From: Coniferiporia sulphurascens | Taxonomy: Eukaryota > Basidiomycota > Agaricomycetes > Hymenochaetales > Hymenochaetaceae | Reading direction: 5' to 3' | NCBI GenBank assembly: GCA_002794785.1 | Contig: NBBA01000020.1 | Location: 434,001-498,000, forward strand | Length of the DNA stretch: 64,000 nucleotides | In this document: positions 1-64,000 of the stretch, one piece after another | Numbering within the stretch: the stretch's first letter is position 1 | Layout: each line of letters begins with the position of its first letter | Notes under the pieces: generated by a model | Told to the model about the DNA's origin: nothing | Seen by the model: the letters and a program-made list of their open reading frames with translations, nothing else | The model's database searches: none | Translations under genes and position numbers: made by a program

Positions 1-193
1 ACTCTTTTTAAACTCGACTGGTGAACCTTGCGACCATCAAATCAGCGGGATCAGATCCTAAACTCAAGCTGGCGCTCAGGTTCAACTGGCATCGTGACGC
101 CTCTTAAATCCATCAGCCCGCTTATCCCCCTCGTCGGCTGCCTCGCTTTTCTTCCTCCACTTGGTTGCGAGCAGTCGAAATCGAAGTACTGCG

Positions 194-1864
194 ATGCGCT
201 GCATGTCTTCGTGTTTTCTCCCGCTTTGTGCCCTCGGCTTGCTGCTCTCAGCATGCGCCACCGCCACTACAAGTCCTAGGCACTTCGACCCACGCTCATT
301 CCCGAAAAATGTAGCAACGTGTAAGGCTATTAACAGGAAGCAAAACGAACTCATAGACATCAATATCAGTACGCCTCCCTTCCCACACATCTCCTATTTT
401 CTTTTGAGGAACCGTCTTGCAGGTTATGTGGAAGTCAATCCACTTGCGTCGCAGACGATCATTATGGTACACGGGTGGCCTGGGCTTTGGTCAAATTGGG
501 CAAATCAGATCCTCGAGTTTCAGGTTATCTAAACATGCACCTTGTTCTTCCCCGTGGTTTGTTCTCATGCTTTGTTTCTATAAGGATGACTACCATATCA
601 TCGCCGTCGACCACCGTGGCTTCGGGTTGTCCACGCACCCCGACGACGTCGAATCGTCCGGGACGGTGGGAGACCTAGTTGGAGACTTAGCGTGTGTGCT
701 CGAAGACACGGGCGTGGACAGCGCGATTTGCCTCGGGTTCGTGTCTTTTTTCTCGAACCTCCATCAGAAGCAATGACTAAATAGCGTAATCCTGCTAGGC
801 ACGACTGGGGTGCACAAGTGTGCTGGGAGGCTGCGCGTATGCGGCCTGACCTATTCGAAGCCGTTGCGGCGGCGGTCGTTCCCGTAAGTCTCGTCCTTAT
901 CTGCGGCGCCCCGAAAATAGTCTAAAAATAGACTGGCGCGTGTTGTACAGTATATGCCCTCTTCGCGCCCTTTTACACCCATTTCTGCGCTTGTCCATGC
1001 TATACCGCGACTGGCATATATTCTCTACTTTCAAGAGAAGACGACCGAGGCCATTGCGGAACTGGATAGAGACATTAGAAAAACCTTGCGGTCGGTCTAT
1101 CGAAGCATCGAAAGTGCGCCACCTAATGCGTTCTTGACGAGCAAGGAAGCGTTTCTAGAAGCGTATGAGGGTGAAGTAGGACCAAATCTTCTGGAAAACG
1201 AAGCGAGACCGCATGCCTAATACGCTATTATCCTTTATAGATCGACCCCATTCCATTTCTAACGGAAGAAGAAGAGGACTACCTTGTAGAGCAGTTATCC
1301 ATCCAAGGATTCAAAAACAGTACGTCAAGATTCTGACTCACGTTTTATCTTTGAATTCCTTCACTAAACAGCATTCACTCATCTTATCTCCAGCACTGCA
1401 ATTTTACACGCACGACGTATGTCTTCCGTAACCTGCTGCATGCGTCGGGAATTAATCCTCCGCCCTTCCAGAACCGGTATGCTGCGTGGGAGCTCGCAAA
1501 TTCACAGGGGAACCATACCATTTCGCAACCTGCGCTCGTAGTATTCCCTACAGACGACCCGGTAGCAGACTGGGCGGGCGCCATGAAGCTCCTGGGGTCG
1601 GAGGAGTTCGTCCCGAATCTCTCCGTTGAAGTCAGTCTCTTTAGCCCCTCGTTCGCAGTAATTTTTAATCTAAACGCTCCCAATCTGCAGACTATCCGCG
1701 CAGCACACTGGATGCAGCTCGAAAATCCCGCAGAGTTTAACGCGGTGCTGCGAAAGTGGCTAGACGCGCTTCCAGGTTCTCACAAGGATTCCCCGGACAC
1801 GGAAGCGATAGAAGACGTTGAAACAGAAGGGAGGACGCAGAGGCACCTCGCCGACGAACTCTAG
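194..1864 (+). CDS. Epoxide hydrolase, alpha/beta-hydrolase fold (8 exons)
   Basis: Predicted soluble-type epoxide hydrolase, which would open epoxides to diols. My exon model is 194-523, 585-736, 799-883, 951-1175, 1241-1319, 1394-1416, 1472-1630, 1691-1864; it sums to 1227 nt (408 aa) with GT-AG junctions. Seen: an HGWPG oxyanion motif before the first intron, the nucleophile motif GHDWGA assembled across the second intron, an acidic residue in TDDPVADW, and the catalytic His in AAHWMQLENP near the C-terminus. The cap region has Tyr residues in YILYF and LQFYTHDNRY. The first in-frame ATG (194) gives a hydrophobic leader-like stretch (FLPLCALGLLLSACA), unusual for this family, so the true N-terminus may be spliced differently. 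Family assignment is firm; substrate unknown. Confidence 0.85.
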
Positions 1865-3011
1865 CTCAAAACGCGCATAATCAGTAAACGTGGACCCATA
1901 ACATTAAGGAAATCGAAAACTACGCACATCTAGCACCTCTCAGGACCGGAATAAAATTTCATGGAGTTATTAACAAAGCAGAGGCCCTCGGCGGCCTTCA
2001 CACTTCAGACTAGTATCAGTGATTGTGTATGCGGAAATCTTTATCATGATGTTTATTCAGCGTTACCACTCCCTAAACGAGTGAGATGGAGCAGGCGGTT
2101 GTTATTTATAATACATGTATATGCGTGTTTATTCCCCCTTCCAGTATTATAATGAGTTTCGTATGTGCGAATGTAGCAATATTGCAGCTTTCACTTCTTT
2201 GATATCGGTTTCGGCTTATAAGGGGGCCATGGTGCCAGAACTAGTCAAAACTTGAACCGAACTTGCTTGTCTTTTCCTGGCATTCAAATCTCTGGGCTGG
2301 CTCGTGCAGCGTCGTCTTCTGCAAAACCGCACTGAGTGCGCATCTATTTTCCAAGACTCGACACCGCACCGAATGTATTGTACGCAGATCCGGAATGGTC
2401 GTCCGTTATCGCGATGTATTGAAAACCGCTTTATTCTGGCAATTTGATGGTTGGTATATATAAACCCAAGCCCCGCACACAACCACCACAGAGCAGAGCA
2501 TAGAATTCTGACAGTATACGGAGTACAATGTATTCCTAACCCCCTACCCTCCACCTCCACCTCCATCCACATCTATCGTACATACATATGTAGCACTGAG
2601 CCAATCGTACAGCCGAGAAACGCAGAAAACATCCAGGATCCGTGCACGTGTACGTGTATATTTACATGAGGCATGAAATGTGGGACTAAGATCGGGACGA
2701 GCGGAAGTGGTTGCGATCCGGATTATACAAATGGGACATGTCAAAGAAACAAGAAGCCGATTTGCCTCCCTATGACGTGATGGTACATGAATCGAGAACT
2801 AAGGTGAAAGAAGTCGTCGTCGTCGTCGTCGTGCATCAGTACACGATATTCTGCAATACATGTCGTAGAACGTATGACTATACGCGTCCGGGTGCCGGCC
2901 CACTGGGCCTCACCCACCATCCACCCACGCAACTCCAGAAAGCGTTTGAAAGGAGTCGTCAAATAAATTAGCGAGCCTAAAGCAGACAGTTCCTGGCCGT
3001 GCGCCCGCTGC
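1865..3011. other. Intergenic spacer between convergent genes
   Basis: No convincing coding region. It holds the 3' ends of the epoxide hydrolase (+) and the low-complexity gene (-). A TATATAAA stretch lies near 2455, a short CCTCCA-type repeat near 2545-2572 and a GTC trinucleotide run at 2813-2832. Short ORFs on either strand are low-complexity and unconvincing. Confidence 0.6.
2813..2832. repeat. (GTC)n microsatellite
   Basis: Six to seven uninterrupted GTC units in the intergenic spacer. Confidence 0.9.
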
Positions 3012-5797
3012 TCACGGGCCCCCAAGGTTCCCCGCGATTTCCGCACCGAACGTCTGCTGGAGGAGGAAATCCATCCCCTCACGCTCCTCACGCATGCGGC
3101 GCTCCTCATCACGCCATCGCGCCTCGCGCACTTCGTACATCTCGCGCAGCGCGCCCAGGCTGTGCAACGCCGTCTTCAGCATCTTGCGCAGGTCCTCCTC
3201 GCGTTCGCCCGAGCTCCCTGGCGAACCGTCGCCCGGCTGGGTGGACGACGCGTACAGCCTCTCGAGCAGCGACACGCGCTGCGTGCGTGCCGCACGCCGC
3301 TGTGCTGCAATCTGCCCGAAGGACGTCTTCATCTCATTCATGAAATGTCCGTCGAACAGCGAGGCGTCGCGCCGAACAGAGCGTGATGATAACGAGTGCA
3401 GCGTGTTCGTGTGCGAGGGCGAGGCCACGAGCACGAGGGTTGCGTCCGTTTCCCTATCCAACGCCTGGAACTATGTTTTTTTATTAGATGTGTCGGATAA
3501 GCAATCGACCGCGCGAAAACACTTACTGCGCGGACTAACTCGTCCCATCTCTGCTCCCACTTCTTCCGTCTCCGCTCCGGATTTGTCACATACGTCGGAT
3601 GGAACTCCAGGTCCAGCAAATCATGCTCGTCCTCAGAGTCCTCATCGACCCAATCACCGTTCTCATCATCCGCGTGCCCCGAGCCATTCGTCCACTCCTG
3701 AGATTCACCAGTCACAGACTGATTTACATCGTACTTCTCACCGGCAGTCTCCTCTCCAGACGATGGCTCAGGGCTTGTCTCCCGCGGCTGAGTACTGTCC
3801 ACGCGAGGGGGAGGCTTCACGCGCCGTCGCGCCGTACCGTTCCCGCGTAGAGTCGAAAAGCGGTCGCGCTTCTTGAGCACGCGTCCTCGCCCGTTCCCGT
3901 TAAGAGCGGGGAGTGGCACGGGCATATGACTCGGGCTCGAGCGAATGCTCGCGCTCGTAACACGACCGTCCTCTCCTGCGCCGCCACCATGCCCCTCACC
4001 TGCCGCCCGTGCACGCGCAAACATGCGGCTCTGGTTGAGGAACGCACTAAAGGGTGTGTAGGACGGGCCCATACCCGGGTACGGCGTCGACGCGGGGGAG
4101 AGCGTCGAGTCTGTCAGGGCGCCATTGTTGTACGCGTACATCTGCATCTGCATCCGTAGCTGCTCCTGCACGACGCTCGGGTCATACACAGACGATGTGA
4201 TGCGCCCACCCGGTGCGGGGTACACGAACCCACGCCGCATGTGCGAGAATGGATAAGGGTACGGTGTGCCTGGGGCGGGACTATACGGCGGGGCGAGCGT
4301 GCGTGGCACGTTGTCTGCGCCTTGTCCATTCATCCCATTTTGCTGGAACGGAGTGGGTGCGGAAGTCTGACTATGCGGGGTCGGGGGGATGGGCGCGCCC
4401 GGCCGCATGTGCATATTTTGAGTAGAGATAGCCGGCCCTGGCATGAAATGCTGCATGTACGATACTTCGTCAAGGAAGTCTCCTTCATCTGGGTAATTAT
4501 GGTAGAAATCCGGTATCCAGTTCGGATACGAGCCACGAGATTCATTCCGTGAAAATGGAGGAGGTGGTGGCGGATAACCAGGTGTCCCACTTGACGGCGG
4601 CGGATAAGCTGGGACGCCATTAGATGACACCGGGTAAGCTGGTACACCATTAGACGGATGATTGTAAGCCTGAGCGCCGTTGAGCACCGGTTGCGGGTAA
4701 GCCGCGACGCCATTAGCATTACTATCTTGTGTGCCAGACTGTAGCTTCTTCAAAGTCTGCTGGAAATCGGCAGGGTTGAAGCTCTTATTGCTCTGTTGGG
4801 GCTTAGAGCTCTTATCAGGCTGCATGACCTCGTGTATGCTCCTCGACGCCTGCTCCTGCTCGAATAGCACAGCCGAGGGCGAACGTGGAGTGTGCGAGCC
4901 GGAACCCTCTGTCGACTCTCCACCGGGCTCCTGTCGATCGTCATCATCATCGCCAAGATCAACAAGCGTCCCCTCCGCATCATGATCCAAATCCTTCGTC
5001 GGGTTCAGATCGGATGACGGTGCGGGCGACACGCCGGAGCGCGGCGCTGGCTCATGATCGTGCTCGTCTGGCTCCTCTTGCACGGGCAGGGAGCGGTCGG
5101 GCGTGCGGTTCTTCAGCGACCGCGGAGATGGCATGCTCTGATGGAAAGCCGGCGATGTGTTCGCCGTCTTACGCAGCGCATACGAGATAGGAGACGCACG
5201 ATGCTGTGTTTGTACCTCCTGAGAGTTACCAGCGGACGCGCGCCTGCGTGCAGTTGGGCCCTCCACGGCCTCCGTTCCGACAGATACGGTCGCCATAGTC
5301 TTCATGCGCCCGTACTGGACGCTGCCCGCGCTGCCGGCGTACGCAACGCCCTCGGTACCGGGAGCGGGCGGCGGACCCGGCTGATGCTGCTGAAGGAGGT
5401 CCGCGCGGTCGATGTCAGCCTGTAGATCGTCTGTCATCTGCCATTTCTCATTGTGGGATAGGAATTGCGGTGGCGCGACGCGGGCGATCGGGCGCGGGTA
5501 GCCGAGTAGCGGAAGCTGGCCCAGTGTCTGCGTCTGCACCTGGGCGGTTTCCTTGTCGACGAACTCATGCACAGGAGCGGGGAGAGGCATTGATTGGGTG
5601 CGCACGTAGCGCTGACGCTCTCTTAAGGACGGCGAGGGCGAAGCTTCGCGTCGCACGTTGGTCTGGGCGGCGCCTGTAATGCAGGACCTCGGCTGCTCAG
5701 ATTCCGTCCCGCCTGAGAAAAAGTGGGGGATAAGCTTACCAGATACTCCGGAATGCTGCTGCGATTTCCTGGTTCGCTGCGGCGACTGACTGGACAT
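3012..5797 (-). CDS. Unknown long proline/serine-rich protein (2 exons)
   Basis: Two exons, 5797-3527 and 3470-3012, joined in phase 0 by a 56-nt GT-AG intron; 909 aa. Start chosen at ATG 5797 (MSSQSPQRTRKS), the first Met of a plausible N-terminus; an upstream in-frame Met at 5878 would add 27 residues. Most of the protein is predicted disordered: Ser/Pro/Gln-rich, acidic patches, and a short tandem repeat of the form NGVPAYP around 4560-4730. The conserved-looking part is C-terminal, across the intron (WEQRWDELVRAFQALDRE) followed by a charged helical tail (REARWRDEERRMREEREG). I recognise no catalytic motif. It may be a scaffold or regulatory protein; function is not assigned. Confidence 0.75.
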
Positions 5798-7687
5798 CGT
5801 TTGTGATGGGGACCCAAGAACGAGAAAGCAGTAATCGGGGGAGAAGAGAGTACGGGCAATGGCGGCTGCAAAGGCCACGCAAGACGTCAGACGGCGATTA
5901 AAGACGGCTCAGAGCACAAAGCACACGGCTTCAGCGTGTTCCTCGAGCAAGAAAGCAGCCATGCTCAGCAATCAAGACAACGAGGTTCGCGTCCGTGAAT
6001 GGCAACTGGGCCTCGAGGCCCGGGCAACGTGTTGTCCTCCTGGTCGCACTGCAATTCATTCGGGGCGTCTCTGCACTTCTAGCAGCCATTAAAGGCCGAC
6101 TATTCTTGTTCCCGGGCGCCGTTCCTGGCGACGTCGATGGCCCGTAACAAGCAATAGACGTTGTTGTTGAAAGTTACGGTGATCGGCAGTGCAAAAGTTC
6201 GGCGGCGAGAGCGGCGGTTAAAAGACAGGAAAAGGCACAACGTGCGCGTCGCACCGCGCCTCCGAGTTCGTCGACCGCCCTTGCTCCCCCAATACCGGCA
6301 CGCTACCTATCTACTCTTTATCACAATAATCCTCATCTCCAAATTGTACCTTCTTAATCTCATCCCGGCGTTTGCCCTCACTTCCCTTCTTTCTGGAAAG
6401 TCCTAGCCGCGGGCGCCAATTAGTTTCTTAGTGCTGAGGTTACAGCCGCCGTTGCATGAAAATGGTTGTTGTGAGCCAAGAGCTTGACCGTCTGTACGGA
6501 GGGTATAGCGAGCACCGCGCCAGAAGGGATGATAAATGTCCGGAAGCGAGACAAGGGCAAACAGGCGTGTAGCATCGATGAGATACCAGTGATCATGAAG
6601 GGGCAGAAGTGAAGAAGAGGTTCGCAAGGAATTTGCATGCAGACCCGAACTGCACATTCCCAAGCACCCGGGCTGTTGACGAGAAAAAACTGCATGTTCG
6701 CGGGCGACCCCCGAACTCGGGGAATCGAACTGAGACACAGCCGACAGCTAATACCAGCGGAGATGAGGTACTTCCGGCTTCGAAGCGGGGCAAAATATTA
6801 AGTTCAACCGTCGCGCCCACACTACGCGAAGGGCGTATGTCGTCTTTTAGGATAAAGTGGCCTCGCTCTCCTCGCTATCGCGCCTACCACAGACGGGAAA
6901 CACACCCACAAAACAAGCACGCTGATCAAAGTCCAAAACAACAGCGCTATTACGTTTCTTTTTCGCGGGCGTACTGCAGAAGGCGTTTTGGAACCCTGCG
7001 GAAGGTCTCCTAATAGCGCCAGAAAGCAGGAAGACCGACGTGAGACGGGCATCGTGTAACCCTGCGCGAGGATGCAGAATGCATGCGTATTCTGACCAAA
7101 AGCCCATAAGACGCAGTTGCGCCCCGATGGACGGGACTGACAGTCATTATCGTACACGTGTCGTTAGCGAGCGGTGTCCGTGTTTGTATCGTTCTCACCA
7201 GCCTGGGCCCGATGTCCTGCTAGTGTGCTACCGGCCCGAGGAAGGCTAGACAACTGAGTTCAAGAAGCCTGGCTTCTGTTCAATATCCGTTGTCGCCAGA
7301 CCAGCAGTACCCAGGATATCACGGCGATGATCCAGACACACTCAAGTAGCATACTGTTGTCCCAGACGAACCAGAAATTCGAGGACAGTTGCTCTTGCAG
7401 AAGACGCACAGGCCCGCCTACAGCACGGACGGCTTGAAAATACCGTTGAAGAGTCAAGGTGTGCGTTCATGTCGATACTAACGACAGTATTTTCAGCAAA
7501 AGTAGATGATAGTAAATCATAAAGCTGTTTTCAATCGTCAGTGGCATGATGATGCAATCATCTCGCTGGTAGCACGTGCTGGCCGTTTATGTTCGTTCTC
7601 CCGCAAGAAGTTGAGTAGAGGCAACTTTGCACGAGTAACGCTAGCGTGGGAACAGGTCATTCAGTTACCAAAATGGGTAGTGCAGAG
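5798..7687. other. Intergenic region upstream of the 3012-5797 gene
   Basis: Nearly 1.9 kb with no supported gene. The proximal part should hold the promoter of the minus-strand gene. ORFs at 6403-6738 (-) and 6822-7157 (-) are arginine/serine-rich and look random; the 6609 (+) frame starts with GTG. A short GC palindrome lies near 6708-6722. Confidence 0.5.
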
Positions 7688-7693
7688 TGCATA

Positions 7694-7732
7694 CAGTTTG
7701 TTATTTTACTTGTGACATCTTTTCTCCTTGGA
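7694..7732 (+). repeat. Left terminal inverted repeat of the island
   Basis: Begins CAGTTTGTTATTTTACTTG after a TA; perfect reverse complement of 22762-22800. The identity extends outward through a further TGCA, for 45 bp in total. Confidence 0.85.
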
Positions 7733-8138
7733 TAATCATTTTTAGATCTTGCTTTGGTGAGAGAAAGTGATCAGATTTACAATGCAGATGTGTGTTAGGA
7801 CCAAGGGTAACCATGGTTAGCCAATGGAACAAGTAGTTGAGATAGAGATGAGGCATGTGATTGAGTCAAGAATAAGTCAGTAGATGTTGGTACTTTGCTC
7901 AGGAGAAGTCTGAGAGAATTGAGAAGGTGAATTAAACTGGGGCTCTAGGCTGGCCTAGGCCCTCCTTATATACATGAGGGAGAAGCTCTGCTTGAATACA
8001 CTCCACAGTGGATGCTCCACAAGGCTCTGCACTTGGAGCTATGGTGCCTCACAGCAACATCATAAGCTCCAGTGACTTGGAGCTGCATACCAGTGCAAAT
8101 GACACCATAAGGTGATCATATGGGAATAACTATCTACA
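7733..8138. other. Left internal segment of the TIR element
   Basis: No ORF. The segment is rich in short CTCCA/TGGAG motifs between about 7998 and 8090; further copies lie beside the copia insertions near 13605-13628 and 20150-20240. They resemble subterminal repeats of DNA transposons, but this is inference. Confidence 0.4.
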
Positions 8139-8143
8139 ATTGG

Positions 8144-8401
8144 TATTAAATAAATATAATGAACGATATAAATATAGTACATGGTCATATGAACAACCAC
8201 CTTACTAAGTGAACGATAACACAATGATAACGCCATATGATATAGGAGCTAGATAGTTATAGTAGTACTAGCCCACAGAACATGTATATAAGGGGAGCTG
8301 GTCTCACCCTAGAAATACATTGGTTTACGCTGATAACCCACTTCGCCTGACCTTCTACCACTGTACCTCATCGTCTACCACAACGTGCATAGATTTTAAG
8401 A
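8144..8401 (+). repeat. 5' LTR of copia copy 1
   Basis: 258 bp, begins TATTAAATAAATATAA and ends ATAGATTTTAAGA. It contains a TATA box (TATATAAG, 8285-8292) that probably starts the genomic RNA. The ends are fixed by the target duplication outside and by the primer site inside. Confidence 0.93.
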
Positions 8402-8412
8402 GGTTATGAGCC
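8402..8412 (+). promoter_or_regulatory. Primer-binding site, initiator tRNA-Met anticodon arm
   Basis: GGTTATGAGCC directly follows the LTR. It is complementary to an initiator tRNA-Met anticodon stem-loop (GGCTCATAACC), the internal priming known for Drosophila copia and yeast Ty5, rather than to a tRNA 3' end. The match to this fungus's own tRNA is inferred. Confidence 0.7.
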
Positions 8413-8472
8413 TTGACTCTACAACTAACGAAAACGATTAACAAAAATTATAAATCCTTGAATAACGAAACT

Positions 8473-10230
8473 ATGTCTGACGGACAGAAACCAAACACTC
8501 GTGAGCAAACACGTTTGCAAAAAATTATCAGGATTAAGAATAATCGCTAATGAACTAAAAATAATGTATACACAGTCATCTACTATTGAAGAACTCGAAG
8601 AAAAAATTCAAAAAGCTAAAGATAGCAAAAGGTTAGTTGACCTAATAATTCAATGTAACCTAAGACAAATACCTATTAACAGAACAGAACAACAAATACA
8701 AGATCGAATTAACAGGTATGATAATTCTACCAAAGATGAAAAATTAAAAATTAAAACTGACTATAAAATGGAACTAACGAATCACGCTAAAGATTTAGGA
8801 ATATCAGACCAAGGAAAATCATCCGAAATCAGATATCGAATAAGTACGTATTTGGGCATATCAGATCCAAATGAAAAAGAACAATTTAAAATTGATAACC
8901 CCTATATTAAGCCAGAAGAAGAAAATGATAAGAAAGAAGATGACAATAAAAAAGAAGATAATGAAGAAGAAAATACCGAAGAATCCAAAAATAACCCATC
9001 ACGTGAGCCATCAGAACCATCTGACCCTGACGATTCAGATGCTAACGATACCGAGGAAGATGAACCGAGTATGGCAACTAAACTCGCGGAACTCCAGAAA
9101 TTCTTCGATGGAATCGAGAAACTCGATGGGCACAGAAACTACAAACTCTGGAACTACAGAGTCTGCAGTGCCATCGAGAGTGCAGGTTATGGTAACCTGC
9201 TCATTAACTCCCCAGGAACTGGAGAGACTGGTATATCAAGCGCTTTATATAATGGCATTATGTGCACTATGCCCGACAAAATATTGGCTTATTATCTTAA
9301 TTTCTCTAAAGATATTCCAGCATTACTCAAAGCGCTTGACGGACGATATAACATCCAGACAACAATTACAAAGGGTTTTAACGAGGCTGCCCTTTTTGAT
9401 ATCAGAGGTCATGTCAGCCATTTCGATGGAACACTTGATAACCTCAGCAATAAATACGAGGAACTCATAGCCCAAGGGGTAAAAGTTTCAGAGTCGACAT
9501 ATATATCGGCTATTATGAGGGCAACGCCCAAACAATATCAATACGTACTCACACAGAGTGAGTTATATATTAAAACGATTAACGAAACAAATCCAGACAA
9601 AGATGAAATCGAACTAACCCCTCAATTCCTACTAACGGCATTAAGAAATGCCTTCGAGGGGTGGCATAAAAATCATCAGAGGACAGGAGCGGCAGCTAAT
9701 CACCTGCCCAAGGACGAGCGGAATCACCCTTATTTTAGGGGCCGCGGACATGGTAACAGCCGCGGAGTACAGCCACAAGGTCGCGGCTATAGGGGCTGTG
9801 GAGGATATATGCGAGGACGAGGATGAGGGGGATATTCCCCTAACCAACAATCACACGTTATCAAGTGTTACAACTGTAATAAGTTAGGACACTTCAGTCG
9901 AGACTGCTGGGCGCCAAAAATGGAATGGACGAAGGCAGCTCAGAAGAAGAAAGAGGACGCGAATGACAAAAAAGGAAAAGGGAAGGAAACGGGTGCATCA
10001 GCGGCACTGACAACAACTGGGGCAAGTGCGGCCCAGGCTAAACATACCGCAGCAGCAGCAGCAGCAGCAACAAATGTCGCATCGAGCTCTCAAATCGAGT
10101 TAAGCGCCATAATAGGCCAAGGTGAAACCGCCTTTATAACCAAAATCGACGATAACAACTTTGACATGGGAGAATTCCCAATTTATTCTTATAATGACTT
10201 TCTTGATGCAATAGGAAATCACGATAGCGC
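8473..10230 (+). pseudogene. gag: copia copy 1 Gag region
   Basis: Nucleocapsid part of the polyprotein. ATG 8473 (MSDGQKPNTREQ) opens the frame, but a one-base shift in an A-rich run near 8525 moves the conserved Gag sequence into the frame seen from 8501 onward; copy 2 shows the expected continuous order. A highly acidic E/K-rich segment lies near 8910-9065 and an Arg/Gly-rich stretch near 9740-9825. A TGA at 9824 sits where an Arg codon of the RG-rich tract is expected. The CCHC zinc knuckle (CYNCNKLGHFSRDC) is at 9866-9907. It is followed by a Lys/Ala-rich linker into the protease. Confidence 0.85.
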
Positions 10231-13200
10231 CATGGAAGATGTGGATGACAATAATTTAGACATAAGCATTAACGCTATAACAACAGAAAAATTTGCTAAT
10301 AATGTTTATTCCTCAATGGATATAATCGATACTGGTGCAACGATACATTTAACACCATATTTAAATCGATTACGAAACACCTATAAAACCGACACAATAA
10401 CAATAACGGCCACAAATAAAACAACATTTATGGCAAACATAGTAGGGGATCTTAAGCTTTACATCCCCAACGGACACTCGGTAAGTGTCATAATATTATC
10501 AAACGTTTATTACAATCCTAAAATGAATATGACATTAGTCTCTCAAGGACTTCTATGTCAAGACGGCTATGAATTTATTTATAAAGAAAACAAATGTACA
10601 ATAAAGTATCCTAATGGATCTTTATGTGGAAAAATTAAAAACATAAATGGATTGTATAGTATATTTAATAACAATGTACAAGCGGCTACGAAAAATGTAA
10701 CATTATTTGAACTTCACAAAAAACTCGGGCATATAAGTTATGCTTACATAAAACGATTACTAAAAGAAAATCAAATTACAAATAATAAAATATCAAATTA
10801 TGATGAAACTCAATGCACAATCTGCCTAGAAGCAAATATAAAAAGAATGCAAATCCCAAAAATACGTATTACAAAGTTAGCCAAAAACTTCGGCAATCAT
10901 ATACATATGGACATATGGGGTCCAGCATCCACACATGCTATAGGAGGATATAAATATCTTCTAACACTTGTAGACAATGCTACAAGATGGATAAAAATGA
11001 TTTTATTAAAAACAAAAGATGAGGGCTTACATGCTTATACGACATGGGCTACAATGCTCAATACACAACATAATATAAAAATAAAAATATTACAAAGCGA
11101 TAACGATACAGTGTTTTTAAGTAAACAATTCACTGAATATTTGGAAAAACATGGAACAATACGAAAACTGACTGTTCACGATACGCCACAACAAAACGGA
11201 GTAGCAGAACGATCACATCAAACAATTTTAAATAACACATGAGTAAATCTGCTACAAGCAAAATTACCTCCAAGTCTATGGGGAGAAGCTGTAAAATACA
11301 GTACTTATGTTTACAATAGAACACCAAAGAGTGCTATTGATTTTAGAACACCATACTTTAAACGTTACAATGAAAATTATAATATCGACGATTTAAAAGA
11401 ATTTGGTCAATATTGCATAATACGACAAGAAGACGTTAATAAATTACAACCAAAAGGAATATATGCACAATGGCTAGGATTTGACGAAGAAAGCAAAGGT
11501 CATAGAACCTATCACAACAGAAAAATTACAGTCGAATGCAACTTACAATTTTTAGATTCTCCACCATCTAAAATTGAAGGGGAGAATATAACAGAAAAAC
11601 AAAACGAGCAAATAAAAGAATTAACAAAAGAAAGACCAATAAGAACTGTTAAACCAACAAAATGATCATTAGGTCTAAATTTTGACAAACAAAACACAGT
11701 CGCTTATCTTACGGAATTTAATCAATTCAATACGGAATTAATAGGCGATCCGAATTCATATCAATAAGCGATCAATAGAATTGACGCAAATCAGTGGATC
11801 ACGGCAATGAAAGAAGAAATAAAAACGTTAATCGAAAGATCTACATGGAAAATCATTGATCCACCAAAAGAAGCAAACATAATCGGAACAAGATTTGTTT
11901 ATAAAACAAAAAGATTAGCAAACGGAGAAATAGAACGTTACAAAGCAAGACTAGTAGTTCAAGGATTTGCCCAGAAAGAGGGTATAGACTACTATTCAAA
12001 CGACACATTCGCTCCAGTAGCACGATTAGCTACAGTAAGAACTATATTAAGTTGGAGCGCAACAAACAATTATGAAATTCACCAAATCAATATAAAATCA
12101 GCTTACCTATATGGTGAATTAGAAAAAGACGAAAACATATACATAAAACCACCACCAGGAAATTTAATCAAAATAAAACCTGGACAAATTTTAAAATTAA
12201 ATAAAGCCTTATACGGATTAAAACAAGCAGGCAGATGATGGTATAAAAAATTATCAGAAATATTAATAGGAATAGGACTAACACGAGCAGTCCACGATAA
12301 TGCAGTATTCCTAAGAAAAGTAAAAGGGAAAACAATTCTAATACTTTTCATACATGTTGATGACATAACCATATGTGGCTTAAATTTAATAATAATAAAA
12401 GCCTTTAAAGATGAAATAGGAAAACATGTAAAATTCACTGACAGAAACGATATACATTGGTTACTTGGTATTGAAATTGAAAGAAACCGAGAAGAAAGAA
12501 TTATAAAACTAAGACAAAAACATTATATTGATAATATAATAGAAAAATACAAATTAAAAGACGCTGCAACGGTACAAACACCAATGACACCTGGACAAGT
12601 ACTAAAATCACTTGAAAATCCAACTAATGAAGAATTAAACTTCATGAACCAAATACCGTATATGAATATGGTTGGAGCATTACGATATGCAGCAGATTGT
12701 ACGAGACCTGATATATCATTCGCAACAGGTCAATTTGCTAGGCATCTGAATAAACCTAGTATCGAACATTACAATGCAGTAAAACACTGTTTTAAATATT
12801 TAAAAGGAACAAACGATTATTGGTTAATACTCGGTGGAAAAGAATCAATTGAGTTAACCAGATACACTGATGCTGACGGCATGACACAAGAAGGCCATAA
12901 AGCAATATCAGGATATATATTCCAAATAGGAAATGCAACGACATCATGGTCAAGTAAAAAACAAGAATTAGTGTCACTATCAGTATGCGAAGCTGAACTA
13001 CAAGCTTTAACTCATGGAGTAAAAGAAGCAATATGGCTAAGAAGACTGGTTGAAGAGGTACTGCAGACCTTGGATACACCTACGAAAATATTATGCAATA
13101 ATCAAGCAGCCATAACAATAGTAAATTCAACTGAACAAAAATATATGCAACGAACAAAACATATTGATATTCGAAAAGATTTCTTATGAGATTATATTGA

Positions 13201-13324
13201 AAATGAAACCATATCAGTTTCATACATTCCAACTGGACAGCAAAAGGCTGATATTATGATGAAAGCGCTAACGATAGAATTAATCAAACATTTTACAAGT
13301 CTACTCCACCTAGTAAAAGTTTGA
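10231..13324 (+). pseudogene. pol: copia copy 1 Pol: protease, integrase, RT, RNase H
   Basis: Same frame as Gag. Protease active site DTGA at about 10328-10339. Integrase: an HHCC zinc domain starting near 10717 (HKKLGHISYAY ... CTICLEA), then the catalytic core with HMDIWGP (about 10903), LQSDND (about 11093) and PQQNGVAER (about 11190), the D,D,E triad. Reverse transcriptase starts near 11800; its catalytic motif reads HVDD (12354-12365) instead of YVDD. RNase H has DADG and SVCEAEL near 12870 and 12985. In-frame stops at 11240, 11663, 11765, 12236 and 13187 break it. Comparison with copy 2 shows CAA, CGA or CAT at several of these places. True stop TGA at 13322. Confidence 0.9.
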
Positions 13325-13331
13325 AGGGGAG
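13323..13331 (+). promoter_or_regulatory. Polypurine tract of copia copy 1
   Basis: GAAGGGGAG abuts the 3' LTR start; copy 2 has GAAGGGGAA in the same position. Expected primer for plus-strand DNA synthesis. Confidence 0.85.
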
Positions 13332-13589
13332 TATTAAATAAATATAATGAATGATATAAATATAGTACATGGTCATATGAACAACCACCTTACTAAGTGA
13401 ATGATAATGCAACAATAATGCCATACGATATAGGAGCTAGATAGTTATAGTAGTACTAGCCCATGGAACGTGTATATAAAGGGAGCTGGTCTCACCCTAG
13501 AAATACATCGGTTTACGCTGATAACCCACTTCGCCTGACCTTCTACCACTGTACCTCATTGTCTACCACAATGTGCATAGATTTTAAGA
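13332..13589 (+). repeat. 3' LTR of copia copy 1
   Basis: 258 bp, same length as the 5' LTR and nearly identical, with scattered transitions (for example GAACGA/GAATGA near the start). Confidence 0.93.
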
Positions 13590-13633
13590 ATTGGCCATTG
13601 GGGCTCCACTGCTGCCCCACTGCACTCCATGCA

Positions 13634-13889
13634 TATTAAATAAATATAACGAACAACTAAGTATAGTATGTGGTCATATGAACAACCACCTTACTAAGTG
13701 AACGATAATGCAACGATAACACCATATGATAAGGGCTATGATAGTTATAGTATATGTAGCTCACAGTAGATGTATATAAGGAGAGCTGGTCTCTACCATG
13801 AAATACATTGGTTTACACTGATACCCCCTGCTCCTCTCACATTCACCACTGCACCTCATCATCTACCATAACGTGCATAGATTTTAAGA
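13634..13889 (+). repeat. 5' LTR of copia copy 2
   Basis: 256 bp with ends TATTAAAT and TTTTAAGA. Followed directly by the same GGTTATGAGCC primer site at 13890-13900. Confidence 0.92.
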
Positions 13890-13900
13890 GGTTATGAGCC
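13890..13900 (+). promoter_or_regulatory. Primer-binding site of copia copy 2
   Basis: Identical to the copy 1 site (GGTTATGAGCC), directly after the LTR. Confidence 0.7.
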
Positions 13901-13937
13901 TTGACTCTACAAACTAATGAAACAATATAATGAAACT

Positions 13938-16227
13938 ATGTCCTCATTATCCAGTACTCAACCAGAGACTGAAACACAATGAAAAAATTGTGAGCAAGAC
14001 AAACAAGCTCAATTAAACACTATAAGAAAAATTGCTGATGATCTAAAAATAATTTATACACAACAGCATACAATTGAAGAACTCCAGATAAAAATAAACA
14101 CAGCAAACGAAGCTAGTGAGTATTACAACATATTACTTGAATGTAATAAAAGATTAATACCAAATCATGGAACTATAAACAAAATAAAAGCAAGAATTGA
14201 AAGGTATGACGCAGCCACTAGTGAACAAAAACGAAATTATCAAACTAATTACCTAAACTAATTAAAAGATAAAGCCGAAAAACTCGGTATATCTGATCCA
14301 GGAGAAGCACCTGATATAAGAATCTGAATCAGTGAGTACAATGGGCTAAAAACAGACGAAGAACGAACTAACTTTAAAAATCAATATCCCTATATAAAAA
14401 TAGAATCAGAAGAAGAAGGAAAAGACAAAGAAGAAAATTCTAGTGAGCCGTCTGATCCTGGAGATGGAAGTGACACTAACAATGAAACAAGTGAACCAGA
14501 TATGGCACAGAAACTCACAGAGCTCCAGAAATTCTTTGATGGCATTGACAAACTTAATGGGTGAAGAAATTTCAAACTTTGGAATTTCCATATCAGAAAT
14601 GCCATCCAGAGTTCAGGTTATGGTCACCTGCTCACTAACACGCCAGCAACTGCAGAACTACCTATCTCTGGCGCTTTATACAATGGGATTCTATGTACTA
14701 TGCCCGACGAAATACTTGGTTATTACCTTAATTTTGGCAAAGATATACCAGCTCTACTGGGAGCGCTCAGTGGAAGGTATGATGTTACAACTACAATTAC
14801 AAAGGGATTTAGCGGGGCTGCACTATTTGATCAGGGAGGGCATGTCTCTCAATTTAACACAACCCTTGACAAACTTACCAGCATATACGAGGAACTAATA
14901 TCTAAAGGGATACAGGTTTCTGACTCAATGTATATATTGGTGATAACAAAAGCAATGCCAGAGCAGTATCAATACGTTTTAACTCAAAGTGAGTTATATA
15001 TTAAAACCGTTAATGAAATAAATACTGGAAATCCCCCAGTAACTGTTAAGCTCAACGGTTATGCGGTGATCGACGTCGGGGCTTCCTGATCGTCGGAACT
15101 GATAGTACGGCAACGGGGCTTCCTAGATGTCGTAAGTTGGAGGGTGATCGTCGATGGGGCTTCTTGATCGGCGATGAGTACGCAGTGTTCTCTTTAGGGT
15201 AAGCCAGGTTACGGCAAAGCGACTAATGGCCAAAAGGCACACAGTAGACTGGTGGTAGCAAATAATGGGCTTGTATGAACAAAGAGCACAAGCTTAGGAC
15301 TTGTGCTACCAACATTACATGCTTATATGCTACTCTATGTGTTTACTACTGTAGCGGCCTGTGTAGGGTAGTTTACCAGACTATGGAAGGTCATGGAAAC
15401 CCAAGGAATGCCTTGGTAATACAAGTAGGGCTATCAGTAAGCAAAGCATGTCATGATGGTGCAATAAGGCGTCATCATGGCGTCTTATGGCGCAAGGCGA
15501 ATAAGGATGAGTAAGGCAGAGAAATGGGGGAGATGCGCTGACTGATGATGACGAAGAGGAAGTGAGTCAGCGCATAAGGGAAAGTAAAGGAAAATTGTAA
15601 CAGTAACGTTAACAGTGCAATTTTTATTAATGGCACTACGAAACACATTTGAAGGATGGTGTAAAAACCATCAGAGAACTGGAGCAGTGGCTAACCACCT
15701 GCCCAAGGACGAGTGCACACACCCTTATTTTAGGGGGTGCGGACATGGCAATGGCCGCATATTCCCATCACAAGGCTGAGGCTTTAGAGGCTGAGGCAGA
15801 TTTAGAGGACAAGGATGAGGGGGATATTCCCCTAACCAACAATCACATACAGTTAAGTGTTATAACTGTAATAAACTCGGACATTATAGCCAAGATTGCT
15901 GGGTGCCAAAAACAGAATGGATGAAAGTGGCACAGCAAAAACAAAAAGAGGAAGCGAATGCAAGCGAGAAAGGAAAAGGGAAGGAAACAGGTGCATCAGC
16001 AGCACCAGCACCAACAATGACTGGGGCAAGTGCGGCCCAGGCTAAACATACCGCAGCAGCAGCGCAAGTCACTTCTAGTTCAAGAATCGAACTAAGCGCT
16101 GTCATTGGACACGGTGAAACAGCCTTCATCACAGAGATACCTGATGACGTAATGGGCGAATTCCCCGTATACAGCTACAATGATTTTCTTGACAGGCTAG
16201 GAAGCTACGACAGTGCCATGGAAGATA
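13938..16227 (+). pseudogene. gag: copia copy 2 Gag, split by a solo LTR
   Basis: ATG at 13938 (MSSLSSTQPETETQ) is followed by several in-frame stops. The central part (14700-15035) aligns residue by residue with copy 1 Gag (for example MPDEILGYYLNFGKDIPALL). The sequence is cut by a 559-bp solo LTR after ...NPPVT and resumes at 15608 with QFLLMALRNTFEGW. The zinc knuckle CYNCNKLGHYSQDC lies at about 15860-15905. A TGA just upstream matches the position of the copy 1 Arg-to-stop change. The second solo LTR ends this part after YDSAMEDID. Confidence 0.85.
15044..15602 (+). repeat. Solo LTR, second family, inside copia copy 2 gag
   Basis: 559 bp, canonical TG...CA ends with a 5-bp inverted terminus (TGTTA...TAACA) and flanking target duplication GTAAC at 15039-15043 and 15603-15607. 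Closely similar to 16233-16795 along its length. No internal coding region remains, so it arose by LTR-LTR recombination or as a short non-autonomous unit. Confidence 0.85.
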
Positions 16228-16232
16228 TTGAT

Positions 16233-16795
16233 TGTTAAGCTCAACGGTTACACGATGATCGACATCGGGGTTTCCTGATCGTCAGAACTAATGGTACGGC
16301 AACAGGGCTTCCTAGATGTCGTAAGTCGAAGGTGATCAGTGATGGGGCTTCCTGATCATTGATGTGGATGCGGTAGGCTTCTATAGCAAGTCGGGTTATG
16401 ACGAAGTGGTCAGTGGCACACAGGCGCACAGTAGACTGGTGGTAGCAGATAATGGGCTTGTATGAACAAAGAGCACAAGCTTAGGGCTTGTGCTACTGAA
16501 GTTACATGCTTATATGCTACTCTATGTGTTTGCTACTGTAGGGTCGTTGTATTAGGTTGTTTACATGGCTATGGAAGGTCATGGAAACCCAAGGAAGGTC
16601 TTGGTAATACAGGTGAAGGTATCAGTAAGCAAAGCATGTCATGGTGGTGCAATAAGGTGTCATCATGGTATCTTATGGCACAAGGCAAATAAGGATGAGT
16701 AAGACAGAGAAATGGGGGAGTTGTGCTAACTGATGATGATGAAGAAGTGGAAGTGAGTCAGCGCAATAAGGGGAAAGTAAAGGAAAATTGTAACA
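16233..16795 (+). repeat. Solo LTR, second family, second insertion
   Basis: 563 bp, ends TGTTA...TAACA, target duplication TTGAT at 16228-16232 and 16796-16800. Inserted in the same retroelement about 0.6 kb of host sequence downstream of its sister. Both contain a CACAAGC...CTTGTG hairpin near their centre. Confidence 0.85.
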
Positions 16796-19700
16796 TTGAT
16801 GATAATAATCTTGATGTAAGCATTAACACTATAACTACAGAAAATTCTGCTAATAATGTTTATTCTTACATGGATATTATTGATACTGGTGCAACAATAC
16901 ATTTAACACCATATCTTAATCGCTTAATGAATACTTACAAAACCGAACCAATTACAATAATGGCTGCTAACAAATCAACATTTACATCAAAAATAGTAGG
17001 GGATCTTATCATTCACATCCCCAATGGACACTTGGTAAGTGTCATTACATTATCAAATGTTTATTACAATCCTAAAATGAATATGACATTAGTCTCTCAA
17101 GGACTTCTATGTTATGACGGTTATGAATTTATTTATAAACAAAATGAATGTATAATAAAGTATCCTAATGGATCTTTATGTGGAAAAATTAAAAACACAA
17201 ATGGATTGTATAGTATATTTAACAACAATGTATATGCAGCTACAAAAAATTTAACATTATTTGAACTTCACAAAAAACTCGGTCACATAAGCTATGCTTA
17301 TATAAAAAGGCTATTAAAAGAAAACCAAATTACAAATAACAAAATCTCAAATTATGATGAAACTCAATGTCAAATTTGCTTAGAAGCAAATATAAAAAGA
17401 ATACAAATTCCAAAATTACATATTTCAAAGTTAGCAGAAAAATTTGGCAATCATATACACATGGATATATGGGGACCTGCATCAACACATGCCATAGGAG
17501 GATATAAATATCTTCTAACACTTGTAGATGACACTACAAGATGGATAAAAATGATTTTACTAAAAACAAAAGACAAAGGCTTTAACACTTATACAACTTG
17601 GACTACAATGCTAAAAACACAACATAATATAACAATAAAAATATTACAAAGTGATAACAATACAGTGTTTCTAAGCAAACAATTCACTGAATATTTAGAA
17701 AAACATGGAACAATATGAAAATTAACTGTACACAATACACCACAACAGAATGGTGTAGCAGAATGATCACATCAAATGATTTTAAATAATACACAAGTTA
17801 ATTTGTTACAAGCAAAACTGCCACCAAGTTTATGGGGAGAAGCAGTAAAATATAGTACTTACGTTTACAATAGAACTCCAAAAAGTGCTATTGATTTTAA
17901 AACACCTTATTACAAAAGATATAATGAAAACTATAATATAGACGATCTACAAGAATTCGGCCAATATTGCATAATATGACAAGAAGACGTTAATAAATTA
18001 CAACCTAAAGGAATATATGCACAATGGCTCGGATTTGATGAAGAAAGTAAAGGGCACAGAACCTATCACAACAGAGAAATAACTGTTGAATGAAATTTAC
18101 AATTTTTAGATTCTTCACCATCTAAAATTGAAGGGGAGAATAATATAGAAAAACAAAACAAGCAAATAGAAGAATTAACAAAAGAAAGACCAAAAAGAAC
18201 ATTAAATCCAACGAAATGATCATTAGGTCTAAATTTTGACAAACAAAACACAGTAGCCTATCTTATGGAATTTAATCAATTCAATACAGAATTAATAGGC
18301 GATCCTAATTCATATCAACAAGTGATCAATAGAATTGACGCAAATCAGTGGATCACGGCAATGAAAGAAGAAATAAAAATGTTAATCAAAAGATCTACAT
18401 GGACAATCATTGATCCACCAAATGATGTAAATATAATCAGAACAAGATTTGTTTATAAACAAAAAGATTAGCAAATGGAAAAATTGAATGATACAAAGCA
18501 AGATTAGTAGTTCAAGGATTCACCCAAATGGAAGGCATAGACTACTATGCAAATGATACATTCGCTCCAGTAGCACAATTAGCTACAGTACGAACTATAT
18601 TAAGTTGGAGCATGATGAACAACTACGAAATTCATCAAATCGATATTAAGTCAGCATACTTATATGGTGAATTAGAAAAAGATGAATATATATATATAAA
18701 ACCACCACCAGAAAATTTAGTCAAAATAAAACCTGGACAAGTTTTAAAACTAAAAAAGGCCTTATATGGATTAAAACAGGCTGGAAGACATTGGTATAAA
18801 AAATTATCAGAAATATTAATAGGAATAGGACTAACACGAGCAGTCCAAGATAACACAGTATTTTTCAGAAAAGTAAAAGGAAAAACAATCCTAATACTTT
18901 TCATACATGTTGACGATATCACTATATGTGGACTAAACCTCACAATCATTAATGCCATAAAAGAGGCAATTAGCAAACATGTTAAATTCACAGATGGAAA
19001 CAATGTGCATTGGTTATTAGGAATTGAAATTGAATGCGATCAAAAAGAAAGAATAATAAAATTAAGACAAAAGAATTACATTGATACAATCATCAAACGA
19101 TATAAACTAAAAGACGCTGCAACTGTAAGAACACCAATGACACCAGGACAAGTATTAAAATCATTAGAAAATCCAACTAATGAAGAATTAAACTTCATAA
19201 AACAAATACCTTATATGAACATGGTTGGAGCATTACAATATGCAGCAGACTGTACAAGACCTGATATATCATTCACAATGGGTCAATTTGCTAGGCATTT
19301 AAATAAACCTAGTATCGAACATTACAATGCAGTAAAACACTGCTTTAAATATTTAAAAGGAACAAACAATTATTGGTTAATACTCGGGGGTAAAGATCCT
19401 ATTGAGTTAATTGGATATACCAATGCTGATGGTATGACACAAGAAGGCCATAAAGCAATATCCGGATATATATGCCAAATTGGAAATGCAACAATGTCAT
19501 GGTCAAGTAAAAAACAATTAGTGTCATTATCAGTATGTGAAGCTGAACTCCAAGCTTTAACACATGGAGTTAAAGAAGCAATATGGCTTAGAAGACTCAC
19601 TGAAGAGGTACTGTAGACCTTGGATACACCTACGAAAATATTATGTGATAATCAAGCAGCCATAACGATAGTAAACTCAATAGAACAAAAATATACACAA

Positions 19701-19874
19701 TGAACAAAACATATTGATATATGAAAAGATTTTTTACAAGATTATATTGAAAATGAAACTATATCAGTTTCATATATTCCAACAGGACAGCAAAAAGCTG
19801 ATATTATGATGAAAGCACTAATGATTGAATTAATCAAATGTTTTACAAGTCTACTCCACCTAGTAAAAGTTTGA
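16796..19874 (+). pseudogene. pol: copia copy 2 Pol remnants
   Basis: Protease (IDTGATIHL), integrase (HMDIWGPAS, LQSDNN, NGVAE), reverse transcriptase (HVDD at about 18904-18916) and RNase H (SVCEAEL) are all recognisable and align with copy 1. Stops at 17716, 17764, 17977 and near 18216 replace Arg-type codons or match copy 1 stops. In the RT an A is missing in FVYK-KRLA near 18460, shifting the frame. Near 19614-19725, stops TAG and TGA replace CAG and CGA of copy 1. The terminal stop is TGA 19872, overlapping the polypurine tract. Confidence 0.88.
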
Positions 19875-19881
19875 AGGGGAA
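19873..19881 (+). promoter_or_regulatory. Polypurine tract of copia copy 2
   Basis: GAAGGGGAA, directly before the 3' LTR. Confidence 0.8.
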
Positions 19882-20137
19882 TATTAAATAAATATAACGA
19901 ATGACTGAGTATAGTATGTGGTCATATGAACAACCACCTTACTAAGTGAACAATAACACAATGATAACACCATACAATAAGGGCTATGATAGTTATAGTA
20001 TACGTAGCTCACGGTAGATGTATATAAGGAGAGCTGGTCTCTACCATGAAATACATCAGTTTACACTGATACCCCCTGCTCCTCTTGCATTCACCACTGC
20101 ACCTCATCATCTACCATAACGTGCATAGATTTTAAGA
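19882..20137 (+). repeat. 3' LTR of copia copy 2
   Basis: 256 bp, same ends as the other LTRs; target duplication ATGCA follows. Confidence 0.92.
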
Positions 20138-20142
20138 ATGCA

Positions 20143-20751
20143 CTCTACTAGGCTCCACTGAGCTCATAGTGAAGTCATATGCTGTCATAATGACTCTACC
20201 ATGTTGGAATTCAGCAATTCATGGCACAAGTGAATGCACTCCATATCCAAGTATATTGTTTAACCAGTAGATAATCACATGGGGGAAACTGAGTGCGCAT
20301 ACAACAAAAGAAAATACTATGAAAAATAATTCAAACTCCGACGCCATCTCAGCATCAAGCTCAAACTTCAACATACCATGATGCTTAGGCTGTGTGTGTC
20401 ACCCCACTGTTACAGCACACTACCCTGTAGACTTATGTGCCAGTGGCTTCTTGTTGATATGCTGCCTAACAGCTTGATGATTGGTAAGTCATTAACTTGT
20501 CTTGTTGGCCTCCTGTACTGGTTCCTCCATGTTATCCTGTCATCTTGGACAATTGTCCATTAAGGTTTGTGGCTGGCTTGATAAGCACTTCAGTTCCTGC
20601 TGAGTGTGGCTTAATCATGTAATGTGATATCGGCTAAAGGTCCATAGGTGGGTACCTTCCAGTCAGTGTCCTGTTGTTGATCATGTTATCTGGCATGTTA
20701 GTAAATTGATGAAAATTGTGATTGCTGGATTGACGGATTAGCAAGATTGAC
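20143..20751. other. Internal segment of the TIR element
   Basis: No intact ORF. It continues the CTCCA-rich sequence interrupted by copy 2 and leads to the ORF at 20752. Confidence 0.4.
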
Positions 20752-21402
20752 ATGGCAAGACCCGTAACTCTAATCGATACCAGGAATCTATGCCAATGCT
20801 GTAAAGATGCAGATCAAGTAGCATGGAAAGTGTTTAATATTGCATGTGCAACAGTAGGACAGAATGCAGGATATGACAACTGTCAAATTACATTTGATCA
20901 TACTACAAGGGAACAACAAGTGGCAGAAAGGCTAGAAGTAATAATTGAACATAGAGCAACTATGTTCTCATATCAATTGAATAGATATGTAATCAGTGCT
21001 TACACAAGAACCAAGATTTATAATCAGCCACATAATGAATTATGTTATCAAAGGGCAGTTATTACATCAACCGATTATGCAGAAGCGGCACACCAAATAG
21101 TACACACTATCAATAAACAATTACAAGAACAACTATTTGCATACAAAGCCAACTTCATAGCCAAAGGACACACAACAGTAGATTGAAAGGAACCAAATCA
21201 AAGACAGGAGTTAGTACCAATAGATAAGGAGATTATAATATGATGGTTCAATGATGAACCATCATATAGAGTCATACCAGGGTATAGCAGGATAACAAAT
21301 ATAAATGCTATAGGGCCTGAGGCGCTCTTTATGCCAGTAGATGATAGGACACCAGAATGAACCCCTTTTAATGATATTATGGAAGGTACGACTCAATCTT
21401 AG
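20752..21402 (+). pseudogene. Unknown ORF A of the TIR element, interrupted by TGA codons
   Basis: The frame opens at ATG 20752 (MARPVTLIDTRNLCQCC) and stays recognisable to TAG 21400, broken by TGA at 21184, 21241 and 21358. About 216 codons. The N-terminus has a cysteine pair (LCQCC), then a block AGYDNCQITFDHT that recurs in the inverted ORF B at 22.3-22.7 kb, and a Tyr/His-rich middle. The end has GYSRITNINAIGPEALF. I know no family for it. TGA-only internal stops fit the C-to-T decay seen in the nested retroelements. It may be a remnant of a transposon-borne gene such as a DNA-binding or accessory protein. Confidence 0.5.
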
Positions 21403-21639
21403 TCCACGGTAATAAGTAACAAGCCACAACAAGATAAGATTAAGAAGGCTAGCATAATCACTGAGCCACACAAGTATATCTAAGCATTCAGCTAAGAATA
21501 GCCAATGGAAGCATGGTGATCAATTAGAAGACACAATTGATGGGAGCCAAGTATAGCACATCACACAGCAGAACCAATTAGGAAATAAGGAGAAGCATCA
21601 TAGGTACAGTAGTATCTGAGAATGGTTAACTTAGGTATC

Positions 21640-22047
21640 ATGCTGTATGACTCGATGGAAACTCAAGGAAGGTTCTAGCATAAGATAAAGATAGCACAGT
21701 AGGCTGTAGAACGTACCGGAATATGTAACTGACTCATAAGAAAGCTAAGAATAGTAAATAGCATGTACAGGATTGTACTGGAACATTCTTATGACTTATA
21801 AAGCGAGAGTAGTATGTTGTAGTATCTACCGGAACATAGTAAATAGACTACAACATGTAGGGTATAAAAGCCCAACATAAAATTGCAGTAAAAAGCAGTT
21901 TAATTCATCTCTTGTCTCTTACCACCATCATCAGCTCTAACACTCTAGTGAGTGAAGGGTATCAAGCCTATCCTAAACTAACTAGTACAATTGTGTGAAT
22001 CTGTTATCACTTGTTTCTAACCCTTAATCAGGGAGCAAATCTAACAT
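21640..22047 (+). repeat. Possible LTR-like segment
   Basis: Contains a TATA box (TATAAAAG, 21863-21870), then a pyrimidine-rich stretch with TCTCTTACCACCA, and ends TCTAACA directly followed by TGGCAG, where sequence similar to ORF B resumes. This looks like an LTR inserted in the element, but I found no target duplication and cannot fix the left end. Confidence 0.3.
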
Positions 22048-22298
22048 GGCAGTTCATTAATGTGGTTTATCCTAGCGATATGTCTTGCATATCCTGGAGG
22101 TGGTGCTGGTGGTGATCCATTTGATAACCATAGTGTTATCACATAAAGATTAACATTGCCGATCTGTTGATCAGCAGTTGTCGATCCCTTTGCTGATAGA
22201 TTCTCAAAGAGGGTGATTACCTTTGTGCATAATCAGTGAGCATTAGCTATGAATGTGTTGTCCTGCAATGTCCTGTATGGGAAGGATCCTGATACCAC

Positions 22299-22682
22299 TC
22301 ATAGTTCACATTCCTTGTCATGTATGTGTGGGTTCACTATCATCTGGACATGGACATTGTGCAAAAACTCCTGTACATCAAAGATGTACATTTGTATTGT
22401 ATGTGTTACCCTGACCTCTGTGCCATCACCTATAGGGTCTACAGTGTGATCTGTAGTTATCTGGCAGTTGGTGTACCCTGCCATATAAAAGCATTTGGTC
22501 ATTACCATATTAAATGCTTCCCATGATTGATTGTATGTGGTCTGGCATTGGTGGCAGAGTCTTGATGTGTCAAGAGTCTTTAGTGGTCACTTGAGCATTG
22601 TGATTGGCCTGATGTTCCCAAGAAGTCCTGGTTTTCTAGTTACTTCCATCCCCATGTTGAATGATTGCTGAATGGTATCCAT
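22299..22682 (-). pseudogene. Unknown ORF B of the TIR element, related to ORF A
   Basis: On the minus strand, ATG 22682 (MDTIQQSFNMGMEVTRK) opens a frame ending at 22299, with one in-frame TGA at 22587-22589. The frame is also open upstream to about 22740. It shares with ORF A the order DT-R-LC-CC/QC followed by AGYTNCQITTDHT, so the two ORFs are paralogues in opposite orientation. Beyond its stop, one frame near 22050-22120 resembles the ORF A C-terminus (GYARHIARINHINEL). No family recognised. Confidence 0.45.
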
Positions 22683-22761
22683 GGGAGTCCCTTCCTGTAT
22701 TGGTAGTTGCTGGTGCCATTGTCTAAGCTTGTAAGCAAGCTTATACATCAATTCCTAACAG

Positions 22762-22800
22762 TCCAAGGAGAAAAGATGTCACAAGTAAAATAACAAACTG
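22762..22800 (-). repeat. Right terminal inverted repeat of the island
   Basis: Perfect reverse complement of 7694-7732; followed by TA at 22801-22802. Confidence 0.85.
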
Positions 22801-23093
22801 TATGCATTTGTCACACTTCAACAGTCTTGTCACATCACATGATTCATGTCACTGAGGAGTGATTGGAGTATATATGCATGTCTTTGAGTTAAATCATACA
22901 CATAACAACACTAAAAGTAAAAAATTGCTGTTAAAGTACATAAGTATAGAGCTCTGACACATTTACACAGTTGAATATGGTGCAGAATGTTGGAATTAGC
23001 TTAGTCAGAACAGCTTGAATGCGATTAGTAAAGCGATTAGTAAGGTATTTTCCACTCTGGGACAGTGCATATAGCAACGAAAATTTTCATTTT

Positions 23094-23135
23094 CACCTCA
23101 GTCCTAGAGAATATTCTCTTTCCAGGACTGAGGTG
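23094..23135. repeat. Perfect 12-bp-arm hairpin with nested palindrome
   Basis: CACCTCAGTCCT at 23094 pairs with AGGACTGAGGTG at 23124-23135, enclosing the palindrome GAGAATATTCTC. A 21-bp piece (23112-23132) recurs exactly at 23220-23240, where AGTCCT...AGGACT again makes a hairpin. Confidence 0.8.
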
Positions 23136-23436
23136 AGTAGTTTAGACATCCTTTATAGTTTTATATCTGACTGGTACATAGTATATTTCCATCAGGTAAT
23201 TTTTAATAAAGGAGTCCTATATTCTCTTTCCAGGACTGAGTAAATTTCCATCACAGAATACTGAGTGCAGTGTGCAAAAATGAATCTGTAGCTTGGTGCA
23301 GCTGGAATTTCTGAAAGTGGATGTGCTGATCTTTGTGACGGTCACAGAAGCGGCAGAACAGGTTTGCACACGTTGCCTCTACTCACAAGAAGATTATATT
23401 ACAGTATTGTAACTTGTTTTTAATACAATGTCTCAC

Positions 23437-23527
23437 GGGTACATGGTGTAGTTGGTTTATCACGCTCGCTTAGCACCGAAGTCGACATGCGAGAGGTGTC
23501 CAGTTCTTAAATCTCGCACATGTGACA
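23437..23527 (+). tRNA. tRNA-Ala(AGC) with 12-nt intron, 3' half decayed
   Basis: The 5' half reads like a nuclear tRNA: acceptor GGGTACA, a D-arm region GGTGTAGTTGG, and an anticodon stem CTCGC/GCGAG around TTAGCA-T (anticodon AGC, 23472-23474). A 12-nt insert at 23476-23487 sits at the canonical 37/38 intron position. The T arm is damaged: TTCTTAA instead of TTCGANN with poor stem pairing, and the 3' acceptor strand pairs only partly. Probably a pseudogene or a tRNA-derived SINE head rather than a working tRNA. Confidence 0.55.
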
Positions 23528-24151
23528 ATGATGCAGTGGTTCAGCAGGTGTTATCAGCGTACGATGTATACAAAAATATCCGTGTGTATACTATATGTAT
23601 CCTATTTTCTTTTTCTTATTTATTGATTTTTTTGAAACAAATAAAAAAAAATAAATCCCTAATTCCCCTCTCCCCGGATCAATTTTTACTACAAGTAGGG
23701 GAAGACTCTGAAGCTCGTAGTCCTCAGGTCGCCTAGCGCCACATAGCCCCATCTCCAGTCGTTTTTCTGTTCTCTGCCGAAGATGCACCCATTCATGTTC
23801 CTGCGGAAGTATCCGATACGTGTCGAACGAAATACAGTATGTTATTCTTTGACTTTTAACACTAACGCACTTTTTCAGTCCTGGGCCAACACACATAACC
23901 AAATGCGAGCCTTTTTTTAATTTTGAACTCTTGTCAAACGGAGCAGCTCGGCCAAAGTTTCCAAACCGCATCTTTTCACACGTACATGTACTACGCGTGC
24001 GTTCATAGGGCGCAGACCAGAGTCAGATAGTTCAATAATTTTTGTAAAAACAGAAACAGGACAGAATGTCTTGTGGGTACAAGCAACAACAGCGTGTTCC
24101 AATGCAAATAAATAGTTAAAATTGACCAGTGTAGACCATTGCAGCGCCTGC

Positions 24152-26120
24152 TCAATGGCCGGGTATCGTCACGGCCCCGGAAAGAGAGCTCGACGAGCGG
24201 TTCAGGTTCAAATTGCGCTCTTCAAAAAAAGCAAAAGCGACATTAGGCGTAAGTAGGATACTGATAAGGGAGAGGGGTGATTTACCGGTGGTATACGGTT
24301 GCGGTATAGACATGACAGGAGGGCCGGGATGCTGCTGCGGAAGGGAGGGAACGTGATTCGGAATAATTGAGGTCATCGTGGGTGGCCGAGTCATGGATAG
24401 TGACGGGTGATTGGTAACGATAGGCTGGGGCTGGGGCTGGGGCTGCGATTGTGGCTGAGTCTGGGGCTGAGTATTCAGTCGATTTTCTAAGTAAAATGGT
24501 TCGTTTTGTTTCGTTAGTAGACATTACTCTGAAGAAATTTTGTTTTTTTGGGGGAAAACCACACTTACGGGTCAGTCGGGAAGAATCAAAGTTTACGGGG
24601 CCGCCCAAGGCCTCCTCCTCGTTCACGCCCTCTTTCTCGTCGTCCTTGGCCAACCCACCCTTACCTCCGACAGTGAACCGGTCATCCATATAATGTACAA
24701 ATTGAGTCCAGCGGCTGCGCGGGTCATCGCGCGGGAGGGCGAGAAAGTGGTCCTTCGTCTCCTGGTCCGCGCGCTTCCAGTACAGCTTCGCGCGGCCGAC
24801 GGTGCTCTTCACGTAGCGGCACGGCGCAAAAACAGTCTCAAACGCAGACCTTTGGCGCATCCTCAGATCCGCCTTGATGATCGTAGCCATAGCGTCGAAG
24901 CCCTTGGTGATCTCGTGCACCGTGAAATCTGTTGGCCAGCGTCGGCCAGTCGTCGCCCCGATGCGTTGTTCTGTGCTGCGGAGCTTGGGCCCGCACGATT
25001 AGCGACCGCATTACTACCTGGAGATGCCGTGCTTCTCATAACGGGAGATTTCCATGTCTGAATAGCAGATGGGCTTGCGGTCTGCTATGGAGGTCGGGTC
25101 ATCTTTTGCCTGGTAACGGAGAAATCAAGGATATGCCTACCGCAGGGATTGGATTCGGAGTTACCCGAGCTTGTTTGCTTGCAGGTGGTGGCGTATATAT
25201 ATCCACCTGCCTTTTCAGCTGATACGCGACAGGGGGTGGCTGGAGTGCCAACTCTTGTTCAAGAGATGGACAATCGGTTAACCCATCAAGGAGACTCGGG
25301 CGCAAGCGATAAAGGAGCCGTTGGTCCTGCTCCACGCTGCGCACAGTGGTGATTTTATGCTGCTCCCAGAGACCAGTTTCCGTATTGTATACATCGATAT
25401 ACGATGTCGACTGCAGGCCCAGCTCGGTGACTAGCTCTGGGAAATCCTGTAATTGGAAGAGCGGGAATGTCGACACCTCGTGTGCTATCCGCAAGGGATC
25501 GCAGCCGTTCTGTCCGGGTTCATCAGATAATCTGTAATAACAGTGTTGCATTCGGTCCCAGTAGACCTGTCAGGTTTCTTTTCCCTATTGCCCAGCCCAC
25601 GGAACAGCTTTGGCCGACTCGGCGTACTTGTTATCATATTCAAATGACAGGTACCCGCCACCGTGGGTGCCAGCTTTAATCGGACCGAACCGAATGCAAC
25701 ACCTGTAAACAAGTAGAGAACAAGACGCACCCTATACCAGATTACCAAGGTCAGCGAGCGCTTCAATGACTCTTCAAGCCTAGCACGCTTCTCCAACAGA
25801 TCGTGCAACTCCTGTCCATCTCCGGCAACGGGCATGGTACTTGGCTCAGGTGGCACCGACATCTGGTCTTTGGGCAGCGGGCGATGGCCGGTGTGCACCC
25901 TACGCGCGTGGACCTTGCACACGGGCCGCTGCTCGCCCGCGTCCGCGGCAGCCTTCGCCAAGTTCTGGCAGCAATGGCCGCACAGAAGCGCTCGGCAGCT
26001 CTGGTGCCCACGAGACCGCTCCCCGGCTCGCGTCCGACAATCGGGATTGGCGCAATGAATTCCAGCAGGAGAGTCGGCGGCGTTTGCGTCTGGCGATAAC
26101 ACCGCCAACGAGGAGTCCAT
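24152..26120 (-). CDS. Unknown protein with N-terminal cysteine cluster (multi-exon)
   Basis: Exons on the minus strand run from ATG 26120 to a stop near 24152. The N-terminus has a metal-binding-like cluster (CANPDC, then CRALLCGHCCQNL, then CKVH), about residues 20-85. A middle exon around 25099-25480 (STFPLFQLQDFPEL; WEQHKITTVRSV) and one around 24580-24925 (VHEITKGFDAM; YVKSTVGRAKLYW) follow. The tail is Gln/Pro-rich; a GGCTGG repeat at 24423-24444 encodes QPQPQP when an intron with donor near 24583 and acceptor near 24496 is removed. A last small exon follows an intron near 24218-24286. Several introns remain approximate. The layout suggests a nuclear or DNA-binding protein, but I do not recognise the family. 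Confidence 0.55.
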
Positions 26121-26594
26121 TCTGCTTCGCCATCGCGAACGGTGACGGTGGGAGGGTCAGAAATCAAAAAGGCCGATAGGCTCACGAAACTCACTCGTGG
26201 ACGATGGACTCTGTCTAAGAGTCGGGCGGTCGGTCCACGGGTACCTCTCTTGTCCACGATCCCCGGGTGCCAGATATAGCCCCTTTTCAGGATGATCCAA
26301 GCTTACTAATACAGGACCGCAGACGCGTTTCTCGAATCAAATATACCGTTAGTTCTTTTGACTACATCGTAGTCCATCGCGCTATATGTTATTTGGGGAA
26401 TGAAAACCACAAATCAGAGTCAAGTGTCGGACTCAAATTGACTAGGATTGGAATCACTGTGTTTGTGCTCTGAGTCAACCCAGACGGTTATTAGGTAAAT
26501 CCCGTTTATCATCGGTCAGCTCACACGCTCATACAACTTTTACACGTATAGAATTCTTTGTTGCTCCGCGTGTACGTATTCCAATATTTCACAT
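26121..26594. other. Spacer between two minus-strand genes
   Basis: No gene seen. It should hold the promoter of the cysteine-cluster gene and the 3' end of the oxidoreductase gene. Confidence 0.5.
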
Positions 26595-28189
26595 TTACGC
26601 AGACACCCTCACCTTCTCAAGACCCTCTGGGAAAATATATCCGCCCTGGCGGCGAACTTCATCAAAAATGGTGAGCTCTAATAGTGTCTCTTCATGTGGC
26701 ATGCGATCGCTTTCAGTCTTTCCGTCTATAGAGGTTGCCTCTCTTGCTCAGCTTTTCGTTAAACATAAGACCGCGAAAGCCCCTACCTCGAATACAACGC
26801 GCGACAGCATCTGCCTCCCAATTGAGGCCCATCCCTTGGATTGGAAATTCCCTCGTTTCTTCAGTGAACTCCTGTGGTCCGCGGCCAATCTTGGAGCGGC
26901 GAACGATGAACTTCTCCGGCCGCGCAGACACCCAGGGCAGAATAATTTCCCTGAGCCGCATCATTCAGAAGCTATAATCGCGGGCCGGAGAATTGGAGGG
27001 ATAACGGGAAGAAATATACAAACCCCTTCGTCCCTTGCACGCGCGTGACTACCTCCATCGGACTGTTCACGCAGATGCTTGTGCTGAGACACGCACGAGC
27101 ACCAGGCCCAATGCTCGGGAAGTCCAGTGTCCAATCCGTGTACAAGTCGACGCCCGACTGAGGGTATTTTACCATCGACGCACGGATGTGCTCTGGAGCC
27201 GTTCTGCCGTTTTTCGGATGGCGGTAGAGGAGAAGAAGGGCCCTAGGTACTGATGGTAATAAGCGAAGATACGTGCGTATGTCATTGCGAAACGTGGACA
27301 TACCAGGTGACTGGATATGATCCTAAGTCAAGAAGACCCCCACCAGCAAGATTGATATCCAGCAGGCGCTTACGCTCTTCAGGGACTAAATAAATTGTTT
27401 TCCTGTTAGATTTGACACTTTCCATAAGATGGAAACCCTACTGTCAATCGAGTCAACGCTAAAGTCAGATTGGAGGCGTCTAATCTCGCCGATGGCTTCT
27501 TCCTTAAAGAGAACATCCTCAAGAGCGCACGTTAGTGGAAAGAATCTCGTCCAGATGCCCTCCATCAAAAATAACTTCTTGGATTTCGCGAAATCAGAGA
27601 GCGCCTTAAACTCGGCTCGATTGAGGGTCGCGGGCTGCATACAACCAATGACGATGAGCTGAGCAGCTCAACAATCTATAAACGTGTCGGCCAGACCTTC
27701 TCAACGAGGACGTGTTTGCCCGCCTTCAGTGCATTCATGGCATCTTCAAACTATGCGGATAATGTCAGTTATCCCTTAAGATGAACGCGAGAAGTGAGTT
27801 CCACTTACGTGGCTTATATGAGGTGTTCCAACATAAATAATGTCAACATTCTACAACGATTGTTAATATATACGAATACCTCTGGCGTCTCTCAGGGACC
27901 TGATTATACCTACCGTGTCAGCGTACACTTCCGCATAGCTCCCTCTGGCAGTAGGCTTAGTTTTTACGAATCCTGTCTTTTGAGCACACGCCCCATCGGG
28001 GCAAAAGTTTCTGACGAATTCCTCCGCCTTCACGACATTCCTCGAGCCCACAGCGACAACTGCATGTGCGACGTCCACGACATTCCGCCCTTCTGTGGGC
28101 AAAACGAGGTCCTTCACGAACTCCGATGAGATGCTGCCAGCGCCGACGATTCCCCAACGCAGCACAAATGGCTGCTTGCCCGCGGACAT
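26595..28189 (-). CDS. Gfo/Idh/MocA oxidoreductase, dihydrodiol dehydrogenase type
   Basis: NAD(P)-dependent sugar/diol dehydrogenase family. ATG at 28189 begins MSAGKQPFVLRWGIVGAGSI, whose GIVGAGSIS is the Rossmann dinucleotide loop. Downstream exons give GTPHISHF, then GKHVLVEK joined across a 62-nt intron (27635-27696) to PATLNRAEF, restoring the family EKP motif, then EGIWTRFFPL. Later exons have GGGLLDLGSYPV (near 27345), a region RASMVKYPQSGVDLYTDW near 27120-27180, and FTEETREFPIQGMGLNWEAD near 26820-26880. The last exon reads LTIFDEVRRQGG and ends at TAA 26595. About six exons. The closest known enzymes are fungal dimeric dihydrodiol/D-xylose NADP dehydrogenases; exact substrate is open. 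Confidence 0.8.
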
Positions 28190-28606
28190 GACGATGGTAT
28201 GTCAAGAGCTGCGGACTCCGTAATCTTGATAGTTTAAATATGTCACTCCATTGCTTAATAACCGTGCACGGTCATTGACGGGAGAACTATCCTCAAAGTA
28301 TCCCTGCCGGACGAAAGAAAACGGGCCGTGGGGCCGCTGTCCTGGGAAAACAACCGTAATCAGAAACCGGCGTATATATAGTGTTATATTCATTTGTCTA
28401 GGATATTAGGTACTCACATGTCTACTCGTTGACTGCGCCGACAACTGACGAAAAACTCAAGCCAACTTTTACACCGCACCGAATCTCGAGTTAAAATGCA
28501 GTGTGATATCATTAGTATTATGTTCTCTACTGGTATAATATTCCGTTCCATGCAAAACTATCCGTAAATAATCGTAAGCGTCCTCGTCCCCATCGTGTCA
28601 AAGTCA
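28190..28606. other. Spacer between two minus-strand genes
   Basis: Promoter region of the oxidoreductase; no ORF of interest. Confidence 0.5.
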
Positions 28607-30528
28607 TCAGAAGTCGAGACCTCCTATTCCGGGAGATTCTCTCACTCTCCTCCCCCGATCCTCTACGAACCTTTCGCCCTTCTCCAGGTCGGCCTCCCGC
28701 GAGATGACACCCATGCTGCTGCCGTCGCGCGCATTGCCTCTTGTGCCGCCAAAGTTCAGTCCTAAGCTATTTGAGTTCGTACCTAAGATCGGATCGGGTG
28801 CATTAGCATTTCCACCATTTGCCGCCTGCCGCGACGTCCCTGCATAGGTCCAGTGGTTGGCCGTGCGCGAGGTCGAGGAGCGCCATATGACTTGAATGAC
28901 CGTATGACAAGCACAAAGTATACAAGTCCGAGCGCAAATAGCACGGTGATTACCACACGCGGTGCGAGCTCGACGTGACGCGGTGGTGGTTGTGGATTGT
29001 CCGCTGAGCTGCCTGATGTCCACACAAACGCAAGGATCGCAGCGAAGAACGCAATCATCGCCCATGCAAGCCAAACAGCCGGGAGCGCGAGCAATACCCA
29101 GACGTTCCAGACCATATTTGTCTTCGTCTTTTGTGCTTCCTAGAAATCCGAAAAGGGTTAAGTGCAAAGTGAAATTTGTAGCAAGCACCGAAAAGTTATG
29201 CTTCTGACCTGTGCCCAGACGGATGCTTTGTACATGCTTCGCATTGTTCTAAAACGCATAATGTATATCCCACCGTAGATCAAGCTCCAAGCCGCACAAA
29301 TTAGTGATAGTAACGATGCTGTCCGAACAATAACTTGATTATTTGCGTCGTCTATTTGGAACATAGTCAAGATAGCACTGTTATGCGACACGTCAAATGC
29401 AGTTACTTATCAACGGTTATATAGACTTACGAAAGCAGAAGGGCAGAAACGACATTGAGCGTCTTCCATTCCTGGACAACGGTATCGACGAAGTCTTCCC
29501 ATGACTCTTTGAACCGAGCCAGAGTATGGGAGACATTCGGCGGCGCCCAATCGTGCGTTAAATCCAGTCCATCTGCAACACCGTCAATCATGCGTTGCAT
29601 CTCAGGACGTGTCACCTCCGCCTCCTCGAATATGCGAGAAACACGCGAGAAGTACATTGATGGCAGGCGCAGGAGGGCATGGAGATACGTCTGAAGGCAG
29701 ATATGCTGCAGAAGCACTAAGAAATGTTCGAACGCCACACGGTTGCGCAGTAGCTCCTCTTCGAACTCTTGTGCGGAGAAGATACGAAACCGGTTACGGT
29801 ATGGATTGACTGGTACAAAAGGCTCTTCGCGCGAATGGATCCGATTAAGTGGCCAGAATAAACGGAGAGGTACGGACTGATGGGAGGGAGAGTTCTCCGC
29901 ACTGCCGGCTCGGCTTGGAGAAGGATCGGAATGAGTCACTCGATGAAGTACTGGAAGAAAGTGGATTTGAACATAGTTTGTCAGAGAAGGAAGTAGGTGT
30001 CATGATGACCGGATATAAACACCGCAAGGTTCGCGAAGATATAGCTTCCGACGCGGAAAGCGCGACGAGAAGTACACACCTTGACGGACATTCTGCAACG
30101 ATGACGGGGAAAGCACCCTTTCGAGCCGGTTCGGGGAATGATCGTGATCACCGCCGTTTAGGTCTATTTCAACTCTTCTAAGAGGTTGCGGGAGCGACTG
30201 CGCACTAGGGTCGTGACCATTGCTGAGCCGGGTTAACGAGCCAGACCGTCTCAAATGGCTCGGGTTTCTCGGTGCGTGCGTAGATCGTCCACCGGACGCA
30301 GAGCGAGAATGGGTCTGTGACACTCCTTCGCTACGGGAGGCTATGTTCAAAAGCGCAAAAGCATACGGTTTATTCTTCTAAACTGTATGAGAAGTACAAA
30401 CTCAACGTGCCTCGGATAATTTGCGGAACAAGTAGACCATGCCGTCCCGCCGATTCGGCGGGTTCAGAGCTCACGGAGACGAATGGTGTACCGGCGTTAT
30501 CATCGAGCGATCCTGGTGAACTGGACAT
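28607..30528 (-). CDS. Fungal multi-pass membrane protein of unknown function
   Basis: ATG near 30528 (MSSSPGSLDDNAG) starts a Ser-rich cytosolic N-terminus; exons continue at about 30350-30090 and 29939-29427. The latter has a soluble helical part (FEEELLRNRVAFEHFLVLLQ) and ends WKTLNVVSALLLS, entering a membrane segment. The exon near 29391-29210 gives SLICAAWSLIYGGIYIMRF. The next (from 29115) gives NVWVLLALPAVWLAWAMIAFF and a last helix VVITVLFALGLVYFVLVI, so four to five membrane spans. The C-terminal tail seems to continue in another frame to GGLDF (stop 28607); a one-base shift near 28855 or an unseen intron is needed, otherwise the frame stops at 28783. I have seen this organisation as a conserved Agaricomycete membrane protein without known role. 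Confidence 0.65.
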
Positions 30529-32702
30529 CGTAATAGTTGTTCATAGAGCGTCTTCTGCAGGTTTTAAGAGGATGCGACGTCTCACGAAGCGCTCTCTGTA
30601 GACGAGCTCGTTGTTTTGAGTATTTGCCGACCTCTAAGCGAGAAAAGCGGAGCGATGACTATGTTGTACTAGTAGCCCCTTAATAGTCGCCCAATGATGC
30701 CTTGGGCCTTGGCCCCTCCACAAGCAAGCTCCTCTCAAAGATGATGTGGTAGGCGAAAGATCGTAGCTTTATCACTTTTTGTGCTTTGAAGCGCGTGAAC
30801 TCGTTGGAATAGTTCGAGTCCGCGTAGCCCTAGCGAGGCTGAACGGATCCAAAGTAGGATGTGATTACGTAACAGAGATTATCATCGGGACCTTATTGAA
30901 ACGGAAAACGGAATAAATAGTATTACATCCACACAGCGACGTGCAAAGTAACTCAAATCAATAGCATTAATATTTACCCATTATAGATGCACTTATTCCG
31001 CCTCGATCGCGCTTTTGTTACATGGTTTTGATGAAAGCAGATACGTGGAGTGGCTCCAGGCAGCCATGGGCCAGCCACAAGCGCTCCACTTTAGGCATCC
31101 CCTAAAATAGGCACCTTTAGTCATAGCTCTCCGTGTTGCTAGCAGCAAAGTGTACATTGCTACTAGATACCACTGGTAAGAGGCTCGTTATCGTTGAGTA
31201 CCAGAGGGTTTTTTCCCGTGGGAGACTCCATCTCCATCCTGTGAATATCGCACTGCCAAGCACAGCTATCGAGTTGTCGCCAGGACTGAAGAGTTTCATG
31301 CCAGTGGTAACTCAAATCGTGGACGGCACCAAAGGGAGCACCGGTGCCAGCGGAGCTAAACCTGATGTTCTGTAAAATGGAAAACGGAATGTTGTACCAG
31401 TACTAAGGATTCATCCAGGCGCTTATTAGCGGCATCATGATCGCGTTTCGTCACTGAATGAGCAAACACCACAGGAGAAATAATGGTCAGTATGAGCTCA
31501 CTCCAGAGTCCTTGCCTGTGATCATCAAATCGATCTGGTAACGGTATAGCGGCACTGAATGTATGTATTCGTTCCTAGCGCATTTTTCCTGAATGGTCCA
31601 GCGAACGGAGCTCCTAGATCATGTTGGTTCTATTTTTTTCGGGCTGCGGAAATCACGAGAAATGGGTTGCAGAGCTGCGGTGTACGTTTTGTATAGTTGA
31701 GCGTCGGGTGTGAACAGATGGCAAGAATTATTCCGTACATACCTGTAAACCGGAAGCAAAGCACGAAAAGCACGGAACGAGTATATGCGGCTACCACAAA
31801 TATAAACTCCGACGCACCAATCGGGAAGTCCTCCATACCCGGGGTTACAAATTATGTAATAACAAAAACTTTCCACACAACAGCGACACAGCTCATCCCT
31901 TCTTGATCTCTTACCACCACCATCTCCCTTTGGGTTTTGGTGCTGCGAGGAGGGTATCCGTCTTAGGGAGGGGGCCTGAGTGGTTTGCAGGCACTACCCT
32001 GACCATACCTGGGGTTCCCCTGGGCGGCTACAATGTTAATGCCTGCTGTGGGCTGTCATGGTGAGGGGCTTCCGACCCCCCTTGCCACCCATGGTGCAGC
32101 CCCCCCGAGAGGGGAGGGGCACTCAGTGTGTGAGTGGATCAAATCCTCACACCAAGTGTACCGACCGCCACTGCATTGTGCGGGGTGGGTGTTGGACAAC
32201 CCCTCATGGGACTCTTGGATTGGTGGACCATGTTGGAGGACAAGGGCCTTTTTTTTGGTCTGGGTATAAGTGCGTGCCGTCCACCCCCCCCTCTTGGCCG
32301 GCAGCCCCCAATAACCCAGCATTCCTACTTTTCCCACTGACTGGCCATCTGACACACTCCCACTCACCACAATGGTGCTTCACAACATCCAGTTCCCCCG
32401 GACTTCCCCATTTGGGCGCCCCGGCACCCACGCTCGACCCGGCCCCTCACGAGGCCCCCACTCTTGCAGCCCTCCAATCATAATAGCGTGGACTGGCATT
32501 AGCACAAAACGAAACCCTGGCCTGGACTATGTAGTTGTAGGACGAGCTTCGAACGCCCCCTCCCCTCCCCTTTGTGAACATCCCCTAGTGAGGCCTAGTA
32601 GTATAGGGACCTGACCTCCTCCCCTAATCCAAAGAATGAATGACCAACCTCTCCAGGGCTCTGACAGTCTAGTAGCTAGTAGGTGATGGGCTAGTAGGGT
32701 AG
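30529..32702. other. Gene-poor region
   Basis: No supported gene in 2.2 kb. 31870-32640 is markedly different in composition, with long C runs; it begins with a pyrimidine-rich motif TCTCTTACCACCA shared with the LTR-like segment at 21.9 kb. ORFs here (for example 32058-32483) are Pro-rich and unconvincing. It may be a decayed retroelement. Confidence 0.45.
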
Positions 32703-32707
32703 TATAG

Positions 32708-32963
32708 TATTAAATAAATATAATGAAACAATATAAATAACGGATGGTCATATGAACAACCATCTTACTAAGTGAACAATAACGCAACGATAATGCCATA
32801 TGATAGGAGCTATGATAGTTATAGTATATGTAGCTCACGGTAGATGTATATAAGGAGAGCTGGTCTCTACCATGAAATACATCGGTTTACGCTGATAACC
32901 CACCTTTGCCTCAATCTCACCACTGCACCTCATTGTCTACCACAATGTGCATAGATTTTAAGA
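32708..32963 (+). repeat. Solo copia LTR
   Basis: 256 bp, same family as the LTRs of the two full copies, closest to copy 2. Ends TATTAAAT and TTTTAAGA; target duplication TATAG at 32703-32707 and 32964-32968. No internal sequence nearby, so it is the product of LTR-LTR recombination. Confidence 0.93.
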
Positions 32964-32968
32964 TATAG

Positions 32969-33522
32969 GGATCTGGGCACGGCCTATGGCTGCGCACTTT
33001 TCTTTTCAGAATGACACATGTAATAACAAATCTTTACTCTCTCACAGCGACACAGCTTAGGACAGCATATTTTAATATCTGAGTCAATGCTCGGGCACAT
33101 CAATCCTTCTTTTCGCGTACCAGCTCTTGTGATTGCCAGTATAGGAGTTTCAGCTGACCACAACATGACCTTAACATGAGCTCGGAACACAACTTGAACC
33201 TGGAGAAACTACTGGCGCTGCCGCCGTGAATATGTGAAAATTAGTGAAGCTTCTGCCTGGCCGGCGCTTCAGGCAGTGTGCGTTCCTGGTGTTCTGTTTG
33301 ATGTTTCACCCGTAGAAGCTTATCTCATGCACAGAGACGAGGGGAAGATGAGTGTCAAAGACGACATGCGGTCCACGCGTTTCCTCTCATTCTGATGCAG
33401 AATCCCATTTACACCTACGGTCGCTTAATCGCACCGTACACACGCGTTGTCTTACACCCAAAGTCTCAGAGGCCCTTGAAATACGCAAAAAATAGCCTCT
33501 CCTAGTGTCATCTGCCCACGCA
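32969..33522. other. Upstream region of the kinase gene
   Basis: No ORF of note; presumed promoter and 5' leader of the kinase. Confidence 0.5.
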
Positions 33523-35650
33523 ATGAGCAAAGGTGAGCTGAGGTTACATACCAAATACTAGCGCTACCTGCTACTGCTTTCGAATGACAATGTCTCATCT
33601 ACTTCTGATGATTGCAGGGAATACAGGGAAATTCGTGGCCCTCAATATATCCGTGACCAGGAGTGTTACCAATGGTCTACGTACAATCCGGAAAGCCGGA
33701 TTTAATAACTCTCGGACTGTTGTTCAGCGATCCGGATCTAACTACCTGGATGTGGAATCGAAAGAACGTTATAAAGAAGCACTCAAGAATCTCCTTAAAC
33801 GGCTCCGCCATCTTGATCTCACAAATCACATATATGACATTGACGACCTCTTCGTGGCACGCGGAGGGTATGGCAAGGTTTTTGTTGGTTACGTCAATAG
33901 CTCCGTATTGCACAAGGCACAATGGCGCAAAGGTGGTACCAGCAGGAAGGTTGCAATCAAGCGCATCGTTCTCGAACGAAATGCAGATGTTGCAAAAGTG
34001 AGTGCGCTACCTCTCAGATCCCAGACTCCACGAAGATAGAATTGACTCAGGCAATCTACAGGTTTTGTTTAAAGAAATGCATGTCTGGTCTAAGCTGGAT
34101 CACCTCAACATCTTGCCGTTCTACGGGTTTATAATAGAGGATGAGGGAAGCGTATCTTTAATCTCCGAGTGGATTGAAAACGGATCCCTTCGTAATTATT
34201 CGGCAGTATGTACAGATTGTAATATCGAGCAAATGGTACGTTCATTCCACCCTCATAATTCTTTGCACATAAAGTTTTCTCATGAAGTCCATGATTAGGC
34301 CCTCGGTATAGCTGAAGGTCTGGCTTATCTTCACAAAGAAGAAATAGTGCACTCGGATCTCAAGCTTGTAAGTGTTTTTTTGTCACATTGTCGTTCTCGT
34401 TCGCTCATATTCAACCTTGACAAGGACAATATACTGGTCGATCAATCTGGGAAACCATTGATATGCGATTTCGGTGTTTCTCGCATCGTTACTTCCTCCG
34501 AAACATTGGCGGGGTTAACCCTCTCCGAGTGCCTTGCGGGACGAGGGACAGTCCGATGGATGGCAAGAGAGCTTCTTGACTACGATCTCAACAATCCGGA
34601 TATCGTCGTACCAAATACAAAAGAAACTGATATTTGGGCTTACGGAATGACCCTTTATGTGAGTTTAGCGCTTTTGTCGATTGCTGACTTCGATTCATTG
34701 GCCTCATCCATTCCTCGTAGGAACTACTTGCAAAAGAAATACCTTACGCCTACATTGAGGCTGAACATCACGTCCTGATCGCAATCACAAAAGGTGCCCT
34801 GCCTAAAAGACCGCATCATTTTATCAGTTGGCCGTCTTCTTTTAGGGATATCTGGGCTATCTGTGAAAGATGTTGGAAGAGTGTGCCGGGGGAACGCCCA
34901 GTTATCAATCAAATCGTCGGAGATCTAAAGTCAATATGTCAGCTTAGTGCTGTGGGAGGCAGTTCGAAAAGCTCGAACAAATCCTCAAGTCAAAGTACAA
35001 ATCGCTTGAGCCTGGCAGGAAAGATGCAATTACCGCTCAACCGGCGCGACTATATTCGCCGCACTTCCAGTCTTTTTGCGATCACCGGAAAGACTGAACA
35101 CTTACTCTTAGCGGGTCCCAGAGACTCCGTCCCCGATTTATTCCCTTACAAAGATAGCCGTGACACTTCGTATTTCTCGGTGACTGCTTCAGGTCGTTCC
35201 GTCGCAAGTAGGTTGTGGTGGACCACAGAACCATTTAGCACAAGCTACCTAAGCCTTCCAAACACCGTACAATTATCTACACTCTCCGGACACCAAGGGT
35301 GGGTGGACTACCCCGACCAGGGAAGCTGGAGCTGGTTCGAGCTCGCCATCGTCTCTTCTGCTCCTTCTCAGACCAAAAGGGTGTACGGCTACCACCTTGT
35401 GAAGACCCGTGCAAATGGAACCTTGCTAAAATGGATTTCCCATCATCACCCAATCAAACAGCGCGATTTCCCCCAAAATCACATCGGTCAGCTTTTTGGG
35501 GCCAAGCACGAAATTTGGAAATACCTCGGCCCAGGGGATCGACTGGCTGTATTTGGCTGTGCGCAGTACGGAGGGTGGAGTTGTCGAGGACGGAAGGGCG
35601 TACTGACATTTAACGAGTCTTCGAGAAGGGAGATGAGGTCCGAGTCATAA
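33523..35650 (+). CDS. Protein kinase, TKL-like, with C-terminal accessory domain (6 exons)
   Basis: Exons 33523-33532, 33618-33997, 34062-34235, 34299-34367, 34425-34658 and 34721-35650 sum to 1797 nt (598 aa). The first exon is only 10 nt (MSK plus one base). Kinase signatures: Gly loop ARGGYGKVFVG, VAIKRI (catalytic Lys), a Glu-containing helix VLFKEMHVWSKLDH, catalytic loop VHSDLKLDN assembled across an intron (HSD instead of the usual HRD), DFG in CDFGVSRI, an APE-equivalent MARELL, and DIWAYGMTLYELL. About 240 residues follow: a Ser-rich linker and a globular-looking part (SWFELAIVSSA ... YHLVKTRANGTLLKW ... LGPGDRLAVFGCAQYGGW). HSDLK fits TKL-type kinases expanded in Agaricomycetes (known), so signalling is likely; the target is unknown. 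Confidence 0.88.
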
Positions 35651-36503
35651 ACACCCTGGATGTGCTTTCCAGTACTCGCACGCCGGGATTAGGCTATTTC
35701 TGTATTTATCGGGTGACAACATACTTTGCTGGGAAATTCACGATGTAAAATCGAAATCGTGGTAAATATTTGAGTCAAAAGCACCAGTTAGGCAAATAAA
35801 AATAAAAAACGAATTCAATCAAGTGCGCAACTGGCTAGAGGGTCTGATTGTTTCGTCGAGGAGGTACTTGACCTAGTGCACTGAATAATTGGCACAAACA
35901 TGATGGATTAGGCTTCGTTAGTTCACAAAACGCCTGTCACTATGCATCTAAAGCCCTGCGTGTGAACGATTCGTGAGACTCCTAACATGAGCTCGTGCAT
36001 CATGATGAAGAGAAAAAAAACAACCATGGTTCACCACCGTCCACGAAGGAACTTTCCGACGCGATCTTCACTCAATCTCAAAAAGTTTATTAGACTAGAA
36101 ACAAGCACGTGCTCACTGGCACGGCGCATTATTAGACTATAGATCGACGTGAATTGAAATCAACCTTTTAAACTTGAATTCTGAATACAATCAACTGACT
36201 CCGCCCATCATGATGTATCATACACTAGTACTGGCCAGCCACAATAACTACAACCACAACAACAACAGCAACAACGAAGCACAACTCACATTTTCAACTT
36301 CGGATCTACGTATTGTCATTTCCGCAGCATAACGACTCTTACGCGCGTACACGCAAGAGTAAAAAAAAGCAACAGTACGTCCAAACGTGTACCAGAAGGC
36401 TCTGCAAACGCAGAAAGGCGAAAACTTCAACCACTATGACAAAGTGCGCGAACCACGGAAACGAACTCCAATCAATCACGCCTCCGAATCGGTGCCAGTG
36501 GCT
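35651..36503. other. Spacer between convergent genes
   Basis: 3' regions of the kinase (+) and the copper ATPase (-). It includes an AAC-rich microsatellite near 36249-36276. No gene. Confidence 0.6.
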
Positions 36504-39500
36504 CTAACCCGACTTCCGAGTCTGTACTCTCGACTTCGGCTCTCGGTACAGCCGAAGCATAAGCGAGCTCGTCACAACAGAGACGGAGCTATCCCAACGA
36601 AAAAAAAGAGGGAAAAAAACGCGCATTAGGGAAAGAGTTCTTCAGCATTCCAGCATCTGGAAGTAAGAGACTCCACTTACGACAAGGCCATAGCAAGTGA
36701 CGCCCACACAGGGTTCAGCCTCGCGTGCCCGGCGGGGTAGATCACCCCGGCGGCGATAGGCAGCGCGCAGAGGTTGTATATGGCAGCCCAGAGCTAATGA
36801 ATGGCGAATCGCGATGAACAAGTAAGCGCACAATCGGAGAGTGATGTACTGTGCTGGAAACAACTTACGAAGTTGAACTTTATGCGATTGAACACCTTGC
36901 GAGAAAGATCCGTTAGGGTCAGTAGACTCCAGAGGTCAGACTTGATGAGGATGAACGATGCGCTAGAGATGGCCACATCGCTCCCCGATCCAACAGCGAT
37001 TCCGACATCTGCAGCAGTCAAGGCCTAGACGATTCATTTAGTTCAAGGATTACTCTCATTACAACTCCAAAAAAAAAAAAAGAACACACAGGCGCATCGT
37101 TAATTCCATCTCCAACCATGGCGACAACACACCGTTCGTTAAGCCGCTTAATGCCCAGGAACCGCATCCACCTTGCTTGCTCCCGTTTGGCGCCGACAGC
37201 CTGTAGCCAAGCGATCTTCTCCGCCTTCTGATGGGGGAGGACACCCGCGATGACGTTTGTCTCCGGGATACCAACAGCGCGCGCAACCGCACGCGCCGTC
37301 GTAGGGTTATCACCAGAGATCATCCACGTCCCCAATCCCTGCTCCTGCAACGCATGCACAACATCGCGGGCTTCCGGCCGCAGCTCGTCCGCAGCAGCAA
37401 AAATTGCTACGACAGAGTAAACACTGGAATCAGAGGACGTATCCCGCATCCCTACGGCAATAACGCTCCTTCCCTCATTCTTCCACTGTTCAAAAAGGCG
37501 TTCCTGCGTAATGTTGAGCACAGCCCCATGCTCCTGCATCCACCGCTCGTTGCCAATGATCGCTTCGCAGGGTGGCGACGTAAAAGTCCCCTTCAACCCC
37601 CGTCCACCCGTCTCCTCAATCGACGCCGTGCCCTGGGAAACCTTCGCGTCCCCGTGCTTCTCGCAATAATTGCGGACTGCAATTGCAAGCGGGTGGGAGC
37701 TCACTGATTCAAGTGCATACGCAACACTCAAGACATCAGCGCGGGTCCATGGGGTGCCAGTTGTCTGCACATCGGCGTCCGTGATACGGGGCTCGCCTCC
37801 CTGGGTCAAAGTGCCCGTCTTGTCAAAAACGACAAGATCGAGCTGGGCGGCCTCCTGAAACGCCTCTCCGCCACCGCGAACGAGGATACCGAATTTCGCA
37901 GCGAGGCCCGAGCCGACGAGGAGCGCGGTCGGAGCCGCGAGGCCAATTCCACACGGGCATGCGACAACAAACACGGCGATTGCGAATTCAAGAGCCCAGA
38001 CGGCTAGAAAGGATGAATGTTAGCTTGTCTCTAAGAATTTTACGAAAAGCGGAAGGGCGTACGCCATCCGCCGATAGGTATGTCGAGATACGATTGCGGA
38101 AGGGCGCCGCTGAGACCCAGAGCAAGCCAGATGATCCAAGTGAGTACCGCAAGTAAAGTGATGACGGGCACAAAGAGCCCTGTCACGATATCTACCAACT
38201 TCTCTATCGGTGCGCGTTTCGTCTGGCCCTCACGGACGACCTTGACGATCTGGTCAAGCCTAAAACTTCATTGAGTCTGGCCGAAAGGGATGAGGAGAAC
38301 AGAGAAATACTTACAGTGTCTCTCCGCCGAGCGTGGTAATTCTGACTTCCACGACCTTGCCCCGGTTAATCGTACCCACGAAGACCTGATCACCAGCGAC
38401 TTTTTTGACAGGCCTGCTCTCTCCCGTCAGAGAGCTCTCATCAAACTGGCTTCCTTCCATCGAGTCCACAACACCGTCTGCGGGCGGACTCGACCCATGC
38501 GGCACGCAAACGACGTCCCCTACCTCAAGCAAGTCGGCATTCACTTTCTGCACCCGCGACCCAGGCTTCTCGCCATGCGCATCGTCACCCAAGCCTTTCT
38601 CGAGATCAGAGTCGGACTCGGCGAATTTATCTGTAACGGACATTTCCTTTTCCGGGACGAGCAATAATGCCTCCGAAGGCTGAAGCTTTCCCAGCGCGGT
38701 GACAGCATCGGCCGTGCGCCCCTTGCTGTACGCCTCAAGGAAACGACCTGCGAGTAGGAACATCGAGAGCAGGACCACTGAATCAAAGTACGTCGTGTTA
38801 TCACCCTGCCCGTTCGCGTCCGGAGGACGCGCAGCCGCAAGAGCGAGAAGCGCAACGGACGCAAAGTACGCAACCGACACACCCATGGACACAAGCAGGT
38901 TCATGCTTCCAAATCGCACAAACCGGCGCCACACCGGAGTCCTGCTTTTTCGGCGCCAGAGGTTGTAGAGCTCCTTCGCGCTGCGCAGATGGAACAACCC
39001 CGCGCTGAAGAACATTACGGGCGTTGCAAGGAAGAAGAGTGCCCACTGGGCGCGGCTCGCGTTACCCGTCCACAGAGGATGCATGAACCACATGCGCGTT
39101 GGGTTCGAGGCGGGTACGAGCGTCATGTACACGACGCCGATGATGAATGTTGGGATAGCGAGAACGACAGCGGAGACAAGTCGGATAAGTAAACGACGCT
39201 GTTCCAGCGCGTGCATGATACGCCTTCGTTCCTCAAGTGACGGCGGCTTTGCAACAGTGACTACATATGGTGGTGTTTTGGCAGAAGAGATGGCGGAGAC
39301 GATCTGCCTAATCGTAAAGTCCGGGGGGTTGGCGTATAAGTAAGCCGGATTACTGGGTTCGGGTCGCTGAAAGATTTAAAGGGCTCTTCAATTGTCACGC
39401 TATCACCAAAAACATCCAGTGCCCTCATGATCCTTTCTGGGCAGTGTCTTCAGGAGTATTAGCATTAGTACAGTGATAGATGTAAAGGGGCGTAAACTTA

Positions 39501-40641
39501 CTGGCAGAACATGCCGTCCACATGCAACGAAATAGTCCGTGGTCCGCCATTTTCCACTTCCTGTTGTTCGACTGGCTCCACTGAAACTGATTCAGCTTCG
39601 TACCCACCATCTTCTATAGCATTTATAACGTCCTTGACGAGGTCCTTTATTTTCCAATGTCGCCGTAGCAGATTTACCGACGAGGTTGACCAAAACATCA
39701 GAGGCACCCTGTATTTGGGATACCGCTTCCGTAATCGTGCTGACACACGCGACACAGGTCATGCCGCCGACAGAGAAGGTTGCGCGGTAAGGACCGTGGT
39801 CCTCGCGGGGTTTGAATCCAGATTTGCCTTTCAGTCCCTTCTTGGGCTTGGTCGGCTCCATACTGATGAGCTCGCAGTCATACCCGCCATCCTCGATGGC
39901 TTCAACCAACGCATCCGCCAGGTCCTTTCTCTCTATCGTAGCCGTAGTGGACTTGCCAAGGAGATTAACCGCAATATTGGAAACACCCGGAATTCCCGAT
40001 GCGATGCCAGTGACTGTCGTAATACAAGAAACACAAGTCATCCCACCCACGGAGAACGCCACATTATAGGGCGCTCCTTCATCAGATGGTAGTACCTCTG
40101 CGGCGCCGCCGTTCCGCGAGGTAGATACCTCCGACTGTTGATAGTCAAGTTGCGGAATAACATGTGACGTGATCTCGGCGTACTCGCCGGCAAGAGCGAT
40201 TTTGTCCACCTCACCGAGCGAACCAGACGCGGCAGCCGAGTGCGACTCGCGTTGGCAGAGTATACAATGTTCGGTGTGTTTCTGGCGTTTCTTGATGGAC
40301 CAGTCGGCGAAGTAGGACGACGAGTGGCGGACGCTGATACTGTCCGGCTCCGGTGTAGAGACGATGTCAAATCCCGCGTCATCGAGCGCGGCCTTAATAT
40401 CGGCCGGGGTGAGGGCCGGATCATGCTCGACAGAGACGGACTGCGAGACGACGGAGGAATTGATCGCGACTGGTGGGGGCGACAGCGAGGAAAGCGCGTC
40501 GCGAATGGTGCTCACGCAACTGGAAAGAAACCGCGAGGGAAAGGTTAGTGGCATGCAATAGAAAACGCGAAAACCACAAGAGAAAACGCACCTGCTGCAA
40601 TGTAGGTTAGAAACAAGGATCGTTGTATTCATTGTTGACAT
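36504..40641 (-). CDS. Copper-transporting P1B-type ATPase (8 exons, two frame breaks)
   Basis: CCC2/ATP7-like pump expected to load copper into the secretory pathway. Exons: 40641-40592, 40519-39502, 39447-38315, 38259-38063, 38003-37090, 37024-36869, 36793-36681, 36588-36504. The sum, 3666 nt, is divisible by three. Four HMA domains: NLHCSSC, GGMTCVSC, GGMTCVAC and, assembled across an intron, GMFCQHC. An extra HCILC pair follows HMA1. Further motifs: TGES, the intramembrane copper site CPCGIGLA, DKTGT phosphorylation site, SSHPLA, SGDNPTT and GDGINDAP. The ATP-binding half and eight-helix layout are normal. One extra base at about 39644-39645 and one missing base in a six-G run at 39323-39328 break the frame; the two cancel. 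Either assembly errors or a recent pseudogene. Confidence 0.88.
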
Positions 40642-42968
40642 TGTCGCTCATGCTACGAGGGCCGAGGGGGCACAGCTGGGAGGAGGGGGGTTATAACAGG
40701 GAAGGAGGAGACTGTGGATCCCGTGAGATTGAATGCGCTAAGCGTCAAGATGAGTGGGCGGCGTATAACTCAAATAGACTATGTACGGCGCTTTGCCACC
40801 ATCCGAGGTCGGTATGCCCGAGAATCGAACCCATTTTTCCGGGCGGAATGATGACATGCGTGTCAGAAAAACGCCGATTGTTGATACCGTTGGGCGGCCA
40901 ACACCTCGGGTGGCACAGTCGTCAGGAACAGTGATCCCGCCTGCGAGCTACCGATTACTTGATCTTCCGCTTTTTCTGCGGTGGGACATGGACACCGCGG
41001 CTCAAGTGGATTGGGGTGCCTGCCGGAAAAAAAGTCAGACATTAATTTCGTAAGTATTTACGTGCCGTTTTTACCGTAAATGGAAATTTCACTGCGGGGT
41101 ACTCAGAGGCAAACTCCTGAGCTCACAATTCCCATCCAATGATAATGACTGCTTGACATGGAAGCCAGGACCCAGGTACAGTATGCTTGCGGCCGAACTT
41201 CTCAGCCTTGCCCTTACGGGAGTGCTTAAAACAGCTCATGACATATACGCGGGGTCCGCGGGGCGCGGGCTGATGATTTCGGCGCTATGATGGACAAAAG
41301 AATAAATCTAACCTAGTCTCTCACCTCACTGTCATTATACACTTTCAACTGCTATTCAGGTCAAATCGAGTTCAAGAACTTTTCTACATAATGTGTTTTG
41401 CATGCATACAGCCGTACTCTCACTTCGTTACGGATAAGGAAGGTGCGAATCTCCTGTTAATTAATTTAGTTTACAAGTCTGTCTCTCCATCTGTTTCAAG
41501 TTGGACTGTGGGAGGCATCTGAACTGGGGCCCCAGCATGCGTGACTTAATTTTATTAGATGAGCTCGGTAGTCACTTGAAATTAAAACCTACTCTTGTAC
41601 TTGAAGGACATAATCAGGTGTCCACATGCTTCAAAGGAAACCGGCATGTGAGGAACGCTAAAATTGCGTTTGAGCGGCGTTTTCAATTCGCTACAGTGAT
41701 AGAAACACTGTAGAAACATTTTCCCTGGTTCATTTAAGATTCATATAATAATGGTGCTTCTTTGTATATAAATTGACTTATGTTATAAGGTGCGAATGTA
41801 CCATATCATTTCCATTGTCGATATAGTCAGACTCTCTACAGCTCCAGAGACCACTAAATGAGAATAGCCCTCCATTGGGTGAGAAAGGACGAAACAGGGA
41901 AAAAGCTGTTGATTGCTGGCCTACTATTCTTGCATTGATATTTTGGTCCGTGTTTCTTCTGTGTAACTCGTGTTCACCAAAGACTTTGTCTCCGTGAACC
42001 CCGGTGCTACCTCCGGTACGTTAGACCTGGTACCCCTCCCGCTATCGGCCTGTCCGTTCCGATCACCACACAAGTACATGCCACCTAGTACCGGAGCTCC
42101 TGGGTGTATAATTCCCTCCCCACGAAACGCCATTCACCAGCGGAGGAAGAGGGGGGATATCTTTCTCGAATACCCATCAGGCGCATACAGTACTAGTGCC
42201 ACTCGACCGCAGACGGTACTTACTACCGATGACGCGACGTTGACGCAGGCGCGGGCGGCTCGGGAGTGCCACTCACTGAAATGCCCGAGTTGCTCAGCCA
42301 ATCACGAACAGCCCGAGTACGCCGTTTGCCTTATTTGGAATTCGGGGAGGGACGATGACGACAGACGCGCTTCGATAGGAATGGAATGTATTTCTCACAA
42401 TCACAATTTTGGCTAATGAGTATCGTGTTAATCAACACGGCTCTGACAGAGACTACGACAACCGTTTCGACGTGTAAAAACCAGTATCCCCTCAATCTAT
42501 GCAACAGCACTCGATCTTGGACGAACAGGGATGTACGTGTTTGCTCAATATTTTTTCACGTATTTTTTCGCCGTTCAATCGCGTTTCTCGACGACGTTTT
42601 CCACAGAGATGATAAAATTGCACCGATGGACTCGTTTCAACATTGCATTTTCAATAACTTGGCCGCTACAAAGATTTTCTCAAGCAAGGTGTTGGCGTAG
42701 TCTCCGCTTCTACGCGTCTTTGGATTCGTTTCCCCTGTCAAAAAAAAGGAACTAGCCAAAACTTCACCTGGACAGACGCGAAGCGTGATCTGTGACCGAC
42801 GCGACGCGACGCGACTGAGCGTCGATCATGACGATGGTTCTGTCGGACCTTCAATTCGACCTATTTTTGGCCATCCGTCTATAAAAGACTGCCACTCCTG
42901 TCCCCCGTCCTCCTCATTGCTCTTCCTCGCACCTTAGCCATCCCCCCCTCGAATACCTAGCAATAACT
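40642..42968. other. Divergent intergenic region
   Basis: 2.3 kb with no supported gene between the copper ATPase (-) and the 847-aa ORF (+). ORFs at 41970-42416 (+) and 41924-42133 (-) are unconvincing. The right end is a promoter with a TATA box at 42880. Confidence 0.5.
42880..42887 (+). promoter_or_regulatory. TATA box of the 847-aa ORF
   Basis: TATAAAAG 82 nt upstream of ATG 42969, followed by a pyrimidine-rich stretch (42890-42950) typical of fungal initiation regions. Confidence 0.6.
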
Positions 42969-45512
42969 ATGTTCTCTGCAGCTTTACTCCTCAGACTAGT
43001 CATGGCGGCCCTCAGCCTGGTCCCCAGGCGAGGTCCCGGCACGGCGAAGTTCTTGGATAGGTTTGCCACCCTCGGGCCACTCGCGGACACCGACTGGAGC
43101 GACTCGCCCCATGTCGATCCACCGAAGCTGGCCATCAAGCACCCGTTCATCAGCCCGTATCCAGTCTGTCATGCCACGAACAAGACTGGCGTCGTCGCGG
43201 CCGACAATAATGCCTTTTGCTCCTTTGAAGACTACACATCGTGCGACACCAACACTACCCACAACTATCTTGCGGTCGACTATTTCATGTACCGGCAGCC
43301 GCACACGATGATCGACAGGCTCGACATCTTGAACTTCGTTAGCGACGATTCTGCATCAGCGTCCGGTACGCCGATCAAGCCATTCGAAAGTAGCAGGACT
43401 ACGCGGTACATGCCACTGGTGGCAAAATTTATTCCTGGTATCATTTATCTGCCGCGACATGTACTCGGCGACATCGTCTGGAACAACGTCAAACGGGCCA
43501 TACGCGCCCCCCTCGTTCTTATTTATTTGCCACGACACGCGCTGAGTGACGATGTCTGGAACAACGTCAACGGGGCGACTCTATCGGATGGTCAGCTACG
43601 CAAACTACCTTTCAGCTTGACGGAGGCCTATCCCACCGATGAAGCAAAGGTCTCAAGCCGTATCCCCGGTTCAAATGGATTAAATTCCTTCCCTATCTTT
43701 TTTCTTCTCACTCTCGCATCTATTGCCTTAAAGGCTGAAAAACGCCGCAGAGAATCATCTTCTACGATATGGTCGGATTCTTATGGTGTTATATCATTCG
43801 TGCGTGTATTATTCCACCGCGGCACGCTTTTAACAGCTAACATGTATCGCCAGTGCTGCGGATTCAAAACGCTTGACATGAGGCTTGGCTTCTCGATTTA
43901 CGATTCTAAAGAACACCCCTCTACTCCCAGTACTAGTGTCGCAGACACAGACGACTCCCTGCCCGCTGCACCGGAAGAGTCTCCTCTACAACATGCAATC
44001 CGATCTACAGTCATTGGTTGTGATCCGCCAAGATCCGCTACGCTCTCCCGTTACAATTCATCATCTGCGGTCTTTCGGTCTAATATGCGGATTGTGTTCA
44101 AGATTGTTCAATCTAATACACAACTTTGGTCTACGGTCACTCGGTCTGATCCACGATATTTGTCTACGGTCGCTTGTTCCATTGCAAATGTTCCGTCCAC
44201 GATCACTCGGTTTGATCCACGGATTTTGTCAGCGTTCGCTCATCTTGATCCACGGGTTTTCAATATGGTCGCTCCACGGGTCCAACCTATGTATTCGAGC
44301 TCCGGGTACTTGATCAATACCGGCTCTGGAATCGCGAACATAAGCGACTCCCTTAATGGAATATCGACTGCCCTCGTTCTCTACAATCCACGGATGCATT
44401 CGCCTACGATTACGAGGGTGAATCGAGACCCGATGTCCGCCATCATCATCATATTCTATTTGTGGCTGCGTGCGCTGACTTCTCCGAGGTCGCCGGAGTC
44501 TTCCCCGGAAGGATGTCATGGATCACCGATTACCGCTAACTCGTGTGACTCGAGCTTTGACGAGTTTGTGACCTGTCCCGACGCTGGTACCCCTGATATG
44601 GGCGACGATCGCGACGAATTATCAACTGCCGTCGTCCTTTACGACCATTCACCTAAGTATTCCTCACGAGTGGACTGCGAGTCATCGACTGCCGTCATTC
44701 TCCATGATTCGCAAATGCATTCAGCTAGGCCTGAGGACTCGTCGGTGTGCTCTCCGAAACTGGATCACGAATTTTCATCCGATGTTGATCCTCTGGATCT
44801 GCCGACGCCGTCCATGTACTCGTTCTCTCCTGCGAGCTCGTCACTGCCCTCTCTGGAATCAGATGACGCATCTAATATCTCCACAGCGTCATTGGTAACC
44901 GTCAATAGCGAGTCCGATTTCGAACGTGATCAGTGTACGTCACCTGACAACAACCTTGGTCTTACTGTTGCTTGCGCTCCTGGACTACTTCGCTTTGCTT
45001 CTGATACCTCCAGACTACCTTCTTCTTCTGAAAGCGTCTCTGTACTTGCTATCGACGACAGTGACAAGGCTTCAGCTGTACTGAGTTTTAGCTCGCGTGT
45101 TACAACCGCTCCGAAGCTACGCTCTCTGGTCCCGGTCTTAAAGAGGGGACGTCTCGAGCTTGGACGCAAGGTCTTGGTCATTTTCAAAGCAAGTCACTTC
45201 TTTGATGCCACCGACGCTGCCAGTCCCTTGAATGGAGCGGATATACGTACGACGATGGTTGAGGAAACCACTGAGTGCAGCGCTGGCCACGCTGCGTCTC
45301 CGGTGGTCGACTCTTCTTTCGCTGGTGCGTCCGTCCCTCCCGAGCCGGAGGGCCCGGAGCGAGCCCCTCGCCCCAAGAAGAAAAGGCCTAGGGGTTGCCG
45401 GAATAGAGGAAAAGGTGGCAGAGGAAAGAAGAACCCTCCGGTCTGCGTCGAGGCGCGATCCGAGGCTTCGACCGAACTGCCAGTGGCTCCTCTGGCTGAG
45501 CTCGGTTCTTAA
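42969..45512 (+). CDS. Intronless 847-aa orphan protein
   Basis: One uninterrupted ORF in a genome where neighbours have many introns. It starts MFSAALLLRLVMAALSLVP, a possible signal or membrane segment. Internal near-repeats: IYLPRHVLGD..VWNNV and IYLPRHALSD..VWNNV (43440-43580); a degenerate tandem of STxTRxDPR-like units (44130-44290); and STALVLY / STAVVLY / STAVILH (44365-44700). A hydrophobic stretch IIIIFYLWLRALT lies near 44450. The C-terminus is basic (RPKKKRPRGCRNRGKGG), resembling a nuclear or nucleic-acid-binding tail. I recognise no family. Repeated units suggest recent internal duplication. Single exon, TATA box and a downstream AATAAA support expression, but homology is unknown. 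Confidence 0.6.
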   Translation: MFSAALLLRLVMAALSLVPRRGPGTAKFLDRFATLGPLADTDWSDSPHVDPPKLAIKHPFISPYPVCHATNKTGVVAADNNAFCSFEDYTSCDTNTTHNYLAVDYFMYRQPHTMIDRLDILNFVSDDSASASGTPIKPFESSRTTRYMPLVAKFIPGIIYLPRHVLGDIVWNNVKRAIRAPLVLIYLPRHALSDDVWNNVNGATLSDGQLRKLPFSLTEAYPTDEAKVSSRIPGSNGLNSFPIFFLLTLASIALKAEKRRRESSSTIWSDSYGVISFVRVLFHRGTLLTANMYRQCCGFKTLDMRLGFSIYDSKEHPSTPSTSVADTDDSLPAAPEESPLQHAIRSTVIGCDPPRSATLSRYNSSSAVFRSNMRIVFKIVQSNTQLWSTVTRSDPRYLSTVACSIANVPSTITRFDPRILSAFAHLDPRVFNMVAPRVQPMYSSSGYLINTGSGIANISDSLNGISTALVLYNPRMHSPTITRVNRDPMSAIIIIFYLWLRALTSPRSPESSPEGCHGSPITANSCDSSFDEFVTCPDAGTPDMGDDRDELSTAVVLYDHSPKYSSRVDCESSTAVILHDSQMHSARPEDSSVCSPKLDHEFSSDVDPLDLPTPSMYSFSPASSSLPSLESDDASNISTASLVTVNSESDFERDQCTSPDNNLGLTVACAPGLLRFASDTSRLPSSSESVSVLAIDDSDKASAVLSFSSRVTTAPKLRSLVPVLKRGRLELGRKVLVIFKASHFFDATDAASPLNGADIRTTMVEETTECSAGHAASPVVDSSFAGASVPPEPEGPERAPRPKKKRPRGCRNRGKGGRGKKNPPVCVEARSEASTELPVAPLAELGS

Positions 45513-46403
45513 TTGCTCATGTCTCGCTCCTATACCTTCTATACTGTCGCCGATACGTCTTTGGTCCACTGGTTCGAAGCCCCTTCTCGTTGTCTCTGCC
45601 CTGTCGATCTCGTGTGACTTCTTGTACTCTCGTGTTCGATGCCTTTCTTGTTATGCTCGCCCGTCACTATCGTTAACCACTGCTTTTCTCGATCATGCTC
45701 AAGATAATCCTTTAAGGCAATCTTTTGGTTACGAAAACGGTTGCTCGAGACCAACTTCTCTCGATACTATCTACCTTGCTCAGGACGCGCCTCTCTTATG
45801 AGAGCTGCTGCGTGAGCCGCAAATCCGAGTTGTCGGCATGAAACGACTGCGGATGTATGCGCTGGTATATTTCGAGTCAGCATAGAACTCGGACTGAGGG
45901 AACGTCGCCTCAGTATCGAAAGGGACAATGACTACCCACATCTTGGTACGTCCCCGTATACCACCTATCGACTCTTCGTTGCTGACTTCGATTCCGCAGT
46001 TTCTTACCTCGGTCTCTCTGAAACGCCACTGTCATTATCCAAACCGACCATCTCCTACCCTACCTTCCCTATACGATACCCGTCGTTTTCGGAACGACTC
46101 CCTTGAATGAATTTTTTGTGATCAGACCGTTTTGTCGACTCCATGTCTGTGCTTACCCTTCGGTGATTTAGTCTGGTCCCGTCGAGGACATCTCGCCTCG
46201 TATTTCCTTTCATTATTTCTATGTATAAGAATCGGCTTGGTTTCTCCCCTCGGATTGTATTCTGTCACTCGATGTATGAGGCTACTTTCTGTACTTCCTT
46301 TATTTTTTTCTTGTTGTTCGATGTATCCGTCCTTATTTCTTGACTCTACGTGATTGTATTTGTGGCTCTAGCTCCATTGGGATAGCAACTTGTATACGTC
46401 TTT

Positions 46404-46409
46404 AATAAA
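46404..46409 (+). terminator. Polyadenylation signal candidate
   Basis: AATAAA in a T-rich context about 0.9 kb after the orphan ORF stop. Could end its transcript; not proven. Confidence 0.35.
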
Positions 46410-47422
46410 TCTTATTATTTATTAATTGTTGGTTTTGGCGTGTCCTCATCAACCGGCCCTTTCCAGTGAGACTCTCACTGTCAAGAAATGCTTATACTTT
46501 CGTTCTCTTGCCGCCCACCATAACACGTGTTGACTCTACGCCGAGCTGCGACCTTTTCGTCACCCATAGTAGGTGTACTGTTACTGTAGCTGCTACAGAG
46601 AAAAACAGAGTTGGAAATTAAATTGTTATAACAGATGGCGGCTACAAAACAGTGGCATGTCACTTCATGCGGACAGGCCTGGAAGAAGGGGATGGAGATG
46701 AAGGGAACTGGAAGGAGGGAAATGGAGACTGAGACTAACAGTTAGCAGGTTTACAATATGTCCAGTCAGACATGCCTCCGGCAAGATATGCATGATACGA
46801 GTAAAACTTCACAGAGCGTGAGACATAAATACCAAATGTAGTCGCATAGTCGAGATTACCAAATCATAATTCCAACAGCCTAGACTACTTACCTCAGTCC
46901 TTGAAATAGAGTATACTAGGACTTAGGTGTGAATAAAAAAAAAACGTAGCTATATGCATTGTCCAAGTATGAGTTTACATTACTAAAACTTTACTAACAC
47001 TTTACTAATGTATTAGTAATGTATTACTAGTTCACATTCAAGCTGGTCTGACTAATACAAACTCAACACTCCATAGTTTGGGGGAAGCGGGAGGGGGGGT
47101 TTGTTTTCCCAAAATTTACCATAGATAGAATTTATATTTTCATGTATTGTCAAGCTTACTCAGCTTGTGTCAGCACGCCGTTACAACCGATAACCGGTTG
47201 TACAGCATGCAATGCTGAACAAGTACAGTACATTGATTTTTTTTAAAGTTATTACTGTACTGCTACCATTCCTAGCCATAGTAATTACAAATGCGGACTT
47301 CAGAAAAACTAGTCTGCCTCACACTCTCTCACGAAGTCACATCTTCAGACAATTTTTGGATTTCTGGTCTACATCATGTTGGCAACATCAATTAAATTCT
47401 TAAGAACTAATGTATGAGTTCT

Positions 47423-47679
47423 TATTAAATAAATATAATGAACGTACTAAATATAAAGGTGGTCATAAGATCAACCACCTTACTAAGTGAACAATAACAC
47501 AACGATAATGCCATATGAATAGGAGCTATGATAGTTATAGTATATGTAGCTCATGGTAGATGTATATAAGGAGAGCTGGTCTCTACCATGAAATACATCG
47601 GTTTACACTGATAACCCACCTTTGCCTTAACCTCACCACTGCACCTCATCGTCTACCACAACATGTGTAGATTTTAAGA
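47423..47679 (+). repeat. Solo copia LTR
   Basis: 257 bp, same family; target duplication GTTCT at 47418-47422 and 47680-47684. Ends TATTAAAT and TTTTAAGA. Confidence 0.93.
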
Positions 47680-48238
47680 GTTCTTCTGGCATTTTTTCTA
47701 GCAATATATTTTTGTCTCAGATGGGACTTTGTAGTAAGGGGCATATAATAGTCCAAGCACCTTGAAAGAAATGTAAGGCCGAGTCGGACTACATTTGTCA
47801 AGCGTGACTTACTGTGACATACTAGTAGCATGACAAATTGTGGCTTGTGGCTGAGTAAACCTCTACATTACGTAAAACAAGGTTCTCTTTATGGTAATAT
47901 ATTGAATCGAAAAGGCGTTTCGTTTTTACTCTGAAACCCCCTAATATTTTTGTCCATGTTGACATGTGCCATGCCGCCTCATACATTATCCTTATATCAC
48001 CGCCCACACAGCCCGTTTCATGTAAACGTCCAGATGGACTTCCTCCCGCTGCGCGTTTCCAGGGCTATGATTAAGAACACTATTATAAGGGCTCAACGAA
48101 GGGGTCTTCTACTTCCGTGACTCCCTCCTCCTTCGCTGTAGCTCTGCTTTACATCTCCAACGCAATAGCTCTCATCATCAAGATCCGGGAGTTAGTGCAC
48201 ACATACATACAAACGTTGTCTGCAGACGCATATGCGAC

Positions 48239-49650
48239 ATGGGAGACTATAGATACTACCTAGACTTCTCTGACACGGACTCACGGGCAGATCATGACTC
48301 CATAGCGTCAGTTAGTACAAACGCGACTACAGACAATCTTCCTGGTCCCGGACGAATTATCGGAAATATACTCGGCTGCTTGGGAGGACAACTGGAAGTG
48401 CAACTTGGTCGGGTTGCAGAACATTTAGGCCATGGGCCTCGCGTAACAGCGATTAGGATACAAAGACGCCGCGAAGTTATTGCCTCCGCTTCTTTCAGCA
48501 AACTTTTTACGATCAGGACAGAGAATGAACGGCTCGAAAAAGACTGCAAACGCATGATCAAATATGCTACGTATGTTATATTGCGATGTACACTGGATGC
48601 CCAGCTTACATGGTGCTTAGTTCACAAGTCCCATCGACAAGTCGACAAGCTCTGGATCGTATTACCGATTTTGCAGCCAGCGATCAGCATGTAAGAAGAC
48701 TCCTCAACAGCATGGATGCAATTCGAATCATTCGACATATTCACAAACATTCCGCTGCTTGGTTTGATAGCGATAGCTTGTTGTTAAGCAGCTCTCGCAA
48801 AGCTCTTGTCTCTCTTGCAGACACAGAAATACACGGGCTCGTACGGAAATTTGAAAATATAGATTATATGGACTGTAATATAAAGGGCCGGGTGCTTGAC
48901 GCTCTTAAAGGGTGTTTAAGGTATTTTATTGTTATTTACGTCTATGGTTGTAATGTTGTAAATATATCACTGACGGTCTTACAGTGATAGTAACCGTTCA
49001 TTTTTGCTTCTACGGTATTTTGCACGCTTTGCTCTGAATCCCGCGACGGCACGGGTTTTCAAATGATGTGGCTGCTTGATGATTTTATTCATAATAATCT
49101 CTAATAATCCGGAGGCCTTCGAATGGGACATGATTGATACACTTCTTGTCGGATTGGTCGCGTATATGCATTACCATGAAGGTAATCCTTTTTTAGCTTT
49201 GAAATGCAGACTTTTCAGCATGATAGAGTTTATCCTCCGGTAAGCTTGTAATGGAGGGCCTCGTCTTTCTCCGCCTTATCTTTCGTTCACAGCCACTCGG
49301 ATACTAGACTTCCGAAGACGTCAGAAACGTCTCAGTCGTACTTTCTTTATGATGGCGCAGTAAAATTTAAAGGCCTTATGCGGGTTCACCAATTGTCACG
49401 TTTGGTCCTTACTAGCATAGCGAGGCGAACTAAAACAGACAATATTCACGACATAGATCTGCGGCGTGTTCAGAAAATGTACCCAAACCCTGACTTGTAT
49501 CCGCTCCTGTTCAGGCTTTCCTGCCCGCCAGACTTAATCATGGGCCAGATCCTGGATGAATGGACTGGTCGAAATAGGGGTCCATATGTTATTCGCCATG
49601 TGAAGCTGGAAAAACTTTCCCGCAACCTGGCTACTTACACCGATCAGTAA
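48239..49650 (+). CDS. Unknown protein (6 exons, 389 aa)
   Basis: Exons 48239-48570, 48621-48920, 48985-49054, 49115-49181, 49197-49239 and 49293-49650 join in frame (1170 nt); introns of 50-64 nt mostly have good GT-AG ends, but the 15-nt gap between 49181 and 49197 is too short for a normal intron, so that junction is doubtful and may mark a different exon choice. The N-terminus is MGDYRYYLDFSDTDSRADHD. The protein looks helical (ALDRITDFAASDQHVRRLL; SMDAIRIIRHIHKH) with a hydrophobic stretch DMIDTLLVGLVAYMHYH. No catalytic motif or known domain recognised. Function unassigned. Confidence 0.6.
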
Positions 49651-50089
49651 GCAGCTCTGTTTATCGAAGTTTACAAATACTTGCAAGCTCAAACTCAACA
49701 TGCAGTGACGATAGTGTCGTTTCTAAGCGTGCGCGACGCAACGTCGGGTTTTTGCTTTATATGGACAGATACTGTAGAGCCGCAATTTTGAAATCGCTTT
49801 CTGGAACCAGATTTGCGCGTTCTTCGGAATATATATCATTAGTAAAGTCGACATAGAAAGTCTGCGTAGAGGGAGCTAGACCTAAGGGTTGGCGCGTACA
49901 GAAAGTTTTCAGACACTGTGATATCCACGGGAACCTGGTACATCTTCTCAATGTGAGAAATTTGATTAAATAATACCGTGCATTCCGTCCCTCGTCGTCG
50001 TTCACACACAGTCCCCTTGTAATGAAGCGTGTAGGACAACGCAGCAGCTGAGTCTTCATCCAAACCACCCATTCATAATCGACCACCTT
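49651..50089. other. Spacer
   Basis: A minus-strand frame at 49839-50072 (YTLHYKGTVCERRRGTE) looks partly protein-like but has no partner exons that I can support. Confidence 0.35.
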
Positions 50090-50848
50090 ATGCTCCGCGT
50101 ATCAAACGACATACATTCCATCAAAGACTATAATCCATTCCTTGCTGGACACGATGCGAAGGGCGAGCCCTTTTACCTCGCAAGAAAATGCTTCAATGAC
50201 CACCATTGCGTTACTGCAATTTCCGAAAGGGAGTGATTTGAAAGTTCGCGCTCCCAAAGAGAGATGCGCTATGAAGTCTATGTTCTGCGATACGCTTTAG
50301 AAATGTATCCTAGCACCGTGGATGGCGATCAAGAGCATTTTGACGCGACAGGTCCTTACGCTTGGTCGCCTCCGGATCCAAACACTGAAGAAAGCAATCG
50401 ATCTGTGCCCTTCATAAAATGGGAGAAAGAGTCGAAAGGATACTTGGGCGTAAACATCCGGGGGAAATTCGAAGGGGAACGGCATTTGAGGTTATGGTGG
50501 GAACGGGAACGGGAACGAGCAGTGATTCGTACCGGCCCTTTTTGTCGTCCTGCCTTCAATTTGTTGTACCATCGGATTGGTTACAGGAACGCAGATTTGT
50601 TTGATTACCTTGTATACCACGACGCCAGAAATGTCATTTTTGCCATCAGATTGATGCATGTGGCAGGGATAGAAAATGAAAAATCACTTCTTGCAAACGG
50701 ATCCTTGGTGAGGTCCCCGCAAAGTATTACAGCTGTTTTCATTATTATGCGGAATCGCAAACGCGTTCAAGTTTGCGCCAAGCCGGACTTTTCCGTGTGC
50801 CGTTGGCGGCAACCCTCGGCACTGCGGCCGATGGCAGATTACAAATGA
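50090..50848 (+). pseudogene. DM9/DUF3421-like ORF, interrupted and ended by a MITE
   Basis: From ATG 50090 the frame gives FLAGHDAKGEPFYLARKCF, which resembles the GxDxxGxPLYxARA core of DM9 repeats, common in Agaricomycetes (family resemblance judged by eye). A TGA at 50234-50236 interrupts it. The same frame then continues from 50264 (MRYEVYVLRYALEMYP) to 50848. The last 40 or so codons lie inside a MITE (from 50730), so the original C-terminus is lost. A short GGGAAC repeat at 50500-50517 encodes RERER. Could be a pseudogene or a gene with an unseen intron. Confidence 0.4.
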
Positions 50849-51194
50849 TCTCTGATTACAATGCATAAGTGAAATAAGTAGAGTGATTGCTTATGTCAAA
50901 GACAAGATGTGATTTTTGTACATCAATGGCTTGGTAGATCTCCTGAATAATGGAGATACTTATGGTATAAGATGGAGGCTTGGACTTTCTAGGCTTTAAG
51001 TTCCATTTTTACAGGCATTTGGACTTGTACAAAGGCATGATTGCACTCTCATCTTAGCGATGGAATAAATTGTGATCATTTGTAATCCGCCATCAGCCGC
51101 AGTGCCGAGAGTTGCCGCCAACGGCACACGGAAAAGTCCGGCTTGGCGCAAACTTGAACGCGTTTGCGATTCCGCATAATAATGAAAACAGCTG
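50730..51194. mobile_element. 465-bp MITE with 121-bp terminal inverted repeats
   Basis: Left arm 50730-50850 and right arm 51074-51194 are reverse complements with very few mismatches (for example CCCTC/CTCTC, GCCGA/GCTGA). Both ends begin CAGCTGTTTTCATT and are flanked by TA (50728-50729 and 51195-51196), as in Tc1/mariner-derived MITEs. The 223-bp centre has no coding capacity. Confidence 0.9.
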
Positions 51195-51231
51195 TAAGTC
51201 CATTGTGTGTTTTCTATGTGAAGTTTCTCCC

Positions 51232-51404
51232 TTTGTATCTCAGATCCATCAATGAGAAAGTGTGTTGGCTTTATGCTTGGTAGACTTCAAATCCATTGCT
51301 GATTCTCAACAAAACAGTAAGAATCAATGAGAATCAGCAGTACACATGAAGTCTACCAAGGTTAAATCCAGCACAATTTCTCTTCAATGGATCTGAGATA
51401 CAAA
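51232..51404. repeat. Long imperfect foldback, 77-nt arms
   Basis: 51232-51308 pairs with 51328-51404 around a 19-nt loop. Outer ends TTTGTATCTCAGATCCAT and its complement are perfect; a second perfect block is CTTGGTAGACTTCA, a third GCTGATTCTCA. Pairing continues weakly outward for another 20-30 nt. It lies 37 bp from the MITE. Confidence 0.85.
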
Positions 51405-52265
51405 GCAGGAGATCTTCATATGAAATACATTGTATTCTGCAAAGCTTCACTAAGGATCTCTTTGAAAGATAAAATTTTACATTTACATCCCGGCTGCATG
51501 CATCATTTCATCAGAGTAAGTAGCATTTCCGGTGCCGTGTTACTAGTAACTTACTACAGTAGAAAGCGCTTAAAGGCGTCAGTTCCACCGGGCCCGGAAT
51601 TTTTCTAATTTCGGGCTCAGATTAAACCATAAACAGACAAGTAACTAAATCTTACAATACATTTGTGGGATTTTTCTCAAAATAGAGTTTTCGCATCAAA
51701 TCTTTTGGAAAATAAAAGAACCACGTCTACAAACAAGCTTGAGTCTCCGCAGAAGCCATTTTTTCTTTCAAAGGGCCTACTACATGATGGTAGACCCGTA
51801 AAAAAAGTTTTTTTCTACAGGTTCAGGAGTGTTGCATCTGATAAGAGACAAAAGCAAACTGGACACATCCTCGCGCATTGAGAGCCGGTACTACATAGTG
51901 TGGGCGAGCGCAAGGCCGATATCGGCAGCAAGCGCGGCACAAGTTAGTAACGAAAGTTCGCGGCTGTCCACAAAAAATTCGCGACCGCCATTTGATTCGC
52001 ATAGCCGGAAAGAACCAGTCTTCCAGGGAGGCTGGCCAGTGACCGGGGATTTAAGTTCTCGATAGATACTGTAATAGCCACGGCGCACGGGACAAGCAAG
52101 CGCCAATAAGCTTTTCTTCGGAAAGAGCCGTGGTCAAATCAGATCAACCTTGTCACGTGGTGTAAAGTAAACGCGTCTCCGTTTCGTGGCGGCTTAGGAT
52201 AGAACGCGAGCTTATACTCGGCCAGACCGATAGTGGCTCTACTTACTGGATACCCCTCGAAGCAA
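51405..52265. other. Spacer upstream of the 52.3 kb gene
   Basis: No gene seen; probable promoter of the next gene at its right end. Confidence 0.5.
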
Positions 52266-54085
52266 ATGCAGCTCGCACTCTCACCTCTCTTACCCCCACC
52301 ATCACCATCGGTGTCGGCCCCCTCTCTGCAGTCGCGCTTCGTGTCACACGTGTTACCAATGGCGTCAACTACCTCAGTCACTGGCAACCTGAATGTCCGC
52401 TCGCCGTCTAAGACAGCACCCACGCTGGAGAGTCCTAATGTCCCCGCCCATGCAACTGGTGTCAAGGATTCGAACGAGCTCGTGAACGAAGAGACGGAAG
52501 ACGTGCAGGGGCGCTTCCCGACAGCAACACTCGATGCGGAAAGCATCAGCGATGTTATGGCTGCGCGCCTCGCGACGTGTTTACTGGGTCATGTGCTATA
52601 CCTCAAGAGCCAAGTTCCTTTGTGAGTATAAAATTTAATAGTTCTTTCCTTTGCTCATGGTTTGCTGTTTTGCTGGTGAAGCCCTGTGGCACAGCTAATG
52701 AGAATGTCCTCTGTGCGGAAGGTGTGTGCCGAATTCCCTATTAAACACCTTCGGATTATTTCTAACTCGGGGAAAAGACGGATCTTAAGGCAGTAAAGAA
52801 AGAAGAGACGCTTCTGGTTACATTTGATCTTATTTCGTCACACTTAGGATCTACCTTTACCGCTCTCTCCGCTGCTCTTGCCACACCATGCGGGTCACAT
52901 CATACAAAGGCATTTCATCCAAGAGATACACAAGGGGAATCGGAGACAAACTTGGCCGCAGCTCACTTCGCGATTGTGCTTGGACCGAGCGTAACGAGTG
53001 CATCTGCAGCACGCGCACGTGTTGTACTTGAGTTAGACGGATTGCGCGTGCAGCAGTGGACTTCTACGAGCGACGAGAACCAAGGGATTAAAATGACTGG
53101 AACCGCGGGACGCCGCGCATCGTTGAATGGTCATTTGAAGGAGAATAATTTCAATTATTCGAACGCAAGCACTGAGATGGAGGACAATACCGAGGGAAGA
53201 CAGAGCGATAGCCACCGTTTTGAGGCGAGACCGGTACCCAGGGCACACGGAAATGTTCTGGGCGATGTGACCTATATTGGAGATGGCAGCGATGACTTAA
53301 AGCTTTTGGGTGAGCACGATGAAGTGAGCGACGATGGCGACAGCGTACCGGAGTCCGAGTCTGAGTCGGATTCGGACTCTGATGCAGACGAAGACTCTAG
53401 CCTTGAATGTGAATCAGATATTGCGGACGAGGACGACCTCGACTCTCTGGCCTCCAAGGAAGAAAGCGAGAAGGACTTGCTTGCCGCCGAACGCTTGCTC
53501 TCTCGTACGCTCGCAATTGCGAATGCAGACCCCGAACAGGGTATGGCTGCTGAGATCCGTACGCATCTGTTTTCTTTCATTCCATAATACATACTTAAAC
53601 GTACCCTAGGCCCTACGCAAACCCACTTACTTCTACGCGCACCGCGCCGCTTTACGCACCCAGCGTGGATTCCGCGTCCCAACCTCTCGCGCGTCATGGA
53701 CCCGGTGCTCCTCGAATTTGTTCGTGTAGACCAATCGGGAGCCTCAAGCACTAACATCGACAACAACCTCACTAACGGTACTAACGGCTCCGGTCCTGCC
53801 CGGGGCGCCAACTCTGCTCAAGCTAAGGCAGAAAATGGAAGGTCGACTGCTAAGAATCGAAGGACCGGTCTTCGGACGGATTGTGTGCGCGTTCAATGTC
53901 GCGCCGCACCGCGTTCTAATGTTTCCGGTTTCGAATGCAAAGGAGGCGCCGGTACCAAGAATGCAGACGTGGAGGAGGGCGAGGATGATGGTGGGAGCGA
54001 CGAAGAGAGCAACGAGGAAGATGAAGAGGGTGAGATGATTTGGTGGAGCTGGGACGGACGCCTGGAGGGGTTCTCCGCATGGTAG
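52266..54085 (+). CDS. Conserved acidic protein, possibly p31comet-like (4 exons)
   Basis: Exons 52266-52621, 52682-52721, 52790-53558 and 53610-54085 total 1641 nt (546 aa). ATG 52266 (MQLALSPLLPPP) is the first Met in the exon. A conserved-looking core spans exons 1-3: TCLLGHVLYLKSQVPF-PVAQLMRM and TLLVTFDLISSHLGSTF, then a Ser/Asp/Glu-rich acidic linker (53330-53420, ESDSDSDADEDS), and RAPRRFTHPAWIPRPNL in exon 4; the C-terminus is again acidic and ends IWWSWDGRLEGFSAW. The VLYxKxQxPxPxxQL pattern recalls MAD2L1-binding protein p31comet, a spindle-checkpoint factor. That is a weak resemblance by eye; a conserved fungal protein of unknown function is the safer label. Confidence 0.65.
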
Positions 54086-54548
54086 AGAACCGAGGCCGCA
54101 CACGGTAAATTTATGTACTTCTCACTTTTTCTTTTTTTGCACAGGACTTTCAGCATGGGCACCTCCGTATATAGCATCCTGCACGCACCCCTGCATACGC
54201 TCCAAGCACATATCACTAGACCACATATCAGACTTTTCATGTATCGCGTTCCATGTCGAGATTTTTCGCATGTTGTGTTGTGTCGAGTAAACGTAGCTTT
54301 GCAATCAATGTACCGCAAGTCCATCTCATCACATACAGCCCGCTTAAACCCAAGCTGAAATGGAACTACCGCCGTTAGGGTCAAAAACGAATGGTTTCTG
54401 TTGTGATTATATTAGAGTGGACTATACTGAGACCGTCTGCCTATGGGTGGAGATTCACTATGTACTACTTAATATGCATAGGCATAAGGGCATACGCAAA
54501 CTTTTACTGGCTGACTAGCAAGCCATTTCTACTGACAAAACATATTGT
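54086..54548. other. Spacer between convergent genes
   Basis: No gene; 3' ends of the acidic protein (+) and RNA14 (-). Confidence 0.6.
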
Positions 54549-57508
54549 TTAGTATCTTCCACCTCTTCCACCGCCGGGACCACGATAAGGTCCGTAGTCT
54601 GGAGGAGGGCGCGCTAAAAAAACAAAGTGCGGGGAAATTTGAAATCAACAAATAGCGGAAGGTTGATAGAAGATAGTGTCTCACTTGCGCGGGGAGGTGG
54701 CGGCGGCGAGCGCGAGCGTGCCGTACTGGACCCAGGAATCACAGCGCCGCGGAAAAGTTGCATAAGATCGTCGGTACGGAAGATAGGACCTGTAGAAAAC
54801 AGAATAGTAACACAAGTGAGGATATATGTCTATCGAAAGTGGCCCAAGTCATAACATACCGTCGAACGAAGCTGGAGGAGGCAGCTGGCCAACAAACCAG
54901 CTCAGAACCTGTGGTATCACAGGTTTCGGTGGCTCATCGCGCTCCGGTGCATGGCGGCGCGGCGAACGCTCGCGCTCGCGGTCTCTTTCCCTGTCCACTC
55001 TATCCCTATCCCCCCGATCGAAACGTTCCCTGTCTGTCCATGCGGGGCTCCCGAAACGTCGGTTCCCCGCTGCGCCAGTCCATCGCTCGCGTGGAGGCGG
55101 CGAGACATCGCGCGCGCGCTTTAGGGGGGGCTTCGGCTCCTCGCGGCGGCGCTCCCGCTCACGCGGCTCTCGGTCCGGAGACGCGGCACGCTTGAAGCTT
55201 GTGCTGCCGCCGGAGTTGTATACTTGCGACTGCGTAGATGTCGGAGGCGCACCAGGTGCACCAACAGTGATCGCTGGGATAGTATCACTGCGCGAGAGTC
55301 CAGACTGAGCCTGGTTTTGCGCCTTGCGCGCCTCCGCAAGACCAAGGTCCCGATTTGCGATGCCATCAATACTTGAGTATAGGTGTCTTTGCGCAAACCG
55401 CTTGATAGGTGGATCTGCCAGGAGCATTTCAATTCGGGATTCGAATGGGAGAGAAGAAGTCAAATAGGAGCACACCATCGGGATAGACCTCCGCCATACG
55501 CTTCTCCAGCTTTAAAGCTGCCTCGAGGTCTCCGTATTGGTACTCATAGCGTGCCCAGCGTTCCCAAAGTGGGCGTGCTTTTTTCGGCGCGAAAGTCCCG
55601 ACTGTTTGCTCAAACAGGGCCCGAGCATCTGAGTAGCAAATTTAGTGTGTGGACTCGGCACGGCTCGGGACACGCACTGTTCTCATCATTTACTGACATC
55701 AGGAATGTCAAATAACGCACAACGAAGTCGATTTCGGTTTTGAAACGGTTTAGCGCGATACCTAAGATTCTGTTGGCTACGCCCGCTTGCTTCGCGACGT
55801 GGTACTCCATCAACGCGGCGGCTTCGAACACTTCCCAGGATACCCATTTATCCTTCCTTGCTTTTGAGAACACTGCTCGGCTTGCATCGAGGCCTTCGGA
55901 GCGCATAGCAAAGCGGATATACATAATGTACACCAAACCATACTCTTGCTTTCTGTCACGAAACTCTGTGATAGCAGGCGGCTCATCGGGCGTCGAAGAA
56001 GAAGACGAACTCGTCTTCGTTGTATATACGGATGCCTCCTTAGTAAGGCCACTACCATTCGGTGCATCTTTATTCTCAGCACTGTGCTCGGCGGTACCAG
56101 TAGGGTCGGGAATGGCATCTGAGAACGACGAGTTATTAGACACATTATTCGCCCTTGTTTCTGCAGCTTCGAGCTCTTCGTGCATTCTTTGCAGTAACTT
56201 GGTAAACGTCGCGTGCACTTCTGCGAAGTTCTTGGCCCGCTCGAGTGATTCCGCGAGCGCAAAGTTGAGGACGAAACTTGTAAGATTTGCTTCAACACCG
56301 GCCTTGAGGATCGTGAGTGCTTCCTCTGAGCGGCCAACGCCAGCGGTCCACGTATATGCCATGAACCAGATTTCGCTGAAAAAGCGCATGCGCACTACTG
56401 CCTTGCGGTATACACCTTGTAAGCGCGTCGTGAGTGCAGCTTTGTCTTCAATCTCAAGCGGGTTGCTCTCTTCCCACTTCAAGTAAGACTTCCACGCGCC
56501 GACAAGCGTCCTGTCTTCCTGACTGTACGTCGGTTTGTGCGGAAGGTTGAGAGGCGCACGCTTGCCGTTTGTCGCCACTGCAGGAGGGAGCAGAGGACCT
56601 AAATGCCGACGAAGCTCACGCAGTTTTGATCTCGCTTGCATGTGCGCTGCCGTAAGGTCTTGCAGGAATTTTTTGGCCTACGGAAACTTGTTTGCATAGA
56701 TCTTAATTCAGGACAATTCACGCACGATTATTTTGTTCAGACTATTCTCAAATGCTTCATAGTCTTTCCACAACATCTCGACATTTTCGATCGGGATTTG
56801 TACAGCGCGCTGATATATCTTGCGAAGAGTGTCCATTTTCTGTTGCTCTTCCCATGTTGAACTTGCTTCCCCGGACTTGACGAATTGAATGTACTCTTCC
56901 CATATACCGCTGCTGTCTTTGTCTTGACCGACATGTTGTAATGCAAAATCGTATGCTTTTGCCACCGTGTCACGCGTTGCAGGGCCAACATTCAGACGTC
57001 TTCCAAAGTGCATTAGTTTTGATGAAGATAGTAGGCGTCGCGCATGCTTACTGACCTCACATAGATTATATAGAACTTCCAAAGGTCGACCGAGGCGGAC
57101 GTTCTCAAGAAGCGCGCAAACAGAGATTCGGCGAAGGGAAATGTTGCTTGGTTGATCAAAAAGTGGTTTAGATACGAGATCTGGGCAGATGACTTCGGAC
57201 AAGGTGCATTTCAATACGAATTGTTTTCACGCAAGCAAAATCGGAATTGAGTAACGAAAGGAAGGGAAAACACGAACAGTATTAGGGTACTTTTCAAGCA
57301 ATGCTTCATACGTTTCTTTTATCTTCTCGAGGTCGCCTGACTCCTCTGCCATGTCAAGAAGCGCATTCCACGACGCTTCACTGTATGGGTTATCTTCAAC
57401 GGCTTTACGCAGTGCCGACCAATCCGACGGTGGGGGTTGCAAGTCCGCCTCAGTAGGCTCGGCCTTGACGTTAGCCTCACCAGATTGAGACCGCATTTCA
57501 GTATTCAT
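54549..57508 (-). CDS. RNA14: mRNA 3'-end processing protein RNA14 / CstF-77 (HAT repeats)
   Basis: Cleavage and polyadenylation factor subunit. ATG 57508 starts [18 protein letters not shown]; the first exon has HAT-type units ([39 protein letters not shown]). Next exon: [20 protein letters not shown] and [14 protein letters not shown], then [20 protein letters not shown] and [18 protein letters not shown], hallmarks of Rna14. Exons from 56641 downward continue with the HAT-C half ([35 protein letters not shown]), a Ser-rich insert near 56000-56150, then an Arg/Glu/Asp-rich tail near 54960-55190. The C-terminal motif [20 protein letters not shown] (55000-54780) corresponds to the monkeytail that binds Rna15 in yeast. 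Last exon ends at TAA 54549. About eight exons; complete. Confidence 0.88.
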
Positions 57509-58092
57509 ATCTTGCTTGCTTTTGCTCGTCGCGCGAGCTCGCCGGCCGTTGACGGATGTCGAAGAGGTTTTGCTAAATTCACGCAGGAAGAAAGCCTTGT
57601 CCGATTCGTCAACTGGACTAGGCGCTTAACTTTTTAGCTCTTTCAGCTGCCAATGGACCGTCAGAGATGGCACACAGACGGACACTGGAGACGTACTCTT
57701 TTGTGTTGAAGTGGCTTACTTCGAGCTGAACGTCCACGCAAAGGCGCAAAATGTTATTCGAACGCTCAATTCACGCCCTTTTAGGTGTCGGAAGATGTAA
57801 AACAAGTGAATTGAAGCGAGATGTCGAGCAGGATGTGGTAGGAAAAGACAGCCGCCCAATGCGCCAGGCGCGCCCGGTTTGCGTGCGCCCGACTTGGATT
57901 ATGTTACTCAATCGGGTCGCGAAATTCACCGCCAGATTGTCCGCGTCTTTCTACTGAACTCGAGCCTCCAGCGGCTCACCGAGTGGCCTTTGTCTGCCGG
58001 ATACATATATCTCGCTATATCTTAAGGTCCTGTTTATCTTGCCTTGTTTGCTTTCGTGAAGAGACTTCTGTGTCTTGCTTTGACTCGGGGAC
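57509..58092. other. Divergent promoter region
   Basis: 583 bp separating RNA14 (-) from the coiled-coil gene (+); presumably both promoters. No gene. Confidence 0.6.
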
Positions 58093-61000
58093 ATGTCTGC
58101 TTTCGATGACGAGAATCAATCCTTCTCTGAATTGGAGGCAAATTCATCTTGGGCCTCTTTGGTCGTCGACCAGGTCCAAAATAACATTGAAGAGGATGAT
58201 TATACAAGCATATTAGGTCCTGATCCCGATGGAGAACTCCGGGATACATCAATCGAGACGTGAGTCTGAGCTTTTGATACATTAGTGAGCGATTGGTCTC
58301 ATGTTTCGCTTTGTTGCAACAGACATGAGAAATCGAAACAATACATCGACAGCAGGACTTTCGAACAAGTCCTACAAGTCATGGTACAGCAGGGTGCCGC
58401 TCTCGACAACCTGCGCGCAGAGCTGGATCATCTCCGCCAGGAGCACCGACGGGAACTCGAGCTTCGGGATACACGTCTCCAATTTGCCGAACAACAAGCA
58501 CAAATCATGCGCTCGGACAAGGAGAAAGCAATTGCTGCTCTGGAGGCCCTTCACACTGAATATACTTCTTTCAAAGCTTCGGGAAAGAGATTGTCCGAAC
58601 TATCCCCACTTTCCTTGATTGAGCACGAAAGGGTCATTCGACGGGTCGAGGACGACGCGAGGGCTCGAGTCGAACGAGCCGAAGCCGAGAAGTCACGCTT
58701 AGCCATTCAACTAACAAGGTTTCAGATCGAAGTTGCTCAATTGCGCAATCAGATCGACGACCGTACTTATCCCGAGGAAGTCCTCCAGGCTTTGACAATG
58801 AAGTTACAGCAGGCCGTTATGGGCAGCTGCCAGAGCGGTAAGACATCAATGCTCTTCTTCATTTTCACGCTAATAAGTTTCTTGTTAGCTCTTAACGAGG
58901 CAAGATTGGCCAAAGAGGTAGCATCATGATTGATTCATGTCCACTTTTCCTTAGGTAATCAATCGTATTATAGGCTCTATCCCACGCCGAAAGTCGCGTA
59001 ATGAAGTGTAACTGTCTTCATGTTCTCTATTGATGCCGGATGGATTACCCTGGGACTGAGATAACTTACTTTAGTCGAGTTGGAATGTGGCGAGCTTCGC
59101 ACAGTACGCAGTTGGCCTTCATTACCAAAGGAAATGCTCATATGAAGAGCATTTTAGGCTTGCAGCGATGCCCAAGAGAAGCTCACAGAACGTAAGGATG
59201 GCTATGATACTTTTGATTATTGTGGTTAATTTTGTTTCGTCAGTTAAATCAAAACAAGATCAGATGAACGCGGTACGTATAACCAATAGTTTTATTATTA
59301 TTGAAATCGTACTGAGTGGCTGGTTGTAAGGCCGCCTCTGCCAAATTTCAGGAACAGATAGAGCAACGTACGCATACGTTTGTTTTATGCAGCTTCCACA
59401 ATTTAACCTTTGCACAGTGAAGCTGCAAAATTCCGAAGTAGAGAAATCTCGCGATCTCGGTGCGTGTGCTCAATATGTACTACTCTTACGACAAATTTCA
59501 ACTTGTTTTAAACAAATTAGCTTTGTTAGATAATGAGCAGCTACGGTCGGTGAGTACAAATTCGGTCACCTTAATTACTCGGCGCCTCACGGAGTCCTTC
59601 ATAGACACTGCAAGAAACTGAAGCGCAGCACGCGGCTTGTACGCTAAATCCATTATAACCTAAAGCAGTACTAATATGCATTGCGAACCTCTGAAGTGGC
59701 TACAGATACTCAGCGAGTTGCACGGGTTTGCAAAGCTTCATGCGACTCATGAGTTGAAGATTGATAGCTCATACATTGCAGGCGCTCGCGGATGCCGAGG
59801 CGAGGCTTCTGGAAATCCAACGTTCTTATGAAACAGGTAAGCATGCAAGTGTCTTGTGTATAAGTCTAGTATGAACACGGACGTCGGCGGTTCCTGTTAC
59901 AGCATTGTCCGACAGCGAGCAACTGCGCACTGTAAGAGATTTCTAGATGAATTAGTGGAGGCGGAGCGCTTACATGCACCATTCAGTCACTAAAAGAAGC
60001 GGAAGAGAAGTACACTATTGGTATGCATACCACTTCATCGCGAATAATTCATCCTGACGGGAACTGATCTTTTTATGCAGAGACGCAACGCGCGAATGAG
60101 GTTAGCCACGTGCTTCCGTGCCGTTGAATATTTCTGAACCTAGAACACTTTTTCGTTCAGGCTATGGCGGCGGCTAGCGCTCAAGGTGAGTCTATTTTAA
60201 TTTTGAATTATGGAGATATTGACTTTCGATAGCAAAACAAACCGCCGATGATTTGAAAAGCGTACGTCATGCGTTATACTTTTCCTGGTTAACTGTCGGT
60301 ACTAATAGCGAATTAGGATTTGGAGAGCGTTACTGCCCGAGTCGATGAACGTGAGCATAGTTCGAACTATTGTCATTCTCCAAGGCTTAGAAGTCCGGCA
60401 GTGAATAAATCTTTGGACCAGGAGCGGCAGGTTCGTTTGATCCGAGCAAAACCTCACATTGACCTTTCCTCACAAATTCACTTTCAGGTTTCTAAGGATT
60501 CTAAATCACGTAGCGCGACTTGTAAGTACCTTGTTTCACGCGACCCGTCTATACAACGTGTATATTGATTACTTTAGTGGAGAGCGAATTAGAGGTGCTG
60601 AAAAAGGTTTGCTTGGCACTACAGTTCTACTTGCCGGCTGTCCCTGATCTCTGGTCTAGTCACATATTGAAGAGCTTGCCTCGAGGGACTTCACTATCTC
60701 TGAAGGTCTGTTTGTGCATGGTACAAAAATTTGTTCACTCGCTCAAAATAATTTAGCGCTTACGAGGATAATAAACCTCGAGGATGTAAGTCGCGACCTT
60801 CTTACCTGATCGAAACTTCTTTGTACCCTGATTGTGCAATCAAACAGAAACTTAATGAAACACAGCAAAACATGGATGTCACTACCAGTAGTCTACTCGA
60901 AGCCAACGAAAGATCAAGCCTCATGTCTACACGTCTTGCCGAGCGTAAATGCCTTCTATCTCTCGTCTATCCTTGTGTTGAAGTCTTTTTGTATAGAGGG

Positions 61001-63995
61001 TGACGCAGAAGCTGTCTTGAATAAGGTGAGAATACTGGCCCGGTCTTCAGGTGGAATTAACTCAGAGGTTTAAGGCCCTAACTGAGGCGAAAGAGCGTAA
61101 TAACGAACGTGGGTATTGCCTATATCAAGATTTTTTTCGTGGTTGACAAGGATGTAGTTCAAACCGAACTTGATCGTTCGATGAGAACATCGGAAGAGCG
61201 CGCAATAGGGCAAAACGAAGGTCAGTGATTATAGTAGATGGCAGCGACAGCCGGCTTATGAGCTACAAAGTTTCTGCTCAACTGGAGAAAACGCGCAGCG
61301 ATCTGGAAAATATCCTAAAAAGGAACGCCGACCGTCAGTTCGTGCAAGTTTTGAGCTATTCAAAACATCACTGATTTTCGCATGTTCGTTAGTGGAGCAT
61401 CAATTAGAAGAAACTGAGCGAAGCATCAAAAGCATTCAAAAAGATCGTGCAGGAGGTTCATTTATTTTCTGCTTAGTGGCTGGCCTAGTGGATACCAATT
61501 GACAATCCTATAGTCGAGGCCCGGTTGGAACAAGCGAATTCTATCATCGATGAAGCCAAGAAGGGGCGATCCCATGGTACATGTTTTATATCGTTTTTGT
61601 CACAGTGATATTAACGCTCCATTAGCGGAAGAGCAAATCAAAGCCACGAAGTCAACATTGCGGAAAGCTCAGAAAGAACGTCTCGAAGGTCAGCTTAGTT
61701 TACCCGGATGTACTTCGCAATCTGATCAGAATCAATAGCCACTTCACGTACGGGGCTAGTTGAAAAGGCTTTGCAAGACGCGTCTAGTCGGATTACAGAA
61801 GGTCAGTATTACCTTAATTAAAAAGACAGCCATCATAATGGTTGCTTTAGTGGAGCATGAACTGGCAAAGGCCCATGTGACTCTTGATAACGTCAGAAAA
61901 GAGCATACTGAAGGTTGGTCGTGCGATTATTTCGAAAACAGAAGGCTAACCTAGCGATGTATCAGAGATTTCGCGACTCCGGAATGAGCTTAGGGGTGTT
62001 ACGGAGCAACACACAGAAGGTGAGCATTACTTTTGCTCTTTTCTCAGATAATGCTTGTTAAGGGACGCAATAGCAAAAGCTCAGCTAAAGCAAATGAAAA
62101 TGACGATTAAGTCCGCCGACAAGGATCGTGCGGAAGGTTCGTCCCACACGGTCTTCGTTCAGATGATTGGCTAAAATCTTGTGCAGTCCAAGCTAAGCTC
62201 GAGCAACTCGCTCAGACAAAGGAGGCTCTGAAGGAGGCTAGGAAGGGCCGCACGGAAGGTACTAGCCAATTTCTGTTTGCGCCTTTAAACAATAAGCCAA
62301 TCCGCCTGTTTTTAGCTCTCCGTGAGAATGAACGTATCAGACTCATGTATGCGGAATCGGAAGGTAACCGTGCCGAGGGTAAGAGTTAAATGGTGATGTC
62401 GTTTTTTTTTGATTGCTAAACTTCATCCGATATCAGTTGTTATGGTCAATGAAGAGCTGGAACAGGTACTTCTTCCCATAGCGTTTTCCGTGGCGTTCGC
62501 TCATGTTCTTCGCAGAAAACGTCTGAACTGGAGCAGGAGCTACAGAACGGTAGGTGCCGACAAAACCCGAACTCACCATGATATGTGTTGACAACGTCCC
62601 GCTCTTGTAGCAAGGGGACAATTAGCGGAGACTAAAGGGGTGGGTACGTTAACATGTATGATTTTGAAGGTATTGACAAATAGCTTTAGTATCTTGATGT
62701 GATGGAGCGCCGTAACGAAGAACGTGCGTATCGACCTTTTTGTTGACCACACCAGCAAATACCCACTCATCCTTAATGTAGTCCTCGAGAAATCAAATAA
62801 TCTCTCCACGGTACATACTTGTCAGTTTTCATCGCATTGTATGCTTAAGGGACATTTCCAGCAACTTTCAAAATCCGAGGCTCGAGCCGAGAAATTACAA
62901 GCCGCGCGCCAAAAAGTTTGTTGGAAATATATCCTGGTCGTCTTAGTTGATAACATCCTTCCCCCTAGATGGCGGTGATATATGGCCTGTCGTACGATTC
63001 TCCGCTTGCCTCACCCGACCGACCTAATCCCCCAACCCGAGTCGGAAGTATTGCGTCGAGGAGCTCAACCTCATTGTCCCCGTCAGCGATCCCATCGCCT
63101 CTGCAGACACTCGACTTGACTGGTCCACCTGCAAAGCGCATGAGGCTCTCGAGGACACGACCCAGTATTGACTCGGGATTAATGCCGGGCTCATCCACGG
63201 CGGACACCATTTCTTTGGACGACATTGACGAGTTCCGTGTGCTACCGTCGACGCACGATGGAAGCGGAAATTCCGAATCGCCCGGATTAAATGCATATCT
63301 TTCTCCGGTATTAGAGATTCCCAAACAAGTTTTCGCGACATATGAGTTATTCGCCAAGGTCGCTTCGTGGCATGTGGGGGTGGGGGGACGCGCAGTGTGC
63401 GGACTTTGTTCGTAAGTGGTGGCCCCCCTTTAACTTTCGCCAAAGCTGACAACATCCGGGAATATTAGTCTAGAGAACTCGCACTTAGACAGTACACCTC
63501 ATTTACCGCTTCAGTTCGATCCACTTCTCTATCCCGCTCAGTTTTGGCATCACTGTGCAGTAGAACACAGAGTAGTTTGGAGACCTGATGTTGATAGCTT
63601 CCTCAGGGAAGAAGTGCAAAAATCATCAGTAAGTCATGGGTTTGAATTATCTAGACGCCGCCATTTTGATTGCCCTCCAATTATAGCCTCCAAAGTCAAT
63701 GTCGCCGATTGACGAGATGATCGAGAAGTTTGCAGCGCTGATATCGTGGAGGACGCCTGAAGGCCCGAGCGCCTGTGGGCTGTGCGAGTAAGTCATCGAT
63801 CTATCCTTTACTTTCTGCAGCCTTTTCGTCTTGGAACCTAACGTATTGTGCATTATCGCTAGGCTAGAAAACATGTACAAGGATCATGAGCCACGGCCTC
63901 GGTTGGACATTGACCCCGCCGTTCAGCCAAGGTTGTTTTGGAGCCATTGTCGCTCAGAACACAAGCGTTTCTACGAGCCCGATACACCAGCGTAG
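58093..63995 (+). CDS. Giant microexon coiled-coil protein with duplicated C-terminal zinc module (48 exons)
   Basis: My model sums to 3270 nt (1089 aa). Exon 1 58093-58259 is acidic; exon 2 58323-58837 is a long coiled coil (DNLRAELDHLRQEHRRELEL). Then 42 small exons follow, 58889-62915, nearly all encoding coiled-coil segments such as VEARLEQANSIIDEAKKGRSH. Sizes: 14 are 29 nt, 8 are 34 nt, 8 are 63 nt, two 42, two 46, two 54, and single ones of 16, 20, 25, 55, 72 and 97. 29-nt exons start in phase 1 and end in phase 0; 34-nt exons do the reverse; 63-nt exons are phase 1-1. The tail (62969-63411, 63469-63628, 63687-63787, 63863-63995) has a Ser/Pro-rich region and two copies of a CGLC...FWxHCxxEH module. 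Family unknown; probably a structural or regulatory scaffold. Confidence 0.75.
61158..61688 (+). repeat. Run of five 63-nt exons encoding 21-aa coiled-coil units
   Basis: Exons 61158-61220, 61271-61333, 61393-61455, 61514-61576 and 61626-61688 are each exactly 63 nt, phase 1-1. Residue pattern: V/L/A-E-x-x-L-E at the start, K/R-x-R-x-E/G at the end. A 42-nt exon (61760-61801) and another 63-nt exon (61851-61913) continue the series. Confidence 0.85.
62437..62723 (+). repeat. Two 63-nt units each split 29 + 34 by an intron
   Basis: 62437-62465 (29) with 62516-62549 (34), then 62611-62639 (29) with 62690-62723 (34). Each pair encodes 21 residues, the same length as the unsplit units just upstream. 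Confidence 0.85.
63340..63995 (+). repeat. Tandem CGLC / FWxHCxxEH module pair
   Basis: Module 1 has CGLC before the intron at 63412 and LENSH...FWHHCAVEH after it. Module 2 has CGLC before the intron at 63788 and LENMY...FWSHCRSEH after it. In both, an intron of the same phase (phase 2) cuts the codon right after CGLC. Cys/His spacing suggests one zinc site per module. Confidence 0.75.
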
Positions 63996-64000
63996 GCCTC

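Follow-up and report, generated by a model that had tools for sequence, protein, structure and literature searches.

The window analysed here, a stretch of 64,000 nucleotides from contig NBBA01000020.1 of the wood-rot fungus Coniferiporia sulphurascens, contains a gene for which a 48-exon model encoding 1099 residues was built on the forward strand, from a start ATG at 58093 to a stop codon at 63995 (Table 1). Exons 3-44 form a series of 42 consecutive microexons of 20-97 nt each, spanning 58889-62915, and the 43 introns that flank them are 47-67 nt in length, all with GT-AG boundaries. The T content is 0.181 in the exons and 0.341 in the introns. A preliminary description of this DNA had proposed 42 consecutive exons of at most 97 nt in this interval, separated by introns of about 40-100 nt; the chain is reproduced both by our own model and by a gene finder (46-47 exons), and the measured intron lengths agree with the proposal.

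Table 1. Exons and array blocks of the microexon gene (positions within the window)
Feature	Position	Strand	Description
Exon 1	58093..58259	+	167 nt; conserved N-terminus MSAFDD..NQSFSELEANSSWASLVVDQVQN; 54/56 residues identical in P0001
Exon 2	58323..58837	+	515 nt; unbroken coil-like stretch, no 21-residue repeat
Array block I	58889..61108	+	Exons 3-27, chiefly split units (29+34 nt)
Exons 3-7	58889-58917, 58974-59007, 59075-59103, 59158-59191, 59244-59272	+	Block I
Exons 8-12	59331-59367, 59418-59459, 59521-59549, 59605-59638, 59697-59725	+	Block I
Exons 13-17	59782-59836, 59903-59931, 59987-60020, 60081-60100, 60161-60185	+	Block I
Exons 18-22	60233-60261, 60317-60350, 60402-60430, 60488-60521, 60578-60606	+	Block I
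Exons 23-27	60660-60705, 60757-60785, 60848-60944, 60997-61025, 61075-61108	+	Block I
Array block II	61158..62378	+	Exons 28-38, unsplit 63-nt units; variants: one 54-nt, one 72-nt
Exons 28-33	61158-61220, 61271-61333, 61393-61455, 61514-61576, 61626-61688, 61739-61801	+	Block II
Exons 34-38	61851-61913, 61966-62019, 62074-62136, 62187-62258, 62316-62378	+	Block II
Array block III	62437..62915	+	Exons 39-44, split units resume
Exons 39-44	62437-62465, 62516-62549, 62611-62639, 62690-62723, 62782-62810, 62862-62915	+	Block III
Exon 45	62969..63411	+	443 nt; adjoins rod; Ser/Pro-rich linker, basic cluster PPAKRMRLSRTRP, first CGLC module begins
Exon 46	63469..63628	+	First zinc-finger-like module continues (FWHHCAVEH)
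Exon 47	63687..63787	+	Linker; second module begins (CGLCE)
Exon 48	63863..63995	+	Remainder of second module (FWSHCRSEH) and stop

The model was obtained with a dynamic programme for splice sites and codons, followed by correction by hand. The programme was started at the ATG at 58093 with splice-site matrices set by hand, and its output is close to the chain described earlier; the 9-nt and 3-nt exons of the first pass, together with its last 3′ exons, were dropped and others substituted. Four acceptors were shifted because a protein of Coniferiporia weirii (M0805_006438, referred to as P0001) contains the corresponding residues: AAG sites were adopted for exons 8, 12, and 27 and a TAG site for exon 33, and the site scores prefer an alternative acceptor over the chosen AAG at exons 8, 12, and 27. 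A gene finder that used hand-set splice matrices, a cost for each intron, and codon statistics from 20 other 10-kb loci (17,029 codons) independently gives the same lengths as the model for exon 8 (37 nt) and exon 33 (63 nt), but disagrees at exon 12 (20 nt) and exon 27 (43 nt). Exon 10 is either 29 or 20 nt in length; the gene finder gives 20 nt, which the residues of P0001 also fit. Additionally, the gene finder retains intron 19, the retention of which would keep the frame. The junctions of exons 8, 10, 12, 16-19, and 27 are treated as provisional.

At three intron costs, the gene finder predicts a single gene at 58093-63995, with 47, 47, and 46 exons. The longest runs of exons of at most 100 nt in this gene comprise 24, 24, and 16 exons, being interrupted because intron 19 is retained (and also intron 37 at the strictest cost), versus 12, 11, and 8 among 190, 202, and 200 control predictions of at least 450 nt, which are crude, two-strand predictions and serve as an outlier check only. 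A form of the gene finder that charged no intron cost over-predicted microexons everywhere, with runs of up to 55 in other genes, and was replaced. Predictions on the minus strand are limited to fragments: CDS of 93 and 141 nt inside the array, and additional short ones over its flanks.

The exon lengths follow a simple rule that becomes clear from the intron phases, counted from exon 2 to exon 44. The array introns consist of 27 in phase 1 (A introns), which mark the unit boundaries, and 15 in phase 0 (B introns), with none in phase 2. In the coding sequence, 18 of the 26 intervals between successive phase-1 introns measure exactly 63 nt (random mean 0.48, maximum 5), and 21 are multiples of 21 nt (random mean 3.26, maximum 10); the spacings other than 63 nt are 42, 45, 54, 66, 72, 75, 84, and 126 nt. 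Of the 15 phase-0 introns, 14 lie 29 nt past a phase-1 intron and one lies 20 nt past it. A pair of 29- and 34-nt exons thus adds up to 63 nt, that is, 21 residues or three heptads, and other exons are unsplit units of 63 nt. With the lengths given by the gene finder for exons 10, 12, and 27 (20, 20, and 43 nt), counting by hand leaves 16/26 spacings of 63 nt, 18/26 multiples of 21 nt and 12/15 offsets of 29 nt. Eight of the 27 units depart from 21 residues (14, 15, 18, 22, 24, 25, 28, and 42), and exon 25 (97 = 34+63 nt) looks like a fused pair. Units that lack the second intron form one contiguous block, exons 28-38, with exon 9 in addition. The 29-nt rule from which the preliminary description had predicted missing exons is therefore real, but it captures only half of the 63-nt unit; for this reason, tandem exon duplication is favored over the comparison with schistosome MEG genes and neuronal microexons that was drawn at the time, and the architecture points to the former.

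The composition of the encoded array fits the coiled coil that had been proposed for it. Its 594 residues include no proline and 11 glycines, whereas threads through shuffled sequence average 22.7 prolines per 594 residues (37 of 60 threads closed), and its heptad contrast is 0.458, compared with at most 0.298 in the shuffle threads. If fully helical, the rod would be about 88 nm in length. Unit similarity was examined in 19 of the 27 units, eight being dropped because their length differs from 21 residues and the last unit (28 residues) being cut to 21. In these 19 units, hydrophobic residues occupy 70% of positions 1, 5, 8, 12, 15, and 19, versus 15-48% in the six other registers. The pairwise similarity of the units is 7.67 in register versus 3.24 after rotation by whole heptads; none of 2000 rotations reaches the in-register value, which remains higher (4.61 versus 1.88, p = 0.008) when the columns beside both intron positions are removed. 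The nine unsplit units resemble one another more than units with random labels do (p = 0.0024; 0 of 18 circular shifts), whereas for the ten split units the excess in similarity over label shuffles is not significant (p = 0.16). In the autocorrelation, lag 21 ranks first in the window protein, P0001, and two further homologues described below (P0002 and P0005); it is second to lag 42 in P0003 and third in P0004, where lag 7 ranks first. No lag-21 autocorrelation is present in the coil encoded by exon 2 (z = 0.18). This coil (58323-58837) is encoded without a break and shows no 21-residue repeat, so the protein seems to combine two kinds of coil.

A search for orthologues, proposed in the preliminary description as a check, returned five homologues (P0001-P0005), all of which belong to Hymenochaetaceae. 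Detection in the searches used depended on shared short exact words, and one of them scored just the 7999 candidates with the most such words, so the distribution of the family may be wider. The best protein match among those found is P0001, from the hymenochaetaceous genus Coniferiporia, with 78% identity. Its alignment covers 36 of the 42 microexons and 506 of 593 residues, of which 421 are identical (the 506 include two isolated residues, one each in exons 19 and 29), and is ungapped across 33 of 43 junctions. The exons at 60402-60430, 60757-60785, and 62782-62810, which had been recovered by applying the 29-nt rule, are present in our model and match P0001 at 9/9, 8/9, and 9/9 residues. 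P0001 contains nothing equivalent to exons 3-4, 18-19, and 28-29, which correspond to one, one, and two whole units, all running from phase 1 to phase 1; as P0001 is a database model, these gaps may represent true losses or missed predictions.

The other four homologues are more distant proteins of Sanghuangporus. P0002 is 32% identical to the window protein, and all four share 36-38% identity with P0001. Inspection by eye shows 20 additional residues directly ahead of ALAEAERL in P0003 and P0004, as expected if a 60-nt phase-1 intron located where intron 13 lies in the window had been retained, and a stretch in P0005 fits a retained 50-nt phase-1 intron; these protein models suggest that intron positions may be shared with Sanghuangporus. 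The orthologue models P0001 and P0003-P0005 look faulty or variable in these respects, and database models of such genes need care because the C. weirii model lacks whole units and some Sanghuangporus models fit retained introns. Within the genome itself (39.3 Mb, 31 contigs), a paralogue search found no second copy. All 12 matches of P0001 with E ≤ 0.1 fall inside this gene, and the sole further one (C18:525778-526131, E 0.29) lies within an open frame of 406 residues.

Judged from the sequence, we consider it probable (approximately 0.8) that this is a real protein-coding gene whose rod arose by old tandem exon duplication. According to this explanation, a 63-nt exon unit encoding 21 residues, or three heptads, would have been duplicated in tandem long ago to give the rod; some units would bear a second intron at 29 nt, which yields the 29+34-nt exon pairs, and the split and unsplit versions would lie in blocks. 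Since the units have phase 1 at both ends and mostly contain whole heptads, units could be gained or lost with the reading frame, and usually also the coiled-coil register, left intact. Duplication is the simplest account of the quantised exon lengths taken together with the register-specific similarity of the units. In comparisons between introns, similarity scores are no higher than those of shuffled introns; duplicated introns are thus invisible, and any duplication would be old.

The same lack of shared intron sequence is compatible with a different order of events, in which the 21-residue repeats came first, uninterrupted, and introns were inserted later and independently at equivalent sites of the repeat, by proto-splice-site or introner-like gain. 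Massive and fast intron gain in a basidiomycete gene is the subject of PMC3584928. However, dozens of independent insertions would be required at two fixed positions and phases (27 in phase 1 and 15 in phase 0), recent introner copies should look alike whereas the introns here score as shuffled ones do, and the units without a second intron are contiguous (exons 28-38, exon 9 aside) rather than dispersed. Late insertion is consequently regarded as unlikely, and tandem exon duplication is preferred.

The small exons may be spliced without special machinery. We propose that introns of 47-67 nt are recognised by intron definition, in which case no special splicing factors would be needed for exons of 20-34 nt. 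Intron definition is thought to be the main mode of splicing in fungi (PMC2397502), but the same paper links it to longer exons as well as to short introns, and long exons are not a feature of this array. The gene, with its chain of 20-97-nt exons, would be a natural test of the reach of intron definition. The phase-1 introns at the unit boundaries would also allow whole units to be skipped in frame, and whole units (exons 3-4, 18-19, and 28-29) are missing from the P0001 model, which raises the question of whether the units are cassette exons whose regulated skipping produces rods of varied length. This appears improbable: the exons may simply have been missed in a database model, and few exons of fungi and protists are of the cassette type, with an average fraction of 3% (PMC2397502).

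Closure of the 48-exon model in frame had been offered earlier as support for it. The model itself stands, but of 300 dinucleotide-shuffled versions of the region, 209 also give an in-frame chain (47 exons on average); closure alone is therefore not evidence, and the support must rest on conservation, composition, and length quantisation. In a comparison made on the chain before any input from P0001, the real chain scores 488, versus a mean of 222 for the closing shuffles (SD 20.5, maximum 287.5; z 12.9), and contains 29 exons of 29, 34, or 63 nt, versus a shuffle mean of 1.75 and a maximum of 6. The notion that the chain is a threading artefact, produced because short introns and exons let nearly any sequence close in frame as most shuffles do, is hardly credible in view of this score, the excess of exons of canonical length, the conservation in P0001, the recovery by a gene finder that charges for introns, and an array devoid of proline with a strong heptad contrast. 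Every sequence test applied supports a coiled-coil gene divided into 42 consecutive microexons.

Genes with many or very small exons are known in Metazoa, such as the schistosome MEG genes and the neuronal microexons; the former encode small secreted proteins, and the latter are single exons under regulation. Unlike the gene described here, neither is known to form a structural repeat array. The closer likeness is to the fibrillar collagen genes, in which the exon length is 54 bp. As in collagen-type arrays, the exon lengths here are quantised to the repeat, the boundaries share one phase, and the units are mutually homologous. The small exons of collagen have been tied to an ancestral unit of 18 residues (PMC4450265, in the part available). 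The sequences are unrelated, however: this gene is fungal and encodes a heptad coiled coil rather than Gly-X-Y, its unit is 63 nt, often split at +29 nt, with phase-1 boundaries, and the 594 residues show no Gly-X-Y triple-helix repeat, given the absence of proline, the 11 glycines, and the heptad pattern.

Among fungi, the P450 genes of Phanerochaete chrysosporium, a white-rot basidiomycete, have exons that encode 2-10 residues and are frequently interrupted by introns of 45-55 bp (PMC1184071), but these microexons are scattered over families, and repeat-sized exons or long runs are not described in the accessible text of that report. Cryptococcus neoformans CNAG_03355 (Tco4p), reported as the most intron-rich gene of its genome with 42 introns, is similar in intron number, and exons in that species are as short as 1 bp (PMC3990503); it is, however, a hybrid histidine kinase, and repeat-sized exons are not mentioned in the available sections. 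The nank (NACHT-ANK) genes of Tuber melanosporum contain multiple codon-sized microexons, which, according to the sections of PMC4986451 at hand, serve alternative splicing and belong to NACHT-ankyrin proteins rather than to a coiled coil; a microexon switch is also reported in Trichoderma (PMC11121469, in the part available). Fungal microexons and repeat-sized exons are therefore already known, and it is coiled-coil exons of three heptads that we have not seen reported: no fungal coiled-coil gene with heptad-sized exons was found among the listed titles and abstract openings of open PMC papers, which is weak evidence of absence.

The gene would provide a fungal, heptad coiled-coil example of the repeat-per-exon architecture known from collagen, and the duplication of its coiled-coil exons could be dated by comparison among Hymenochaetaceae genomes. 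A more general reading, to which we give rather less than even odds and hold as speculative, is that this is an exon-quantised coiled-coil gene outside animals in which the length of the rod evolves, and is perhaps tuned by splicing, in whole 21-residue phase-symmetric units. If so, whole units should differ among the species and among the isoforms of this fungal family.

The C-terminal region (63390-63995) comprises two tandem zinc-finger-like modules of the form CGLC...FWxHCxxEH with 40% identity to each other across 42 residues; their CxxC...HCxxEH spacing was identified by visual inspection. For P0001, P0003, and the spliced protein, both as a whole and by its two ends, Pfam gave nothing above the cut-off. 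The resemblance to zf-Di19 is weak (E = 0.014; 16.1 bits versus a cut-off of 27.5), and the modules do not qualify as C2H2-like by profile. A search of the PDB with the five-protein alignment found no chain at E ≤ 0.001. The basic cluster PPAKRMRLSRTRP, for which the Sanghuangporus counterpart is PPTKRRRISKQP, occurs at an equivalent place in P0002-P0005, and we take it to resemble a classical nuclear localisation signal. On the basis of this pattern and the sub-cut-off resemblance to zf-Di19, the protein could be a nuclear scaffold or tether composed of a long helical rod and two C-terminal zinc-finger-like modules, a role that is put forward tentatively.

Upstream of the microexon gene, an open frame on the minus strand (55610-56641) has a strong match to Suf (suppressor of forked). 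Additionally, the window contains Copia-like retroelement open frames at 8501-11242, with an integrase core, a Pol beta-barrel domain, and a sub-threshold gag match.
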